Assembly (NCBI GenBank): GCA_937924775.1
Contig: CALDUT010000004.1
Coordinates: 124,001 to 188,000 of the forward strand
Direction: 5' to 3'
DNA: 64,000 bases
DNA from: an uncultured Gemmata sp.
Lineage (GTDB): Bacteria; Planctomycetota; Planctomycetia; Gemmatales; Gemmataceae
The notes under the pieces were generated by a model that was not told where the DNA came from, did no database searches, and was given only the letters and a program-made list of their open reading frames with translations. Shown here piece by piece: positions 1 through 64,000 of the stretch. Numbering within the stretch: the stretch's first letter is position 1; every line of letters begins with the position of its first letter. Made by a program: the position numbers and the translations under genes.

Positions 1-527
1 CGATCCTCATTCCCCCGTTTGATCATCCCGATGTCATCGCCGGCCAAGGGACCACCGCGGTGGAATTGCTGGACGATGTACCCGACCTCGACGCGATCAT
101 TGTTTGCGTCGGGGGTGGCGGACTGATCGCTGGCTGTACCATCGCCGCGCAGAGTATCAAACCAGGTCTTCGCATCTTCGGGGCCGAACCGAGCGGAGCC
201 GACGATGCCGCGCGTTCCAAAGCCGCCGGGCAGTGGCTGCCGCAAACCCACCCCAACACCATCGCCGATGGGTTGCTCACCAGTACTGGTCAACTGACTT
301 GGCCGGTGATTCGCGACCGTGTCGAACACATCTTCACCGTCAGCGATGAGGAAATTCGCTCCACCATGCGGCTTGTCTGGGAGCGGATGAAGCTGATCGT
401 CGAACCCAGTGGGGCCGTGGCCGCGGCCGTGGCACTCAGCGACGCCTTCCGGGCGATAACCGGGGTACACAAAGTCGGTGTGATCTTCAGCGGTGGCAAC
501 GTGAACTTGGACAAGTTGTATTGGTAA
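1..527 (+). CDS. PLP-dependent threonine/serine dehydratase family enzyme, 5' partial
   Basis: C-terminal part of a fold-type II pyridoxal-phosphate enzyme; the reading frame is open from base 3 and the start lies outside the window. The glycine loop CVGGGGLIAGC, which in this family holds the cofactor phosphate, is clear, and the protein ends with SGGNVNLDKLYW, matching the SGGN near the C-terminus of threonine dehydratases and serine racemases. No C-terminal ACT domain follows, so it resembles the short catabolic dehydratase/serine racemase group rather than biosynthetic IlvA. Expected reaction: deamination (or racemisation) of threonine or serine in the cytoplasm. The exact substrate cannot be told from this fragment. 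Confidence 0.85.
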   Translation, partial: ILIPPFDHPDVIAGQGTTAVELLDDVPDLDAIIVCVGGGGLIAGCTIAAQSIKPGLRIFGAEPSGADDAARSKAAGQWLPQTHPNTIADGLLTSTGQLTWPVIRDRVEHIFTVSDEEIRSTMRLVWERMKLIVEPSGAVAAAVALSDAFRAITGVHKVGVIFSGGNVNLDKLYW

Positions 528-602
528 TTGCATTCAGCCGCGGCGAATCACAAACCGTAGTGATCCACCAGGCGGCGGCTCGAAAACGCTAGCGACGAGT
601 AG

Positions 603-1172
603 TTGGGACGACCATACGCCGCATTCACCCTCAGAGAACAGGCCGTGTTGATTGTGATGGCCGGATTGCCAGGCACTGGCAAAAGTACGCTCGCCACGCG
701 GTTGGCGGAAGCTCTCCGAGCTGTGGTTCTCTCAAAAGATGTGGTTCGTGCAGTTCTCTTTCCACCGCCGGTACTCGATTATTCGCCCACTCAGGACGAA
801 ATCGCCATGACCGCGATTTACCACGCAACCGAGGTGATCCTACGCAGTTATCCGCGGCAGCCGATTATTCTCGACGGCCGCACCTTCAGCCAGCCGGGGC
901 AGTGGGAGCCTGTTCAGAAATTGGTCAATTCGCTCAACGTGTCGCCGGTGGTGATCGAGTGTGTTTGTTCCGACGATGTGGCGCGCCAACGCATTGCCCG
1001 CGATTATGCACGGGGCCACCATCTGGCCAAAAATCGTACACCGGAACTGTACGATCGAGTCCGAGCGGCGGCAGTGTCGCTGGCGGTTCCCCGGCTGACG
1101 CTTGATACCGGGGAACTTCCGACCGAGGAATGCGTTCGCCAAGCGTTGCAATACATTTTATCCCGGTGCTGA
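603..1172 (+). CDS. P-loop ATP-binding kinase (AAA_33 / zeta-toxin-like fold)
   Basis: Small cytoplasmic nucleotide kinase-like protein of up to 189 residues. A Walker A motif GLPGTGKST lies at the very N-terminus, followed by features of the AAA_33 group: VLSKDVVR after strand 2, IILDGRTF as the Walker B-like strand, and RQRIARD in the lid region. Such proteins phosphorylate small molecules or RNA ends; the substrate is unknown here. The start is uncertain: TTG at 603, GTG at 645 and ATG at 657 are in frame, and the later ones place the P-loop right at the N-terminus, as is common. It follows the dehydratase by about 75 bases on the same strand. Confidence 0.7.
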   Translation: MGRPYAAFTLREQAVLIVMAGLPGTGKSTLATRLAEALRAVVLSKDVVRAVLFPPPVLDYSPTQDEIAMTAIYHATEVILRSYPRQPIILDGRTFSQPGQWEPVQKLVNSLNVSPVVIECVCSDDVARQRIARDYARGHHLAKNRTPELYDRVRAAAVSLAVPRLTLDTGELPTEECVRQALQYILSRC

Positions 1173-1296
1173 AGCGAGGGCTGCCAGCACATGAATTACC
1201 CTCGCGTCAATTACCCTCGCGGTAGCCGGTGGCCCTGGAATTTTGGCGGGCAGCACATCCGGAGCTGGAGAACTCCTTTCAGGGGGCCCCCGGGAG

Positions 1297-3456
1297 CTAC
1301 TTCGCCGGCAGCATGGGGGCCGGCTGAGCAGCGATTTTGAGTTTCTCCAGGGTGGCTTTGGCTGCGGCCAGTTCCGCGGTGGCGGCGTCGAGGGCGGCTT
1401 TGGCGGTGGCAACTTCCGCGGTGGCGGCGTCGAGGGCGGCTTTGGCCGGGGCCACGGCGTCGGTCGCGGGCTTGACCATCGGCATCAACTCCGCGACTTT
1501 CTTTTGATTCGCCGCCACTTGGGCCATGGCCTCGGTGTAGGTTTTGAAGTGGAGGGCGAATTGCTCTTGCGCGGCTTTGAGCGTGGCCGCGGCGTCGGTG
1601 GCCGATTTTTTGGCCTTGTCGAGTTCGCTGGTGAGTGCGGTGAGAGTGTCGGCCTTCTTTTTGGAGATGGCGGCCAGTTCGGCATTCTCTGGGGTTTTGG
1701 CGGCGGCTTCTGCCAGTGCTTTCGCTGCTGCAGTTTCCGCATTCACAAGCACTTCGAGCGCGGCGGCTTTGTCGGCGGCGGTTTTGGCGAGCGGGGCGGC
1801 TTGATCGGCGGCGGCTTTGGCCGCGTCCATTTGCGCTTTGGCCGCGGTGGCGGTGGCAGTGGCGTCGGTCACGATTTTTTGCGCCGCGGCCAGTTCCGCA
1901 TTGATCTTGTTCAGATTCGCGACAGCCGCGGTGTGAGTGTCGGTTGCGGTTTTGGCTTTCTGAACGGCCGCATCGTAAGCGGCTTGCGCGGTATTCACTT
2001 TCGTTTGCACGGCCGTGAACGTGGCTTCGGCCTGCTTGAGCCGTTCGGCCGCCGATGACGGGTTGGCGTCGAACGTGGCGACGACTTTGGCGTCGGCGGT
2101 GGCCCACGCTTTCACCGTGCCGCTCCAATCGCCCGCGATGACCCGGGCGTTATCGTGCGTGACCGCGACACGCAGCCCCAGATCCGGGAGGGCTTCGAAC
2201 GTCTTCTGGGCGGCCCCGTTTTGGTCCCACAGTTTGGTGATTTTGTCGCGGCCGGTGGTGGCGAGTTTGCCATCGTGGGTGAACCGGACCGACGCCGTAC
2301 CGCCCGGGTGCGCGTTCCAGCTTTTCAGTTGCGTGCCGTTTTCCATCTCCCACAACCGCACGGTGGTATCTTCGCTGGCGGTGGCCAGAACGTTTGAATC
2401 GTCTCGCCACGACACATCGGTGATCATCGCCGTATGACCGCGGAGGGCGTAGAACTCCCGCCCGGTGAAGGCTTCCCAGACAAACACGCCACCGTTGCGG
2501 TCGCCGGTGGCCAAGAGCACACCATCGGGGCTGAATTCCACCGCGGTTACCCAATCGGTGTGTTTTTTGATTTCGTGAACGACAGAACCATCGGCTGTGG
2601 AGTAGACCCGCACAATCTTCGACGGACTGCCGACCGCGATCAGCGTTTGGTCTGCGGAAATGTCGGCGGCGAGAATGGCGTCGTTTTCAATGCCGACTTC
2701 GAGAACCTTCTCACCGGTTTCAATTTTGTACAGGACCGCTTTCCCGGATTGTCCGCCGCGGCCACCGGCCACCAGCAGCAACTTCGCATTGCGGGAAAAC
2801 CGAAGGCTGTGAATTTGCCCGTGTTCGAAGGGCAAAAAGCCGAGGAGTTCACCGGTTTCGGTGTGGTAGAGGATCACCTGCTTCTGCCCGCCGACGGCTA
2901 CCAGTGGCGCCCACGGGCTGGCTGCCAGGGCGAGAATCGCCCCGGGGCGACGGGCACGGACCGGCGGATCGAGCTTCAGTTGCCCGGGTTGCGGCATCGG
3001 CGGCGGTCCCTCGGGCCGACCTCGGACGAGGGATTTCAAGCCGATGTCGGTATTTTTGGGGGTGACCACCACTTTGCTAGCGGCGTTTTGCCGAGCCCCC
3101 TGTTCGATCCACAGTTTGATGATGGCCAGTTTGTCGTCGGGCATCTTGTTGCCGCTGGGGGGCATTTTCGGCTCTTCGAGGTGGGCCGAAAGCGTGTAAA
3201 TCCGCGATCCCGATGGATCACCGGGCTTGACTACCGCCCCGGAGGAGCCGCCCTGATTCATCGCGGCATAGCTGGCGAGGTTGAGATCGCCTTTCTGCTT
3301 GTCGTTTCCGTGACAGTTGATGCAGTGTTGTTTGACGATGGGCAGAATATCGTCGTCGTAGGTGGGGTTTTTGGCGTCGGCGAGCAACCGGGATTGACCC
3401 GCAAGGCTGCCCAACGCCATGGCCCAACCAAGGAATTTGCAGACCATCCGATTCAT
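1297..3456 (-). CDS. WD40-repeat protein with N-terminal cytochrome c domain and Ala-rich coiled-coil tail
   Basis: Last gene of a four-gene minus-strand operon. The 719-residue product has a signal peptide (about residues 1-26), then a planctomycete-type c-cytochrome segment with CINCH at 45-49, and a WD40 beta-propeller from roughly 170 to 450 (for example VTAVEFSPDG, ATASEDTTVRLWE). The last 250 residues are Ala/Lys/Thr-rich coiled coil ending in near-identical 14-residue repeats (AKAALDAATAEVAT and AKAALDAATAELAA). The product should be exported and may bind haem. The start at 3456 has GAGG about 11 bases upstream. The fused tail is unusual; cytochrome-WD40 proteins are common in planctomycetes but their function is not established. 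Confidence 0.85.
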   Translation of the reverse strand: MNRMVCKFLGWAMALGSLAGQSRLLADAKNPTYDDDILPIVKQHCINCHGNDKQKGDLNLASYAAMNQGGSSGAVVKPGDPSGSRIYTLSAHLEEPKMPPSGNKMPDDKLAIIKLWIEQGARQNAASKVVVTPKNTDIGLKSLVRGRPEGPPPMPQPGQLKLDPPVRARRPGAILALAASPWAPLVAVGGQKQVILYHTETGELLGFLPFEHGQIHSLRFSRNAKLLLVAGGRGGQSGKAVLYKIETGEKVLEVGIENDAILAADISADQTLIAVGSPSKIVRVYSTADGSVVHEIKKHTDWVTAVEFSPDGVLLATGDRNGGVFVWEAFTGREFYALRGHTAMITDVSWRDDSNVLATASEDTTVRLWEMENGTQLKSWNAHPGGTASVRFTHDGKLATTGRDKITKLWDQNGAAQKTFEALPDLGLRVAVTHDNARVIAGDWSGTVKAWATADAKVVATFDANPSSAAERLKQAEATFTAVQTKVNTAQAAYDAAVQKAKTATDTHTAAVANLNKINAELAAAQKIVTDATATATAAKAQMDAAKAAADQAAPLAKTAADKAAALEVLVNAETAAAKALAEAAAKTPENAELAAISKKKADTLTALTSELDKAKKSATDAAATLKAAQEQFALHFKTYTEAMAQVAANQKKVAELMPMVKPATDAVAPAKAALDAATAEVATAKAALDAATAELAAAKATLEKLKIAAQPAPMLPAK

Positions 3457-3528
3457 TCTGAAATCCTCACCAATGTTCGCTCGGGGTGGACTCGGGGTGC
3501 GAGCCGCCAGGATCGACCGATGGTTTGA

Positions 3529-5946
3529 TCAGTGATTGAACATGAACTCCCGGGAGTTCAGAATAGCCCAGAAAACGTCTTCGAGGGCTTGCTGTTTATT
3601 GGGCGATTGATCGACCAACGACAGTAGCCGTTCGAGTTCCTCGGCTTTCGGCGGGCGGGTGAGGGCGCGGATGTACAAGTATTCGATAATCTGCGCCGGG
3701 GTTTTCTTTTCTTGCAGCAACTTGCCGACAATGTTGCCTTCGCGAATCTTCGGTTCGACGGTGTTGCCGTTGAGCAAATGCAGGCTTTGCGACAGGGTCG
3801 GTTCGAGGCGGACTTCACAGGAACAAACACTTTCGCGTGTGGGGCGGCCGAAAGTGGTCAGGAAGTAGGTGGTGGTAGAACCATCGGCGATTTGCACAGC
3901 CCGGGCTCCCAAGGGCAGACCGACGAACTTGTTCTTGGTGTTGGTCACCTGGGTGATGATGTCGAGCATGGTTTCTGCGCGGATGCGGCGAATCGGACCG
4001 CGGGCGAAGTTACGCGTGTCGTTTTCATTGGTCGGAGTGGTGGCCGTGCTGCGCTGGTAGGTCTGCGAGGTGCAGATGTCCTTCACCAGTTTCTTGAAGT
4101 CGTACTTGTATTCGGTGAAGCGTTTGCCGAGTTCGTCCAGCAGTTCCTGATTACTGGCGGGATTGGAGATCCGCACATCATCGACCGGGTCGATAATGCC
4201 TTGGCCAAAGAAGTGATTCCACACGATATTGGCGAGATTTTTGGCAAAGTACGGGTTATCGGGGCTGGCTAGCCATTGAGCCAGCACTTCACGGCGGTCT
4301 TTACCAGCCACATCGGCTTCCACGCCGCCGAGGAATTTCGGCTTCATGGGCCGGCGATGGACTGGGTGGTTCACCTCACCACCGCCGCTATTGAAGATCA
4401 CCACTTCCCGCGGATCGTCCGCGGCTTTGCGGCCCACTTGTGTGAAGAAGCTGGCGAAGCCGTAGTAGTCGTCCATGGTCCAGCGGTCAAAGGGGTGGTT
4501 GTGACACTGGGCGCACTGAATCCGCATGCCCATGAACACCTGGGCGACATTTTCCGTGATTTTCAGCACATCGCGTTCGATCTGATAGTAGTTCGTGGCC
4601 GGGTTTTTGAACGTGCCGCCGCTGGCGCTGAGTAGTTCTTTGACCCATTCGTTGGTGGGTATGTTCCGAGCGATCTTGTCTTGCAGCCAATTGTAGTACA
4701 GCAACATGGCTTTGTAGCTGACCTGGTTCGACGAGCGGATTTGCAGCAACTCGGCCCACTTCAGCACCCATAATTCTGCGAATTCCTTGCGATCAAGCAG
4801 TTCGTCGATGAGCAATTCGCGTTTGTTGGGCAGTGTGGACACCATGAAGCGGGCGTACTCATCCGGCGTGGGCAGTTGCCCAGTGATGTCGAGATAGACG
4901 CGACGGATGAAGGTGGAGTCGTCGCAGGAGCCGCTCGGTTCGATGCGGAGTTTCTTGAGTTTGGCGTTGACGAGGGTATCGATATAGTTGTTTTCCGGCG
5001 GGTTTTTCCATTCAAACTGCAAGCCTTTGGGCAGGGTGATGAAGGGTACACCGATGGTGAAGGTGTGGAAGCGGGCCATGATGAAGGCTTCCCCGCGTTC
5101 ACCGGCGGTGACGGTGCCATCGCCCTCGGCGGCGATTTTGGCCACGGTATCGTTATTGCTCAAAAACAGCGCCAACGACGTGACGTCGCGATCGGTGCCA
5201 TCTGAATATTTCGCGCGGACAATAATTCGCTGGGTTTCGCCGCGGCCCTCAAGTACCGCCGACGGGGGGAAGACTTCCATACTCACCGGCAGGGCGATAT
5301 CGGGCTTATCGAGCGGGGCTCCGGCTTCGAGCCAACGGATGAGGGTTTGGTGGTATTCGTCGCCGATTTTGATCTTCTGCCCGCCGGTGTGCGGCACCTG
5401 GCCGGTGGCTTTTTCGATCAGCAGGCTTTCGGCAGGCAAGGCGAGATTAATCCGCCGGCCGCTCAGTTCACGGGTGAGTCGGTAGTGGTCGCCTTCGGGG
5501 TCGAAGCCAAACAGCGACAGCCGGAAACCATCTTTGCCACGGGCGGCACCGTGGCAGCCGCCGGCGTTGCAGCCGGCCCGCATGAAAACGGGCATGACGT
5601 CTTGCTTGAAGGAAATGGGCCGGTCGTCTTTCGCTTGGATCACTTTGACCGGGATTGTGACCGTTTGTTCGCCCCAGCGAACGTGCATTTCGGTGGTGCC
5701 GTCGGCTACCGGAAACACGGTGGAGCCTTCGAGTTTCACTAGCGCCGGGTTGGCGAAACTCACTTGAGCCTGAGTCGTCACATCCCGGGTGATGCCGCCG
5801 GGTTGGGTCAGCTGCACGATGAAAGATTGCCGGTCACGGGCGGTTTCGAGGTTGATGTCCGGCGGGTAGACCGCGATGGTCTGGGCCAACGCTGGACACC
5901 AACTCACGACCAGAACACCGAGCGCAAGCAGGTAAGCGAATCGCAT
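3529..5946 (-). CDS. DUF1549/DUF1553 planctomycete cytochrome-like protein
   Basis: Exported 805-residue protein; the start at 5946 is chosen because AGGAGG lies about 10 bases upstream and a signal peptide (MRFAYLLALGVL...ALAQ) begins there, although the frame is open further upstream. An Ig-like N-terminal domain is followed by a haem-like CNAGGCH motif (C126, C131, H132; CX4CH), then DUF1549 with QCAQCHNHPFDRW and DUF1553 toward the C-terminus, including FLTTFGRPTRESVCSCE and the terminal NSREFMFNH. These paired domains are a planctomycete/verrucomicrobial hallmark of unproven function, probably periplasmic redox proteins tied to polymer breakdown. It lies between the PPC-domain gene and the WD40/cytochrome gene, 90 bases from each. 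Confidence 0.88.
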   Translation of the reverse strand: MRFAYLLALGVLVVSWCPALAQTIAVYPPDINLETARDRQSFIVQLTQPGGITRDVTTQAQVSFANPALVKLEGSTVFPVADGTTEMHVRWGEQTVTIPVKVIQAKDDRPISFKQDVMPVFMRAGCNAGGCHGAARGKDGFRLSLFGFDPEGDHYRLTRELSGRRINLALPAESLLIEKATGQVPHTGGQKIKIGDEYHQTLIRWLEAGAPLDKPDIALPVSMEVFPPSAVLEGRGETQRIIVRAKYSDGTDRDVTSLALFLSNNDTVAKIAAEGDGTVTAGERGEAFIMARFHTFTIGVPFITLPKGLQFEWKNPPENNYIDTLVNAKLKKLRIEPSGSCDDSTFIRRVYLDITGQLPTPDEYARFMVSTLPNKRELLIDELLDRKEFAELWVLKWAELLQIRSSNQVSYKAMLLYYNWLQDKIARNIPTNEWVKELLSASGGTFKNPATNYYQIERDVLKITENVAQVFMGMRIQCAQCHNHPFDRWTMDDYYGFASFFTQVGRKAADDPREVVIFNSGGGEVNHPVHRRPMKPKFLGGVEADVAGKDRREVLAQWLASPDNPYFAKNLANIVWNHFFGQGIIDPVDDVRISNPASNQELLDELGKRFTEYKYDFKKLVKDICTSQTYQRSTATTPTNENDTRNFARGPIRRIRAETMLDIITQVTNTKNKFVGLPLGARAVQIADGSTTTYFLTTFGRPTRESVCSCEVRLEPTLSQSLHLLNGNTVEPKIREGNIVGKLLQEKKTPAQIIEYLYIRALTRPPKAEELERLLSLVDQSPNKQQALEDVFWAILNSREFMFNH

Positions 5947-6037
5947 GTTGTCGAACCTCCTGCGGCACAAGTGGTGTATGGGTTCCAAGTTGGTGACGGT
6001 TAATTTCGGGCTACCCCGCGCCAACTTCTGGGGATGA

Positions 6038-8536
6038 TTACTTCTTCGGCTCATCTTTCTTGGGTGCGGGTTGACCCTGCCGGGCGGCTTTTTCGCGTTC
6101 TTCGGCTTCTTTGCGCAGTTGTTCGAGCCGTGTCAGGCGTTGGGGGGGCATGTCGGTTTTCGGTGGCGGGTTCGGCGTCGGTGGCGGCGTGGGGGTAGTC
6201 GCGACCTTGGGCGGCAGGGGGGCGTCGATACGCAGTTGTGTTCCCCCGGTATTGCCGACGATAGTTTCGCCGTCTTTGACAATCACGACCTGGGCATAAA
6301 CGCCGTGCTGCCCCACTGGGCTGGTTTTGTCCGCCACGATCGGGACAGCGCATTCTTTCGTATCTTTCGTAATTTCCAGCACCGGGGCGCTGACTTTGGC
6401 CGGTAGGCCGATGAGCGAGACCTTGGCGGTTCCTTCAAACGGGGTGTTGACCGTCACTTTGCAGAACAGTTGGGTTTCTTGGCCTTGCTCGACCGCGGGG
6501 CGTTCCATGGTCAACGTCACGAACGGCACGGCCACTTCGAGGGTGAACAGTTGACTGGCGGTCCACACCGGGCCTTTGCCGGCGTCAGCGACCGCGTGAA
6601 GCACGGTCTTCCACTTCCTTGGGGTGGCATTGGGGGCCGCGTTCATCGGCAGGACGCATTCGGTTTGCCCTTCGGGAATCACCGCTGAGCTTTGAATCCC
6701 AATCCCCGGGGGCGTCCAGAGTGGGAATACCGTGATGGCTCCCCGGAAGCCCTCGGCCCGCTTGGCCACCACCCGCAGGTTGTATGAGCCGTTCTGCACA
6801 AGCGGAACTTTTGGTTCAATCACTTCGATCGAGTACGGCGCCGCTTCCCCCACCGCGACGGCAGTGCGGTCGAAGGAGTGCCGCATGAACGGCGTGTTGT
6901 TCGGACCTACGCTGAAGACCGCGTCGAACGCCGTTTGGCTGGGTACGGGGGACTTAGGGTCGGTGTGGGTGGCGGTGATGGCGGTCAGGCCGCCGCCCAC
7001 GGGGGCGTCGGGCTGGGCTTCCAGCACCACGGGCAGAATGTTCAGCCCCGGTTCGAGCGTTTCTGCACGGACCGTGACCCCCGGGGGCAGTTTCTCGAAA
7101 CCGATGGTCAGCGGGCCGCCAAAATCGGCCCGGTTGGCGATCACCAACGTGGCGTAACGGCCACCGCGGGGAACGGTGATTGTTTGCCGGTCTTGATTCA
7201 ATGGGTTATTGCCATCAACCCGGGGGATGGTTGTTGTCACTGAGGGTTGCACCGGCGTGATTTCCACGCGGTAAAAGTAGTCGGCCCCGCCTTTATTGAG
7301 GTGGTCGCGAATCCACAGCGTGTATTCACCATCCGCGGGTACACTGAAGCGGACGTAGCTATCGGGGCCGGCATAATCGTCGTTGGACACGATCACGTTA
7401 CCATTGGCGTTGCCCACATACAGAACCGGGTCCAACGGCGAGCCGATACGCCGGGCGTAGCAGTGGATGTCGAAAACTTGCCCTTTTTGAGCGGTGAATT
7501 TGAAGAAATCGGTTTCACCGGCTTGGGCGATGACGCCGTTGAAAGCTCCCGGGGCCGGGCCCGGCGTCGCAGCGGCCAGACTGGTGTTGGTCCCGCTTTC
7601 CAAAACATTTGGCAAATCCGTGACCCGGAACGCAAACCCTGTGGGGGCAATACCTTCCGAGGTTTGACAATGCAGCCGCCAGTGCGACTCTGGCTTCTCG
7701 GGCAGTTTCACCTTCTGCTGAATGGGACCGCTGGGGTCGCCCAGGAAGGTCACTTCCAACTCCTCGCCTGGCTTTCCACCCGCGGGGAACACCGCGGTGG
7801 GACGCGGAAAGGTACCCACATGGAGGCGGTACTGACACGCGGCGTTCCCGCCGTAGGCGCTTTCCCGCACTTGGATGATGTACTTCCCGTCGGCGGGAAC
7901 CACGATCGAACAGCCACCGTCTTGCGCGGTCAGTGGCGAATCGTCGCCGGTGGCCAACTCGAACCGCCGGGCATCCAGAATCGCAACATACGGATCAAAG
8001 AAAGTAGTACCCAGCCGCATCCCTTCCACTTCTACAGACAACCGCTGGCCTTTTTTGCATTCGACCACGAAGTAATCCTGATCCTCGTTGTCGATCACCC
8101 CCTGCACGGTGACATTGAGCGGAATCGGCTGCGGTTTGTCGAATTCGCTATTGGGTTCGGCTTCCGCAACCACCGGTAACGCCCCGACCCGGAAGGTTCG
8201 CAGTTCGGAAATGCCGCTGGCCGTGCGGACACGGAAGGCGTGTTCGCCCAACCGACACTCCGACGCGATGGCCACCCGCACCTTCAGTGTCGTATCGGAA
8301 ACGACTTCGAGCTTTTGAACGGTAATCCCCGGATAGTACACCAGAACTTCCTGAGCGTCGCTCAGCCGGGCACCCGAAAAGACCAGTTCCACCTCCGTGC
8401 CCCGCTGCGCCCCTTGCGGTTGAATCATGCTGAGGGCCGGCGAGGCCGCGACAAGGGACGAACCCCCGCCCAGACACACAGCCACGGCGAACAACCACGG
8501 CAAAAACGGATAGCATCGCGGACGCTGAGTCATCAT
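6038..8536 (-). CDS. PPC-domain (pre-peptidase C-terminal) secreted protein
   Basis: Secreted 832-residue protein. A start at 8536 (ATGATG, Met-Met-Thr-Gln) places a signal peptide (FLPWLFAVAVCLGGGSSLVAA) at the N-terminus. Tandem beta-sandwich domains follow: an IPT-like domain (LSMIQPQGAQRGTEVELVFSG), then at least two PPC domains (PNSEFDKPQPIPLNVTVQG...DYFVVECKKGQRLSVEVEG; ...ETDFFKFTAQKGQVFDIHCYA) and Ig-like repeats. The C-terminus is a Pro-rich linker and a Lys/Glu-rich tail. No catalytic motif is visible, so a binding or scaffold role is likely. It is the second gene of the operon, following the DUF1501 gene after a 164-base spacer that holds hairpins, and this gene order is typical of planctomycetes. 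Confidence 0.85.
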   Translation of the reverse strand: MMTQRPRCYPFLPWLFAVAVCLGGGSSLVAASPALSMIQPQGAQRGTEVELVFSGARLSDAQEVLVYYPGITVQKLEVVSDTTLKVRVAIASECRLGEHAFRVRTASGISELRTFRVGALPVVAEAEPNSEFDKPQPIPLNVTVQGVIDNEDQDYFVVECKKGQRLSVEVEGMRLGTTFFDPYVAILDARRFELATGDDSPLTAQDGGCSIVVPADGKYIIQVRESAYGGNAACQYRLHVGTFPRPTAVFPAGGKPGEELEVTFLGDPSGPIQQKVKLPEKPESHWRLHCQTSEGIAPTGFAFRVTDLPNVLESGTNTSLAAATPGPAPGAFNGVIAQAGETDFFKFTAQKGQVFDIHCYARRIGSPLDPVLYVGNANGNVIVSNDDYAGPDSYVRFSVPADGEYTLWIRDHLNKGGADYFYRVEITPVQPSVTTTIPRVDGNNPLNQDRQTITVPRGGRYATLVIANRADFGGPLTIGFEKLPPGVTVRAETLEPGLNILPVVLEAQPDAPVGGGLTAITATHTDPKSPVPSQTAFDAVFSVGPNNTPFMRHSFDRTAVAVGEAAPYSIEVIEPKVPLVQNGSYNLRVVAKRAEGFRGAITVFPLWTPPGIGIQSSAVIPEGQTECVLPMNAAPNATPRKWKTVLHAVADAGKGPVWTASQLFTLEVAVPFVTLTMERPAVEQGQETQLFCKVTVNTPFEGTAKVSLIGLPAKVSAPVLEITKDTKECAVPIVADKTSPVGQHGVYAQVVIVKDGETIVGNTGGTQLRIDAPLPPKVATTPTPPPTPNPPPKTDMPPQRLTRLEQLRKEAEEREKAARQGQPAPKKDEPKK

Positions 8537-8558
8537 GGCGGTTTTTCCACACGGTGGC

Positions 8559-8662
8559 TTTGTGAAACTTCGCACAAGCTCCCCACAGAGGAGCGTGGGG
8601 GGCACGTCGCCCCGAGCAGACCGGCGGCGGGTGAGTTTGTGAAACGTCGCACAAACTCACCC
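8559..8662. repeat. Duplicated hairpin element in the DUF1501-PPC spacer
   Basis: Two related copies of TTTGTGAAAC(T/G)TCGCACAA lie 77 bases apart (from 8559 and from 8636). The second sits in a perfect 13-base inverted repeat: GGGTGAGTTTGTG at 8629-8641, loop of 8, CACAAACTCACCC at 8650-8662. The first has a bulged version. A third hairpin, CCCCAC/GTGGGG, occupies 8581-8600. All are inside the operon, 40 bases after the DUF1501 stop, so they may set relative expression by partial termination or RNA processing. No T-run follows on the minus strand. Confidence 0.6.
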
Positions 8663-8700
8663 CCGGGGTTGGATTGGCCAACTTTTGGAACTCGGAGCTG

Positions 8701-10005
8701 TTAAGCGAGCAGTGCTTTGCGGGTTTGGCCTTCACGGACAATGTCGATGGGGCGGTCGCCCGGCGACATCAGTTTCTTGTCCGCGTCGATACCCAAACAG
8801 TGGTAGACGGTGTGGGCGAGATCTTCCACCGACAGCGCGTCTTCGTCCGGTTCGCTGGCGGTGGCATCGGAACGGCCGTAGATGAACCCTTTTTTGATGC
8901 CGCCACCGGCCAGTACCACGGAGAAAACCTTCGGCCAGTGGTCGCGGCCCGCGGTGCCGTTGATCTTCGGGGTACGCCCGAATTCGCTACTGACCATCAC
9001 CAGGGTGCTGTCGAGCAAGCCGCGATCTTTCAGGTCGGTGATCAGTGTAGCGAAGGCCTGGTCGAACGCGGGCAGTTGGCCCCGAATGCCAGGAGCGATG
9101 TTGTTGTGCATATCCCAGCCGCCATAGGTGAGCGTCACGAAGCGCACACCGGCTTCGACGAGCCGCCGGGCCATCAGCATCCGCTGGCCGGCGGGGTTGC
9201 GGCCGTAGGTGTCGCGGAGTTTGGCATCTTCTTTGTTGATGTCAAAGGCTTCGCGGGCTTTCTCGCTGGCAATCAGCCCGTAGGCGCGTTGGTAGAAGGT
9301 GTCCATCGCGGCGAGGTTATCGCTTTTTTCTTTGGCCGCGAAGTGGGCATTGACCGCATCGAGCATGGTGCGGCGGGTGGTGAAGCGTTCAGGCGTCACA
9401 CCGTTGGGCAGGGCTAGGTCTTGTACGCGGAAGCCGGCATTGGCTGGGTCGCTGCCGAGGCTGAAGGGAGCATAAGCCGAGGACAGATACCCGCTGCCGG
9501 CGTCGGGCGCGGGCATGCTGGGAATGGCCACATACGGCGGTAAATTGTTGCGAACGCCCAATTCGTGGCTCACGACGCTGCCGAGGCTCGGATACTGCAA
9601 TGCGGGGCTGGGCCGATAACCGGTGAACATGTTATGAGTGCCGCGTTCGTGGGCAGCTTCCCCGTGCGACATGGCCCGGCAAACGGTGATCAGGTCGGCA
9701 ATGGCCGCCGTTTTCACCAGGCATTCATTGAATACTTCGCTTTCAATCTTGGTTTTGACCACGCCCATGGGTCCGCGATACTCGACCGGGGCGTTGGGCT
9801 TGGGGTCCCACGTTTCCTGGTGGGCCGAACCGCCGGGCAGGAAGATGTGGATACACGCCTCCGCTTTCGGTTTCTTGATCGCTGGTTCCGCGGCTTGCAA
9901 GCGGAAATACTGGTCGAGAGTCAACCCCAAGGCCCCCACGGCCCCGACGTGGAGAAACATCCGCCGGTTCAAAGGCGATCCGGGGCAACGCGACAACAGA
10001 TTCAT
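8701..10005 (-). CDS. DUF1501 domain-containing protein, Tat-exported
   Basis: First gene of the minus-strand operon; 434 residues. The start at 10005 has AGGAGG just upstream. The N-terminus contains NRRMFLHVGAVGALGL, a twin-arginine-type export signal. The body shows sulfatase-superfamily (alkaline-phosphatase fold) features of DUF1501: CIHIFLPGGSAHQETWDPKP near the N-terminus, GGWDMHNNI, TLVMVSSEFGRTPKINGTAGRDHWPKVFSVVLAGGGIKKG, and a terminal cyclase-like PIDIVREG segment. DUF1501 genes almost always accompany DUF1549/DUF1553 genes in planctomycetes. Its substrate is unknown; hydrolysis of an ester or sulfate is a fold-based guess. Confidence 0.9.
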   Translation of the reverse strand: MNLLSRCPGSPLNRRMFLHVGAVGALGLTLDQYFRLQAAEPAIKKPKAEACIHIFLPGGSAHQETWDPKPNAPVEYRGPMGVVKTKIESEVFNECLVKTAAIADLITVCRAMSHGEAAHERGTHNMFTGYRPSPALQYPSLGSVVSHELGVRNNLPPYVAIPSMPAPDAGSGYLSSAYAPFSLGSDPANAGFRVQDLALPNGVTPERFTTRRTMLDAVNAHFAAKEKSDNLAAMDTFYQRAYGLIASEKAREAFDINKEDAKLRDTYGRNPAGQRMLMARRLVEAGVRFVTLTYGGWDMHNNIAPGIRGQLPAFDQAFATLITDLKDRGLLDSTLVMVSSEFGRTPKINGTAGRDHWPKVFSVVLAGGGIKKGFIYGRSDATASEPDEDALSVEDLAHTVYHCLGIDADKKLMSPGDRPIDIVREGQTRKALLA

Positions 10006-10293
10006 CGGCAGTCCTCCTGTCGAGTGGCGGTGATGGTGTAACTGTGTGGAGTTTGCGACGAAACCGGTTTTTCAGGCCAGCAACGCGTTCGGGAAAGCAG
10101 GCAGCGTAGGTGAGAAATTTCGCTTTGAGGCAACAATCAGCATGCAGCAGTTATAGAAGATAGCTGCGCAGTGCGGTACCGTCAATTCCAAGATTGGGTT
10201 TCATCTACAAAAGCCGCAAGCTATGCCTTGAGCTGGTATGAACGTACTGTGAAGATGGTTCGATACATTGTTCTTCCATGTGGAGGCTCAGCG
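10006..10293. promoter_or_regulatory. Divergent intergenic region between the DUF1501 operon and the esterase gene
   Basis: A 288-base spacer between divergent genes must carry both promoters. It contains the DUF1501 ribosome site (AGGAGG on the minus strand near 10013) and the esterase site (GGAGG at 10282-10286). I see no convincing -35/-10 pair, operator or RNA gene in it. Confidence 0.5.
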
Positions 10294-11106
10294 ATGTTCT
10301 TGTTCCGATGCCGCATCATGACCGGGGCGGTTCTGCTGGTGGCCCTCCTCGGCATGGCACCAGCGACCGTGGTGGGGCAACAGGAGAAAAAATACGGCCT
10401 GATCGAGAAGAAGACTTACGAGTTCAAGGAAGCCAAAAAGGATATGGAATACGCCCAATATATTCCGACCCAATACGATCCGCAGAAAAAGTACCCGCTG
10501 ATCATCGCCCTGCACGGTCTGGGTGGTAATCCGCAGCAGTTCATCCGCTCGCGGGGGCTGACCCAGGAAGCCGAGAAACGCGGTTATATCGTCGCGGCCC
10601 CGATGGGCTACAACCCCCGTGGGTGGTACGGTGCCCCCGCTCCCAAATTCGGCGCCAAAAACGATGACCCGGCCAATCTGTCCGAACTGAGTGAAAAAGA
10701 CGTGATGAACGTCCTGGAGCTGATGAAGAAAAACTACAGCATCGCCCCCGATCGCGTCTATCTGATGGGGCACTCGATGGGCGGCGGCGGTACCTTGCAC
10801 CTGGGCTTGAAATACGCCGACGAATGGGCCGCCTTGGCCCCGATAGCCCCGGCCATTTTTGGCCACCGCCCCACCGAACTCGAAAAAATCAAAAACACCC
10901 CCATCATACTGATCCAAGGCGCTCGCGACAACCTCGTTCGCTCCGAGTTCGTCCGCCCCTGGGCCGAGCAGATGAAGAAGCTGGAAATGACGCACGAATA
11001 CATCGAAGTGCCAGATGGCGACCATGGAAATGTGGTCGGCTCGCAAATGACGAAAATTTTTGACTTCTTCGATAAGCATCGACGAACCAACCCGCCCAAA
11101 AAATAA
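10294..11106 (+). CDS. Secreted alpha/beta-hydrolase (PHB-depolymerase/feruloyl-esterase-like)
   Basis: 270-residue exported hydrolase. The start at 10294 is chosen for GGAGG seven bases upstream and for the signal peptide (ILMTG-like run, VLLVALLGMAPATVVGQ) it exposes. Motifs of esterase/dienelactone-type hydrolases: YPLIIALHGLGG forming the oxyanion strand, GHSMGGGGT with the nucleophile serine, IILIQGARDNLV before the acid residue, and PDGDHGNVV carrying the catalytic histidine. It should cleave carboxylic esters of polysaccharides or polyesters outside the cytoplasmic membrane. A polysaccharide deacetylase gene begins 38 bases downstream, so the two may act on the same glycan. Confidence 0.85.
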   Translation: MFLFRCRIMTGAVLLVALLGMAPATVVGQQEKKYGLIEKKTYEFKEAKKDMEYAQYIPTQYDPQKKYPLIIALHGLGGNPQQFIRSRGLTQEAEKRGYIVAAPMGYNPRGWYGAPAPKFGAKNDDPANLSELSEKDVMNVLELMKKNYSIAPDRVYLMGHSMGGGGTLHLGLKYADEWAALAPIAPAIFGHRPTELEKIKNTPIILIQGARDNLVRSEFVRPWAEQMKKLEMTHEYIEVPDGDHGNVVGSQMTKIFDFFDKHRRTNPPKK

Positions 11107-11144
11107 AAAAAATTCTTGCCCGCCAGCCCATCATTGCGCATACT

Positions 11145-12044
11145 ATGAGTGTACGAGTGGACACTGCGGCAATCGCCAGTTTCGACATCGAAGAACATCA
11201 CCGGATTGAAGCCGCGGTGGGCGTGGCGATCACGCCGCAGCTACGCGCTGAATACGCCGCCCGCATGGAGCAGGCAACACGTCGCGTGATGGATCAACTC
11301 GCGGCCCACAACATCCGCGGTAGCTTCTATATCGTCGGGGAAATTGCCCGCACGCATCCACAGCTGGTGCGTGATTTGCACGCGGCCGGCCATGAAATTG
11401 GTTCGCACAGTTGGGATCATCGCCGCGTGCATCGATTCAACCCAACGACCTTTCGCGCGGATTTGCTTGCCAGCAAAGATGCGCTCGAACAAACCATCGG
11501 CGCACCGATCTACGGTTTTCGCGCGCCAACCTTCAGCGTGATGAAAGAAACAGCCTGGGCTATCGACATTCTCGCCGAATGCGGCTGGGAGTACGATAGC
11601 TCAATTTTTCCAGTACGGCACGACCGCTACGGGGTTCCCCAGGCTCCCCGTGGGCCGTTCGTGGCCGTGGGCCCGGAACGAGAAATTCTCGAACTGCCGC
11701 CGCTGACTTACCGCGTTGCCGGAATCAATCTTCCGGTGGCCGGGGGCGGCTATTTCCGCCTGTTTCCACTGGCCGCAATGACCGCCGGCTTGCGGCAGAT
11801 GGCCCGTGGGCCGGCCCCACAAGTTGGAATGTTGTACTTTCACCCGTGGGAATTCGACCCCGACCAACCGCGGTTACCCCTGCCTCGGTTGTCCCGCTGG
11901 CGAACCTACGTCGGTATGACACGCACGACGCAGCGACTGTCGCAGTTGCTGCAGACCTTCACCTTTCACAGGGCCATCGATGTAGTGCGAGCGATTCGCA
12001 CCGCGGGGTATGAACTGCCACGCTACCAGCTCGCGGCGAGCTGA
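11145..12044 (+). CDS. Polysaccharide deacetylase with DUF3473 C-terminus
   Basis: 299-residue NodB-type deacetylase. It has FDIEEHHRIE (first Asp of the metal/catalytic site), GSFYIVGEIARTHP, the metal-binding HEIGSHSWDHRRVHRF, and GFRAPTFSV. The C-terminal part (MLYFHPWEFDPDQP, YVGMTRTTQRL) is the DUF3473 extension found in deacetylases associated with exopolysaccharide and XrtA/PEP-CTERM loci. No signal peptide is visible, so the protein may act at the cytoplasmic face. Expected reaction: N-deacetylation of hexosamine residues. The last 86 bases overlap the 3' end of a convergent minus-strand gene. Confidence 0.88.
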   Translation: MSVRVDTAAIASFDIEEHHRIEAAVGVAITPQLRAEYAARMEQATRRVMDQLAAHNIRGSFYIVGEIARTHPQLVRDLHAAGHEIGSHSWDHRRVHRFNPTTFRADLLASKDALEQTIGAPIYGFRAPTFSVMKETAWAIDILAECGWEYDSSIFPVRHDRYGVPQAPRGPFVAVGPEREILELPPLTYRVAGINLPVAGGGYFRLFPLAAMTAGLRQMARGPAPQVGMLYFHPWEFDPDQPRLPLPRLSRWRTYVGMTRTTQRLSQLLQTFTFHRAIDVVRAIRTAGYELPRYQLAAS

Positions 12045-12525
12045 ATGGACCGTTCGCATGCCAGTGGTGCCCGTAGCTGATTGGTGTATCGCTGGCAAAC
12101 CAACAACGTTTGGGAATCTTGAACCCATACAGTTCGTGGTGATCTTCACGAACTACGGGCATCCACTCGGTAGCGGCCAATTGGCTTTCCTCGCGGTAGT
12201 TCTGGCAGATCAACCCGTGTGTATAAGAGGTCACGACGATGAGCATGGCACAACCAACCGCAATAACGCCCACTGCCACCGGCGGGCGACGTTGCGCAAT
12301 CAGGCCCACGGCTACCGCAAACACCACCACCCCGGCTGTTTTGTAAACTGCCAGACCGCTCCAGCCGTACCGCTCCAAACACGCGGCCGCCAGCGGATTT
12401 GCCTCGAAAGCGCTCGGATCCGATTGCAGTAGCGTGAATGTCATCAGCCAATCCACGCCGCTGAGAAACACAAAAAGGACCAAACCCAACCCGATCACGA
12501 GCTGCCAAACCATAAGTGTTCCCAT
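11959..12525 (-). CDS. Small multi-pass membrane protein (DUF5658-like)
   Basis: 188-residue protein with three or four hydrophobic helices: MVWQLVIGLGLVLFVFLSG, an amphipathic stretch with DPSAFEANPLAA, then VYKTAGVVVFAVAVGL and VAVGVIAVGCAMLIVVT. The arrangement (DWxxT in helix 1, EANP after it, K in helix 2) resembles DUF5658 proteins, which have no known function. The start is uncertain (ATG at 12525 or 12513), with no good ribosome site. The C-terminal tail is polar, Pro/His-rich and overlaps the deacetylase 3' end on the other strand; a shorter true protein is possible. Confidence 0.55.
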   Translation of the reverse strand: MGTLMVWQLVIGLGLVLFVFLSGVDWLMTFTLLQSDPSAFEANPLAAACLERYGWSGLAVYKTAGVVVFAVAVGLIAQRRPPVAVGVIAVGCAMLIVVTSYTHGLICQNYREESQLAATEWMPVVREDHHELYGFKIPKRCWFASDTPISYGHHWHANGPFSSPRAGSVAVHTPRCESLALHRWPCER

Positions 12526-12597
12526 ACGCAGGAGGGGGAAACCAACTCGGAAGAGACCATCAGCCCGTTCGGGCCCAGAGCTGGTTCGGCCTAACAC

Positions 12598-12961
12598 CGA
12601 ACTGAACAGCCAACACCCTAAATCGAATCGGACGGGACGCCAGCGATTCGACCGCCTGGCGGCTACGAATTGGCCTAGCTGGCGGCAAGTGGTTCTTCGT
12701 GAGGAAGTTTAGGTCATTTTTGCGGTTCATGTTGGGCCAAAAAACGCTCCGCAGGTGATTCTCGTAATTGCCATCGGCAATTCGCGATTTTGCCCGCGGC
12801 GGCCGCTGGTGAAGAGAGCCCGCGTGCCGTGGCGGTGGCTTGGGAGCCGGTGAGGGCGTGAGTTTCTGCTTGCCCGAATAGCTTCGGGGCACTCGCTGTT
12901 GGCTCTGGGAACCGGTAAACTAATCCCGAAGGTTCGTAGCTAAGGCGTAGAAAGGATCATC
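12598..12961. other. Gap upstream of the M16 peptidase gene
   Basis: About 360 bases without a supportable gene. A short inverted repeat ATTGCC-ATC-GGCAAT lies near 12768-12782. The open frames here look like chance frames (Arg/Pro-rich, no family features). The 3' part must carry the promoter of the M16 gene; its ribosome site is a weak AAGGA just before 12962. Confidence 0.4.
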
Positions 12962-15841
12962 ATGTCTCGTTGTGCGATGGGATTGATCGGCATCTGGGCA
13001 CTGGCTGTTGTCATTCCGCTGACGCCCACTCACGGAGGCACCAATTCCGCCTCAACGGCTGCGGTGGGGGTTCCGTTGACGCTTGCGGCCGACACTGTTG
13101 CGGAAGCCAGTGCCCAGCCGGAGCTGCCGAAAGCGGCGGCTAATGCCGATGCCGAGTTGGTGAAAACCGCGCAAGGGATGTTCAAAAACCTGCAACGTGT
13201 AACCCTCGACAACGGTCTGCGCGTTTATCTTCTGCCCATCCCTGGAGCTCCGACGGTGACCACGATGGTGGCCTACCGTGTGGGTTCCGCGGATGAAGAG
13301 AAAGACCAAACCGGTCTGTCGCACTATCTCGAACACCTGATGTTCAAGGGGACCGACAAGCTCCTGCCGGGCGACATCGATCGGCTCACGCAGCGCAACG
13401 GCGGGCAAAACAATGCCTACACGTCTGAAGATAAAACCGTCTACTTTTTTAACTTTGCCGCCGACCGGTGGCACATCGCCTTGGAAATCGAAGCCGATCG
13501 GATGCGCAACATCCGCATCGACGAAAAGCACGAATTCGAGCAAGAGAAAGGCGCGGTGATCGCTGAACTTGATGCCGGCGAAGATCAACCGTGGGATTTG
13601 GAATACAAAACGATTCTGACGCTGCTGTGGCCGAAAGATTCGCCCTACGCGCATCCGGTCATTGGGCAACGGGAGCACGTCCGCGGCGCCACCGCCGAGA
13701 TTATCAAGCGGCACTACGACAAGTGGTACTACCCGAACAACGCGGCGCTCGTAGTCGTCGGCGGGTTCGATCCTGATGAAGCCTTGAAAAAGATCAAGGA
13801 ACTGTTCGGTTCGATTCCGAAAGGCGATCTACCGCCGCGGAAAGAGCCCACCTTCTATCCGGAACGCCGGGAGCCGGTGCGCCAAGAATTCGAATCGAAA
13901 TTCGATGTTCCCCGACTGATGATCGGTTTCAATGGGGTTACCGTCGGCAGTGCGGAAGATCCGGTTCTGGACGTTATTCACACCATTCTTTCGGTGGGCA
14001 AAACGTCCCGGTTGTACCGCATGTTGGTGGAAGACGAACGCATCGCGTCCGAGGTGGCCACGGGGAATGAATCCGGCCGCTACCCTGGTTGGTTTGGCAT
14101 CTACGTGGAACTGCTGAAGGGCAAGGATCGAAAAAAAGCTGAAGAACTGGTGTTCGCCGAGTTGCGCCGACTCGCCAAAGAACCTATCAGCGATGCAGAA
14201 CTGCATCGGGCACGGCGGAAGATTCTAGCGTCGTTCGTCTTCTCACGCGAAAGTGTTATGTCGATGGCCCGAGCCATCGCCGATACGAGCATCTATCCGG
14301 TGGCCGAGGATGTTGGCACATTTTTCCGCGACTATCTCGATGCGATTCTCAAAGTCTCGAAAGATGACATTCAGCGGGTCGCCCAAAAATACCTCGACCC
14401 CAACAAGGCCGCGATTGTCTGGAGTGTACCGAAAGACGAAAAGAAGCAAGGCCGCAGCGAACCCACGCGTCCAGGGCTAACCGGCTCCGTGTTGGCGATG
14501 GGCGCTCGCGGAAAAGGACTGCCGGCCACGCGGCAATGGCTGCGGGCCGAAGGTGGCGGGGCGGGTCAGTTTTCGCTCGCTGCAGCCCAGCGTGTCGTTC
14601 TTACCAACGGGCTGACGGTCATTCTGCTGGAAGACCACCGCTTGCCCATTGTGGTGGCCTCTTTGGAAGTTGCCGATGTCCGCTTGCGTGAACCGGTGGA
14701 GAAACTCGGGGTCGCCACGCTGATGGGCAACTTGCTCGAAGAAGGAACAACCAAACGCACCGGCAAAGAGATCGCAGCGCTGATCGAAGATACCGGCGGC
14801 AGTCTGTCGCTTGGGTCTACCGGCGGTTCTGTGCGCGTCTTGACGCCCGACACCGACTTGGGGTTGGGTCTGCTTTTCGAATGCCTCACAACTCCAAGCT
14901 TCCCGGCGGAGGCCTTGGAACGCAATCGCGAACAACAGCTCTCGGCCATTGCGGATGCCGAAACGCAACCCCGCACACGAGCACGACAGCTCTTTTTGGC
15001 CACCGTCTATGGGGATCATCCCCTGGGTCGCCCCCCGCTAGGCCGGCAAGAGATTGTCGAAAAACTGACGGTCGAGGATGTCAGAGCGTTCCATGCCACC
15101 GCATTTGCTCCGAACTTCGCCACCATTGCCATTGTGGGCGATTTCCAAACCGAGGCGATGATCAAGAAGATTGAGGCGTTGACACAAGGCTGGAAAAAAT
15201 CTGCGTTACCCAAGCCGGACGTGACGGCTCCGCCGCAACCCCAGGGGGGCGAGAAGATCGTCAGCGATGCGAATGCGGCCCAGGTCCACATCTTCATGGG
15301 TCATTTGGGCATCACGCGGGACAATCCGGATTACTACAAGCTGCTGGTGATGGATAACGTGTTGGGCGTGGGCCCGGGGTTCACCGATCGGCTGTCAGCG
15401 AATATCCGCGATCGGCTGGGGCTGGCGTATACGGTGACCGCCAGCATCACCGGTTCGGCGGGGAAAGAGCCTGGGACTTTCACCGGCTTCGTCGGGACAT
15501 TCCCTAAGAATTATCTCGACGTGAAACGCGCTTTCCTCAGAGAGATCGACCGGATTCGCGACGAACCGCCCACCGCGCAGGAGGTGGAAGACGCTAAGAA
15601 GTATCTGTTGGGCAGCTTGCCCTTCCGGTTTACGACGCTCTCAGCCATCGCCGGCGAGTTGCTGGCAGCCGAACGCTACGGCTTGGGCTTCAATTATTTA
15701 GAGAAATTCCGCAAGCAGGTGGCGGCTGTTACCTCGGCTGACGTTCAGGCAGTGGCGAAACAGTATCTGAACCCCCAAGGGTTGGTGATTGTCGCCGTTG
15801 GAGCGATCGACTCCAACGGCAAACCTCTGACGAAGAAATAA
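12962..15841 (+). CDS. Secreted M16 (insulinase/pitrilysin) zinc peptidase, two-module
   Basis: 959-residue metallopeptidase with a signal peptide (about 1-26). The N-terminal module carries the inverted zinc motif HYLEH (H121, E124, H125) and the distal glutamate in EKGAVIAELDAGED. The second module, from about residue 530 (RVVLTNGLTVILLEDHRLP), has the M16 fold but no HXXEH (the equivalent stretch is LMGNLLEEGT), so it is a non-catalytic partner half, as in other single-chain M16B/C enzymes. It degrades small proteins or peptides, here probably in the periplasm. It stands alone, with a DUF1573-like gene 80 bases downstream. Confidence 0.9.
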   Translation: MSRCAMGLIGIWALAVVIPLTPTHGGTNSASTAAVGVPLTLAADTVAEASAQPELPKAAANADAELVKTAQGMFKNLQRVTLDNGLRVYLLPIPGAPTVTTMVAYRVGSADEEKDQTGLSHYLEHLMFKGTDKLLPGDIDRLTQRNGGQNNAYTSEDKTVYFFNFAADRWHIALEIEADRMRNIRIDEKHEFEQEKGAVIAELDAGEDQPWDLEYKTILTLLWPKDSPYAHPVIGQREHVRGATAEIIKRHYDKWYYPNNAALVVVGGFDPDEALKKIKELFGSIPKGDLPPRKEPTFYPERREPVRQEFESKFDVPRLMIGFNGVTVGSAEDPVLDVIHTILSVGKTSRLYRMLVEDERIASEVATGNESGRYPGWFGIYVELLKGKDRKKAEELVFAELRRLAKEPISDAELHRARRKILASFVFSRESVMSMARAIADTSIYPVAEDVGTFFRDYLDAILKVSKDDIQRVAQKYLDPNKAAIVWSVPKDEKKQGRSEPTRPGLTGSVLAMGARGKGLPATRQWLRAEGGGAGQFSLAAAQRVVLTNGLTVILLEDHRLPIVVASLEVADVRLREPVEKLGVATLMGNLLEEGTTKRTGKEIAALIEDTGGSLSLGSTGGSVRVLTPDTDLGLGLLFECLTTPSFPAEALERNREQQLSAIADAETQPRTRARQLFLATVYGDHPLGRPPLGRQEIVEKLTVEDVRAFHATAFAPNFATIAIVGDFQTEAMIKKIEALTQGWKKSALPKPDVTAPPQPQGGEKIVSDANAAQVHIFMGHLGITRDNPDYYKLLVMDNVLGVGPGFTDRLSANIRDRLGLAYTVTASITGSAGKEPGTFTGFVGTFPKNYLDVKRAFLREIDRIRDEPPTAQEVEDAKKYLLGSLPFRFTTLSAIAGELLAAERYGLGFNYLEKFRKQVAAVTSADVQAVAKQYLNPQGLVIVAVGAIDSNGKPLTKK

Positions 15842-15921
15842 TCCCCCGGAAACCTTTCGGCCCGTGGCCGCGTAGAACTGTTAGCCAACCCCGGGCCGTT
15901 AGTGGTGCGGAGCCGCGGATC

Positions 15922-17523
15922 ATGAGTTCGAATACGAACCTCCCTGGGCCGATGGATAACGAGTATTCCATGACTGCCGAAGGAGGCGGCGGGCTCAGCG
16001 CGACAGTGAAACTGGTTGTCCCGCTGATGGTGCTGGCGGGGTTAGTCTTCGGCGTTACCTTCATTCTGATGTACACGCCCACGCCGGAGGAAAAAGAAAC
16101 CAAAACCAACTCGCCCAGCGGTAGCACCGGCGGGCCACCCCTGTACTTTTTCACCAGCACCCGCAGTTGGGACCCGCCCCAGCTCAACGGGCCTTACCGC
16201 AACTTGTGGCTGTTGGCTCCTTCCGCCAATAAAGAGCCGGCCCAAGACCCGCTGAAGTTCAACTTCACCGCGCAAGATCGTATCTTCCAGGGCTTCTACG
16301 AAGCCGGTGATACTCTGCGACGCACGCAGTTCTGGTTCGAAAACCGCAACAAATCGCCGGTGATCATGGAATTGAAGGACCTTAGTTGCACCGCGTGTAC
16401 CGGGGGCCGGGTGATTGCCATTCCCCCGCCGGTCACACGCCACTTGCTCTCTTATACGGCTGTTGCGGCTCTCCCTGTGGGGCCTTTCCATGCCTTTGGT
16501 GTCGGCCTGACGCAACCGGCGACAGAACTATCGCAGCATACCCTGCCTTACGCTCAAGACCGGTTGCCCCCAGAAGCCCGCGATGTGTCGTTTCACCATT
16601 ACCGGGAACAGCCGGTGGCGTTCAAAATCCCGGCGGCTCCGGCCAACGACGACAAATGGGCCCCCCAATGGGGGATTCTCGAATTGACCTTTAAGGTCGG
16701 CGGCGATCAAACCAAAACGATCAGTGTCGATTTCGCCGTCCAAGTGGAAGGTAGCAAACAATTCGTCGGGAACCGCTTCCTGATCATGTTCCATGCCGGC
16801 AAACCGTGCGAATTGTCGCGCACCAATATTGACTTGGGGCGGATTCCTCCTGAGGCGGGCGAACGGAACTACGAAGTGATCGTTTACTCCACCACCCGCG
16901 GCCCCGGCTCGGAATTTGGCGATTTGGAAGAACCGCAGAGCATCGTCCAGTTCCTCAATGGGGCTACCGATCCGGCGAACTTCGTTCAGGTGACCAAAGT
17001 CGAACGAATCCCGGAGGATGACCTTGTCGAGGTGGAAAGTCAGGTGAAGCAGCGAGTCCGCTCAGCCTATCGGCTGACGATCACGGTTCGCCCTAGGGTG
17101 GGCGAAGAGCGGCCTGACATCGGCGCTTTCGACCGGCTGGTGGCAATCACTGCCGGTGGGGTGACCCAGCAACTGAAGCTCAGCGGTATCATTCTGGGCC
17201 CGGTGCGGCTCGAACCCCCGGCCAACGAAATTGTGCTGGCCAGCTTCCGCGGCGCGGAGGTATTCCGCTACGAAACCAAATTGGTGACCGAACGGGCCGG
17301 TATCGAACTCGAAGTTCTTCCCGACGAATCCAAGCCCGAAAACTTCGTTTACGAACTCGAACGGCTGCCGGACAATGGCAAGCAAGGGCAATACAAGCTG
17401 AAAATCACCATCCCCAAGGGGCAATTCGGGCAGGTTCGTGGTGAGATTGTGTTGCACGTGAAAGGACCAAGCCCGCAAAAGATGCGTATTCCGCTGCGGG
17501 GATTGGCCATTTCGTCCAAATGA
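15922..17523 (+). CDS. Membrane-anchored protein with DUF1573-like Ig domains
   Basis: 533 residues; one transmembrane helix (about 32-52, VPLMVLAGLVFGVTFILMY) after a short cytoplasmic N-terminus, then a large exported region. The passage FWFENRNKSPVIMELKDLSCTAC resembles the DUF1573 pattern (equal-weight beta-strands before a Cys pair), and further beta-rich domains follow, including CELSRTNIDLGRIPPEAG, another DUF1573-like strand. Function unknown. The next gene encodes a multihaem lipoprotein 180 bases away, and a stem-loop (GCGGCTT/AAGCCGC, 17561-17579) lies between them. Confidence 0.7.
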   Translation: MSSNTNLPGPMDNEYSMTAEGGGGLSATVKLVVPLMVLAGLVFGVTFILMYTPTPEEKETKTNSPSGSTGGPPLYFFTSTRSWDPPQLNGPYRNLWLLAPSANKEPAQDPLKFNFTAQDRIFQGFYEAGDTLRRTQFWFENRNKSPVIMELKDLSCTACTGGRVIAIPPPVTRHLLSYTAVAALPVGPFHAFGVGLTQPATELSQHTLPYAQDRLPPEARDVSFHHYREQPVAFKIPAAPANDDKWAPQWGILELTFKVGGDQTKTISVDFAVQVEGSKQFVGNRFLIMFHAGKPCELSRTNIDLGRIPPEAGERNYEVIVYSTTRGPGSEFGDLEEPQSIVQFLNGATDPANFVQVTKVERIPEDDLVEVESQVKQRVRSAYRLTITVRPRVGEERPDIGAFDRLVAITAGGVTQQLKLSGIILGPVRLEPPANEIVLASFRGAEVFRYETKLVTERAGIELEVLPDESKPENFVYELERLPDNGKQGQYKLKITIPKGQFGQVRGEIVLHVKGPSPQKMRIPLRGLAISSK

Positions 17524-17560
17524 ATCGGTGAGCACGGTTGTACGCCTCGCTTGGGCCCTA

Positions 17561-17579
17561 GCGGCTTTGCCTAAGCCGC
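17561..17579 (+). terminator. Stem-loop after the DUF1573-like gene
   Basis: Perfect 7-base inverted repeat GCGGCTT / AAGCCGC with loop TGCCT, 38 bases after the stop codon. There is no T-run after it, so it may stabilise the 3' end or need Rho to terminate. Confidence 0.4.
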
Positions 17580-17704
17580 ATAACCGGACCGAGGCGCGGG
17601 GCTGTCGAATCCAGAAGTTCTGCCCCGCTCGACAGGCCGTCAACCGGCAACCGAACTAATACCCTGGGACGGATTATGCCCGGCTTATCCGAGGACCAAC
17701 CCGT

Positions 17705-19525
17705 ATGATCTGTACACGCCACGATGCGCTTTTGAAGTCGGTGGCCTTATTCGGTTTGTTCGCCATGCTTCTGGCCACGGCGTGCATCAGCCCCCCGGCC
17801 ACCAAATCGTCGGCCCCATCGGATGTGCAACCGGTATCAGCCCTGGTTCCGGTGGCTGAACCGTCACCATCGGCCCATCCCAAACCGACTCTCGTAGGCG
17901 GCATGCCACTCTATGCCACATGGCCCAAAGACAAAAAACCAGATGCGGTTCTCGTCCTCAGTGGGCAAACCTTCGGCTATCTGCAGCCATGCGGTTGCAG
18001 CCGGCCGCAAATCGGTGGCTTGGAACGCCGGGCTATGCTCATCGACTCCCTGAAAGCCAAAGGCTGGCCGGTGGTTGGCATCGACTTGGGCGACATTCAC
18101 CCGGAAAAGACCATGTTGGCCCGCCAAGGGCAACTCAAATACGCCGCGACCATGCATGCCCTCCGCGAAATGGGCTACATCGCCGTGGGCATCGGAGCCA
18201 CCGAACTGAAACACGACTTGTACAAATTGATCGCGGAATATTCGCTCCAGAAAGAACAACGACCGTTCTTGCTGGCGGCCAACATCGTGGGGGTGGCCGA
18301 TGGCAAAGTGATTTCCCGTACTGAATACTTCCCGTCGCCGACCGGCAACCATCGCGCCCTCATTGAAGCGATTGAGGTCGAGAAAGTCGGTGAAGTCACG
18401 GTGGGGGTTGCCGGAGTCGTTGGCAAGGCCTTGCAAGAAGAGAACCTTAAGCATAAGTGGGACGTTTCCATCGATTTCCCCAACGCGAAAGCGGCTCTGG
18501 AAAGCACCGTGGCCGCGTTGGCCAAACACCCGGCGAAGCCGCAACTGAATGTGTTGATCTTCCAAGGTCCCAGTGCCGATGCGGCCAAGATCGCCAGAGA
18601 TTTCCCGCAGTTTCAAGTGATCTTGTGCCAATCGGATACCGACTTACCACCGATGCTGCCCAGCCAGCCCGCGGGCACCCGCACGCAGGTGGTTCAGGTC
18701 GGTCATCGGGGGCAACATGTCGGGGTGCTGGGGGCCTTCAAGAAGGCTGATGGTACCTTCGAGTTCCACTATCAACTCGTCCCCCTGACAGAAGAATTCC
18801 TTACCCCCGGAACCGAAGAGGAAGCGAAGAAACGCAACCCGGTCCTGCCAGTGTTGGAAGATTACGCTCAGCAAGTGAAAGCCGCGAACCTCCTCAGCCA
18901 ATACCCGCGGGTGCCGCACCCCGAGCAGATCAAGGCTTTGGACCTCAACCCTCCCGTCCAACTGTCCTACGTTGGTTCCGCCGCGTGCCAAGCGTGCCAT
19001 GAGGCAGAATACAAGAAGTGGAAGGAGCATCACCACAGCCACGCGATGGAAACCCTCGAACGCTACGCCAAACGACCGAGCCTGCGGAACTTCGACGGCG
19101 AATGCGTCCAGTGTCATTCGGTCGGTTTCCATTACCGTGGTGGATATGTGGATGATAAGACCACGCCGCATCTGCGCGATGTTGGTTGCGAAAGCTGCCA
19201 CGGCCCTGGCAGTGGGCATGTGGCCGCTCCCAAGAACCAGCAACTGTTGGCGTTTCTCTCCCCGTGGAAACAGCCCGATGCGCCCAAACTACCGGATGTG
19301 GAGTTCATGACCAAAATGGCGGAGATTCCTGCGGCCGAACGCGGTAAAGTCGCTATCCCGGCGGCACAGTTGATTCTCATCAACCGCGTGCAGAACATGT
19401 GCATCAAATGCCACGATCACGAAGCCGATCCGCACTTCGACATCTACAAGAGCTGGCCGAAGGTGAACCACAGCGGGTTAGCTCCCGCCGGCGGCTGGCC
19501 GACCGAAGCCCCGGCAGCGAAGTAA
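17705..19525 (+). CDS. Tetrahaem cytochrome c lipoprotein with 5'-nucleotidase-like N-terminal domain
   Basis: 606-residue lipoprotein: the signal sequence ends in LLATAC (lipobox). The N-terminal half resembles metallophosphoesterase/5'-nucleotidase proteins in layout (VLVLSGQTFGYLQPCGC, GGLERRAMLIDSL, VVGIDLGDI), but the usual Asp-x-His metal motif is not evident. The C-terminal third has four CXXCH haem sites: CQACH (428), CVQCH (467), CESCH (495) and CIKCH (566), with extra His residues (HHHSHAMETL, HSVGFHYRGG) as in cytochrome c554/NrfH-like electron carriers. It should be a membrane-tethered periplasmic electron-transfer protein; the partner is unknown. Closed by a bidirectional stem-loop shared with aspS. 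Confidence 0.85.
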   Translation: MICTRHDALLKSVALFGLFAMLLATACISPPATKSSAPSDVQPVSALVPVAEPSPSAHPKPTLVGGMPLYATWPKDKKPDAVLVLSGQTFGYLQPCGCSRPQIGGLERRAMLIDSLKAKGWPVVGIDLGDIHPEKTMLARQGQLKYAATMHALREMGYIAVGIGATELKHDLYKLIAEYSLQKEQRPFLLAANIVGVADGKVISRTEYFPSPTGNHRALIEAIEVEKVGEVTVGVAGVVGKALQEENLKHKWDVSIDFPNAKAALESTVAALAKHPAKPQLNVLIFQGPSADAAKIARDFPQFQVILCQSDTDLPPMLPSQPAGTRTQVVQVGHRGQHVGVLGAFKKADGTFEFHYQLVPLTEEFLTPGTEEEAKKRNPVLPVLEDYAQQVKAANLLSQYPRVPHPEQIKALDLNPPVQLSYVGSAACQACHEAEYKKWKEHHHSHAMETLERYAKRPSLRNFDGECVQCHSVGFHYRGGYVDDKTTPHLRDVGCESCHGPGSGHVAAPKNQQLLAFLSPWKQPDAPKLPDVEFMTKMAEIPAAERGKVAIPAAQLILINRVQNMCIKCHDHEADPHFDIYKSWPKVNHSGLAPAGGWPTEAPAAK

Positions 19526-19566
19526 CCTGTCCGAAGCCCAATGCCGTCGGTGTCTGCCGACAGAGT

Positions 19567-19595
19567 ACAACCCCGAGGGCTATCCCCGGGGTTGT
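19567..19595. terminator. Bidirectional terminator between the tetrahaem gene and aspS
   Basis: Stem ACAACCCC (19567-19574) pairs with GGGGTTGT (19588-19595), extended inward by further G/C pairs. It lies between two convergent genes that end at 19525 and 19604, and a T-rich stretch (GTTCTGTGTT) follows on the plus strand. Confidence 0.7.
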
Positions 19596-19603
19596 GTTCT
19601 GTG

Positions 19604-21544
19604 TTACTTCACTTCACGCTCGTGCCGTTCGCGGAGCAGTGCCCGGGTGGCCGCGGTCAGCTCGATGCCGAGTTCTTGCATTTGCCGTTCTTCCACGGGA
19701 GCTGGGGCCCCGGTCATCAGGTCGCGGGCCCGCTGGTTTTTGGGGAAGGCGATGACGTCGCGAATGTTGGTGGTGCCGGCGATGATCATGGCCCAGCGGT
19801 CCAGTCCCAAGGCGATCCCTCCGTGGGGTGGGGCACCGCTTTGCAGGGCCTCAAGGAGGAAGCCGAAACGGGCTTTCGCGTCGTCAGGTGTCATACCGAA
19901 GATTTCAAAGACACGGCTTTGAATGTCTTGCCGGTGAATCCGGATACTCCCGCCGCCGACTTCGTAACCGTTGAGAACCAAGTCGTAGGCTTTGGCACGC
20001 ACCTGGCCGAGAGAATCGTTCTTCCAGAATAGCGGTAAGTCGTCGTCCATCGGGGCGGTGAAGGGGTGATGCATCGCGTTCCAGCGTTTCTCCTCATCGT
20101 CCCAACCAAACATGGGAAAGTCGATGACCCACAAAAAGCGGAAATGCTCCGGCCGCGGCTGAAATGGTACCGGCGTGTAGGTTTCCTTCTTCTTTTTGGC
20201 GGCTTCGACCTTCCTTTTCTCCACGGCGTCGTGTTCGGCTTTCTCCTCCCACCAGTTCTTGTACAGCCTCAAACGGCTGGCCAGGTAGGTGCGCAGGCCA
20301 CCGAGGGCGTCGCACACGACGGCTTCCGCATCCGCGACGAACAGCAGCAGGTCGCCGTCGTGGGCGTTGAGCCGCGTGAGGAGTTGGGCTTTCAACTCGG
20401 GGGTAAAGAACTTCTCGATCGAGCCGGTGAGCTGACCGCTTTCCACCTTCAACCACGCCAGCCCTTTGGCTTTGTACGTTTCCACCACTTTGGGCAACTC
20501 GCCGCCAGGTTTGAGGGCGGTATTGCTGAAGTGGCTGGCTGCTCCCGACGCATTGATAGCCCGCACAACGCCCTGGGCGGCCACAGCATTTTTGAAGATG
20601 CTGAATTCGCTGGCGGCCGCAATATCGCTGACATCGACAATTTCGAGACCGTAACGAAGATCCGGTTTGTCGGAACCGTATTTGGTCATCGCTTCGGCGT
20701 AGCTCATCCGCGGAAAGGGTGTGGCGAGTTTCACACCCAGGCACTTATCAAAGACTTCAACCGCGAGTTGTTCCATCAGGGTGAGAACATCTTCGCGTTC
20801 GACAAACGACATCTCCACGTCGAGTTGGGTGAACTCCGGTTGCCGGTCGGCGCGAAGGTCTTCATCGCGCAGGCAGCGGGCGATCTGGAAGTAGCGGTCG
20901 TAACCGGCGATCATGAGCAGTTGTTTGTAAAGCTGCGGTGATTGCGGCAAGGCGTAGAATTCGCCGTGGAAAATGCGACTGGGGACGAGATAATCGCGGG
21001 CGCCTTCCGGGGTGCTTTTGCCCAGCATCGGGGTTTCGACTTCGAGGAATTGGTGAGCATCCATAAAGTCGCGGATCACTTTGCACAGCCGGTGCCGCAG
21101 AATGAGAGTGCGTTGCAGCGATCGGCGGCGAAGGTCCAAATAGCGGTATTGCAGCCGGAGGTCTTCGTTGGGCAGTTCTTCGTCGGGGAATTCCGTGACA
21201 GAGAAGGGCAGTGGCGGACAGGGATTGAGAACGCGAAGAACCTGCGCTTCCACCTCAATGGCCCCGGTAGGAATGTCGGTCCGTTCGGCCCCCGGCAAGC
21301 GTTTCCGCACCACCCCGGTGATCGAGATAACCCATTCCCGCTTCAGTTGTTCCGACTGCGCGAACAGCTCAGCATCGTCGGCTTCAAAAACGATCTGAGT
21401 CAGACCGTAGCGGTCGCGGAGATCGACAAAGTTCTGGTTACCGAACTTACGGGTGATCAACACCCAACCATTGAGGGTGACCGTTAGCCCGACATGTTCT
21501 TCGCGCAGGTCGTTGCACGTGTGCGTTCGCTGCCATTGGGCCAT
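19604..21544 (-). CDS. aspS: Aspartate--tRNA ligase
   Basis: 646-residue class II aminoacyl-tRNA synthetase, bacterial type. The order is an OB-fold anticodon domain (VTLNGWVLITRKFGNQNFVDLRDRYG), motif 2 (YFQIARCLRDEDLRADRQPEFTQLD), a GAD insertion domain in the middle (ASGAASHFSNTALKPGGELPK), and motif 3 (GGIALGLDRWAMI). It charges tRNA-Asp in the cytoplasm. It is somewhat longer than the usual ~590 residues; a Lys/Glu-rich insert (KRKVEAAKKKKET) precedes FLWVIDFPMFGWDDE. The start at 21544 is chosen because the frame upstream has no homology-like sequence and GGGAG lies upstream. Whether it is the discriminating form or also charges tRNA-Asn cannot be told here. Confidence 0.95.
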   Translation of the reverse strand: MAQWQRTHTCNDLREEHVGLTVTLNGWVLITRKFGNQNFVDLRDRYGLTQIVFEADDAELFAQSEQLKREWVISITGVVRKRLPGAERTDIPTGAIEVEAQVLRVLNPCPPLPFSVTEFPDEELPNEDLRLQYRYLDLRRRSLQRTLILRHRLCKVIRDFMDAHQFLEVETPMLGKSTPEGARDYLVPSRIFHGEFYALPQSPQLYKQLLMIAGYDRYFQIARCLRDEDLRADRQPEFTQLDVEMSFVEREDVLTLMEQLAVEVFDKCLGVKLATPFPRMSYAEAMTKYGSDKPDLRYGLEIVDVSDIAAASEFSIFKNAVAAQGVVRAINASGAASHFSNTALKPGGELPKVVETYKAKGLAWLKVESGQLTGSIEKFFTPELKAQLLTRLNAHDGDLLLFVADAEAVVCDALGGLRTYLASRLRLYKNWWEEKAEHDAVEKRKVEAAKKKKETYTPVPFQPRPEHFRFLWVIDFPMFGWDDEEKRWNAMHHPFTAPMDDDLPLFWKNDSLGQVRAKAYDLVLNGYEVGGGSIRIHRQDIQSRVFEIFGMTPDDAKARFGFLLEALQSGAPPHGGIALGLDRWAMIIAGTTNIRDVIAFPKNQRARDLMTGAPAPVEERQMQELGIELTAATRALLRERHEREVK

Positions 21545-21798
21545 AAAGCTTCTCCCGACAGGATTTCTCAACATGCGAAGCGTCATTATAGCGACACGGT
21601 GCGAAGGCACGCGGTTCCAATCCTGGCGGCAGTTGCCGCTGGATTATGGGAAAGACCGTGGCCTGTGGCGAAGGTGGCACCGTGTCGGCCGCTCTCCGAT
21701 TGTTCTAGTACACGTGCAGACCCACCGGACCGGTGGGCATAGCCGACCGTTGGGGGATTTGGCTTGTCAGAGCCGCAATTTCGGCCTAGCATGCGCGC

Positions 21799-22548
21799 AT
21801 GAACATCGACCTCTCCGGGAAAACGGCGTTGGTGTGCGGCGGTTCACAAGGGATCGGTTTGGCTGCGGCGAAGGAACTGGCCGCCGCCGGAGCCCACATC
21901 ACGGTGCTGGCCCGTTCCGAACCCTCGCCCGAACTGGGGTTCCGTTTTGTCCGAGCCGATGCCCAGCAGATTGAAACGCTCATTCCGTCGTTGGAGGCAC
22001 AGCTCGGTGTTCCCGTGACCTTCCACATTGTGGTCAACAATAGCGGTGGCCCCCTGCCTGGGCCGATCACCGAAGCGACGAGCGAAGAGCTGTTGGCCGC
22101 GTTCCGACAGCATGTGGTGGCTTCCCACCAGATCACCCAATGGGTTTTGCCGGGCATGAAAACGGCAGGGTATGGCCGGATCATCAATATCATCTCCACC
22201 TCGGTACGCGAGCCGATTCCCGGTTTGGGCGTGTCGAATACGATCCGCGGGGCGATGGCGGCGTGGGCGAAAACGCTCTCGCGTGAGGTGGGTCAGTTTG
22301 GCATCACGGTGAATAATGTACTGCCCGGGGCCACAAAAACGGCCCGGCTGGAGGCGATCATTGCTCGGAAAGCCGCGGCAGCCTCGCGGGATGAGGTCGA
22401 ACGAGCGATGACGGCGGAAATTCCGTTGGGCCGGTTTGCTGAGCCAGAGGAAGTGGGGTGTCTCGTCGCGTTTCTGGCGTCTCCCGCGGCGAGTTACATC
22501 AACGGAGCGAGTATCCCGGTCGATGGCGGGAGGCTGCACAGTGTCTGA
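21799..22548 (+). CDS. Atypical SDR-family protein at the head of a 3-hydroxyanthranilate operon
   Basis: 249-residue Rossmann-fold protein. The nucleotide-binding GGSQGIG (14-20) and NNSGG (80-84) are intact, but where classical SDRs have YxxxK this one has SNTIR (S146, N147, R150) after STSVREP, so the standard Tyr/Lys proton relay is missing. Related SDR-like proteins with SNxxR are known by sequence, without a clear role that I can name. It is the first gene of a tight four-gene set: its stop overlaps the aldehyde dehydrogenase start by 8 bases. It may act on a muconate intermediate or be a non-classical reductase; this is inference from position. Confidence 0.8.
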   Translation: MNIDLSGKTALVCGGSQGIGLAAAKELAAAGAHITVLARSEPSPELGFRFVRADAQQIETLIPSLEAQLGVPVTFHIVVNNSGGPLPGPITEATSEELLAAFRQHVVASHQITQWVLPGMKTAGYGRIINIISTSVREPIPGLGVSNTIRGAMAAWAKTLSREVGQFGITVNNVLPGATKTARLEAIIARKAAAASRDEVERAMTAEIPLGRFAEPEEVGCLVAFLASPAASYINGASIPVDGGRLHSV

Positions 22549-23995
22549 ACAGGAGCGATTCCTGAACTTCATCAATGGCCGATTTGTCCCGCCGCAGGGA
22601 GGCGACTATTGGCCCGTGTATGAACCCGCGACCGGGCACGTCTTTGCCGAAGTGGCGGCCTCGAGCCGCGACGATGTGCAGGCTGCCTGTGCCGCTGCCG
22701 AAGCCGCATTTCCTGCATGGCGGGATCTGCCCAGTGAAAAGCGGGCCGCGCTTCTCCAGACGATTGCCAACAAAATCGAAGCGCATCAGGACGACCTGGC
22801 CCAACTCGAATCTCAGGATACTGGCAAACCTGTGGCCCTGGCTCGCAGTGTCGATATTCCCCGGGCGGTGGCGAATTTCCGCTTCTTCGCTGGGGCGATT
22901 CAGCACTTCGCCAGTGAGTGCCACCCCACGTCCAGCGATGTGCTGAACTACACTCTCCGGCAACCCTTGGGAGTTGTCGGCTGCATTTCACCGTGGAATC
23001 TGCCGCTGTATTTGTTCACTTGGAAGATCGCCCCGGCACTGGCCGCCGGGAATTGCGTGGTCGGCAAGCCGAGCGAACTGACCCCGGCCACGGCCACCCG
23101 GTTGGCCCAATTGTGCCTGGAAGCCGGTTTACCGCCTGGTGTGCTGAATATCGTTCACGGAACCGGAACTGATGTGGGCGAAGCCATTTGCACGCACCCG
23201 GCAGTTCGTGCAATATCGTTTACTGGGGGAACCACAACCGGATCGCGGATCGCTGCCGTCGCCGCCCCGCTTTTCAAGAAACTGTCGCTGGAATTAGGCG
23301 GAAAGAATCCCGTGCTGATTTTCGACGATTGCGACTTCGAAACGACCCTGGCCACCACGATCCGTTCGTCGTTCGCCAATCAGGGGGAAATCTGTTTGTG
23401 CGGTTCGCGCATCTTCGTTCACGATCGGATCTACGATCGTTTCAAGGCAGAATTCGTTGCCCGGGTGCAGCAGCTGGTGGTGGGTGATCCGCGGGATGTA
23501 CGAACGGATCAAGGGGCGCTGATCTCTGCGCAGCATCTCGCCAAGGTGCGGAATTATCTCGCCTTGGCTAGCGCGGAGGGCGGCACCATCCTGTGTGGGG
23601 GCGACGTAGTCACGCCCCCGGGCCGCTGTGCCGGGGGCTGGTTCCTGACACCGGCGGTGATCGAAGGGTTGCCAGACCAGTGTCGGACTAGCCAGGAGGA
23701 AATCTTCGGCCCGGTGGTGTCCCTGTATCGCTTTCAAACCGAGGAGGACGCCGTGCAACGGGCCAACGCCACCCCCTATGGCCTCGCCGCGGTGGTGTGG
23801 ACGCGTTCACTCGATCGGGCTCACCGCATCGCCGCGCAATTGCACGTGGGGATCGTTTGGGTGAACTGCTGGATGCTCCGCGACTTGCGCACGCCCTTCG
23901 GCGGGGTCAAGCAATCGGGTGTGGGGCGCGAAGGTGGCTGGGAAGCCTTGCGATTCTTCACCGAACCCAAGAATGTGTGTATCAAATTTTCATGA
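22541..23995 (+). CDS. 2-aminomuconic/2-hydroxymuconic semialdehyde dehydrogenase
   Basis: 484-residue aldehyde dehydrogenase. The start is GTG at 22541, with GGGAGG at 22528-22533 and an 8-base overlap with the SDR gene. Catalytic features: GCISPWNLPLYLFTWKIAPALAAGN, KPSE for NAD, LSLELGGKNP with the general-base Glu, and NQGEICLCGSRIF with catalytic Cys285. Length and the GEICLCG pocket fit the aminomuconate-semialdehyde dehydrogenase group, which oxidises 2-aminomuconate 6-semialdehyde to 2-aminomuconate with NAD. The neighbouring deaminase and 3-hydroxyanthranilate dioxygenase support that substrate. Cytoplasmic. Confidence 0.88.
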   Translation: MSEQERFLNFINGRFVPPQGGDYWPVYEPATGHVFAEVAASSRDDVQAACAAAEAAFPAWRDLPSEKRAALLQTIANKIEAHQDDLAQLESQDTGKPVALARSVDIPRAVANFRFFAGAIQHFASECHPTSSDVLNYTLRQPLGVVGCISPWNLPLYLFTWKIAPALAAGNCVVGKPSELTPATATRLAQLCLEAGLPPGVLNIVHGTGTDVGEAICTHPAVRAISFTGGTTTGSRIAAVAAPLFKKLSLELGGKNPVLIFDDCDFETTLATTIRSSFANQGEICLCGSRIFVHDRIYDRFKAEFVARVQQLVVGDPRDVRTDQGALISAQHLAKVRNYLALASAEGGTILCGGDVVTPPGRCAGGWFLTPAVIEGLPDQCRTSQEEIFGPVVSLYRFQTEEDAVQRANATPYGLAAVVWTRSLDRAHRIAAQLHVGIVWVNCWMLRDLRTPFGGVKQSGVGREGGWEALRFFTEPKNVCIKFS

Positions 23996-24017
23996 GATAG
24001 ATGACGGAGAGAACGTT

Positions 24018-24491
24018 ATGAGTTGGGTTCAGCGGAAGATTCTCTCGCCGCGGGCCGCCGAACCGGTGGGGGCGTACCCCCATGCACGGCAAGTCGGTCC
24101 GTTGCTGTTTCTCTCCGGCATCGGCCCGCGCGAACGCGGCCGCCCCACCATTCCGGGTGTCCGACTCGACGCCCACGGGCAAGTCATCGACTACGACATT
24201 GTCGAAGAAGCGAAATCGGTATTCCGCAACATCCGTTTTATCCTCGAAGATGCGGGCAGCCGCTGGGAGAACATCATCGACGTGACGGTATTCCTCACGT
24301 CCATCGAACGCGATTTTCAGCGCTTCAATGCGGTGTACCGGGAGTACTTCGGAGCAATCCAGCCGTGCCGCACCACGGTGGAAGTGAACCGGTTTCCCAC
24401 CCCGATTCATGTCGAATTGAAAGTGATTGCGACCATCGATGGACGGCCACCCGAGAATGGTTCGCCCCACGAACTCCATGAACTTGGCTGA
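24018..24491 (+). CDS. RidA-family 2-aminomuconate deaminase-like protein
   Basis: 157-residue RidA/YjgF/UK114-family protein. The start ATG at 24018 is 23 bases after the dehydrogenase stop. It keeps the family core: LLFLSGIGPRERG, NIRFILEDAGSRWENIIDVTVFLTSI, YREYFGAIQPCRTTVEVNRFP with the substrate-binding Arg in the PCRTT strand, and a long acidic C-terminus. In bacterial nitrobenzoate and kynurenine pathways a RidA homologue (AmnD/NbaF type) deaminates 2-aminomuconate to 4-oxalocrotonate; placement between the dehydrogenase and the dioxygenase makes this the likely role rather than general imine hydrolysis. Confidence 0.85.
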   Translation: MSWVQRKILSPRAAEPVGAYPHARQVGPLLFLSGIGPRERGRPTIPGVRLDAHGQVIDYDIVEEAKSVFRNIRFILEDAGSRWENIIDVTVFLTSIERDFQRFNAVYREYFGAIQPCRTTVEVNRFPTPIHVELKVIATIDGRPPENGSPHELHELG

Positions 24492-24502
24492 GGAACTCTC
24501 CC

Positions 24503-25021
24503 ATGCTGCGAGCCCCCATCAACTTCCAACAGTGGATTAACGATCACCGCGAACTGCTCCGACCTCCGGTGGGGAACAAACTCGTTTTCGAAGATGCCGA
24601 CTTGATCGTGATGGTGGTTGGTTCCAACACGCGGCGCGATTTTCACGTCAACCAGGGGGAGGAATTCTTCTATCAAGTGGAAGGGGACATGGTCTTGAAG
24701 GTCCACGACGAGGGCCGCATTGTCGATATTCCCATCAAACAGGGGGAAATTTTTCTCCTGCCGCCGCGGGTGCCGCATTCGCCGCGACGGCCAGCCCACA
24801 CCGTCGGTCTGGTGATCGAGACGAAACGCGAACCTGGCCAACTCGACGGCTTCCAGTGGTATTGTGAGAATTGCGGCCACAAGTTGCACGAAGAGTTCCT
24901 GCACGTCACGAACATCGTCACGCAATTGCCGTCGCTGTTTCAGCGGTTCTATGGTGACGAAGCGAAGCGGACCTGCCCCCGTTGCGGGACTCGCTTCCCG
25001 GACCCCAGCTTGCCGCAATAA
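24503..25021 (+). CDS. 3-hydroxyanthranilate 3,4-dioxygenase
   Basis: 172-residue cupin dioxygenase. It opens the ring of 3-hydroxyanthranilate to 2-amino-3-carboxymuconate semialdehyde using Fe(II) and O2. Predicted iron ligands are H48, E54 and H92, with substrate-contacting R44 and R96, matching the Cupriavidus enzyme at a constant offset of three. The C-terminal rubredoxin-like Cys4 iron site, typical of bacterial forms, is complete: C121, C124, C158, C161 (CENC and CPRC). The ribosome site GAGG overlaps the previous stop, so translation is coupled. No decarboxylase, kynureninase or kynurenine monooxygenase gene lies nearby. Confidence 0.93.
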   Translation: MLRAPINFQQWINDHRELLRPPVGNKLVFEDADLIVMVVGSNTRRDFHVNQGEEFFYQVEGDMVLKVHDEGRIVDIPIKQGEIFLLPPRVPHSPRRPAHTVGLVIETKREPGQLDGFQWYCENCGHKLHEEFLHVTNIVTQLPSLFQRFYGDEAKRTCPRCGTRFPDPSLPQ

Positions 25022-25088
25022 TCCACCCCGGCAGGTCGTTTCCCCGGGGGTGGTCTCCGATCCGTCGCCCCGTAGCCAGGGCCAGTAG

Positions 25089-26159
25089 CTACGATACTTT
25101 CTTCAGGAACGTGACGCGCCCAGTGCTGACCCATTCCACCACGAAAATGTTGCCATCCTTATCGAAGCAGGCATCGTGGGGGTGAATGAACTTTCCGGCG
25201 GGCCATTCCTTGGGTTGCGTGCGTATCGGTGGCCCTTTATCCTTACCCAGGCTGGCGACCACCCGTTCCCGCCACTGTTGGTCGTCCCCCAGGTGGACGA
25301 TCGGCCGATTGTTTTTGTCGAAGAGGGAAACGCGGGCGTGGAGATCGGGAATGAGCAGAATATCGCCACGCGTCTTCGCATGGGCCGGGAAAAGAACAAC
25401 CTGGCCCGAGTCGGTGGCGTCGATGGCTTGGCCGTCGAGGGTGAAGCGTTGCAAGCGGGCATTGGCCCGGTCGCACACGACCAAGACTGGCTTTTTCGGG
25501 TCGCGGTCGTCGAGCCATTGGCCGTGAGGTGTTCGCAGTTGCCCCAATCCGCTGCCGGTGCCGCCAAAGACCTTCACGAGTTGGCCATCTTTGTCGTAGT
25601 TGAGCAGGTAGTGGGAACCGTAGCCATCGCCGACGGTGAAACCGCCGTTGGGTAGCCAGCAAATGTTCGTCGGATTGTAGGCTTTTTTCGGGTCTTCATA
25701 CGCGGGGCACTCCGGGCGGCCTTTCTTCCAGACAATCTCGCCTCGGAGATTGGTTTTCACCACTTTCAATTCCGGTGTCCAGGTGTTGGATAGGTAGATG
25801 AATTCTTCGCGGCCCTCCTGACGGATTTCGATCCCGTGGCCGCCGCCGTGCCACTCCTTGCCAAACGAACGGACAAACTTCCCTTGGGGATCGAACACCA
25901 GTACGGTGTCCATATTTCGTTTCGTTCCCTGGATTCCCTGGTGGGTGATGTACACAAAGCCTTGCGCATCGATCGCGACGTTGTGCGTGGTCTGCCAGCT
26001 GTAATCGGCCGGCAGTTCGCCCCAATGGTGGTGGCACTCGTATTGAAAACCCTCAACGCCAATGACGGGGTTTTTCGCATCGGTCTTTCGGGTCATACCC
26101 AGAAGAATCGGTCCGCTGCCCGCGACGGCGGCACTGGCCAGAAATTCGCGACGGTTCAT
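25089..26159 (-). CDS. Tat-exported NHL-type beta-propeller protein
   Basis: 356 residues. The N-terminus MNRREFLASAAVAGSGPILLG is a twin-arginine signal. The rest is a six-bladed propeller with NHL-like blades (VAIDAQGFVYITHQ, VLVFDPQGKFVRSFG, LVKVFGGTGSGLGQLRTPHGQWLDD, HPHDACFDKDGNIFVVEW). Propellers of this type bind ligands or act as lyases/lactonases; no catalytic signature was recognised, so the function is unknown. It converges on the dioxygenase operon and diverges from the sulfatase gene (218-base spacer), and could take part in polymer binding alongside it. Confidence 0.8.
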   Translation of the reverse strand: MNRREFLASAAVAGSGPILLGMTRKTDAKNPVIGVEGFQYECHHHWGELPADYSWQTTHNVAIDAQGFVYITHQGIQGTKRNMDTVLVFDPQGKFVRSFGKEWHGGGHGIEIRQEGREEFIYLSNTWTPELKVVKTNLRGEIVWKKGRPECPAYEDPKKAYNPTNICWLPNGGFTVGDGYGSHYLLNYDKDGQLVKVFGGTGSGLGQLRTPHGQWLDDRDPKKPVLVVCDRANARLQRFTLDGQAIDATDSGQVVLFPAHAKTRGDILLIPDLHARVSLFDKNNRPIVHLGDDQQWRERVVASLGKDKGPPIRTQPKEWPAGKFIHPHDACFDKDGNIFVVEWVSTGRVTFLKKVS

Positions 26160-26376
26160 GATGGAGAGTTTCCAGTGAGGGAAAAGTGGCGATGTGGGAT
26201 GAGTTTACGCCGATTCACCGCTCCATGCAACGATCGGCGGGGGGAGCCGTCGGGTTTACCGCGTTTTACCGCCCAGAGAGCGGGCGGCACTGGGTGGGCT
26301 TATCCGGAAATCGTATCGAAGCTGGGCTCGCGTTGCGTTACACTCACACCACGCCTTCTCTTGAGGAGTTTTCACC

Positions 26377-27765
26377 ATGCTGCGCGGATGTCTGATCGCG
26401 GTGCTCACCGTCTTTATCACGGTGCCGGGCTGGGCCGCGGAACGAAAAAATGTGCTACTACTGATCGCCGATGATTTGGGGATGGAAGTGGGCTGCTACG
26501 GGGACCGAGTGGCGAAAACACCGAACATCGACGCTTTGGCCCATAGCGGCACGCGGTTCACACACGCGTTCGCCTCGGCAGCGTCGTGCAGCGCCAGCCG
26601 CGGCACGCTCCTGACTGGTCTGCCCACACATATGTGCGGGCAATACGGCCATGCCCACGCCGAGCATAACTTCCACTCCTTCCGTCAGGTGAAGGGCCTG
26701 CCGGCACTACTGGCTCCGGCTGGTTACAAGTCCGGGGTGATTGCCAAACTCCATGTGCAGCCGCGCGAGGTGTACCCCTTCGATGTGGAATACGGTGGCA
26801 ACGGCCGTAATCCGGTGCAGATCGCGGCACAGGCCCGGAAATTCTTCGCCGACTGTGGCGATCAACCCTTCTTTCTACTGGTTGGCTTCACCGATCCGCA
26901 CCGTGCCGGGAAGGGCTTCGCCAACGAGGCGAAATACCCTCCGGAAGTCCCGGTCGTCCGCTTCGATCCCCGGACCCTCTCGGTGCCCTATTTCTTGCCC
27001 GATCAACCCGAAGTGCGTACGGAACTGGCGGAATACTATCAGGCCGTGGCCCGACTGGATCATGGTGTTGGTCTGGTTCTCAAAGAACTGGAAAACGCCC
27101 GGCAACTCGAGAACACTCTGATCATCTTTTTGAGCGACAACGGGATTCCGTTCCCCGGAGCCAAAACCACCCTCTACGATCCCGGCATTCATATGCCGCT
27201 CATCATCCGCCAGCCGGGGCAGAAACCCGGTATCACCTGCCGGGCGATGGTCAGTTTCACCGATATTGTGCCGACCATCCTCGATTGGTGCGGGGTGAAA
27301 CCGCCACCCCCCGCCGGTAAGAAGGGCTATGAGTGGCCCGGGCGTTCTCTGTTACCGGTGCTGGAAAGTGAAAACCCCAGCGGCTGGGACACGATCTTCG
27401 CGTCGCACCAGTTCCACGAAGTCACGATGTACTATCCGATGCGAGCCATTCGGACCCGAACGCACAAGTACATTCTCAATATCGCTCATCCGCTCGAATA
27501 TCCGCACGCCAGCGACTTATGGGCTTCGCCCACCTGGCAAGGCATCCTCAAACGCGGCGACCGGTTCATGGGCCAACGTGAAGTGGCCGCTTTTCGGAAA
27601 CGACCCAAAGAGGAACTGTACGACCTGCACCAAGACCCCCACGAGCTGAAGAACTTGGCCGGTGATTCCAGCCAGGCCAAAGTTCTTGACGACCTCCGCC
27701 GCCAACTGCTCGATTGGCGGAAGAAAACCTACGATCCGTGGTTGGTGAAGGAAATTCACGAATAA
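26377..27765 (+). CDS. Sulfatase resembling N-sulfoglucosamine sulfohydrolase
   Basis: 462-residue secreted sulfatase with signal peptide (1-20) and GAGGAG ribosome site. The formylglycine motif is CSASR (Cys71), with the metal ligands in ADDLG (D32, D33) and the downstream LSDNGIPFPGAKTT loop. Segments such as GLPALLAPAGYKSGVIAKLHV, YPFDVEY and GFTDPHRAGKGF recall animal heparan N-sulfatase (SGSH), so it may remove N-linked or O-linked sulfate from sulfated glycans. It needs a formylglycine-generating enzyme acting on Cys71, not in the window. Planctomycetes carry many sulfatases for algal polysaccharides. Confidence 0.88.
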   Translation: MLRGCLIAVLTVFITVPGWAAERKNVLLLIADDLGMEVGCYGDRVAKTPNIDALAHSGTRFTHAFASAASCSASRGTLLTGLPTHMCGQYGHAHAEHNFHSFRQVKGLPALLAPAGYKSGVIAKLHVQPREVYPFDVEYGGNGRNPVQIAAQARKFFADCGDQPFFLLVGFTDPHRAGKGFANEAKYPPEVPVVRFDPRTLSVPYFLPDQPEVRTELAEYYQAVARLDHGVGLVLKELENARQLENTLIIFLSDNGIPFPGAKTTLYDPGIHMPLIIRQPGQKPGITCRAMVSFTDIVPTILDWCGVKPPPPAGKKGYEWPGRSLLPVLESENPSGWDTIFASHQFHEVTMYYPMRAIRTRTHKYILNIAHPLEYPHASDLWASPTWQGILKRGDRFMGQREVAAFRKRPKEELYDLHQDPHELKNLAGDSSQAKVLDDLRRQLLDWRKKTYDPWLVKEIHE

Positions 27766-27895
27766 CCGATCATCCCCGGGACTGCCTCGGTGCAAGGGGC
27801 CGCAGGCCAGAGCCGGCCGGACAACGCCGACCGCTGGCCACCGGAGTGGCCTGCCAACGAGGCCCCCCGGATAGTGTCGCATCCGGCGCAGACCC

Positions 27896-30112
27896 TCATC
27901 CGCGTTTGCCGGTTTGGAAGATTTCGTCGAACTTGCGGGCCACGGAGGTGAAAGCTTTCAGCAAGGCTGGGTCGTAATCGCCCTGCAATTCGGTGGTGAG
28001 TAAACGCACCACCTGCGTGTGGCTGAGGGCGGGGCGATGCGGGCGTTTGGTGCGGAGCGCTTCGTAAACCGCGGTTAGCGCCACCACGCGGGCCGTCAGC
28101 GGAATCGCCGAGCCGCGGAGCCCGTCGGGGTAGCCGGTGCCATCCCACTTTTCGTGGTGGCTGCGAATGACATCATGGGCCAAGCTGAGTTCGGGCATGG
28201 CCGCGTTGTAGCGTTGGCCTATGTCAGCCAGTATGGTCGCCCCCAACACGGTGTGCTGTTGAACAATCGCTTGTTCTTCGGCATCGAGGGCCTCTGGCTT
28301 TTGCAGAATGGAACTGGGCAGAAGCAGCATGCCGGCATCATGCAACGGGGCGACGCGCACGAGCAGATCGAGAAACGCGGCATCGTGGAGCCGGGCGTAT
28401 TCCCCCTCAGGAGTCACCGCTTCGGCGAGGGTTCGCACATAACGGCCGCAGCGCTCATGATAGCTGCGGAGGATCACGCCCAGTTCCTCCAGCATACGGC
28501 AAATCCCAAACGCCAGGGGTTCTGTGGGCGTCAGCCGGGCCAGTTCGCTTTCGCGAGCGGGAACTGGGGTAGGCTGTATCGTTGGGTTTTTGGTGGATGA
28601 TTGGGTGGAACCGTTGACTCGCCGGCCCAGCAATCCCCGGGCTCGGGCTACAAATGCCGGCGGCAGAAAGGGTTTCTCCAGGTAGTCGTCGGCCCCCGTC
28701 ATGAGGTAGCTCCCGAGCGATTCGGAGGGCAGGTCGCCGGAAACCATCAGGGTTCGCGTCCGCTCGCTCATTTTTTCGTCGGCCCGCACCCGGGCGAGGA
28801 TTTCTGCCCCGCTCATTTCGGGAATGTTCACATCAAGGACCAGCAGATCGAAGGGGGCTTTCTGCAATTCGGCCCAAGCGGTTTTACCGTCGCCGGCTTC
28901 CACGCAGATGCAATCCCGCAACAGGCTAGTCATCAGCCGTCGCAACCGCGGATCGTCTTCCACGATCAAAACCCGTGGGGCGGAACTTTGATCCGCGGCT
29001 TGCCGCAACGACACCCAGCGACCAAAGCCCGCCAATGTCGCGGCCACGGCCCGGGCCGATTGATAGCGGTGGTCGGGGTTGGGATCGGTCAGCTTGGCGA
29101 TCATGCTGACCAATTCATCGGGCATTTCGGGGTAGGTCCGCCGCAGATCCAGGGCAGGGGCATTCAGTCGGCTGGTGAGATCATGAAACAGGTGGCCGGT
29201 TTCGGGGAACGGTTCTTTCCCGGTCAAAGCCCAGTACATCGTCGCCCCGAGGCTGAACAAATCGGCGCGGGCGTCTACATGGTGGGCATCTTGGGCTTGT
29301 TCGGGGGCCATGTAGCCGACGGTGCCCAGGACCAGCCCCGGTTCGGTCATACGGTGCGTGGGGCGTAAGGCCAGGCCGAAATCGAGCAGTTTGGCCTGCC
29401 AGTCCGGGGTGATGAGGATGTTACTGGGCTTGATGTCGCGGTGAACCAGGCCAAAGCGGTGGGCTTCGGCGAGAGCGTCCGCCACTTGCCGAAAGAGTTC
29501 GCACACCCGATGCGGGGGAAGAGGCCCCTGATTGACGACGCGGGTGTAGAGGTCCGCCCCCGGGATCAATTCCATGACGTAGTAATCCCGCGGCGGTCCG
29601 CCGCGGGGGGTGTACCGCCCGGCATCCAAGCAACTCACGATATTGGGATGCTGTAGCTTCGCCACCGCCCGGGCTTCACCATAAAAGCGGTGTAACAGCC
29701 GCGGGTTCGACTCCGCTGTGCGGGACATCACCTTCACCGCGACTTGCCGGCGCAGATGCACATGCTCGGCCCGGTACACCGTACCCATCCCGCCGCGGCC
29801 CAAAACGTCCAAAAGCCGGTAATGGCCCAACACCAGTTCGTTCTCACCGCCCTGCCGCACCGTATCAGCCTGATATTTCGTCAGCAGGTGGTTCTCCACC
29901 AATCGGTCGAGAATGTCCTCGTGTGACGTAGGCTGGAGAATCCGGTTACGCAATTCGACCGGTAATTCATCCCATTCTTCGGGCAAAACCACCCATTTTT
30001 CGATCAGCCGCGTCAAACAGCCTTTCGGTTCGCTCCCCTCCGCCGACGGAATACGTTCCCGGGGGGGAATCGGATCGAACTCGGCCTCGCATTCGGACAC
30101 AATCGACGACAT
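27896..30112 (-). CDS. Ser/Thr protein kinase - receiver - HD-GYP fusion
   Basis: 738-residue cytoplasmic protein (start at 30112, GGAG 8 bases upstream). Domain 1 is a Pkn2-type kinase, about 98-365: glycine loop GRGGMGTVY, K127, HRDIKPSN (225-231), DFG 244-246, GTVGYMAPEQ. Domain 2 is a receiver, about 380-495: acidic pair E385/D386/D387, phosphoacceptor D427, K480. Domain 3 is HD-GYP, about 550-710: HD at 591-592 and the G660-Y661-P662 motif with HHEKWDGTG, so it should hydrolyse cyclic di-GMP. It therefore combines three signalling modes in one chain. The region before the kinase (1-95) has no recognised domain. Divergent from a hybrid kinase gene. Confidence 0.9.
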   Translation of the reverse strand: MSSIVSECEAEFDPIPPRERIPSAEGSEPKGCLTRLIEKWVVLPEEWDELPVELRNRILQPTSHEDILDRLVENHLLTKYQADTVRQGGENELVLGHYRLLDVLGRGGMGTVYRAEHVHLRRQVAVKVMSRTAESNPRLLHRFYGEARAVAKLQHPNIVSCLDAGRYTPRGGPPRDYYVMELIPGADLYTRVVNQGPLPPHRVCELFRQVADALAEAHRFGLVHRDIKPSNILITPDWQAKLLDFGLALRPTHRMTEPGLVLGTVGYMAPEQAQDAHHVDARADLFSLGATMYWALTGKEPFPETGHLFHDLTSRLNAPALDLRRTYPEMPDELVSMIAKLTDPNPDHRYQSARAVAATLAGFGRWVSLRQAADQSSAPRVLIVEDDPRLRRLMTSLLRDCICVEAGDGKTAWAELQKAPFDLLVLDVNIPEMSGAEILARVRADEKMSERTRTLMVSGDLPSESLGSYLMTGADDYLEKPFLPPAFVARARGLLGRRVNGSTQSSTKNPTIQPTPVPARESELARLTPTEPLAFGICRMLEELGVILRSYHERCGRYVRTLAEAVTPEGEYARLHDAAFLDLLVRVAPLHDAGMLLLPSSILQKPEALDAEEQAIVQQHTVLGATILADIGQRYNAAMPELSLAHDVIRSHHEKWDGTGYPDGLRGSAIPLTARVVALTAVYEALRTKRPHRPALSHTQVVRLLTTELQGDYDPALLKAFTSVARKFDEIFQTGKRG

Positions 30113-30332
30113 GGACAGCTCCACGGATCAATTCCAACAACCTGCAACTTTAGGATGCATTGTGGCTGGAGGCCACGCACGCCGGGAAAAAGCTTGGGGG
30201 ACAGAAAATCTGCTGGCAATTCCTGCCTGAGCTGAACCTTTCGCTGTGGGTGGAGATCAGTCGAAATCGGAAGTCCGTGGCCGTGTGTGCTACGCTTCAG
30301 GCGAACTCTCTTTTGCGCAATGAGTGCCCCTT

Positions 30333-32303
30333 ATGGCCGACTGTCTGGACCAGCGGTCGCTGGCGGGTGCAACCGGTTCGTTATCGCGCGAAACTCCGGT
30401 CGCGGCCGCGAGTTTACCCGAGCTTGTCTTCAACGCCAACCCAGCGCCGATGTGGGTGTTCGACACCGCCTCGCTGCGGTTTTTGGCCGTCAACGACGCC
30501 GTCGTGATTCGCTACGGCTATTCTCGGGAGGAACTCCTGAATCTGACGCTGCGCGAGGTGGTGGCCGTGGAAACCACCGAGTGGCTGCTGCGGGAACTCG
30601 CGGCCGATACCCTCCTGCCGGGCACTTCTCTGGTCTGGCCGCATCGCACCAAAGCGGGTGTTTTGCTGCCCCTGGAAGCTATCGCCACACCATTGGACTA
30701 TCCCCAGCGCACGGCCTGGTTGGTGGTGGGGACCGACATCACCGAGCGACGCCGTACCGAAGCCGCCCTGCGGCAGAGCGAAGAACACCTCCGCAACATT
30801 CTCGCCCACATCCCCTGTGGGGTGTTTTGGAAGGATCGGGCGCTCATTTATTCGGGGTGTAATGATCAATTTGCCCGCGATTGTGGCCTCAGCGTTGCGG
30901 GAGAGGTGCTGGGCCGCACTGATGACGACCTGACCGCCTGTCCCGAAGAAGCCGAACTCAGTCACAGCCGCGATCTGCAAGTGATTGCCAACGGCACGCC
31001 GCTTCTGAATATCGAGGAGACACGCACTCGCCCCGACGGAACCAAAGCCACCTTGCTCATCAGCCGCGTGCCCATGCTCGATACCCAGCAGCGGGTGATT
31101 GGGGTTTTAGGCGTCTATAAAGATGTGACCGAACTCAAACGGCTGGAAATGCAGTTCCGCCAAGCCCAGAAGATGGAAGCGATTGGCCGGCTCGCCGGCG
31201 GTGTCGCGCACGATTTTAATAATTTGCTCACCATCATTTCGGGCAATGTCCATCTTCTGCAGACGATGCCGTCCGACGATCCTGAGTTTCCGTTATTGCT
31301 CGACGACGTTCGCGATGCCGCCGAGCGTGCCGCGACCCTGACTCGCCAGCTCCTCACGTTCAGCCGCAAGCAACCCACCCGGCCGGAAGTGTGTGATCTC
31401 AATGCCATCGTCACCGGTTTTCTCAGTATGCTCCGCCGTTTGATTGGGGATCGCGTCCAATTGCGTACTGAACTCCACGAACAGCCGATTCCGGTCAAAG
31501 TTGATCGCAGCCAAATCGAACAAGTTCTGCTGAATTTAGCAGCCAACGCCAAAGATGCCATGCCGCAGGGGGGCACCATTACCCTCGTCACCGCGGCCGA
31601 ACAGGGACCCGAGCGGCTTGCGGTCTTACGGGTGTCCGATACCGGCTGCGGCATGACCGATGAGGTGAAAAAACACCTCTTTGAGCCGTTTTTTACCACC
31701 AAAGACGTTGGCAAAGGGACTGGGCTGGGGTTGGCCACGGTTTACGGCATTGTGCAAAAAGCCTGCGGGACGATCGGAGTCGATTCGACGGTGGGAGTGG
31801 GGACGACCTTCACCATCCGGCTGCCGTGGTGCGATGATCCCCCGAAGGCCTCCACAGTATTGCCCGGGCAACATGGGACGACAGGCACCCGCCCTCCGGT
31901 TCGAACGATACTGATTGTCGAGGATGAAGAGCGGCTGCGGAAGATGGCCCGTTTCACCCTCGAAGGGCAGGGCTTCTCCGTGCTCGAAGCCGATTGTGCC
32001 CACACGGCCTTGCAGTTACTCGCCCCTCCACAACCCTGCGATGTGCTGATCACCGATATGGTGATGCCGGGTATGGATGGCCGGGAACTCGCGACGCAAG
32101 TGCGCAGCCGGCGACCGGATATCGGGGTGGTCTTTATTTCGGGCTTTGTCCCCAATCAGGAGCGGTTGGATGGTGTTCCCGGAGCGTTATTCCTACCTAA
32201 ACCTTTTACCCCCTTGGATTTAGTGAAAACTGTCGAACGGGCTTTCCGACGGCCGCCGGCGTCGCACCCCGGTAGCTCCTGGCGATCCCCGGCTTCGTCC
32301 TAG
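30333..32303 (+). CDS. PAS-PAS hybrid histidine kinase with receiver domain
   Basis: 656-residue soluble sensor (an in-frame GTG at 30324 is an alternative start). Two PAS domains precede the kinase: one around ELVFNANPAPMWVFDTASLRF, one around ILAHIPCGVFWKDRALIYSG. The dimerisation box is GGVAHDFNNLLTII with the phospho-accepting His; N box LNLAANAKDAMP; G boxes DTGCGMTD and GTGLGLATVYG. The C-terminal receiver has ILIVEDEERL, acceptor Asp in VLITDMVMPGMDG and LFLPKPF. The pattern is typical of the BvgS/FixL-like hybrid class. The next gene, a receiver-HDOD protein, begins 11 bases later, so they form an operon. Confidence 0.92.
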   Translation: MADCLDQRSLAGATGSLSRETPVAAASLPELVFNANPAPMWVFDTASLRFLAVNDAVVIRYGYSREELLNLTLREVVAVETTEWLLRELAADTLLPGTSLVWPHRTKAGVLLPLEAIATPLDYPQRTAWLVVGTDITERRRTEAALRQSEEHLRNILAHIPCGVFWKDRALIYSGCNDQFARDCGLSVAGEVLGRTDDDLTACPEEAELSHSRDLQVIANGTPLLNIEETRTRPDGTKATLLISRVPMLDTQQRVIGVLGVYKDVTELKRLEMQFRQAQKMEAIGRLAGGVAHDFNNLLTIISGNVHLLQTMPSDDPEFPLLLDDVRDAAERAATLTRQLLTFSRKQPTRPEVCDLNAIVTGFLSMLRRLIGDRVQLRTELHEQPIPVKVDRSQIEQVLLNLAANAKDAMPQGGTITLVTAAEQGPERLAVLRVSDTGCGMTDEVKKHLFEPFFTTKDVGKGTGLGLATVYGIVQKACGTIGVDSTVGVGTTFTIRLPWCDDPPKASTVLPGQHGTTGTRPPVRTILIVEDEERLRKMARFTLEGQGFSVLEADCAHTALQLLAPPQPCDVLITDMVMPGMDGRELATQVRSRRPDIGVVFISGFVPNQERLDGVPGALFLPKPFTPLDLVKTVERAFRRPPASHPGSSWRSPASS

Positions 32304-32314
32304 GTATTTCGGCA

Positions 32315-33496
32315 ATGAGCGGTCGGGTTTTACTGGTCACCAACGATACGAATACGCAACGCTTGGCGCGGCAAGCGTTTGCGCCGGTCCAGCCAGAATG
32401 GGAGGTCCACATAGCCCGCGGTGGACCCGAAGCGTTGCGGCTCATCAGTGGGCCCGCCTTCGATTCGGTCGTTTTGGATAACCAACTGGCGGGAATTTCC
32501 TGCACCGAGTTGTTGCTGGAAGTGCGCCGGTGGCATCCCCGCACAGCCCGGATGGTGTTAGCCCCCGCGGGCAGCTCGGACATGGTGCAGTTGGTCGCGG
32601 TCGCTCATCGGGTATTGCCCAAACCCTGCCCCCCGGCGGATCTGGTCAACGCGGTGCAACGGGCCTATTCGCTGCGAGAGCTGCTGGGTGCGTCGTCGTT
32701 GGTGTCGGTCATCGGGCGGCTCACCAGTGTCCCAGCGTTGTCGACCCTCTACACCCAAATCGCCGACACCCTCATGCAGCCGGATTATTCGCTGGCCGCG
32801 GTGGGTGAACTGGTTTCCCAAGATCTGGGGATCGCCGCTCGGTTGCTGCAAATGGCCAATTCGGCTCTCGTCGGCCTGCGGAAACCCGCGGCCACCCCCA
32901 GCCAGGCCGTGAAAATCCTCGGGGCAGACCTGACCCGCACGCTCATTCTCGCGGCGGATTTGTTTTCTCGCTACAATCCCCATACGCTGCGGCCGTTTTC
33001 GATTGAACTGTTGTGGGAACACAGTCAGGCGGTGGCTGAACTGGCAGGAGCGATTGCGGCGGCCGAACGCGCTGAAGAAAGGGTGATCCGCGAATCCGCC
33101 CTCGCCGGCCTTCTGCACGACATCGGCCAGTTGACGCTAGCCAGCCAACTTGCCGGCCCCTATCGGGAAGTGATGAAAACCATGCGGATTGACAATTTGC
33201 GAGCTGAGGAGGCCGAACGGCAGATTCTCGGAACGTCGCATGCCGAAGTCGGGGCTTATCTGTTGGGGTTGTGGGGCCTGCCCGATGCGATCGTGGAGGC
33301 CGTGGCTTGGCACCATCACCCCAGCGGCTGCCCCAGTGCGGGCTTCACCCCGCTGACCGCCGTTCACGCGGCCGATACGATTCTGCACGCCGCCGAGAAC
33401 GCCGAGCCTGACGCGGAGTATCTCGCCCGCTTGGGGCTTTCCAACCGCTGGAGCCACTGGCTCGCCTTGCGTGGCGAGCCGAAGGTCTTGGTGTAA
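32315..33496 (+). CDS. Receiver-HDOD domain protein
   Basis: 393 residues. An N-terminal receiver domain (about 5-120) keeps the acceptor Asp in SVVLDNQLAG and the LPKP loop, although the first acidic pair is weakened (LLVTNDTNT). Next comes an HDOD domain (about 140-360: LTSVPALSTLYTQIADTLMQPD, VSQDLGIAARLLQMANSALVG, LLHDIGQL with a conserved His-Asp, LGLWGLPDAIVEAVAWHHHP). HDOD proteins control motility, biofilm or DNA-damage responses in other bacteria and usually lack enzymatic activity. Likely the output partner of the upstream hybrid kinase, given the short gap. Confidence 0.9.
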   Translation: MSGRVLLVTNDTNTQRLARQAFAPVQPEWEVHIARGGPEALRLISGPAFDSVVLDNQLAGISCTELLLEVRRWHPRTARMVLAPAGSSDMVQLVAVAHRVLPKPCPPADLVNAVQRAYSLRELLGASSLVSVIGRLTSVPALSTLYTQIADTLMQPDYSLAAVGELVSQDLGIAARLLQMANSALVGLRKPAATPSQAVKILGADLTRTLILAADLFSRYNPHTLRPFSIELLWEHSQAVAELAGAIAAAERAEERVIRESALAGLLHDIGQLTLASQLAGPYREVMKTMRIDNLRAEEAERQILGTSHAEVGAYLLGLWGLPDAIVEAVAWHHHPSGCPSAGFTPLTAVHAADTILHAAENAEPDAEYLARLGLSNRWSHWLALRGEPKVLV

Positions 33497-33536
33497 AAGA
33501 AGTTATGCAATACGAACTGTGGGCCAGCCCCTACGG

Positions 33537-34229
33537 TCATTTCTTCGCCAGATTCTTGAAACTGATGTCTTTGAAAACGACTCGCATCATCGGGTAGCCG
33601 GCGTGGGCTTGGAACGCAATGATCCCTTCGCTCGGGGCTGCGAACCCTCCAATCACCTTGCCGTCTTTGTCCTTTTTGCCGGGGAGCATGTGGAAATCCT
33701 CATCCACCATCGTTTCGCCATTGATTTTGATGGTAATACGGGTTCCTTGGGCCCGAATGAAGTAATCGTTGTAATCCGTCTCTTTCACGACTTTTTTAAT
33801 TGTTTCCGGGTGGGCGGCTTTCATCATTCCGCCCACGCCTTCCCCATACAGGCTGCCCCAATACCCCTTGCCCACATCCACTTGCGGCCCACGGACGCGG
33901 AAGGGCTGTTTGCCGTCTTTGTCGAAACGCTCACTGCGAATCTGAATGCCACTGTTGCCAATGCCGCCATCCAGTAGCACCTTGCACGTCAGTTCAAAAT
34001 CACTGTACTTGGCCTTGGAACAGAAGAAGGTGTTGTATTTGGGGTCTTGCTTGGTTTCGCCGATGATGGTTCGCGTTTTGGGATCCAGGGTCCAGATATC
34101 GGCACGGCCTTCCCAATTGTCGGGTTTGAGGAACTCCTCGGTATCATCAGCCCGCAGCACGGGGGACAGCCCCCAAAGGGCCCACAGGGTAGCGATGGAG
34201 GCCGTACAGGCCTTGCGAGAGAAGAGCAT
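33537..34229 (-). CDS. DUF1080 (3-keto-disaccharide hydrolase) family secreted protein
   Basis: 230-residue exported protein; start at 34229 exposes the signal peptide (MLFSRKACTASIATLWALWG...VLRA). The body is the concanavalin-like DUF1080 fold: SDFELTCKVLLDGGIGNSGIQIRS, GPQVDVGKGYWGSLYGEG, NDYFIRAQGTRITIKINGETMVD, GIIAFQAHAGYPMMRVVFKDISFKNL. The family includes 3-keto-glycoside hydrolases and many planctomycete members of unknown substrate. Divergent from an MFS carrier gene (201-base spacer), which could import the product. Confidence 0.88.
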   Translation of the reverse strand: MLFSRKACTASIATLWALWGLSPVLRADDTEEFLKPDNWEGRADIWTLDPKTRTIIGETKQDPKYNTFFCSKAKYSDFELTCKVLLDGGIGNSGIQIRSERFDKDGKQPFRVRGPQVDVGKGYWGSLYGEGVGGMMKAAHPETIKKVVKETDYNDYFIRAQGTRITIKINGETMVDEDFHMLPGKKDKDGKVIGGFAAPSEGIIAFQAHAGYPMMRVVFKDISFKNLAKK

Positions 34230-34430
34230 CGGCGGAACTCCAGGTGTGTCAGATGGCGGTCGCAACCCCCGGTACTCGCAACCGGGACTCAGACATGCTT
34301 ACACGCCGCGACACGGAACGCAAGGGGCGTGTTGCCACCCGCGGACAAAAGACCTACCTTCTTACCAGGACCTCCCCCCGACGCGGAAGGCGATTTCCGC
34401 GCATCGTCCCCCCATCTAGGAGAGTTGCTC

Positions 34431-35963
34431 GTGTCGTCTGCTGTGGCCGGCAGTGCCGGAATGTCGCCGCTCACCCGTTGGCTGGTTTTAACGGTCGCCG
34501 CAATCGGTTTCCTCTTCGATACTTACGAACTATTGATGTTCCCGGTCATCGGGGCCCAGGCGCTCTCAGAACTCTTGCGGGTGCCGCCCACCGATGATGC
34601 CGTGCGGCTGTGGTCGGGCCGTATGCTGTGGATCGCAGCCCTCTGTGGCGGCATCTTCGGCCTGTTGGGGGGCTATCTGATCGACCAACTGGGCCGCAAA
34701 ACGGTCATGGTGGGCAGTATTTTCGTGTATTCGCTCTCCCCGGTGGCGGCGGCTTACAGTACTGAGTTGTGGCAATTGGTGCTCTTCCGCTGCACCACGT
34801 TTATCGGTGTGTGTGTGGAATTGGTCGCCGCGGTGACGTGGCTGGCCGAGCTGTTTACTGATAAACGCCAACGTGAAATGGCCATTGGCTGGACATTGGC
34901 GTTCGCGTCGCTCGGTGGCATTCTGGTGACCGAGGTTTTTAATGAAATTGTGGCGTTTCTCCAAGCTCATCCTGAGGGGTTGTCGTGGGTGCCGGTACCG
35001 GCCGTCGCTTGGCGTTACACCCTGCTGACCGGGCTGATTCCCGGGGCGTTGATTTTGGTGCTGATGCCGTTTGTTCCTGAAAGCCGGGTTTGGAAAGACC
35101 GCAAAGCCGCTGGTACACTCCAACGGCCGAGCATCGCCGAACTTTTCTCCCCGCAGTTGCGGCAGACGACGATCGTCACAACTCTATTATCGGCATGTGG
35201 TTACGCCGCAGCGTTTGGCGCATTGCAACTGACCCCCCTGCAAATGGCCCCCGGGTTGCCCGCGCTGGAACCGATCAAACAAGAATACCTGCCGCAAGTG
35301 AAAGCCGCCGAGAAACAACTCGCAGACGCCAAAGACCGCCTCCAAAAAGCCAGCGAAGCCGAGAAACCCCAAGCCGAAGCGGCCGTCAAAACGGCCACAA
35401 AAGCCCTCGCGGACGCCCGCAAACCCATCAACGACGAAATCAACGCCAAACGGGGCAACATCCAACGCTGGCAGGAACTCGGTGGCCTCACCGGACGGAT
35501 CCTCTTTGCCATTTTGGTGGTGTATGTCGCCAGCCGGGTGTTGATCCGTATCTTCCTGCTGCCGGGGGTGATTCTGTTTCCCCTCACCTACCTCGTTTTG
35601 TACCAGAGCGATTACACGATCTTCGCCATCGCCATATTCCTTTGTGGCCTGTTGACGATCGCACAATTCAGCTACGTCAGCGAGTACCTGCCGAAGGTAT
35701 TTCCGCTTCACCTGCGGGGGACGGGCAGTGGATTTGCCACCAATGTCGGCGGGCGAATGCTCGGCACGATGGCCGCGACCCTCAATACGGAATTGCTGGC
35801 CCCGCTCTTTTTCCCCGACGAAGGACCGGAGAAAAACCCCCTGCGTGTGGCTACGGCCGCAGCCATCATCGGTGGGGCGGTTTACGCTTTGGCCCTCGTC
35901 CTCTCGTTCCTCCTGCCGCCACCGCGGGAAGAGCCGGCTCCCCCTGCCGACAAGATGAGTTGA
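34431..35963 (+). CDS. MFS transporter with a charged coiled-coil insertion
   Basis: 510 residues. The start is GTG at 34431 with TAGGAGAG 8-10 bases upstream. The membrane segments and the motif DQLGRKTVMVGSIFVYSLSP (loop 2-3 Major Facilitator signature) put it in the sugar-porter/phosphate-porter-like part of the superfamily. Between the two halves (residues about 280-350) lies a Lys/Ala/Glu-rich stretch predicted to form a coiled coil (VKAAEKQLADAKDRLQKASE, then PQAEAAVKTATKALADARK), which ordinary MFS carriers lack. The substrate is not identifiable. Divergent from DUF1080 and followed by a zincin gene 31 bases on. Confidence 0.87.
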   Translation: MSSAVAGSAGMSPLTRWLVLTVAAIGFLFDTYELLMFPVIGAQALSELLRVPPTDDAVRLWSGRMLWIAALCGGIFGLLGGYLIDQLGRKTVMVGSIFVYSLSPVAAAYSTELWQLVLFRCTTFIGVCVELVAAVTWLAELFTDKRQREMAIGWTLAFASLGGILVTEVFNEIVAFLQAHPEGLSWVPVPAVAWRYTLLTGLIPGALILVLMPFVPESRVWKDRKAAGTLQRPSIAELFSPQLRQTTIVTTLLSACGYAAAFGALQLTPLQMAPGLPALEPIKQEYLPQVKAAEKQLADAKDRLQKASEAEKPQAEAAVKTATKALADARKPINDEINAKRGNIQRWQELGGLTGRILFAILVVYVASRVLIRIFLLPGVILFPLTYLVLYQSDYTIFAIAIFLCGLLTIAQFSYVSEYLPKVFPLHLRGTGSGFATNVGGRMLGTMAATLNTELLAPLFFPDEGPEKNPLRVATAAAIIGGAVYALALVLSFLLPPPREEPAPPADKMS

Positions 35964-35994
35964 CGCCCTGGCAAACTTCCACGAGCATGACGCT

Positions 35995-36399
35995 ATGGGA
36001 ATGAGCATGAAGAAGTTCGCCGCGATTGTCCGGCAAGCGATTGAATCGCTACCCGACGAGATCCAAGCGCATCTCGAAAATGTTGTCATTGATGTCGAGG
36101 AAGAACCCTCGGTGGAATTTCTCCGCCAAGCGGGTTTCACCGAGGAAGAAATCGCCGCGGGGGAATCACTCTACGGCTACTTCATGCCCCTCGACGGCGT
36201 CAGCGCCACCGACATGCTCGAAAACCCCAACCGCATTATCATTTTTCGCAATCCGCTCGAAGAAGACTTCCCCGATCCGCACGATTTACAAATCGAAATT
36301 CGCAAAACCGTGGTTCACGAAATCGCCCACCACTTCGGCCTCACCGATCGCGACCTCGAAAAATTCGACGACAACCCCAACCCCTTCCGCGACGAGTAA
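35995..36399 (+). CDS. Small zincin-like metallopeptidase (DUF1025 family)
   Basis: 134 residues, cytoplasmic. The zinc motif is HEIAH followed by HFGLTD, as in the minimal metallopeptidase family of short acidic proteins. The N-terminus (FAAIVRQAIESLPDEIQAHLENVVIDVEEEP) is the family's characteristic opening. Three in-frame ATGs (35995, 36001, 36007) make the exact start uncertain. It has no clear substrate. It is probably co-transcribed with the MFS gene upstream. Confidence 0.85.
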   Translation: MGMSMKKFAAIVRQAIESLPDEIQAHLENVVIDVEEEPSVEFLRQAGFTEEEIAAGESLYGYFMPLDGVSATDMLENPNRIIIFRNPLEEDFPDPHDLQIEIRKTVVHEIAHHFGLTDRDLEKFDDNPNPFRDE

Positions 36400-36565
36400 T
36401 TCCCCCGCAGGTATTCCCGGTCACGATCCCCCCAACCACCACCGGTGCTGCTCATGCCCTTGGATAGTTCGCCTGAGTTTGGGAGTGTCTTCGCCTTGCA
36501 CTTTTACACCGCTTAGGCTATCCCCCCCCGCGCTCCCGGAGAAGATGTTGAGCTGAGGCGTGGGT

Positions 36566-37519
36566 ATGCCGCTGCCGGTGGCTTTGAGCTTGATCGATGT
36601 GACGGTACGCTACGGTGAGCGTGTGGCGCTGGCGGGTGTCTCGCTCGAAGTTCGCCGCGGGGAAATTGTGGGGTTGTTGGGGCCGAACGGTTCAGGCAAA
36701 AGCAGCACGCTGGCGGTCGCGGCGGGCATCCTCGAACCGGCGTCGGGAACGGTGCAAATCGAAGGCCGCAGCCGTGCCTCCGACCCTCGCGGATTCGCCT
36801 TCCGTGTGGGGTTGGTGCCCCAAGAGCCAGCCATTTACGAGGAATTCACGGCGTATGAAAATTTGACCTTCTTCGGCGAACTTTATGGCCTCAGCGGAAG
36901 TGACTTGCGGCGACGGGTGGTGCGAACGCTCGCACGCGTTCAGCTCACCGAACGGGCCCACGATCGCGTCGGAAGCTTCTCCGGGGGAATGAAGCAGCGG
37001 CTGAATCTGGCCATCGCCCTGCTGCACGACCCCCCCGTGCTGTTGCTCGACGAACCGACGGCCGCACTCGACCCGGCCAGCCGCGACTCTCTTTTCGCCG
37101 ACCTCGCCCGGTTCCGCGACGACGGCCACGCGATTCTACTGACCACGCACCACCTCGACGAAGCCGAAGGCGGTTGCGATCGCGTGGCGGTGCTGGAGGG
37201 TGGGCGATTGATCGCCTGCGGGGGGCCGGCGGAGTTGCTCCGACCGCGGCCGGCCGATCGGGCCATTCTGTATGGCCACCTCCGCACCCGCCCACCGAAA
37301 TTCCTCGAAAAAGCGCTGCGACGCCGGCTTGGTTCGCATGTGGAATTGGAAATCACTGGTCGCCGCCTCCGCCTCGCGGCCGCTAGCAACGAAGAACTCG
37401 GCTATGCCCTCGCCGCTCTTCTGGCCGACGGCGTGGAGTTGGAAGCGTACCGCACCCCGGCGGGAGCCCTCGAACGAGCCCTCCGGGCGGACACCACTGC
37501 GCGGGGGAGTAGCCCGTGA
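36566..37519 (+). CDS. ABC transporter ATP-binding protein
   Basis: 317 residues. Walker A GPNGSGKSS, the Q-loop in GLVPQEPAIYEE, signature SGGMKQRLNLAIALL, Walker B LLLDEPTAALD and the switch His in LTTHHLDEAE are all present. The start ATG at 36566 has GAGG upstream. The C-terminal extension (FLEKALRRRLGSHVELEI...) fits NatA/CcmA-type exporters. It overlaps the permease gene by 4 bases (translational coupling), so the pair forms one exporter. Confidence 0.95.
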   Translation: MPLPVALSLIDVTVRYGERVALAGVSLEVRRGEIVGLLGPNGSGKSSTLAVAAGILEPASGTVQIEGRSRASDPRGFAFRVGLVPQEPAIYEEFTAYENLTFFGELYGLSGSDLRRRVVRTLARVQLTERAHDRVGSFSGGMKQRLNLAIALLHDPPVLLLDEPTAALDPASRDSLFADLARFRDDGHAILLTTHHLDEAEGGCDRVAVLEGGRLIACGGPAELLRPRPADRAILYGHLRTRPPKFLEKALRRRLGSHVELEITGRRLRLAAASNEELGYALAALLADGVELEAYRTPAGALERALRADTTARGSSP

Positions 37520-38682
37520 GCCGTAGACTCGAATTGACACTGACCCTGGCCCGTAAGGATTGGCGACGGTTCTGGGCCGACCGGCGCGCTGCGATCATGG
37601 TCTTCGCCGTTCCCATCCTCCTGGCCTCGGCCTTCGGCCTGATCTTCCACCAAACACCCCACGAACCGACCCAATTGCCGGTGGTGGTGGTGGTGGAAGA
37701 ACCCGGGCCGTTCAGCCGGCTTGTCGCGAATGATTTGCTAGTGTCACAGCGACTCGATGCCCAGGAACTGCCCCGCGAAGAAGCCGAAGCTCTTGTCGCC
37801 CAGCGGCGAGCCGTAGCTATTGTCCTTCCCCGGGGCTTGGAACGGCTGCAACACTGGCAACCCGACAGTGCCGGTGAACGCCCAACGCTGGTGCTGTTGC
37901 ACCATCCCGGAGCCAATACGGAAAAGCAATGGGCTGAAGGAGTTGTGACGGAAACCGTCATGCAACGGGTAGCTCGGGAAGCCTTCGGGGCCGACGCGCA
38001 CGAACTGGCGCCGCCGTTTCGCGTACAATCGGCAGCGGTGACCACCCACCCGAACGCGCAGTTCAACTCCTACACCCACAGCTTCTGCGGAATGACGATT
38101 CAATACCTGTTGCTTTGGGGTATGGAGAGTGGCTTGGTGCTGTTGCGGGAACGGCAACGCCCGGTCTGGTCGCGGCTGCGAGCCGCCGCAGTACCGCTGT
38201 CGTGCATTTTGACCGGACAGGCGATCGCCACCGCGGCTGTGGCGATATTCCAAATCATCCTCACCTTCACATTCGGTTATGTGGTTTTTGGAGTGAAGGT
38301 GGAGGGTTCGCTTCTGGGGTTCGGATTGCTGGCGATTGCGGCTGGCGGTTTAGCCGCGGCCACGGGTTTGACGGTGGCCGCTGTGGGGGGGACCGAAACG
38401 CGGGCTCGCAGCATCAGTATTTTGCTGATTTTGACGTTGGCGATGCTGGGTGGCTTATGGGTCCCGGCCTTTCTGCTGCCCGGCTGGGTTCGCGACATCG
38501 GCTGGTTCTTACCGACCAGCTGGGCCATGCACGGGTTGGAAAGTGTGACATGGCAACAAGCCAGCCTGACGGAAGTCTTGCCAAGCTTTGGAGTTGTGTT
38601 CGGTTTCACCGCTGTGTTACTCATTTTGGCCACGCTGCGGTTAGGCCAGGCCGAACGGAATTGGCCACGGGGAGAATTCTAG
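37516..38682 (+). CDS. ABC-2 type permease
   Basis: 388 residues, GTG start at 37516 overlapping the preceding stop. N-terminal helix (AAIMVFAVPILLASAFGLIF), a large extracytoplasmic domain (about residues 45-180), then five or six C-terminal helices, ending with the family's LPGWVRDIGWFLPTSWAMHGLE. This is the NatB/YhaP layout of an ABC-2 exporter. Substrate unknown. A thioredoxin-fold gene with an AGGAGG site starts 10 bases after, so the three genes form an operon. Confidence 0.92.
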   Translation: MSRRLELTLTLARKDWRRFWADRRAAIMVFAVPILLASAFGLIFHQTPHEPTQLPVVVVVEEPGPFSRLVANDLLVSQRLDAQELPREEAEALVAQRRAVAIVLPRGLERLQHWQPDSAGERPTLVLLHHPGANTEKQWAEGVVTETVMQRVAREAFGADAHELAPPFRVQSAAVTTHPNAQFNSYTHSFCGMTIQYLLLWGMESGLVLLRERQRPVWSRLRAAAVPLSCILTGQAIATAAVAIFQIILTFTFGYVVFGVKVEGSLLGFGLLAIAAGGLAAATGLTVAAVGGTETRARSISILLILTLAMLGGLWVPAFLLPGWVRDIGWFLPTSWAMHGLESVTWQQASLTEVLPSFGVVFGFTAVLLILATLRLGQAERNWPRGEF

Positions 38683-38692
38683 GAGGATTGGG

Positions 38693-39295
38693 ATGAAGAA
38701 ATGGATGGCCTGCACGGCGTGGTTGTGGATGGTGGGGCCCTGGGTTGCCCAACCCCCGGTGGGGGCTTCTGAGCCCAAACCGCTGGAGCTAATCCTCGAA
38801 GATCAGTTTGAACGCAAAGCCAGCTTAGCCGATCTACGGGGCCATGTGGTGATCTTGGTCTTCGGGGATCGCCGCGGAACGGAAGTCTGCCGGAAACTGG
38901 GCGAACAACTGCATGTCTGTTGGCATCCTACAGCCAAAGCACAACCGCCGGCCAAAGCTCAGGCCGCGCCGGTGGTCCCGTTGGAGGGGCTGAAGCCGGG
39001 GCAAGTGGCCCCCAACGTTGTGGTGGTCCCGGTGGCCTGTTGTGGCAAAGTCCCGGCGGCCTTACGCGGAACCATCAGCCGGCAGATCGCCAAGGGGTCT
39101 CCAGATGTGGTGGTGTGGTTGGATTACAACGACACCATGAAGAATCTTTTCGGTCTCGCGTCCGGGGAAACCAATGTTGTGGTGATCGATGCGCAAGGAG
39201 TGGCCCGTTGGAAATTCAACGGCACCATCGACCAGGCCAACATGGATAAACTCGTCGAAACCGTGCAAGCATTGCGTCGCGAAGCGGTGAAATAG
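38693..39295 (+). CDS. Secreted thioredoxin-fold protein lacking a CXXC motif
   Basis: 200 residues with a signal peptide (MKKWMACTAWLWMVGPWVAQPPVGA). The fold pattern is of the redoxin/TlpA type (LEDQFERKASLADLRGHVVILVFGDRRG, NVVVIDAQGVARWKFNGTID). At the usual active-site place the sequence is FGDRRGTEVCRK, with a single Cys, so it is not a normal thiol-disulfide reductase. A Pro/Ala linker (KAQPPAKAQAAP) interrupts it. Cys-Cys in PVACCGKVP may be a second redox or metal site. Strong ribosome site AGGAGG; coupled to the ABC genes, possibly as a periplasmic partner. Confidence 0.75.
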   Translation: MKKWMACTAWLWMVGPWVAQPPVGASEPKPLELILEDQFERKASLADLRGHVVILVFGDRRGTEVCRKLGEQLHVCWHPTAKAQPPAKAQAAPVVPLEGLKPGQVAPNVVVVPVACCGKVPAALRGTISRQIAKGSPDVVVWLDYNDTMKNLFGLASGETNVVVIDAQGVARWKFNGTIDQANMDKLVETVQALRREAVK

Positions 39296-39759
39296 CCCCA
39301 GCGGCCGCGTTTGTCCCGCTGGCGTTGCAAGCATCGTGGGCCGACCGCGGTGGACTGTGCGTGCCGCGGTGGCCACGGAGACCAAATTTAACGCTCAGGA
39401 CCTCTTCACTACTCAGGAACGGGATGCTCGCTCGCTTCCGCAATGGTCCTAACCTGCAAAGACTCACTGTTCATTATCTTCACTGAACAAAACATCACAA
39501 TCTGAATTGATGAACTCAAGTTTGGTGTCCGCGGTAGCCTTCCTTCCTTATCCCCAGGGGTTGCCAGAAGCCATTCTCCGTTTCTTGAGAAAGAATCGCG
39601 GCGCACTGGCCACGGCATGACCAGTGCTGGTATCCTGCTAGCCGGTACGCCGCTAGCGAAGCTTGTCCGATTCCAACCGCGCTTGGGTATTCCCGTTGGG
39701 CGCAGGAATTGCACAATTTGTAGGCTTCTGGATTGATTCCCATGACCCTGAGGTGGCTT
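39296..39759. other. Relatively AT-rich gap before the terpene-cyclase-fold gene
   Basis: No supportable gene in 464 bases. It shows short inverted repeats, for example TGTTCA-(10)-TGAACA near 39470-39491 and ACTGG...CCAGT near 39606-39628. The 3' part must hold the promoter for the gene at 39760 (ribosome site GAGGTGG at 39750-39756). Confidence 0.4.
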
Positions 39760-40902
39760 ATGTTCGCACTGACCCGTCGCCAATGGTTGCACTGGGCCGC
39801 GTTCTCCCCCGCGGCGTTGACCTTCACCAGTGGATGGCGTCCGCCGCGTGCCGCGGCCGCTCCGAGTGCCGACGAGATTCGACCCGTAGTCGAGAAGGCG
39901 TTGGGGTTCTTCAAGAATAGTCAGAAAGAGGCCGGCAACTTCGGGGATCCCCGCGCCGGCGAACCGGGGCTGACCGCACTGATTGTCGCGGCGTTGGTCA
40001 AAAACGGCGTGCCGAGCGATCACCCGGTCATCACGAAAGCCTTAAAGTATCTCGAATCGAAGGTGCAAAAAGACGGTGGCGTTTACGACCGCGGGCTTTC
40101 CAACTATATGACCTGCCTAGCCATCATGACTTTCCAGGAAGTCAACCGCGACGGCAAATACAACAAAACCATCGAGGATGCGGTCAAATACGTCAAATCC
40201 CTCCAATTCGCCGATGGCCTCACCGCAGATAATCCCTCCTACGGCGGGGCCGGCTACGACAAACCCAACGCCAAAGCTCGCCCGGATCTGTCCAATACAC
40301 ACTTCATGGTGGAAGCTTTACTGGCCGCCGGTGTCAGCAAAGACGACCCGAGCATCACCCGGGCCCTCCAATACATCAGCCGCAGCCAAAACCTTGAAAG
40401 TGAATTCAATCAACTGGCCTTCGCCAAAAAAGCAGGCGAAAACGACAAAGGCGGCTTTGTCTACAACCTGGCCGACGCCGACAACCCCAAAAGCGACAAA
40501 CGCACACCCCAAGGCGGCCTCCGTAGCGAAGGGGCCATGACCTACGCTGGATTGAAAAGCTTCTTGTACGCCGGTGTCAGCAAAGACGACATCCGGGTGA
40601 AAGCCGCCATCGCGTGGATTCGCCGCAACTACACGGTGACCGAAAACCCCGGTCAGAAGGATGCGGGCCTGTACTACTACTACCACACCTTTGCCAAAGC
40701 CATGGACGCCCTTGGGGAAGACCCCTTCATAGATGCTCAAGGCGTCAAACACGATTGGCGACAAGAACTCTTCGACGAACTGAAGAAGCGGCAAAAAGAC
40801 AACGGCAGTTGGGTCAACAGCAACGGGGCCTTCCTCGAAGGCCTACCGGAACTCGCTACTGCTTTCGCGATATTGGCGATCAGTTATTGCCAAAAGAAAT
40901 AA
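39760..40902 (+). CDS. Secreted terpene-cyclase/prenyltransferase-fold protein, copy 1 (Tat signal)
   Basis: 380 residues. The start at 39760 is preferred for the GAGGTGG site upstream, and it gives the same length as the paralogue at 61421. The N-terminus MFALTRRQWLHWAAFSPAAL reads as a twin-arginine signal. The body is an alpha-toroid with repeats of the squalene-hopene-cyclase type (AALIVAALVKNG, KALKYLESKVQKDGG, YGGAGYDKPNAKARPDLSNT, QKDNGSW at the end), and a shared YYYYHTFAKAMDALGEDPF block. No DXDD catalytic motif was found, so cyclase activity is doubtful. Function unknown. Confidence 0.82.
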   Translation: MFALTRRQWLHWAAFSPAALTFTSGWRPPRAAAAPSADEIRPVVEKALGFFKNSQKEAGNFGDPRAGEPGLTALIVAALVKNGVPSDHPVITKALKYLESKVQKDGGVYDRGLSNYMTCLAIMTFQEVNRDGKYNKTIEDAVKYVKSLQFADGLTADNPSYGGAGYDKPNAKARPDLSNTHFMVEALLAAGVSKDDPSITRALQYISRSQNLESEFNQLAFAKKAGENDKGGFVYNLADADNPKSDKRTPQGGLRSEGAMTYAGLKSFLYAGVSKDDIRVKAAIAWIRRNYTVTENPGQKDAGLYYYYHTFAKAMDALGEDPFIDAQGVKHDWRQELFDELKKRQKDNGSWVNSNGAFLEGLPELATAFAILAISYCQKK

Positions 40903-40997
40903 CCGCGGCTCCAGTCATCCACGCAAAGGACAAGGCCCCGAGGGGGGGCCAGCGGAGTGGCGTTACCCGGCGTTCGTCGCAGCCAGTCATCCCTACG

Positions 40998-41333
40998 GCG
41001 GATGTGGCCCAAGCTTTCTCCTGGGCCACGCTCACGCCTTGGCTGGGCAACACACCGAGCGTCGCGCTACGACACTACGTTGACCCAACAGAAGCGGCCT
41101 TCGACCGGGCCTTGGAGTGGATGCCGAAAAGCGGCGTACTGGAGGCGCAAAAAGCGGCGCAGCAGGAGCCGGACCCAAGTTGCACAGAATCGCAAGTATC
41201 GCCGGAAGCTCTTGGGCTTTGCAAGTCTATGCAACTTGATGCTTTTCGTAAGTCCTTGCTGCATAACGACTTACGGGAGTGTATCGGAATCGAACCGACA
41301 GGGAGCGTTGTTCACACCCCCCACGGGTTTTGA
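40998..41333 (+). pseudogene. C-terminal remnant of a tyrosine recombinase (integrase)
   Basis: The plus-strand frame reads PWLGNTPSVALRHYVDPTE followed by FDRALEW, which matches the end of phage-type integrases in planctomycetes (W-x-GNT-x(4)-L-x-HY), including the nucleophile Tyr (codon at 41076). The conserved Arg and His-x-x-Arg of the catalytic core and the whole N-terminal part are missing; the sequence just upstream is unrelated. The frame ends inside the 3' half of tRNA-Sec, the usual arrangement for integrases that use a tRNA gene as att site. A truncated, non-functional fragment. Confidence 0.7.
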
Positions 41334-41368
41334 AGACCCGGGCCAACACCAGTTGTGCAAACACTCCC
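41274..41368 (-). tRNA. selC: tRNA-Sec (anticodon UCA)
   Basis: On the minus strand the RNA begins GGGAGTGT, which pairs with ACACTCCC at the 3' end: an 8-base-pair acceptor stem. The T arm is 5 bp (GTCGG / CCGAT) around TTCGATT, giving the 8+5 architecture of bacterial tRNA-Sec. The anticodon arm CGGGT-CTTCAAA-ACCCG has anticodon TCA, which reads UGA. A long variable arm (GGGGGTGT / ACGCTCCC, 8 bp) follows. Discriminator base G73 is present and CCA is not encoded. About 95 nt. A TACAAT -10-like box lies upstream (41382-41387). It implies selenocysteine insertion in this organism. Confidence 0.93.
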
Positions 41369-41761
41369 AACTCACACCGCTATTGTAATCGGCTCTGGTG
41401 GCGATGGGTAGAAGCCGCGTCATGCCTCCCTCCTTGGATTTTCACGACGTCGGTGGGTCTGCGGTGGTCTGTTCCTTCGATGGGGAGAAGCCGCTTTCTG
41501 CTTCCTGCCCGGGATTTTTCACCCACCATCACATAGCCATGAAGGGGGCTTCTGCGTGCCATTGTTTGAAGTGCCGTGCGGTAGTAACATCAAGCTTTTG
41601 TAACCTTCTGCGTACCTCCTGGCACAACACCCCCGCGAACGGGACTAAACCCGATCGCCCGTTCGCGTTCGATTCCTCTGCCAACCGTCCGGTTTGTGAA
41701 TTTGTCCGGGTCTCTGCCAAATTCCTACACTGCTGGAAAAGGAGGAACGGAGGGCGACGCT
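41369..41761. other. Leader region before hemF, with a stem-loop
   Basis: No supportable gene in about 390 bases. Near the tRNA it holds the tRNA-Sec promoter candidate (TACAAT at 41382-41387, minus strand). A perfect 9-base inverted repeat, GCGAACGGG (41635-41643) / CCCGTTCGC (41658-41666), with a 14-base loop, lies about 95 bases before hemF and could be a leader hairpin. Confidence 0.45.
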
Positions 41762-42646
41762 ATGCACGAACAAGCGGTGGCGTTTTTTCGCGATTTACAA
41801 GATCGGATTTGTGCCGCATTGGAACGGGTCGATGGCGGGGCGGCCTTTCGTGAAGACAGTTGGCAGCGGCCCGGCGGCGGTGGCGGACGAACCCGAGTGA
41901 TTGAGAACGGGGCTGTCTTCGAGAAAGGCGGGGTGAATTTCTCTGAGGTTTTTGGCGAATTCAGCCCTGAGTTCGCCCAACAAATCCCCGGGGATGGCTT
42001 GGCGTTCACGGCCACCGGGGTTTCTCTCGTGATCCATCCCCGCAGTCCGCTGGTGCCCACGGTGCATGCGAATTTCCGCTATTTGACCCACGGTCGCAGG
42101 GCGTGGTTTGGTGGCGGCGGCGATCTGACCCCGTATTACCCGTTCAAAGAGGATGTCATTCACTTCCACAAAGTGTGGAAGCGGGTCTGCGAAACCCACG
42201 CGAATGTGGCCAATTATGCCCAGATGAAACACGATTGCGACGAATACTTCTTCCTCAAGCACCGTAACGAAGCCCGCGGTGTCGGCGGCATTTTCTTCGA
42301 CTACATGGATGCGACCGAAGCCGCGTTCGCTTTCGTCCGCGACGCCGGCAACGCCTTCCTCGACGCCTATGTTCCCATTGTGGAACGCCGCAAAGGACTG
42401 ACCTACACCCCCGAACAGCGGTTTTTTCAGGAATATCGCCGTGGCCGCTATGTGGAATTCAACCTCATCTACGACCGCGGCACAGTCTTTGGCCTGAAGA
42501 CGGACGGCCGCACGGAAAGTATCCTGATGAGCCTGCCGCCGGTGGTCCGTTACATCTACGACTACAAACCGGCCCCCGGCACACCCGAAGCGGAACTGAC
42601 CGAGTACTGGCTGAAACCCCAGGATTGGGCGGCGATGAGCGAATAG
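41762..42646 (+). CDS. hemF: Oxygen-dependent coproporphyrinogen III oxidase
   Basis: 294 residues; start at 41762 with GGAGGAACGGAGG just upstream. HemF family blocks: GGGRTRVIENGAVFEKGGVN, SLVIHPRSPLVPTVHANFRY, the WFGGGGDLTPYYP signature, GVGGIFFDYMD, YVEFNLIYDRGTVFGLKTDGRTESILMSLPP. It converts coproporphyrinogen III to protoporphyrinogen IX with O2, two decarboxylations in the cytoplasm, for haem synthesis. It shows the organism is aerobic. It stands alone here. Confidence 0.97.
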   Translation: MHEQAVAFFRDLQDRICAALERVDGGAAFREDSWQRPGGGGGRTRVIENGAVFEKGGVNFSEVFGEFSPEFAQQIPGDGLAFTATGVSLVIHPRSPLVPTVHANFRYLTHGRRAWFGGGGDLTPYYPFKEDVIHFHKVWKRVCETHANVANYAQMKHDCDEYFFLKHRNEARGVGGIFFDYMDATEAAFAFVRDAGNAFLDAYVPIVERRKGLTYTPEQRFFQEYRRGRYVEFNLIYDRGTVFGLKTDGRTESILMSLPPVVRYIYDYKPAPGTPEAELTEYWLKPQDWAAMSE

Positions 42647-42682
42647 CCGACATGGCCGCCGCCATTATCCGCGGCAACCATA

Positions 42683-42732
42683 TGTCTATAAATGTCTATT
42701 TTGCGATCAAAATTGTGTATAATTTTGTCTAT
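42683..42732. promoter_or_regulatory. Four TGTCTAT-type heptamers in an AT-rich island
   Basis: In an AT-rich stretch between hemF and the phosphatidyltransferase gene the heptamer TGTCTAT occurs at 42683, 42693 and 42726, and TGTGTAT at 42714. Offsets of 10, 21 and 12 bases are near whole helical turns, as for a repeated protein-binding site. A TATAAT is at 42718-42723, but without a -35 at the right distance. Unlike the surrounding GC-rich DNA. Confidence 0.45.
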
Positions 42733-42887
42733 TTCATTGGTTGCTGAAAATTCTCGCCAGAGCATAATTGGCGTCTGATGGCCTGAATTCTTCGAGAAAC
42801 AGATGATTCTTCCTACGACATTCTAACGTTCGCCGACGTTCCACGTGGAACACATGGCCAAAAGCGCCGTGATCGACCGGGCGACCG

Positions 42888-43412
42888 CTACGTGGTCGCC
42901 GCCGGTGGTCGCAGAAACCGCAGAGCGTAATCCCCGGCGGCCACAAGGCTCAGAAGCGTTGTCAGTGCCAATAGCCACACCGGGGCCGAACCCATCTTCA
43001 CCAACACCAGAAGCACGACGAATTGCGAGGCGGTCGTCGATTTCCCCCACCATGAGGGCCGCAGCTTCGGCCGCGGCGACCCGGGCGGCCGTTGTAGAAC
43101 GTAAAGCATGCCGAGCAGGACCGTGATGTCGCGAGCGGCAATACCCACCAACCACAGCGGATGAAGGGCTCCTTCCGCCAGCAGTGTTGCGGCCACGATC
43201 AGCACGAAGAACTTATCGGCCACCGGGTCCAGCCAGCGGCCCACGTCGGTTTCGCCATGCAACCACCGTGCGGCCCAGCCATCCAAGCCATCCGAGAGCA
43301 TCGCGACAATCACGATCAGCAGCCGGCTATCGTCTGCGGCGAACGGAAATGCTACACCCAAAACGATCCGCGCAGCGGACAGGGCATTCGGAATCAGTAC
43401 CCGGTGGTTCAT
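42888..43412 (-). CDS. CDP-alcohol phosphatidyltransferase
   Basis: 174 residues. The family signature DG-x(2)-AR-x(8)-G-x(3)-D-x(3)-D is complete: LDGWAARWL, then G, then WLDPVAD. Several hydrophobic helices follow (FFVLIVAATLLAEGAL, VGIAARDITVLLGMLYVL, VVLLVLVKMGSAPVWLLALTTLLSL). It transfers a phosphatidyl group from CDP-diacylglycerol to an alcohol (glycerol-3-phosphate in PgsA or inositol in PIS). Length and start (NALSAARIVLG) fit the PgsA/PgsA-like group; the alcohol acceptor cannot be fixed. No good ribosome site precedes the start at 43412. Confidence 0.88.
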   Translation of the reverse strand: MNHRVLIPNALSAARIVLGVAFPFAADDSRLLIVIVAMLSDGLDGWAARWLHGETDVGRWLDPVADKFFVLIVAATLLAEGALHPLWLVGIAARDITVLLGMLYVLQRPPGSPRPKLRPSWWGKSTTASQFVVLLVLVKMGSAPVWLLALTTLLSLVAAGDYALRFLRPPAATT

Positions 43413-43591
43413 GCTACGCGAAGCCGTGCGGTTTTTGCAAGATCCATGGTGTGTTATCACACCAGCCATCGATGATACAATGACCACCCGACGATACCCG
43501 ATAGATCCCGGAGAGGGGAAAAGAAAGTGTTCGTGTCGGCCGCAATTGGGTGGAGAATATTGTAGAACTGGTCTTGATGTTAATAGCAAGA

Positions 43592-43616
43592 CACCCGGAA
43601 TGTCTGATTCCGGGTG
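43592..43616 (-). terminator. Stem-loop after the Tyr-rich secreted protein gene
   Basis: A perfect 10-base inverted repeat, CACCCGGAAT / ATTCCGGGTG, loop of 5, sits 25 bases past the stop of the minus-strand gene at 43642. No long T-run follows; it is a plausible 3' end signal. Confidence 0.55.
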
Positions 43617-43641
43617 CTGAGAGAATCATCGCTGGCGTGGA

Positions 43642-44169
43642 TCATTCCTTCTTCGGTGGAGCCTCCTCTTTCTTCGGCTCGTCTTTCTTATCTTTTAGTT
43701 CCCCCTTGGTGTCGTCTTTGGTGCCGTCTTGCTTCTCATCCTTCTTCTCGTCTTTCTTCTCGGGCGCGGGCAAGAGGTTGCCGATCAGCACATCGTAGGC
43801 GGTGGGGCGACCCACAACCCGGCCCTGCCATTCGCCGATGTATGGCTCTGCCGGCTTCTGATGCCAATGATGAATGCCCGCAGGGCCGTGATGGGTGTAG
43901 CCCGCGTAGCCTTTTGTTGCCGTCCAGTTGGCATAGGGGCTACAACTGAAGTTGTAGTACGCGTACCACGGGTAATACCAGTTGTAGTTGTAGGTATTGG
44001 TGTACCACCCCGGCGGATGGGCCGAAGCCCACGTGACGGAACTGGCATGAGGCCCAAAACCATGATTGCCGGTTCGCGCGGGCGGCAGATAACGCGGAAT
44101 CCCATCCGCGCAAGCTGATCCGACCGATACAAGAAGGCCGAGGGTAGGCAACAAAAGACGTGTTGTCAT
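43642..44169 (-). CDS. Small secreted Tyr/Trp-rich protein with a Lys/Glu tail
   Basis: 175 residues; the start ATG at 44169 is preceded by AAGGAG, and a signal peptide (MTTRLLLPTLGLLVSVGSACA) follows. The mature part is very rich in Tyr, Trp and His (YNYNWYYPWYAYYNFS, THHGPAGIHHWHQ) and ends with a 50-residue Lys/Glu/Asp tail (EKKDEKKDEKQDG ...). No domain is recognised. Composition suggests a surface or periplasmic protein with a structural or binding role; low-complexity tails of this kind occur in planctomycete exported proteins. Function unknown. Confidence 0.72.
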   Translation of the reverse strand: MTTRLLLPTLGLLVSVGSACADGIPRYLPPARTGNHGFGPHASSVTWASAHPPGWYTNTYNYNWYYPWYAYYNFSCSPYANWTATKGYAGYTHHGPAGIHHWHQKPAEPYIGEWQGRVVGRPTAYDVLIGNLLPAPEKKDEKKDEKQDGTKDDTKGELKDKKDEPKKEEAPPKKE

Positions 44170-44409
44170 CCGAACTCTCCTTAGCTGTCGATCTGTGGTG
44201 GAATCCAACCCTGCGTAAAACAGTTTGCGCTGCTTCGGCTGACAAGCAACCGGCCGGAAAGAAACTTCCTTGCTTTGCTTCGAACGAATTGCCCGGTTGT
44301 GGCTAATACGCCATTTGCGCCAGGCCGTTGCTGGAGAATCCCCGATTGCGGTTAACCCCATAGCTAATACAACACTTGCTTGCGGACGATCGCAACAGGA
44401 ACAACTGCC

Positions 44410-45567
44410 ATGACTTCTGCCAACCGCCTGGCTGACATTCGCGACAAAGTTTATGCCGGCGTTCGCCTCACCTTCGACGACGGACTTGCCCTTGAGCACC
44501 ACGCCGACCTGTTCACCTTGGGCGAATTGGCCAACTTCGTTCGGGAAAAGAAGAACGGCAATTTCACCTACTACAATGTCAATCAACACCTCAACCCGAC
44601 CAACGTGTGCGTGTACCGCTGCGCTTTTTGTTCGTTTCGGGCCGATTTGAAATCGCCGCGTGGCTATGTGATGACTGACGAACAGATTCTGCAACGGGCC
44701 CGCGAAGCCAGCGAAGCCGGGGCAACAGAGCTGCACATCGTCGGCGGTTTGCACCATCTGCTGCCCTACGAGTGGTACTTGAACATCATCCGCAGCATCC
44801 ACCAGGCCTTCCCACACTTGCATTTGAAAGCGTGGACGGCCGTGGAGTGGGACTGGTTCGAACGGATCACCAAGCGGCCCACCAAAGAATTGCTGGCCGA
44901 GATGAAAGCCGCGGGGCTCGGTTCACTACCCGGCGGCGGGGCGGAAATATTCCATCCGGAGGTTCGCAGCAAAATCTGCGACTACAAAGCCGATGCCGAA
45001 CAATGGCTGCGTGTCCACCGCGAATGGCACCAGATGGGAGGCCGTTCGAACGCCACCATGCTTTACGGCCACATCGAAAAACCGGAACACCGCATCGACC
45101 ACCTGCTACGCCTGCGAGCCCTCCAAGACGAAACCGGGGGCTTCCAAACCTTCATCCCACTGGCGTTTCACCCCACCAACAATCCGCTGGGCCAGAACAT
45201 TCCCAAACCTAGCGGGCTAATGGACCTGAAAATGATTGCGATTTCCCGGCTGATGCTCGACAACTTCCCCCACATCAAAGCTTACTGGCAAATGCTGACG
45301 GTCAAAGTCGCTCAGGTCGCCCAAAGCTTTGGCGCCGACGACATCGACGGCACGGTCGTTCACGAGAAGATTTACCACGCTGCCGGGAGCGATTCGCCCC
45401 AGGAACTGACCGTGGCCGAACTCCGCCGCCTCATCGAAGAAGCCGGCCGCATCCCCGTGGAACGCGATACCCTTTACAACGAAATTGTCCGCGAACCGGC
45501 CAACGCGGCGAAATGGATCACTGGCCGCTATCTGGACACTCGGCGACAACTCGAAGTCGTCGGCTGA
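44410..45567 (+). CDS. mqnE: Aminofutalosine synthase (menaquinone biosynthesis)
   Basis: 385 residues; radical-SAM enzyme with CX3CX2C cluster ligands C67, C71, C74 (CVYRCAFC). Start at 44410. Blocks shared with MqnE: VREKKNGNFTYYNVNQHLNPTN, GATELHIVGGLHH, GLGSLPGGGAEIFHPEVR, GRSNATMLYGHIEKPEHRIDHLLRLRALQDETGGF, GADDIDGTVVHEKIYHAAGS. It joins S-adenosylmethionine with a chorismate-derived enolpyruvyl benzoate to give aminofutalosine, so the organism makes menaquinone by the futalosine route. No other mqn genes are in the window. Confidence 0.95.
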   Translation: MTSANRLADIRDKVYAGVRLTFDDGLALEHHADLFTLGELANFVREKKNGNFTYYNVNQHLNPTNVCVYRCAFCSFRADLKSPRGYVMTDEQILQRAREASEAGATELHIVGGLHHLLPYEWYLNIIRSIHQAFPHLHLKAWTAVEWDWFERITKRPTKELLAEMKAAGLGSLPGGGAEIFHPEVRSKICDYKADAEQWLRVHREWHQMGGRSNATMLYGHIEKPEHRIDHLLRLRALQDETGGFQTFIPLAFHPTNNPLGQNIPKPSGLMDLKMIAISRLMLDNFPHIKAYWQMLTVKVAQVAQSFGADDIDGTVVHEKIYHAAGSDSPQELTVAELRRLIEEAGRIPVERDTLYNEIVREPANAAKWITGRYLDTRRQLEVVG

Positions 45568-45591
45568 GGATCACCCCCCCGAAGACTGTGA

Positions 45592-45682
45592 TGCCGACGC
45601 AGCGGAAAAACCGACTTGGGCCGCATTTGAAGTCCAAAGCACGCGGTTCGCTCAGCAAAAGGTGCTGCCGACGCAGCGGAAA
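45592..45682. repeat. Short direct repeat TGCCGACGCAGCGGAAA
   Basis: A 17-base sequence occurs at 45592-45608 and again at 45666-45682, 74 bases apart, in a gene-free region after mqnE. It could be a duplicated site or a relic of a transposable element; nothing further supports either. Confidence 0.35.
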
Positions 45683-45754
45683 GAACACCGTGGCTTGATA
45701 GGAAGTTATCGCAACGAAACCCCGATAATCCGGTAGAAACCGGTGAGGACTGTG

Positions 45755-45790
45755 AAAAAAAACGGCTGGAGTGATTCTTCACTCCAGCCG
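45755..45790 (-). terminator. Strong rho-independent terminator for tRNA-Ala
   Basis: A perfect 12-base-pair stem (CGGCTGGAGTGA / TCACTCCAGCCG, 45763-45790) with a 4-base loop is followed on the minus strand by eight consecutive U (A-tract 45755-45762). It points along the minus strand, so it ends the tRNA-Ala transcript, about 95 bases past the tRNA. Confidence 0.85.
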
Positions 45791-45884
45791 GCTGACCAGT
45801 TTGATGTTACCCAGGGTGTGGCAGGCCTGAGATTGGATCAACTACCTGTCGAGGATTTCATTTGGCGGAGGGGCGACTTTAAGG

Positions 45885-45957
<73 letters not shown>

Positions 45958-45970
45958 TTAAGTCATTGCT

Positions 45971-45999
45971 AGTTTAGCAGTCACAGATAAGAGTGTCAA
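45971..45999 (-). promoter_or_regulatory. Sigma70-type promoter of tRNA-Ala
   Basis: On the minus strand TTGACA (45994-45999) is separated by exactly 17 bases from TAAACT (45971-45976), which is 14 bases before the tRNA 5' end. The -35 matches the consensus fully, the -10 at four of six positions. Confidence 0.8.
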
Positions 46000-46201
46000 C
46001 CCTCCCCAATTGGTCCACTTTTTCTGAAAGTTTTTGGGGGGAATTCCCGAAAACCGGGGTTCGGGGGCCCAAGACGGGGTTCAAAGGCGGTGGCAGTTTG
46101 TGGGTCGCATCGGGGTGGGCTAGCGTACCCGGCGTCGTGCGACAGGCCACCGCGTGATCCACACCCGGCACGGGCTTTGGCTCTCAACTTCTTTGTGAAG
46201 G

Positions 46202-46332
46202 GGAGTGTTCACCTGAAAGAAAGGAGTGTTCACTTTCTGATCAGACCATTTGCAACAGTTAACGCGTTGTGGATCTGGGCACACATCCGATGCTTTTCGG
46301 AGTGTTCACTTTCTGATCGAATCACTTGCAAC
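46202..46332. repeat. 34-base direct repeats upstream of the orphan DUF1549 gene
   Basis: The sequence GGAGTGTTCACTTTCTGATC plus a variable centre and TTGCAAC occurs at 46223-46256 and 46299-46332 (34 bases each, 4 differences). A partial copy, GGAGTGTTCACCTGAAAGAA, lies at 46202-46221, and a degenerate GTCCACTTTTTCTGAAAG near 46012-46031. No open reading frame is associated. Iterated ends of this kind are seen in some insertion sequence families (for example IS21), but could also be repeated regulatory sites for the gene at 46428. Confidence 0.6.
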
Positions 46333-46427
46333 GGGAGCGAATTTCCGCGACAATCAGTGTACCTGCCTTGAGACGTGCTGGCACTGACGCGGCACGACCT
46401 GCCTATTACCCGCGAGGGTCTCATCCC

Positions 46428-48938
46428 ATGTTGAAGTTCGTCCGCTGCGGAGCGGTGGTTGCGTTTGCTCTGTTCGCTCTGGCCGTCGGGGCTTCTGCTT
46501 TGTCGGCGGCGGAAGTGAAAAGTATTGCGGTTTACCCTGAGAAAGTGAGCCTCACCGGGGCCGACGATGCCGCGCAGTTGATCGTGACCGCGACCCACGC
46601 CAACGGTCGGCTATCCGATCTGACCCATCGGGCCAGTTACGCCATCGCCGATGGCCGCTCGGCCGAGGTGCTCGCCGGTGGGCGTGTCGTGCCGCGGGCT
46701 AACGGCCAGACGGAGATCGTCGTGACTTACGACGGCCACTCGGTTCGCGTGCCACTGGTGGTACAGAGCGTCGATGAGAACTTGCCTCTGAACTTCACCA
46801 ATCAGGTGGTGCCGGTGTTCACCAAGCTGGGTTGTAACAGCGGTGGTTGCCACGGAAAATTGGCCGGCCAGAACGGTTTTCGGCTTTCGTTATTAGGTTT
46901 TGAACCCGAGTTGGACTACACGACGCTAGTCAAGGAAGGCCGTGGGCGGCGTTTGTTTCCCGCGAACCCAGACGCCAGCTTGTTTTTGATGAAGGCGACT
47001 GGCCGCTCCCCGCACGGCGGCGGCAAGAAGATGGACCCGGCGTCGGAAGAGTACAAGTTGGTTCGTCGCTGGATCGCCGCCGGGATGCCGTGGGGGCAAG
47101 ACACCGACCCGAAGGTGACGCACATCCGGGTTTACCCCGAACATCGTGTTCTGAGCCGTCACAGCCAGCAGCAGTTTGCCGTATATGCGCATTACAGCAA
47201 TGGTCGGATTGAAGACATCACCCGCCGGGCGCAATACGAGAGCAACGATTCAGAAATTGCTACCGTCGATGACCGTGGGTTGATTACGACTTTGGGTTTG
47301 AGTGGCGAAGCGGCCATCATGGCCCGCTATCAGGGCATGGTTGCGGTGGTTCGTATCACAGTGCCGTTGGGGGTGGAAACGCCATCGTGGAGTTTCCCGG
47401 AACAAACCATCGTCGATCGTTTCACCGCCAAAAAGTGGAAGGAACTCGGTCTGGTGCCCAGCGAACGGTGCAGCGATGAGCAATTCATCCGCCGCGTCTT
47501 TATCGACATCACCGGCACACTGCCGACACCACGGCAAGTCCTCGATTTTGTCGCCAATCCTGATTTGGCCAAACGTGACAAGCTCATTGACCAACTGTTG
47601 GATTCTCCCGAATACGCTTACTACTTCGCCAACAAATGGGCCGATATTCTTCGCGTCAAGCGGCGGCAGCAGACAGAACGGGCTGCGGGCACATTCGCCT
47701 TCCATGACTGGATTCGTGAACAGATGGCCCAGGACACACCCTACAGCGACTTTGTGCGGGCTATCCTGACAGCCAGCGGCGACGAGCGAACCTCCCCGCC
47801 CAGCGTGTGGTATAAGGAAATCGAAAAAGCCGAGAACTTCGTGGATGATGTCAGCCAGGTATTCCTCGGCCAGCGTTTGACCTGCGCGAATTGCCACCAC
47901 CACCCTTACGAGAAATGGAGCCAGGACGACTACTGGGGTATGGCCGCGTTCTTTGCCCGGGTGGGGCGGAAGGAAGTGCGGTCGCGGGTGGCCGATCCCA
48001 ACCGGCCGGATAATCGCGTGCAGGTCGTTTACGTTCGCCCGCTGGGAAGTTTGAACAACAAACGCACCGGCCAACCAGCCGCCCCCCAACCCCTCGAGGC
48101 TGAGCCGCTAACCATCCCCGCCGATAAGGACCCGCGGCACTTGCTGGTGGACTGGATGGTTGATCCGAAGAACCCATTTTTTGCCAAAACGGTGGTCAAC
48201 CGGTACTGGGCCCACTTCTTCGGTCGCGGGATTGTCGATCCGCTCGACGACATGCGGATTACCAACCCCCCGAGCAACTTGGAGTTGCTTGAGGCCCTAG
48301 CCCAGCACTTCATCACCAAGAACTTCCGCCTCAAGGAACTCATCAAAACCATCTGTAAAAGCCGGACGTACCAACTCAGCAGCACCCCCAACGAATTCAA
48401 CAAGCACGATAAGCAAACCTATGCCCGCTACTACCCCAAACGGCTGACGGCTGAGGTGCTGCTGGATGCCGTGGGCCAAGTCACCGATAGCCCCACCCGT
48501 TTTGGTGGGCTGCCGCAGGATAAGAACGCTCCCACCCGGGCCATCATGTTGCCCGATGAATCGTTCGCGTCGTACTTCCTCGATGTTTTTGGCCGCCCGC
48601 AGCGGATCAGTGCCTGCGAGTGCGAACGGGTCAGCGAGGCCAACCTCGCCGCGGTTTTACATCTTCTCAATAGCGACGAAGTGCAAGGCAAAATCGCCCG
48701 CCCCGGTGGCCGGGCCGACCAACTCGCCAAACCCGACGACAAACGCAGCGATGCCGACAAGGTGACAGAACTGTTCCTGTGGGCGTTCGCCCGCAAACCC
48801 ACGGCCGACGATCTGGCGACCGCGTTGGACCATATCCGCGCGATGGAAGCCAAATCCGGGGCCGCTGGCAAGAAAATCGCCTACGAAAACATCCTCTGGG
48901 CTTTGATCAACACCAAAGAATTCGTGTTTAACCAATAA
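46428..48938 (+). CDS. DUF1549/DUF1553 planctomycete cytochrome-like protein, orphan copy
   Basis: 836-residue exported protein, paralogue of the one at 3529-5946 (same order: Ig-like N-terminus, CNSGGCH at C136/C141/H142, a second Ig-like domain, DUF1549 with TCANCHHHPYEKW including CANCH at about 486-490, DUF1553 with SYFLDVFGRPQRISACECE, ending NTKEFVFNQ). The signal peptide MLKFVRCGAVVAFALFALAVG is at the start chosen, 46428. Unlike the first copy it has no DUF1501, PPC or WD40 partner next to it. Upstream lie the 34-base repeats. Confidence 0.88.
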   Translation: MLKFVRCGAVVAFALFALAVGASALSAAEVKSIAVYPEKVSLTGADDAAQLIVTATHANGRLSDLTHRASYAIADGRSAEVLAGGRVVPRANGQTEIVVTYDGHSVRVPLVVQSVDENLPLNFTNQVVPVFTKLGCNSGGCHGKLAGQNGFRLSLLGFEPELDYTTLVKEGRGRRLFPANPDASLFLMKATGRSPHGGGKKMDPASEEYKLVRRWIAAGMPWGQDTDPKVTHIRVYPEHRVLSRHSQQQFAVYAHYSNGRIEDITRRAQYESNDSEIATVDDRGLITTLGLSGEAAIMARYQGMVAVVRITVPLGVETPSWSFPEQTIVDRFTAKKWKELGLVPSERCSDEQFIRRVFIDITGTLPTPRQVLDFVANPDLAKRDKLIDQLLDSPEYAYYFANKWADILRVKRRQQTERAAGTFAFHDWIREQMAQDTPYSDFVRAILTASGDERTSPPSVWYKEIEKAENFVDDVSQVFLGQRLTCANCHHHPYEKWSQDDYWGMAAFFARVGRKEVRSRVADPNRPDNRVQVVYVRPLGSLNNKRTGQPAAPQPLEAEPLTIPADKDPRHLLVDWMVDPKNPFFAKTVVNRYWAHFFGRGIVDPLDDMRITNPPSNLELLEALAQHFITKNFRLKELIKTICKSRTYQLSSTPNEFNKHDKQTYARYYPKRLTAEVLLDAVGQVTDSPTRFGGLPQDKNAPTRAIMLPDESFASYFLDVFGRPQRISACECERVSEANLAAVLHLLNSDEVQGKIARPGGRADQLAKPDDKRSDADKVTELFLWAFARKPTADDLATALDHIRAMEAKSGAAGKKIAYENILWALINTKEFVFNQ

Positions 48939-49332
48939 GACCACGCCGCCGAACGCGGACAGCGGTTTTCCGCCGTGATCTTGCGGGATCGCTCGATTCC
49001 TGACTTTTTCCTCCTCGTTGGAATATCCCCTCCCGACGAGGAGGCCTCCGCCGACCATGCACCAACTGTGGTGCGGGCGTAATTTTCATCTGGCTGTAAC
49101 AACTCCTCCTCACCTAGCGTTGTGGTCGTAACATCGCAATCCCGCAGATGTTGTGTTAAATTCTGCTTCTTCCTGAACGAAATCATTTTGCAGCTGTCCG
49201 AATGTGAGGTAGGCTTCTTCAGCCAGGAAAAGAAATATTGAGTACTCCTGTCCGCAAATGGGGTTCTGGGATTGTCTCGGCGCTGCCGAGGCCGGTCCGT
49301 CCATCTCCGCTGTCGAAGGGGAGTGATGCGTG
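48939..49332. other. Gap between the DUF1549 gene and the four-PAS kinase
   Basis: About 390 bases with no gene. It contains the inverted repeat CCTCCTCGT (49010-49018) / ACGAGGAGG (49036-49044), a possible 3' end signal of the DUF1549 gene 70 bases after its stop, and the ribosome site (GGGGAG at 49318-49323) of the kinase. Confidence 0.4.
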
Positions 49333-52215
49333 ATGGTTCGTCTCAGTCCACCCCTCCTGAAGTTCTTGGGCGCACGCCGTCCCACGCCCACTTGTGTGGT
49401 GGTGGTTTACTCGCTACTCATTTTGGCTTGGGTGGGTCTGTCGTATCTGTCGTGGGCCACGTTGGTGGGGTACAGCCCGCACACCCTTTATCTTGATATT
49501 CTGAAGGGCTGTGCATTTTTGGCGGTATCAGCGGCACTCCTGTTCTGCGCGGTGCGGTGCAAAGTCCGCTCGGAGTGCCAAATGTATGGCTTATTGAATG
49601 CCATCATCAACCAAGCTGGAGATGCCATTTTCGTCAAAGACCGAGCCGGCAGATATCTGCTCTTCAACGACGCTGCGGCGCGCTTGGTGGGCCAGCCAGT
49701 TCAGAATGTACTCGGTCACGACGACACTGCGATTTTCGACGCTGCGAGTGCTGCTCATGTGTGGGCCAACGACCAGCGCATTTTGCAAACGGGCCAGGCG
49801 GAAAAGCACGAAGAGACCCTGACCGCAGTGGATGGCATGACCCGAACCTATTTGGTCACCAAATCGCCCTACCGCGATTCCCGAGGGAATATCATCGGCC
49901 TGATCGGTATCGCCTGCGACATCACTGAACGCAAACAAGCGGAAAGGGAATCTTTAGCCCGGCAGAAACGTTATGAACAGTTGGTCGCCACGGTGGATGG
50001 GATTGTGTGGGAAGCCGATGCCCGCACGTTCCAATTCACGTTTGTCAGCCAACAAGCCGAGCGGCTCTTGGGTTATCCGCTGGAACAGTGGCTCAACGAA
50101 CCGGATTTTTGGGCCAATCATTTGCACCCCGACGATCGCCAATCGGCCATCGCGTTTTGTGCCCAGGCTACCCAGGCATGTCAGAATCATGACTTCGAAT
50201 ACCGGATGATCGCGCAAGATGGACGGGTGGTGTGGTTACGCGACATCGTGTCGTTAGTGATCGAGAATGGTGTGCCGGTCACACTGCGGGGCATCATGGT
50301 CGATGTGACGCAGCAGAAACAGGCGGAGGAGGCACTGCGGGCCAGTGAAGCCCGTTATCGCGACCTCATTGAACTATCGCCTGAAGCGATTGGTATCCTT
50401 CACGATGGCCGATTTGTGTATGTTAATTGGGCGGGGGCACAATTGCTCGGTCTGGAGCCCAAACAACTCATCGGCCGATCGTTGGGGGAATTTCTGCATC
50501 CTGACGATCTCGAAATCAGCCAGCAGCGGCAGAAAACCGTTATTCAAGAGAACTGCCAAGTCCCGTTGCGGCAGTTTCGCCTGCGCCATGCCGATGGCTC
50601 GTGGCGGATTGTCGAATCGTGTGCCGGTCCATGTCGGTTGGAAGGCCAGCCTGCCGTTCAACTGATTGCCCGCGATGTCACCGAACGCATCCGTTCCGAG
50701 CAAGTCCTCCGCGAACGCGAAGAACAGCTGCGGATTTTCGTGGAGCATTCATGGGCACCCATCGCCATGTTCGACCGCGACATGCGCTACATCCACATCA
50801 GCCGCCGCTGGCTGACCGACTACAAGCTCGGCGATCGCAACATCATCGGTTTATGCCATTACGATGTATTTCCGGAAACCCCCGAACGGTGGAAGGAAAT
50901 TCACCGGCGCTGTTTAGCTGGGGCGGTGGAGCGTTGCGATGAAGATCGTTTTGAACGGGCCGATGGCACCGTGCAGTATGTCCGCTGGGAAATCCAACCC
51001 TGGCGGGGGACTGATGGGGAAGTGAAAGGGATTGTGATGTTCACGGAGGACATCACTGCTCGCAAGCGCTTGGAAACGCAGTTGTACCAATCGCAGAAGA
51101 TGGAAGCCATGGGGCGGCTCGCCGGCGGCATCGCCCACGATTTCAACAACCTCTTGACCGTCATCAACGGTTATAGCGATATTCTTCTACGCAATGTGGC
51201 GCTTACCGATCCGCAACGCGAGGCCATTACGCAAATCCACAACGCCGGCACGCGGGCTGCTCGGCTCACGCAGCAGTTACTCGCGTACACTCGGAAGGCC
51301 ATCGTGGAACCGAAAGTTATCAATCTCAATGAATTGATCGGCGATTCGGTGCGGCTTTTGGGACGCTTGATTGGCGAAGATGTGACTGTCATCACAACTC
51401 TCTGCCCCACGCTGGATCCGGTGAAGGTCGATCGTGGTCAGATCGAGCAAGTTCTTCTCAACTTGATGGTCAATGCCCGTGATGCCATGCCTACCGGGGG
51501 GCGTATCACCATCGAAACGTGCAATGTGGTCCTCACCCCGGAGAACCTTTTGGACGATCCCGACTTACGCCCAGGCCGCTATGTGCAACTGACCGTGTCC
51601 GATACTGGCATTGGCATGACGGAAGAAGTGAAAGCCAAGCTTTTTGAACCCTTTTTCACCACTAAAGGCCTGGGCAAGGGCACTGGGCTGGGCTTGGCCG
51701 TGGTTCACGGTGCGGTCAAACTCAATGGCGGGCATATCAGCGTGTCCAGTACCTTGGGTGTTGGGACCACATTTACGATATGGCTGCCTGCAGCGGAGTA
51801 TGTGCCACCGCCTTCGTCGCTGATTCACAAAAAAGCGCAGGGTAACGAAACCATCCTTTTGGTCGAGGACGAAGACGCCGTCCGGGCCATTGCTCAAATC
51901 GGTTTGGAGAATCAAGGTTATAAAGTGGTGGTAGCCGGTGGCGCTCATGAAGCTTTGCACAAATTTGAGGAACTGCGGCAGTCGATTGATTTACTTATCA
52001 CGGATGTCGTGATGCCCGAGTTGGGCGGGCGCGAACTGGTCGAGACACTCCGAGCCAAACGACCCAGCCTCCGGGTACTGTACATCAGCGGGTATAACGA
52101 TGATATGGTTCTTCGCCACGGTTTAGCGGAAGCGATGAATAACTTCCTGCAAAAGCCCTTCACCCCCGCTTCGCTGGCCCAAAAAGTTCGCGAAATCCTC
52201 GATACGCCCGCATAA
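49333..52215 (+). CDS. Membrane-anchored four-PAS hybrid histidine kinase
   Basis: 960 residues (start ATG 49333; GTG 49330 is possible). Two N-terminal transmembrane helices (about 18-40 and 55-75: VVVYSLLILAWVGLSYLSWA, LKGCAFLAVSAALLFCAV). Four PAS domains follow: NAIINQAGDAIFVKDRAGRY, VATVDGIVWEADARTFQFTF, LIELSPEAIGILHDGRFVYV and FVEHSWAPIAMFDRDMRYIH. Kinase core: GGIAHDFNNLLTVI (His box), LNLMVNARDAMP, DTGIGMTEE, GTGLGLAVVHG. Receiver: ETILLVEDEDAV, phosphoacceptor in LLITDVVMPELGG, FLQKPF. It is an environmental sensor whose ligand is unknown; no response-regulator gene follows, so signal relay may be internal or to a distant partner. Confidence 0.93.
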   Translation: MVRLSPPLLKFLGARRPTPTCVVVVYSLLILAWVGLSYLSWATLVGYSPHTLYLDILKGCAFLAVSAALLFCAVRCKVRSECQMYGLLNAIINQAGDAIFVKDRAGRYLLFNDAAARLVGQPVQNVLGHDDTAIFDAASAAHVWANDQRILQTGQAEKHEETLTAVDGMTRTYLVTKSPYRDSRGNIIGLIGIACDITERKQAERESLARQKRYEQLVATVDGIVWEADARTFQFTFVSQQAERLLGYPLEQWLNEPDFWANHLHPDDRQSAIAFCAQATQACQNHDFEYRMIAQDGRVVWLRDIVSLVIENGVPVTLRGIMVDVTQQKQAEEALRASEARYRDLIELSPEAIGILHDGRFVYVNWAGAQLLGLEPKQLIGRSLGEFLHPDDLEISQQRQKTVIQENCQVPLRQFRLRHADGSWRIVESCAGPCRLEGQPAVQLIARDVTERIRSEQVLREREEQLRIFVEHSWAPIAMFDRDMRYIHISRRWLTDYKLGDRNIIGLCHYDVFPETPERWKEIHRRCLAGAVERCDEDRFERADGTVQYVRWEIQPWRGTDGEVKGIVMFTEDITARKRLETQLYQSQKMEAMGRLAGGIAHDFNNLLTVINGYSDILLRNVALTDPQREAITQIHNAGTRAARLTQQLLAYTRKAIVEPKVINLNELIGDSVRLLGRLIGEDVTVITTLCPTLDPVKVDRGQIEQVLLNLMVNARDAMPTGGRITIETCNVVLTPENLLDDPDLRPGRYVQLTVSDTGIGMTEEVKAKLFEPFFTTKGLGKGTGLGLAVVHGAVKLNGGHISVSSTLGVGTTFTIWLPAAEYVPPPSSLIHKKAQGNETILLVEDEDAVRAIAQIGLENQGYKVVVAGGAHEALHKFEELRQSIDLLITDVVMPELGGRELVETLRAKRPSLRVLYISGYNDDMVLRHGLAEAMNNFLQKPFTPASLAQKVREILDTPA

Positions 52216-52310
52216 TGCGCCCCACCGGTCTGCCGGCTGGGTCCGCGAACCGGGCTTTCCTCCCCGCTTCTTCAGGGGGTGCGCTTGTGGGTTGCAGATG
52301 CCCAGAGGTT

Positions 52311-53258
52311 CTACTGCGGTTGTTTCTCGGGGTGGAGGTAGATGAAGCTTTTCCCCAAGCGCCCGCCGTAATTGCCCGCCGAAATCATCACCAAATCCGG
52401 GACATCGCGGGCAGCCGCAATGGCGGACTGGGTGGCATGGGCGATCGTGGGCAGATCGCAGCCGTTGATGACAATTTCTTGAACGCTTTCCACACCTTCA
52501 GGGAGCCGCGAGGCGACCCCGTCTTTCCCCCGAAGCGTTGGGCAGTATTCAGCATAGGTGCTGGCGATGCTGAACCGGTAGCGGCTGCCGGCTCTGCTGC
52601 CGCTGGCCACAACACCGCCAGGGAAGGGTAGGATGACCCCGGGAACGGCCTTGGCCGCGGCCGCGGCTTTCGTCGCGGCTTCCAGAGCTGCATCGGCGGT
52701 ACGGCCTAGGAACCACAAATTCCCCCCCATCAACCCATCCGCAAAGCCAATCCGCCGCTCACAGACAAATTCCCCGCTCAGAATAGGCACGACATAACAA
52801 CGCCGGCCAAATCGTTCCGCTTTGTATTGAAAACCATCGCCAAAATACGCCAGCTTGCGACCCAGCGGGAACCACTTCCCCCCCGGTCGGGGCGGTTGCT
52901 GGCTGGCATACCAACTACCGCTGGCGTCTAGGACGTTGAAAACTGCGGTGGTCGGGCAAGTCAGGACGTTTTGGGAGATGCGGACCAACACCGCGCGTTC
53001 GAGACGGGCCTCGCGGTCTTTGTGAAACCGCGGCACATGGAATTGCACGATCGCGCCGGGGCGGCCATCGGGCGTTTCCGTTGCGGGCACGTCGCGATCC
53101 CAGCCGGCTTCGCAGTCGCACAAGATGGTGCTACTGGCGTTGCCAGTACAAGCGGTAACCGCGTGGTGGAGCCAAACCCGGTCGCGGGCAGTGATCAGAA
53201 CGCTTGCATAGACGCTGCGAAACGCTTCCGCGTAGGTGTCGTCGATGATCGCTGGCAT
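52311..53258 (-). CDS. ftr: Formylmethanofuran--tetrahydromethanopterin formyltransferase
   Basis: 315-residue cytoplasmic enzyme (FhcD in bacteria). Start ATG 53258 with GAGG upstream. Diagnostic stretches of Ftr: N-terminal IDDTYAEAF, CDCEAGWDRD, TPDGRPGAIVQF, LTCPTTAVFNVLD, GRKLAYFGDGFQ, PGVILPFPGGVVASGSRAGS, and the C-terminal SAGNYGGRLGKSFIYLH. It moves a formyl group between methanofuran and tetrahydromethanopterin, part of H4MPT-linked C1 oxidation, otherwise typical of archaea, methylotrophs and some planctomycetes. The other genes of this complex (fhcA, B, C, mch, fae) are not in the window. Divergent from a SirB1-like gene. Confidence 0.92.
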   Translation of the reverse strand: MPAIIDDTYAEAFRSVYASVLITARDRVWLHHAVTACTGNASSTILCDCEAGWDRDVPATETPDGRPGAIVQFHVPRFHKDREARLERAVLVRISQNVLTCPTTAVFNVLDASGSWYASQQPPRPGGKWFPLGRKLAYFGDGFQYKAERFGRRCYVVPILSGEFVCERRIGFADGLMGGNLWFLGRTADAALEAATKAAAAAKAVPGVILPFPGGVVASGSRAGSRYRFSIASTYAEYCPTLRGKDGVASRLPEGVESVQEIVINGCDLPTIAHATQSAIAAARDVPDLVMISAGNYGGRLGKSFIYLHPEKQPQ

Positions 53259-53323
53259 AGTGGGGCCTCACGAGGATTCTTGGATGGTAAGTCAGCTAAT
53301 GAATGAGAGGCGGTGAAGCGATT

Positions 53324-53343
53324 GCCTAAAGATTAGGCTTTTT
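53324..53343 (+). terminator. Rho-independent terminator with no obvious gene upstream
   Basis: GCCTAA / TTAGGC stem (53324-53329, 53333-53338) with loop AGA, followed by TTTTT (53339-53343). Orientation is plus. No plus-strand protein gene lies within the preceding 1 kb, so it must end a small RNA, a leader, or read-through from the sensor kinase (antisense to ftr). Confidence 0.8.
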
Positions 53344-53512
53344 CGTGATGCCGCTGCACGCTAATGAGGCAGTCGATAGGAGGTCGGTAATTTCTCATAC
53401 CTTACTCAGAATACGAAAAAGTGCCGGAAAAACTCAACAAAAAACCACAACCGCCTCAGTGCGGCGCGAATTGGCACGGCAATCGCTACCATTTTGAGTG
53501 GCGAGAGCCTAA

Positions 53513-53563
53513 AACCACACGGTTGGCGGTCCGAGGGAGAGGCGGACGGTCAACCGTGTGGTT
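53513..53563. repeat. Long imperfect inverted repeat
   Basis: AACCACACGGTTG (53513-53525) pairs perfectly with CAACCGTGTGGTT (53551-53563), extended after a three-base mismatch by GTCCG / CGGAC around a 9-base loop, then a T-rich GTTTTAT. It lies 116 bases before the SirB1-like gene. It may be a terminator, a small RNA end, or a miniature element. Confidence 0.65.
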
Positions 53564-53678
53564 GTTTTATGGAAGCCCCCGCCTTTTCCCCTAACGGTTT
53601 GAGGCTTTCGTACGACGATTCAGTTCCGTACCTGATTCCCAGCGCCGCCAGCCACTTGGAGGTCACTATAATGCCTAT

Positions 53679-54500
53679 ATGAAGCTCCGGGAGGCACTGA
53701 CGTTACTGGCAGCGAATCCGCACGCCGAGATGGATTTGGCCCGCGTGGCGTTGCTTCTGGCCCGCGATGCCTACCCTCATCTGCAACCGCGACGTTATCT
53801 AGCCAAGATCGAGCGGCTCGCAGATGCCGTTCGGCCACGGCTCACCGGGTCACTGGCGGCCCGCACCGCGGCTTTGAGTGAATTTCTCTTCGAAGAGTGT
53901 GGCTTCACCGGCAATACGCACCATTATTATGATCCTCGAAACAGCTATTTGAACAAGGTTCTGGATCGGCAGGTTGGCTTACCGATCACGCTGTCGTTGG
54001 TGGCGATGGCCGTGGGCGAGCGTGCGGGTTTGAAGGTGGTTGGTGTCGGCTTGCCGGGCCATTTTATCGCCAAGGCCGTGGAGGGAGACGAAGCGATTTT
54101 GTTCGATCCTTTTCACGGGGGGCAATTTCTCGACGCCGACGCCTGTGAGGAACTGATTCGCACCATAACCGGCCAGCCCTTCGAGCTGACCCCTGAGGCG
54201 TTGGCTCCCGCGGCCCCTGGGGCCATCGTGGCCCGCATGCTCCACAACCTCAAAACCGCCTATGTGACCGCTCAGGCCTACATGCAGGCGGCTCGAGTCA
54301 CGCATCGGCTCACGCAGCTGCTCCCGCACGATCCGGCCCAACACCGCGATCTGGGCGTATTGTTGGTTCAAGCTGGTCGTTTTGGTCGCGCCATCAACCC
54401 CTTGCGGCGGTACCTCAGCGCGCGGCCCACCGCTGCCGACGCCAACGACGTCCAGAACTATCTCACCCGTGCACTGGTCGAAGTATCGCGGTGGAATTGA
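53679..54500 (+). CDS. SirB1-family transglutaminase-like protein with TPR-like tail
   Basis: 273 residues, cytoplasmic. The family core is GNTHHYYDPRNSYLNKVLDRQVGLPITLSLVAMAVGERAGL... (transglutaminase-like SirB1; the string GLPGHFIAK closes it). The C-terminal 90 residues have TPR-like helices (LGVLLVQAGRFGRAINPLRRYL). The family is widespread and of poorly defined function; the fold is non-enzymatic in many members. Start at 53679 is the only reasonable ATG. Confidence 0.85.
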   Translation: MKLREALTLLAANPHAEMDLARVALLLARDAYPHLQPRRYLAKIERLADAVRPRLTGSLAARTAALSEFLFEECGFTGNTHHYYDPRNSYLNKVLDRQVGLPITLSLVAMAVGERAGLKVVGVGLPGHFIAKAVEGDEAILFDPFHGGQFLDADACEELIRTITGQPFELTPEALAPAAPGAIVARMLHNLKTAYVTAQAYMQAARVTHRLTQLLPHDPAQHRDLGVLLVQAGRFGRAINPLRRYLSARPTAADANDVQNYLTRALVEVSRWN

Positions 54501-54602
54501 CACGCAGCGGGAACCTGACCTGCGCACCACGGTTCCTGCTCCGGGCATGGGGCCGTGAGGCGATCGACCCCGCAGCAGCGTTTGAATGTCGGCGGGCCCG
54601 TT

Positions 54603-55478
54603 CTATTCGATGATCTTACTGATAGGATATTCCACGATACCGCTGGCTCCCGCGGCCTTTAACTGCGGAATGATATGCCGCACGGTGTCTTCGTCGATGA
54701 TCGTGTTGACGGCGACCCATTCCGGATCAGCCAGGGGTGAAATCGTGGGGTTCTTCAACGCGGGCAGCTGACGGATCACGCGATCCAGATCGGTTCGCTT
54801 GACGTTCATCATCAAGCCCACTTTACTTTCCGCGGCCATGGCCCCTTTGAGCATCAGGATCAGGTCGTTCATTTTTTCGCGCTTCCACGGATCGTGGGCC
54901 GCTTGAGGGTTAGCGATGAAACGGGTGGTGCTGGTGAGCAAGTCGCAGACAATCCGGAGATTATTGGCTCGTAAGGAACTGCCGGTTTCTGTCACTTCCA
55001 CAATCGCATCGGCCAGTTTGGGCGGTTTCACCTCGGTGGCCCCCCAACTGAATTCGACTTGGGCGGTCACACCGTGGCTGGCCAGCCATTTGCGGGTGAT
55101 GTTGACGATTTCCGTTGCGATGCGCTTGCCTTGTAGGTCCTTGGGTTCGCGGATTGGGGAATCGTTGGGAACCGCCAGCACCCATCGTACGGGCCGCCGG
55201 CTGACTTTGCTAAAGACCAATTCCGCCAGCTCCACAACGTTCGCCTCACTTTCCACGATCCAATCGTAGCCGGTCAGGCCGCAATCGAGCGAACCATCGG
55301 CCACATAGCGGGCCATTTCCTGGGCCCGGATGAGGGTACAGTGCAACTCCGGGTCGTCGATCGACGGATAATAGCTGCGGTTCAAGTAGGTAATTTTGTA
55401 ACCGGCTTTGCGGAAGAGGTCCGCGGTGGCTTCTTGGAGTGAACCGGCGGGCAATCCCAGCTTCAGAATCTTGTTCAT
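54603..55478 (-). CDS. hisG: ATP phosphoribosyltransferase, long form
   Basis: 291 residues, histidine biosynthesis step 1 (ATP plus PRPP to phosphoribosyl-ATP). It begins [22 protein letters not shown]. Substrate-site blocks: [85 protein letters not shown]. It carries the C-terminal regulatory domain ([39 protein letters not shown]), so it is the long, histidine-inhibited form that does not need HisZ. The last residues end [11 protein letters not shown]. It stands apart from other his genes. Confidence 0.96.
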
Positions 55479-55628
55479 TGTGGTTTATCACTCGCGTGTT
55501 CAGATAGTGTTGTTGAACAGGTTTTCGGGGAGAGCGTCCATTGTCCGTGGCGTGAAAAGCTCACAGCAAACGACCGCACCCAAGCCGGGGCTGGCTTGGG
55601 TCGGATCGCGGACGACTCGCCATGGGTT

Positions 55629-57377
55629 TTAGTAGGTATACTTCAGGCCGAAGTTCACACCGCCCAGCAGGAAGTGATCCTGCACGAAATTGACGCTGGG
55701 TCCCCGCGGAGCGTCGGCTGCCCCATAGTTTGGTGCGAAGGGAATCGCGGCACTGCTGACCAGCGGGTTGATGATATTCCCGGGGCGGATCACTTCGGGG
55801 ATGTAGATGATGCTCACACCGATATAGCCGGTCAGCCCTTTCGTCAAAGCGATCCCGACATCGAAACTGCCTTCGGGGATGTAGGAGAAGCGATCCTTCA
55901 CAAAGGTGCCGATGTTGCTCGGGTTGGCCAGGACCCCGCCGACCGCGGCACCGGCCCCCCCACCGACCCCCAGGTTGAAGCCCCCGAGAGTCCCAGCGCG
56001 AGTTCCCGAACGGCCGGTCGGATCGAAGAATGAGCTATAGCCGGTGATTTCGATACGTTCGTGCATGTTCCCGATGGCAATCTTGGCGGTGGTGCTGGTG
56101 GTCACCATGCCATAACGGGTTTCGCCGCGGAAGCCGAGTACGAAACCGTTGAACTTATTGGTAGCCCGGAACTGGTCGCGGATGATAACTGTCGCTGGCC
56201 CACCCACCGTGACACCGCCCATCGTCGTTTGGGCAGGAGCAATGATGGCTGGCAATTGGGTGATGATGCCGAAAGGTCCGGTTTGGAACACCGGTAGCGC
56301 TGTGCGGGCATCGAGTTCTGTCCGGCTGTGGACCCACAATTCTTCTTTCAGCTGCAAGTATTTGTAACCGGCCAGGAAGTCGAGCGACCAACTGAAACGC
56401 GTGTCCGGTTCCGAGCGGTACAGATTCCACAACGCCACCGGTTCGACACCCCAGGTTTGCGTATTCGTCCCGACTTCGACGCTCGCCGGCCCGAAATCGG
56501 GGTTGGAGAGAATGACCGTCGATTGCAAGTTATCGAGATCAATGAACGGGCGGGCAAACACCGGGATGCCTGAGGGCAACGCGTCGGTATCACCCCAACG
56601 CTGGATGTTTGCGGCCCGCTCCAGGATGAAGCCGGACATTTCAAAGCCGAAGCGGCGATCGGCATCGCCAAAGAAGCCGCTACGCAGCCGCAGACCGTTG
56701 ATCGCGTTGTAGCCTAGGTCGCGTTGGCCCACGAGAACGGTGGTGCTGGCGAGGCCGAGCAAGCCTGCATCACTGGGGGCGCTGGTGGTCAGCAAGGGGA
56801 AGTTGACATTCTGCCCGTTGACAAACCACAGGAGGTATTCGCCGTCGAACCAGAAGCACGGGGCGGCCCCGTAGTTCAATTCGTTTTTCTCCATCAGTTT
56901 GCGAATCAGTCCGCCGTGACCGATGCCGTAGCGGCCGTGGCCCCGTTTGTAGCCGGGGATACCGTCGAGGTCGAACGGCACATTCGGCATGGGTGGGGCC
57001 GGTTGGTAGGTTTGCGCCCCGTAAGGCCCAGGCATGGGGTACATAGGGGCGGGGGGCGGACCGAAGCCGCCGACCGGGCCTAGACCCAGCGGGTCGTCGG
57101 CCGGGCCGTAGTTGCCCGGGGGCATGATGACCGGCGGTGGTGGGAAGCCGGCATTACCCGGAATGGCCCGCGATGGCGTGCCGCCGAATCGTGGTGGGCC
57201 CCCCAACGGAGGCTGTGGTACGGTGGGAGCCTCCGCCGGTGCGGGCGACTTGGCTGCCGGGGCCGCTGGTGCTGTTGCTGGGGGCGTCGCTGCAATCGGC
57301 GAAACAGGCGGCTGCCCCCACGCCGCCCCAGCTCCGGCCGCCAAGGCCGCGATTGATCCGAGAAGTCCCTTTCGCAT
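55629..57377 (-). CDS. BBP7-type outer-membrane beta-barrel protein
   Basis: 582 residues. The start at 57377 is chosen because AGGAG lies upstream and MRKGLLGSIAALAAGAGAAWGQ is a signal peptide; the frame is open further upstream but with non-protein-like content. A Pro/Ala-rich linker (about 25-180) precedes a beta-barrel domain with features of planctomycete BBP7 proteins: FWFDGEYLLWFVNGQNVNFPLLTTS, GYNAINGLRLRSGFFGDADRRFGFEMSGF, EPVALWNLYRSEPDTRFSWSLDFLAGYKYLQLKEEL, with the last barrel strand GGVNFGLKYTY at the C-terminus. It should sit in the outer membrane as a porin or surface protein. Confidence 0.85.
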   Translation of the reverse strand: MRKGLLGSIAALAAGAGAAWGQPPVSPIAATPPATAPAAPAAKSPAPAEAPTVPQPPLGGPPRFGGTPSRAIPGNAGFPPPPVIMPPGNYGPADDPLGLGPVGGFGPPPAPMYPMPGPYGAQTYQPAPPMPNVPFDLDGIPGYKRGHGRYGIGHGGLIRKLMEKNELNYGAAPCFWFDGEYLLWFVNGQNVNFPLLTTSAPSDAGLLGLASTTVLVGQRDLGYNAINGLRLRSGFFGDADRRFGFEMSGFILERAANIQRWGDTDALPSGIPVFARPFIDLDNLQSTVILSNPDFGPASVEVGTNTQTWGVEPVALWNLYRSEPDTRFSWSLDFLAGYKYLQLKEELWVHSRTELDARTALPVFQTGPFGIITQLPAIIAPAQTTMGGVTVGGPATVIIRDQFRATNKFNGFVLGFRGETRYGMVTTSTTAKIAIGNMHERIEITGYSSFFDPTGRSGTRAGTLGGFNLGVGGGAGAAVGGVLANPSNIGTFVKDRFSYIPEGSFDVGIALTKGLTGYIGVSIIYIPEVIRPGNIINPLVSSAAIPFAPNYGAADAPRGPSVNFVQDHFLLGGVNFGLKYTY

Positions 57378-57710
57378 GGCACGCTCCTGCTCTGCCAGCC
57401 GTGACGGAAAAAACCGCGCCGACCGAGCGTTCCCCCCGATGATGGGTGCCGGATCGCTAAGTGCGGGCATCCCCCAATTCGATACTCCGCACTGATCCGG
57501 ACAACGCATGTCGTCCTGCTGCAGGGAACAATCGGCATAGTCCCCGTATGTGCTTGAATAAGATTGCGATTTACAACGAATTCGCGGGCACTTTGGGGTT
57601 TGGCAATTCTCGCGGCCCGATAAAATGCGAAAAATAGAGGAGTATGCCACTACGCGGCAACGCGCCGAAATGGCCGGCTCACAGCCCGATCGCCTCTTGA
57701 CACCGACTCC
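57378..57710. other. Divergent promoter region between BBP7 and the FAD/Fe-S gene
   Basis: 333 bases. A candidate promoter facing plus is TTGGCA (57600-57605), 15 bases, TAAAAT (57621-57626). No gene-like open frame or RNA gene seen. The minus-strand promoter for BBP7 was not recognised. Confidence 0.35.
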
Positions 57711-60700
57711 ATGGATTTCGCCGCCACGCGCCGGGACTCTTTGCTTCGCTATCTCCGCCGCCACATCCGCGGCGAAGTACGCTTCGATGCCACATCTTGC
57801 GCGATTTATTCCACCGATGCCAGCCATTACCAAATTCGCCCCCTGGGTGTAGTGATTCCCAAAACGGTGGACGATTTGACGGTCACCGTCCAAATCGCCG
57901 CCGATCTCAACATCCCCATTACTGCGCGCGGTGGGGGGACGAGCCTTTCGGGCCAGAGCATTGGCCCGGGCCTTGTTATCGACTGCTCCAAATATCTGAA
58001 CGCTGTGGGAGAGGTGGATGTCACCCAACGGCGTGTCCGGGTTCAACCGGGGGTTGTTCTCGATCATCTCAACCACGCACTCGCACCGCATGGGTTGATG
58101 TTCGGACCAGATGTGGCCACAGCCAATCGCGCCACCATCGGCGGGATGATCGGCAACAACTCCGCTGGGGCCCGGTCGGTGGTCTACCGCCAAACGGTTG
58201 ATCATGTTCGGTCGCTGTCGGTGGTTTTGGCCGATGGTACGCGAACCGAGTTTGGGCCGTTGACCGCGCGGGAGTACGAACGCAAATTGGAACTGCGTAA
58301 CCGCGAGGGGGAAGCCTACCGCACGGTCGCTGCGGTGGTCTGTCGCCATGCGGCCGAGATTCTTGCACGAACGCCGAAAATTCCGCGCAAAGTCAGCGGC
58401 TACAATCTCGCGGGAGTGATTCCCCCAGATATGCTGACTTCTCCCGACTGGAACCAGCCTTCCACCAACCACTCCGCCGCTGATCGCAACGGCGTCCAGC
58501 CGCAGTTCTCTCCCACAACTTCTCATTGGTACTCGTTGGTTCCTCTGTTGGTCGGTTCCGAGGGTACGCTGGCGGTCGTGGCGGAAGCCGAGTTGGCCCT
58601 GGTCCCCAGACCGAAGTACCGCGGGCTTTTGGTGCCACAATTCGCAACGCTCGCAGCGGCACTGGACACGCTGCAGATGTGTCTGGAAATGGGCCCCTCG
58701 GCGGTGGAGCTGATGGATCGGATGTTGATTGACCTGGCCAGACAGCAGCGGTCGCTCCACGAGACCATGGCAGCTATTTGCGGGCGACCGGAAGCGTTGC
58801 TGATGGTCGAATTCAGTTCGGATGATCCCGCCGATGTTTCTTACCGCGTCTATGAGTTGCAACGGCGGCTGGCCAAAGCCGTGGGGTTGATCGCCAGCGT
58901 GCCAGCGATCGACGCATCGTTGCGGGAGCCGTTGTGGGCGCTGCGGAGTGCTGCGGTCCCCTTGCTTTATGGGATGGCGGGCGATGCCAAACCGGTGACG
59001 TTCTGCGAAGATGCCGCCGTGGCACCCGAGCGGCTGCCGGAGTTTGCCGCGCGTTTCCGGGACATCTTCCACCGCCACGGCACCGATGGGGCGTTTTATG
59101 GGCATGCCAGTGTCGGCTGCTTGCACATTCGCCCGGTGCTGAACATTCACCAGCAGGCCGGGTTGGCGACCATGCGGAAGATCATGGAGGAAGTCACCGA
59201 TTTGGTGCTGGAATTTCATGGTAGCCTCAGTGGGGAACATGGGGACGGTTTGGTTCGCAGCGAATGGAATCGCAAGATGTTCGGGCCGGTGGTGTACGAC
59301 GCGTTCCGCCGCGTCAAATCCGCGTTCGATCCCAGCAATGTGCTGAATCCGGGCAAGATCGTGGACGCTCCAGCGATGGAGGAGAACCTCCGTGTTCCGC
59401 CCGAGCGGGTGCCCCAGGCCGACCCCCCGACAGTGTTCGATTACTCGAAACAAGGCGGCTTTTTCCGCAGTATCGAGTTGTGCAATGGGGCGGGTGTCTG
59501 CCGGAAAACCCACGGCGGAGCGATGTGCCCCAGTTATCGGGCCACACGCGACGAACGCGACACCACCCGTGCCCGGGCGAATGTCCTCCGATTAGCACTA
59601 ACCGGGCATTCACCAGTCGATCCAGCCCCGCATTGTGGCGGGGGTTCTTCTTACACTTCCGAACTCGCCAGTCGTTCATCGGCCAATACCTCCATCGCCC
59701 AACGTTGGATTCACGAGGTCATGGACCTCTGCTTGTCGTGCAAAGCTTGTAAGAGTGAGTGCCCCAGCAATGTGGATGTCGCCAAGCTGAAAGCGGAGTT
59801 TCTCCAGACCTACTATGCTCGGCGTATGCGCCCGCTGGGGCATCTGGTCGCCAAACACATCCACTGGCTCAGCCCCTGGGCAGCCCGATATGCGGGTCTG
59901 AACAATTGGCTGGCGCGGCGGGTGTGGGTCCGCGTGGTGCTGGAAGGGCTTTTGGGTATCGACCGGCGGCGCAGCCTGCCCCGCTGGCACCGCGACCATT
60001 TCCGCCGCTGGTTCTCCCTCCGGTCGCATCCAGACCTCGGGCGAAACCGGCCGCACGGTGGCGAGGTTCCACGACCGGAGGAAGCTTCGGTGGTCTGCGG
60101 TCGGGTGGTCCTACTCGACGATTGCTTCACCACGTTCCAAGAACCGCAGATCGGGCGTGCCGCGGTCACGCTCTTGGAACGAGCTGGTTTCACCGTCGAA
60201 CTGGCAGGAATTTGCTGCGGCCGGGCCATGCTCTCCAAAGGCTTCTTGACCGATGCCCGCCAACTGGCCCGCGCTGGCATCGCTCGACTCGAACCTTTCG
60301 CGGCCGACGGTGTGCCCATCCTGGGGCTGGAACCGAGCTGCCTGGTCGCCCTGATCGATGAATGGCCCGAACTCGTGCCTGGCCCGGCGGCCAAGCGGGT
60401 TGCCGCTGTCGCGGAATTGGCGGAGGCCTGGCTGGCACGGCAGGCGCAGGAGCAGCGGTTGTCACTTGCGGTTCCATCGCTTGCCGGACCGGTCGTCTTT
60501 CATCCTCATTGTCACCAAAAGACCCTATTGGGTACCCGCGGCACCGTTGAAGCGTTGAAGCTGGCGTGTGAGCGGGAAGTGACCGTCTTGGATACCGGTT
60601 GCTGTGGCATGGCCGGCATGTTTGGTTACGAAAAAGAGCATTATGATATCAGTGTGACCATTGCGAATTTGGAGCTGATCCCGGCGCTTCGTTCGCATGC

Positions 60701-60812
60701 CGCGGCCACGATTGTGGCCACTGGAACTTCGTGCCGGCACCAAATTCGCGATCTGACCAGGCGCACGCCGCGGCACCCGTTGGAAGTTCTCGCGGGCATA
60801 GAGCCTATGTAA
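57711..60812 (+). CDS. FAD-linked oxidase fused to a 4Fe-4S/CCG domain (D-lactate/glycolate dehydrogenase type)
   Basis: 1,033-residue fusion. Residues about 35-210: FAD_binding_4 (ARGGGTSLSGQS, NRATIGGMIGNNSAGARS). About 210-570: FAD-linked oxidase C-terminus (GRLEGEHGDG-like block in LSGEHGDGLVRSEWN). Then Fe-S ligands: a first set starting at C591 (LCNGAGVCRKTHGGAMCPSY) and CX2CX2CX3CP at C674, C677, C680, C684. Two CCG domains (GICCGRAM at about 835; DTGCCGMAG at about 960) bind a further cluster as in heterodisulfide-reductase-like and GlcF proteins. It should oxidise a 2-hydroxy acid in the cytoplasm or at the membrane. In most bacteria these are two genes (GlcD+GlcF); this is the fused form. 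Confidence 0.9.
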   Translation: MDFAATRRDSLLRYLRRHIRGEVRFDATSCAIYSTDASHYQIRPLGVVIPKTVDDLTVTVQIAADLNIPITARGGGTSLSGQSIGPGLVIDCSKYLNAVGEVDVTQRRVRVQPGVVLDHLNHALAPHGLMFGPDVATANRATIGGMIGNNSAGARSVVYRQTVDHVRSLSVVLADGTRTEFGPLTAREYERKLELRNREGEAYRTVAAVVCRHAAEILARTPKIPRKVSGYNLAGVIPPDMLTSPDWNQPSTNHSAADRNGVQPQFSPTTSHWYSLVPLLVGSEGTLAVVAEAELALVPRPKYRGLLVPQFATLAAALDTLQMCLEMGPSAVELMDRMLIDLARQQRSLHETMAAICGRPEALLMVEFSSDDPADVSYRVYELQRRLAKAVGLIASVPAIDASLREPLWALRSAAVPLLYGMAGDAKPVTFCEDAAVAPERLPEFAARFRDIFHRHGTDGAFYGHASVGCLHIRPVLNIHQQAGLATMRKIMEEVTDLVLEFHGSLSGEHGDGLVRSEWNRKMFGPVVYDAFRRVKSAFDPSNVLNPGKIVDAPAMEENLRVPPERVPQADPPTVFDYSKQGGFFRSIELCNGAGVCRKTHGGAMCPSYRATRDERDTTRARANVLRLALTGHSPVDPAPHCGGGSSYTSELASRSSANTSIAQRWIHEVMDLCLSCKACKSECPSNVDVAKLKAEFLQTYYARRMRPLGHLVAKHIHWLSPWAARYAGLNNWLARRVWVRVVLEGLLGIDRRRSLPRWHRDHFRRWFSLRSHPDLGRNRPHGGEVPRPEEASVVCGRVVLLDDCFTTFQEPQIGRAAVTLLERAGFTVELAGICCGRAMLSKGFLTDARQLARAGIARLEPFAADGVPILGLEPSCLVALIDEWPELVPGPAAKRVAAVAELAEAWLARQAQEQRLSLAVPSLAGPVVFHPHCHQKTLLGTRGTVEALKLACEREVTVLDTGCCGMAGMFGYEKEHYDISVTIANLELIPALRSHAAATIVATGTSCRHQIRDLTRRTPRHPLEVLAGIEPM

Positions 60813-60856
60813 CAACAGGGGCGTTTTCATCTGACTTTCCTCCGGTGAAACCGGTT

Positions 60857-61282
60857 ATGCTCGCAGTGACTGATACCATCACCATTCCTGACGATGAGTT
60901 GGAATGGACTTTCGCTCGCTCTGGAGGGCCGGGAGGGCAGAACGCCAACAACGTGGCGTCAAAGGCAATTCTGCGTCGGAAGGCTGCTACTTCGACTGTC
61001 GCTCTTCCGCCGGCGGTCTGGCAGCGCATGTGGTCGGCTTTCCCGCGACGATTCACCGCGGCCGGAGATATTGTCATTCCATCGCAGCGATTCTGCGACC
61101 AGGAGCCGAACAAGGAGGAATGTTTGCTCAAACTGGCGGAGATGGTGCAGCGCGCATTGATGGAACCGACGATCCGCAAAGCCACGAAACCCACCGCGAG
61201 GGCGAAAAAACGTCGCCTGGCGGAGAAAAAACACCTCAGCCGGAAAAAACGGGCTCGCCGGCTTGAAGGCCGGGACGAGTAG
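60857..61282 (+). CDS. Peptide chain release factor-like / ArfB-type peptidyl-tRNA hydrolase
   Basis: 141 residues, start at 60857 (MLAVTDTITI). It has the GGQ catalytic loop (G26-G27-Q28 in RSGGPGGQNANNVASK) and a long basic C-terminal tail (TKPTARAKKRRLAEKKHLSRKKRARR), the hallmarks of ArfB/YaeJ. It rescues stalled ribosomes by hydrolysing peptidyl-tRNA; the tail reads the empty mRNA channel. Downstream of the FAD/Fe-S gene by 44 bases. Confidence 0.92.
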   Translation: MLAVTDTITIPDDELEWTFARSGGPGGQNANNVASKAILRRKAATSTVALPPAVWQRMWSAFPRRFTAAGDIVIPSQRFCDQEPNKEECLLKLAEMVQRALMEPTIRKATKPTARAKKRRLAEKKHLSRKKRARRLEGRDE

Positions 61283-61420
61283 TGGTCGGCGGTTAGCCAC
61301 CCTGGGGCAACTTATGTCCACTAAGATTATGCGCAATCGTTTCTTTCTTGTCAAATTGGCAATGGCGTAAAATTTGCACGGCTCAGCGCTGGTCACTTTT
61401 TCACTCAGGAGATTCTTGTC

Positions 61421-62563
61421 ATGAAGTTTCGGAAATTCGTGATGGTGCCTCTATTTGTGGTTGCGTTGGCGGTTGCAGTGTGGCCCACTTCCATCGCGGT
61501 GCAGCCCTCTGGGGACGAATGGCAACAAGCCGTCGATAAGGCCGTGGCGTTCCTGAAAAAGTCGCAAAACGAGGACGGCAGTTGGTCGGCTGAACCGCAG
61601 AATCGCGGGGTCACGGGCGTGGTGGTGACCGGTCTGATCCGCTGCGGCGTTAAACCCGAGGAGCCCCCGGTGGCCAAAGCGGTGCGCTTCATTGAAAGCT
61701 TGGTGAACCAAAAATCCGGACACATCGCGGGCGACGACGCGAAAGCCACCCTCATCAACTACACCACCAGCATCAACATCATGGCCTTGAACGCGGCCAA
61801 TAAAAGCGACAAGTACAAAACCGTGATCAACAACGCGGTGAAATACCTGAAAGACTACCAATGGGACGAAGCCCGGGGCAAAACCCCCGACAGCGATTAC
61901 TACGGTGGGGCAGGCTACGCCGGCGACAAATCACGGCCCGATTTGTCGAATACCGCGTTCTTCCTTGAAGCTCTCAGAGAAGCCGGTGTCCCCAAGGACG
62001 ATCCGGCCTTCAAAAAAGCCCTCGTCTTTGTCAGCCGCTGCCAGAACTTCGCCAGCGAATTCAATACGGCCCCCTGGGCGAAGAAAAACAACGATGGCAG
62101 CTTCATCTACAGCGGCGCTAATGGTGGTGAAAATCGTCGGACCGATGGTGAAGGTGTGAAAACGGACATGGCCGGCTACGGCTCTATGACTTACGCAGGA
62201 ATCAAAAGCATGATCTACTGCGGCGTGAGCAAAGACGATCCACGCATCAAAAAAGCCCTCGAATGGATCGCCCACAACTACACCCTCGACAGCAATCCCG
62301 GCATGCCGGAAGCCAACAGCCAACGCGGGCTGTACTACTACTACCACACCTTCGCCAAATGCATGGATGCCCTCGGCATCGACGAATTCACGGAGGCCAA
62401 AGGCGTTAAACACGATTGGCGGGCGGATCTGACCGCGGCCTTGGTCAAACGCCAGAACCCCGATGGCAGTTGGACCAACATGAACGATCGCTGGATGGAA
62501 GGCGACCCGAACTTGGTCACCGGCTATGCGTTGATGGCCTTGAGTTATTGCAAGAAGAAGTAG
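61421..62563 (+). CDS. Secreted terpene-cyclase/prenyltransferase-fold protein, copy 2 (Sec signal)
   Basis: 380 residues; AGGAG site upstream and a Sec signal peptide (MKFRKFVMVPLFVVALAVAVW). The body is an alpha-toroid of repeats parallel to copy 1: KAVAFLKKSQNEDGSW, AKAVRFIESLVN, YYGGAGYAGDKSRPDLSNTAFFLEAL, GLYYYYHTFAKCMDALGIDEF, KRQNPDGSW, ending ALSYCKKK. The Tat signal of copy 1 is replaced by a Sec signal. No DXDD cyclase motif. The TauE-type gene starts 22 bases later, so these two may be one operon. Unknown role; resembles planctomycete prenyltransferase/squalene-oxidase-repeat proteins. Confidence 0.85.
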   Translation: MKFRKFVMVPLFVVALAVAVWPTSIAVQPSGDEWQQAVDKAVAFLKKSQNEDGSWSAEPQNRGVTGVVVTGLIRCGVKPEEPPVAKAVRFIESLVNQKSGHIAGDDAKATLINYTTSINIMALNAANKSDKYKTVINNAVKYLKDYQWDEARGKTPDSDYYGGAGYAGDKSRPDLSNTAFFLEALREAGVPKDDPAFKKALVFVSRCQNFASEFNTAPWAKKNNDGSFIYSGANGGENRRTDGEGVKTDMAGYGSMTYAGIKSMIYCGVSKDDPRIKKALEWIAHNYTLDSNPGMPEANSQRGLYYYYHTFAKCMDALGIDEFTEAKGVKHDWRADLTAALVKRQNPDGSWTNMNDRWMEGDPNLVTGYALMALSYCKKK

Positions 62564-62585
62564 TTGTCCTCTGTAGAACAGCCTT

Positions 62586-63320
62586 ATGGGCGACATCGGG
62601 CTCCTCGCCGCGCTGATCTTTGGCGTGGCGTTGCTGTATTCCTCGGTTGGTCATGCCGGGGCGTCGGGCTATTTAGCCGCGATGGCCTTGTTTGGCCTCG
62701 AACCTGGCCAGATGCGATCGGCGGCTTTGGTCCTCAACATTCTCGTAGCCACCATCGGTACCATCCGCTTCGCCCGCGCCGGGTTGGTCACATGGTCGCT
62801 ACTATGGCCTTTCAGCCTAGGGGCTATCCCTATGGCGTGGCTTGGCGGGTTCTTGACCTTGCCCGCGGCCGTGTACCGACCCTTAGTGGGGGTCGTCCTC
62901 CTCTTTTCCGCCGTTCGCATAGTTGCTCGTTCGTCCCGTGATGGTGGAGCTCCTACTCGACGGCCACCGATTGTGGTCGCACTGATGTGCGGAGCAGGAA
63001 TTGGCCTTGTGTCGGGCCTAACCGGCACCGGGGGCGGTATCTTTCTCTCGCCATTGCTACTATTGATGCGTTGGGCTGAAACCAAGAAAACCTCCGGGGT
63101 GGCCGTGACGTTCATTCTGGCCAACTCGCTGGCCGGGTTGGTCGGTTTGTGGATGCATCAGCCCACCCTGCCCACCGGCCTTGAGCTGTGGGCGGTGGCC
63201 GCAGTGGTGGGGGGGCTGATCGGCTCCGAATTGGGCAGCCGGCGTTTGGGGAATCCCACATTGCGGAAACTGCTAGCGCTGGTCCTCGTGATCGCCGGGC
63301 TGAAAATGATCCTGGCCTGA
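62586..63320 (+). CDS. TauE/SafE family sulfite/organoanion exporter
   Basis: 244 residues with eight predicted helices in two repeats. Family signatures: the first repeat's GHAGASGYLAAMALFGLEP and the second repeat's GIGLVSGLTGTGGGIFLSPLLLLMRW (the GXGGG of the anion exporter). It moves sulfite, sulfoacetate or similar anions across the cytoplasmic membrane. The start ATG at 62586 fits. Downstream of copy 2 of the terpene-cyclase-fold gene. Confidence 0.93.
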   Translation: MGDIGLLAALIFGVALLYSSVGHAGASGYLAAMALFGLEPGQMRSAALVLNILVATIGTIRFARAGLVTWSLLWPFSLGAIPMAWLGGFLTLPAAVYRPLVGVVLLFSAVRIVARSSRDGGAPTRRPPIVVALMCGAGIGLVSGLTGTGGGIFLSPLLLLMRWAETKKTSGVAVTFILANSLAGLVGLWMHQPTLPTGLELWAVAAVVGGLIGSELGSRRLGNPTLRKLLALVLVIAGLKMILA

Positions 63321-63340
63321 AGATTCTGATGGCGGTAGTT

Positions 63341-64000
63341 TCAAGCGGCTTGGCGGCGATTGACCGCGGGTTCGCGAACAACGGCATCGAGGTAGGCAAA
63401 TAACTCCGCCTCGAAGCGGTCTTTGCGGAACAGCAGGGCTTGGCGACGGGCGGCGCGGGGGTCGAAACGGTCGGTCTCTTTTTCGAATTGCTCGATGGCG
63501 GCGCAGAGGGCGTCAGTGTTTTGTTCGTGGAACAATACGCCGGTCGGTTCGGCGGTTTCGCCCAACGGCAGAACGGTTTCCCTCAGTCCGCCACGGGCGA
63601 AACCGATCACCGGACAACCACAGGCTTGGGCTTCGAGGGGAACGATGCCGAAGTCTTCCTCCCCGGGAAATAGCAAGGCCCGGGCCCGGCGCAGGTGGTT
63701 GCGAATCACGGCGTTGGATTGCCAGCCGAGGAACGTAACATTTGGCCCAGCAAGGGCTTGTAGCTTGGCGGCGTGTTGCCCGCAGCCGATGACAATGAGC
63801 TTGCGACCCAACTGCCGGCAGGCTTCGATGGCCAGATCGAACCGCTTGTAGGGGGCCAGGGCAGAAACCACCAGATAGAAGTCTTCCCGAGGTTGGGTCG
63901 CGGGGGTGTAAAACTCGGTATCCACCGGCGGGTAGATGACGACCGCCTCTCGTTGATAGCAATCGCGGATACGCTGCCGGACCGTGTGGCTGATAGCCAC
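63341..64000 (-). CDS. Glycosyltransferase family 1, 3' partial fragment
   Basis: Open to the window edge, at least 219 residues (the C-terminal part; the start lies beyond 64000). It has the GT-B retaining features VIYPPVDTEF, LVVSALAPYKRFDLAIEACRQLGRKLIVIG, NVTFLGW, LFPGEEDFGIVPLEAQACGCPVIGFARGGLRETV (the EX7E nucleotide-sugar site). It transfers sugars to polysaccharide or glycan precursors. The N-terminal acceptor domain is not visible. Convergent with TauE. Confidence 0.9.
   Translation of the reverse strand: MAISHTVRQRIRDCYQREAVVIYPPVDTEFYTPATQPREDFYLVVSALAPYKRFDLAIEACRQLGRKLIVIGCGQHAAKLQALAGPNVTFLGWQSNAVIRNHLRRARALLFPGEEDFGIVPLEAQACGCPVIGFARGGLRETVLPLGETAEPTGVLFHEQNTDALCAAIEQFEKETDRFDPRAARRQALLFRKDRFEAELFAYLDAVVREPAVNRRQAA

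What the first reader, a model, noticed from the sequence alone, without database searches (positions are those of the whole stretch)
41274..41368. A selenocysteine tRNA gene in a planctomycete segment
The minus-strand structure has an 8-bp acceptor, 5-bp T stem, 8-bp variable arm, anticodon UCA and G73, all seen directly; these are the established identity features of tRNA-Sec. It predicts that this organism inserts selenocysteine at UGA, so some genes here or elsewhere that appear to end early at UGA may be selenoprotein genes. No selA, selB or selD is present in the window.
Basis: partly seen in the sequence, partly recalled or inferred. Interest (0 to 1): 0.75.

Follow-up and report, generated by a model that had tools for sequence, protein, structure and literature searches.

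The report
Ordinary planctomycete selenocysteine tRNA gene
This is a genuine selenocysteine tRNA gene in a Gemmata-like bacterium that also carries the enzymes and at least two target genes needed to use selenocysteine, a trait already reported for this bacterial group.

Summary
ARAGORN calls tRNA-Sec at exactly 41274-41368 (-), and Rfam tRNA-Sec scores it 72.9 bits against a cut-off of 47. The 8/5 fold, 8-bp variable arm, UCA anticodon and G73 are present. Across 29 planctomycete tRNA-Sec genes (26 distinct), 99.3% of pair cells pair, and 19 of 32 pairs show changes on both sides.

The interpretation also holds. The host genome (4.79 Mb, Gemmata-like) encodes SelB, SelA and SelD, each over its curated cut-off and each on a different contig. 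It holds two strong selenoprotein genes, neither in the window: a SelW-like protein (CxxU) and a SelL-related redox protein (UxxC). Each has an in-frame UGA followed by a hairpin that fits the published bacterial SECIS model.

Selenocysteine use in Gemmata and Isosphaera is already in print (PMC4807772), so this is a new member of a known kind. Two side points carry what novelty there is. The trait here may persist without a selenocysteine-containing FdhA or SelD, and a decayed tyrosine-recombinase gene abuts the tRNA, so selC may once have been an integration site.

The parts
41274..41368 (-). tRNA-Sec gene (selC), 95 nt including G73; CCA not encoded
   Evidence: ARAGORN; Rfam RF01852 72.9 bits; covariation; sequence
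41331..41333 (-). UCA anticodon, which reads UGA
   Evidence: ARAGORN anticodon at position 36; sequence
41274..41274 (-). discriminator base G73
   Evidence: sequence; invariant G in the 29 aligned genes
41696..42646 (+). hemF (coproporphyrinogen III oxidase), neighbour of selC; also next to tRNA-Sec in the near relative G012 (92% identity)
   Evidence: Pfam PF01218 410.2 bits; tblastn
40986..41273 (+). relic of the C-terminal end of a tyrosine recombinase, convergent with and abutting selC; its open frame continues into the antisense of the tRNA and stops at TGA 41331-41333. A neighbour, not part of Sec decoding
   Evidence: translation, ORF ending at 41333, homologues, two full-length homologues hit PF00589

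Best explanation
The locus is selC, the selenocysteine tRNA gene of a Gemmata-like planctomycete. Inferred from established biochemistry: seryl-tRNA synthetase charges it with serine, SelA converts Ser-tRNA to Sec-tRNA using selenophosphate made by SelD, and SelB delivers it to UGA codons that are followed by a SECIS hairpin. Shown here by sequence: the tRNA, SelA, SelB and SelD are present in the genome, dispersed on four contigs. At least two genes (SelW-like and SelL-related) have a conserved in-frame UGA at their redox motif, followed by a hairpin that fits the bacterial SECIS model. Not shown: expression, charging or selenium incorporation.
For: tRNA. Machinery: (own SelB, SelA and SelD over the NCBIfam equivalog cut-offs). 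Of 41 genomes surveyed, 23 pass the cut-off for all three proteins and have a tRNA-Sec above 60 bits, 7 have none of the four, 2 have SelA alone and 9 are otherwise partial (cross-tabulated by hand). SelW-like: 22 of 25 rows have exactly one TGA; the two rows from genomes without Sec genes, G034 and G039, have Cys at that place. In 6 genomes the SelW-like gene lies within 400 bases of SelD on the same strand, and in G036 SelW-like, SelD, SelB, SelA and tRNA-Sec form one cluster of about 5 kb (C184:24632-29790). SelL-related: 180.5 bits against a cut-off of 120; 18 of 19 rows in 18 genomes have one TGA and the other has TGT, Cys. Own SECIS hairpins: SelW 9 bp, loop GUU, 22 nt after UGA, -14.3 kcal/mol, 0 of 300 shuffles as good; SelL 7 bp, loop GGU, 21 nt, -10.0 kcal/mol, 9 of 300. 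Both meet the four published criteria (PMC13188914, passage).
Against: No sigma-70-like promoter or terminator was found around the tRNA (the shuffles give 0.2 and 0.8, and planctomycete promoters may differ). The SelL hairpin is kept in the Cys copy of G017 (L241), and in the 16 loci read 5-33 of 200 mononucleotide shuffles do as well, so there it is weak evidence on its own. Only 12 of the 20 SelW genes I parsed have an isolated hairpin at or below -7.5 kcal/mol. The SelW-like protein passes TIGR02174 but not its best-scoring model NF041051 (79.1 bits, cut-off 88). G023 has a full machinery but a Gly codon (GGT) at the SelW position. G003, G007 and G021 have SelA and SelB but no tRNA-Sec hit at 1e-9, and G020 has UGA in SelW with only SelA found (75% complete). 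The Sec genes of the own genome are not clustered.
Confidence: 0.96

Rival explanations
1. A tRNA-Ser(UGA) or another long-variable-arm tRNA mistaken for tRNA-Sec.
For: tRNA-Ser genes do reach the Rfam tRNA-Sec cut-off: 48.1 bits in this genome (L002 read); hits of 53.2 bits in G025 and G026, of which the G026 gene is called tRNA-Ser (tga).
Against: 72.9 bits, anticodon TCA rather than TGA, 8-bp acceptor, 8-bp variable arm, ARAGORN call as SeC.
Confidence: 0.01
2. A degenerate or orphan selC left after loss of the Sec system.
For: The gene stands apart from selA and selB, next to a decayed integrase; 7 of 41 genomes surveyed lack the whole system.
Against: SelA, SelB, SelD and two UGA genes are intact in the same genome; the stems hold by compensating changes across relatives.
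Confidence: 0.02
3. A UCA suppressor tRNA that reads UGA as something other than selenocysteine.
For: The anticodon alone would allow it.
Against: UGA also serves as an ordinary stop: the PSD1-type gene within 1297-5889 ends at a TGA, at the point where its paralogue at 46326-48938 also ends. SelA and SelB are present, and UGA sits at CxxU and UxxC redox motifs where some homologues have Cys.
Confidence: 0.01

Closest known systems
Bacterial tRNA-Sec (selC), Rfam RF01852
   Same: 8/5 acceptor/T arms, long variable arm, 6-bp D stem, UCA anticodon, G73, full-length model match
   Different: CCA is not encoded. Of the 29 aligned genes, 6 encode CCA, all outside the window's family (0 of 21 within it; read). 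Secmarker reports CCA in 93% of bacterial tRNA-Sec genes (PMC5330540, passage). One extra base in the D stem, A in 26 of 29.
Sec-insertion genes of Gemmata obscuriglobus, Isosphaera pallida and planctomycete P1 (PMC4807772, passages)
   Same: Full Sec-insertion gene set; genes not co-localised, as in P1; no 2-selenouridine synthase, as in G. obscuriglobus and I. pallida (own best hit 24.5 bits against a cut-off of 219.75)
   Different: No Fdh-alpha (TIGR01591) match at 1e-60 in this genome, whereas P1 has a selenocysteine FdhA; the selenoproteins found here are SelW-like and SelL-related

Membership tests
Bacterial tRNA-Sec | Covariance score over the Rfam cut-off | tested here: met
   72.9 against 47 bits
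Bacterial tRNA-Sec | 8/5 acceptor and T arms, long variable arm | tested here: met
   sequence; pair counts
Bacterial tRNA-Sec | UCA anticodon and G73 | tested here: met
   invariant G at the last column of 29 aligned genes
Bacterial tRNA-Sec | Charged by SerRS, converted by SelA, bound by SelB | not testable with these tools
   needs biochemistry
Sec-decoding trait | SelA, SelB and SelD in the genome | tested here: met
Sec-decoding trait | At least one gene with in-frame UGA at a redox motif plus a SECIS-like hairpin | tested here: met
   SelW-like and SelL-related
Selenouridine trait | 2-selenouridine synthase (TIGR03167) | tested here: not met
   own best 24.5 bits, cut-off 219.75
Tyrosine recombinase (relic beside selC) | Phage_integrase domain | tested here: inconclusive
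   The fragment itself has no Pfam hit up to E 0.1; two full-length homologues hit PF00589 at 39.8 and 39.3 bits

The most novel reading that the evidence does not exclude
In Gemmata-like planctomycetes selC serves two roles. It decodes UGA for a small selenoproteome that, in this genome, is kept up by SelW-like and SelL-related proteins without a Sec-containing FdhA or SelD. It has also been an attachment site for a tyrosine-recombinase family whose gene end reads into the target RNA gene and whose relatives sit beside tmRNA and various tRNAs. At selC the recombinase frame ends at the TGA that is the complement of the UCA anticodon.
Probability: 0.4. Interest if true: 0.35.

Novelty: new member of a known kind. 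Interest (0 to 1): 0.2.

Why it matters
Gene callers that treat UGA only as a stop cut selenoprotein genes short, so knowing that this genome very probably decodes UGA as selenocysteine corrects its annotation for at least the SelW-like and SelL-related genes. A survey of 2006 reported that FdhA or SelD was present as a selenoprotein in every selenoprotein-containing organism it examined (PMC1794560, passages). This genome appears to have neither, which would make it a small exception if a full selenoproteome search confirms it.

Tried and rejected
Selenoproteins in the window: two read-through scans. The one candidate with very strong coding signal on both sides (1297-5889) is two tandem genes: PSD1 ends before the TGA and PSCyt1 begins after it, and the paralogue at 46326-48938 ends at the same point. 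The first scan's thresholds would have missed the SelW-like gene, whose upstream score is only 2.1, so the scan was repeated more loosely. The second gave 21 candidates, 1 with a SECIS-like hairpin of -7.5 kcal/mol or better and 0 with both hairpin and redox motif.

Read-through scan of the four fetched own-genome stretches around selB, selA, selD and the SelW-like gene: 5, 5, 3 and 5 candidates; the SelW-like gene was recovered in the last. The others were not followed up.

Other selenoprotein families in the own genome: Fdh-alpha (TIGR01591), none at 1e-60 (weaker matches were not listed); DUF1573, 3 matches, none with an internal stop; AhpC/TSA, 16 matches, one with TGA, which is the SelL-related gene. 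With SelD and SelW these are five families of the roughly 119 that PMC13188914 lists; the search is not exhaustive.

Conserved neighbours of selC: tblastn of six neighbouring proteins and the recombinase fragment against the loci held at that time found, at tRNA-Sec loci of other genomes, only hemF in G012 and the recombinase in G023.

Promoter and terminator scan: nothing found.

Second copy of the tRNA 3' end as a possible att site: none in the window at up to 3 mismatches, so no bounded element is shown.

Papers: searches. (selC as an integration site in planctomycetes) returned no paper; they cover only the held open-access library.

Full report
Observation. Reading the strand gives an 8-bp acceptor, 5-bp T stem, 8-bp variable arm, anticodon loop CTTCAAA and G73. 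I aligned the 29 planctomycete tRNA-Sec genes scoring above 60 bits (26 distinct). I left out the three other rows of that call: the 53.2-bit hits of G025 and G026, and a second 56.1-bit hit in G030 that I did not examine. On this alignment 99.3% of pair cells form standard pairs, 19 of 32 pairs have changes on both sides, and none of 500 shuffles reaches any of the five measures. The alignment was not fitted to the structure, but the structure was drawn from the first row.

A caution on scores. The Rfam cut-off is not specific on its own. A tRNA-Ser(UGA) of the same genome scores 48.1 bits. Two order-level relatives without any Sec protein over cut-off (G025, G026) have hits of 53.2 bits, of which the G026 one is called tRNA-Ser. 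The gene in hand is about 20 bits above these and has the right anticodon.

Organism. The window is C4:124001-188000 of a 4.79-Mb, 27-contig genome of 97% completeness. The nearest named SelA is that of Gemmata sp. SKYG68 (84%), followed by other planctomycetes. 'Planctomycete' is therefore right.

Machinery. The own genome encodes SelB (C10, 410.2 bits), SelA (C1, 567.6) and SelD (C8, 387.9), confirmed one by one. Together with selC on C4 they lie on four different contigs, each well inside its contig (one search gives contig lengths), so they are not clustered. In 41 genomes (own plus 40 relatives) I cross-tabulated the four markers by hand, taking protein cut-offs and a tRNA score above 60 bits. 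This gives 23 with all four, 7 with none (G025, G026, G033, G034, G038, G039, G040), 2 with SelA alone (G020, 75% complete, and G035) and 9 otherwise partial (G003, G007, G010, G016, G018, G021, G022, G030, G032), some of them incomplete assemblies or split genes. Among the partial ones, G003, G007 and G021 have SelA and SelB but no tRNA-Sec hit at 1e-9. The own SelD has Cys at the active position (RAGCAAK), where G028 has UGA. The selenouridine synthase is absent (24.5 bits against a cut-off of 219.75), so SelD here presumably serves selenocysteine alone.

Selenoproteins. The PF10262 search found 25 of 41 genomes with a SelW-like gene; 22 of 25 rows have one TGA. The own gene reads MTIELKYCSVUNYEPRAVSLT..., with a GGAGG just before the start. 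It passes TIGR02174 CXXU_selWTH (65.8 against 34.2 bits) but not the cut-off of its best-scoring model NF041051 (79.1 against 88). Of the three rows without TGA, G034 and G039 have Cys and belong to the genomes with no Sec genes; G023 has GGT (Gly) despite a full machinery, which I cannot explain. In 6 of the 22 genomes with UGA (G019, G028, G029, G030, G031, G036) the SelW-like gene lies within 400 bases of SelD on the same strand. In G036 SelW-like, SelD, SelB, SelA and tRNA-Sec follow each other on C184:24632-29790.

The AhpC/TSA search of the own genome found 16 matches, one with TGA. It is a SelL-related redox protein (NF040769, 180.5 against 120 bits) with the motif FLRHLAUILC. Matches to it were found in 18 of 41 genomes, 19 rows, of which 18 have one TGA; the exception has TGT.

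SECIS. The published bacterial model asks for a 3-9 nt apical loop, 4-16 bp upper stem, a G in the first two loop positions, 16-37 nt from UGA and -7.5 kcal/mol or better (PMC13188914, passage seen). I scored the isolated hairpin, and the shuffles keep base composition only. The own SelW-like gene meets the model with a 9-bp stem, loop GUU at 22 nt and -14.3 kcal/mol; 0 of 300 shuffles did as well. The own SelL-related gene meets it with 7 bp, loop GGU at 21 nt and -10.0 kcal/mol; 9 of 300 shuffles did as well, and 6 of 200 in a second run. Of the 20 SelW genes my script parsed (5 of 25 were missed by its motif and read separately, without a hairpin test), 12 reach -7.5. Of 19 SelL loci, 16 were parsed; all 16 reach -7.5, including the Cys copy, and 5-33 of 200 shuffles match them. 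The hairpins are therefore supporting evidence, strong for the own SelW-like gene and weak for SelL.

The window itself holds no selenoprotein that I could find and no match to the genome's own SelA, SelB, SelD, SelW-like or SelL-related protein at 1e-3.

Surroundings. On the 3' side of the tRNA, convergent with it, lies the decayed C-terminal end of a tyrosine recombinase (frame 40986-41273). Its frame stays open into the antisense of the tRNA and stops at 41331-41333. A search in the 41 genomes found matches at 1e-5 in 17, and 30 of the matches were fetched as loci. In 26 of those 30 ARAGORN sees a tRNA or tmRNA gene in the fetched stretch: 9 tmRNA, 2 tRNA-Sec (own and G023) and 15 other tRNAs, one of them (L194) some 650 bases from the match; 4 have none. 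Two full-length homologues carry PF00589. In G023 the recombinase end and part of the stretch up to the tRNA align with the window, while the last bases before the tRNA differ. I infer that selC was once an integration site; no second copy of the tRNA 3' end is in the window. That selC is an integration hotspot in E. coli is recalled, not taken from a call.

What is known. PMC4807772 (passages) reports full Sec-insertion gene sets in Gemmata obscuriglobus, Isosphaera pallida and two red-alga planctomycetes, with non-co-localised genes in P1. The finding is therefore a well-supported new member of a known kind. [quoted passage not shown] Here SelD is the Cys form and no Fdh-alpha matched at 1e-60, although five rows from relatives do have Fdh-alpha with one TGA (G001, G004, G019, G022, G032). 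This organism may thus be an exception, pending a complete search.

Noticed in passing
window 40986-41333 (+); L168 338-649: Relic of a tyrosine recombinase abutting tRNA-Sec, with its frame running into the tRNA antisense; of 30 homologous loci (own genome and relatives) 26 hold a tRNA or tmRNA gene: 9 tmRNA, 2 tRNA-Sec, 15 other tRNAs.
   Followed up: partly
G000:C10:99331-99546 (L161) and G000:C20:50433-50942 (L219): Two selenoprotein genes, SelW-like and SelL-related, that gene calling without Sec would cut at UGA.
   Followed up: yes
G023:C172:17783-17995 (L196): SelW-like gene with a Gly codon (GGT) where 22 relatives (own genome included) have UGA, although G023 has SelA, SelB, SelD and tRNA-Sec.
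   Followed up: no
G036:C184:24632-29790 (L016, L028, L047, L154): One class-level relative has SelW-like, SelD, SelB, SelA and tRNA-Sec in a single cluster, while the window's genome has the four Sec genes on four contigs. selB and selA are also neighbours in G019, G021, G023, G024, G027, G028, G029 and G031 (coordinates).
   Followed up: partly
window 41274 and the tRNA-Sec loci L039-L066: CCA is not encoded after tRNA-Sec in any of the 21 genes of the window's family, but it is in 5 of 5 genes of family f2 and 1 of 2 in f3 (read).
   Followed up: partly
G017:C1:1979684-1980175 (L241) and G017:C1:2431131-2431604 (L250): One genome carries both a Cys (TGT) and a UGA copy of the SelL-related gene.
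   Followed up: no
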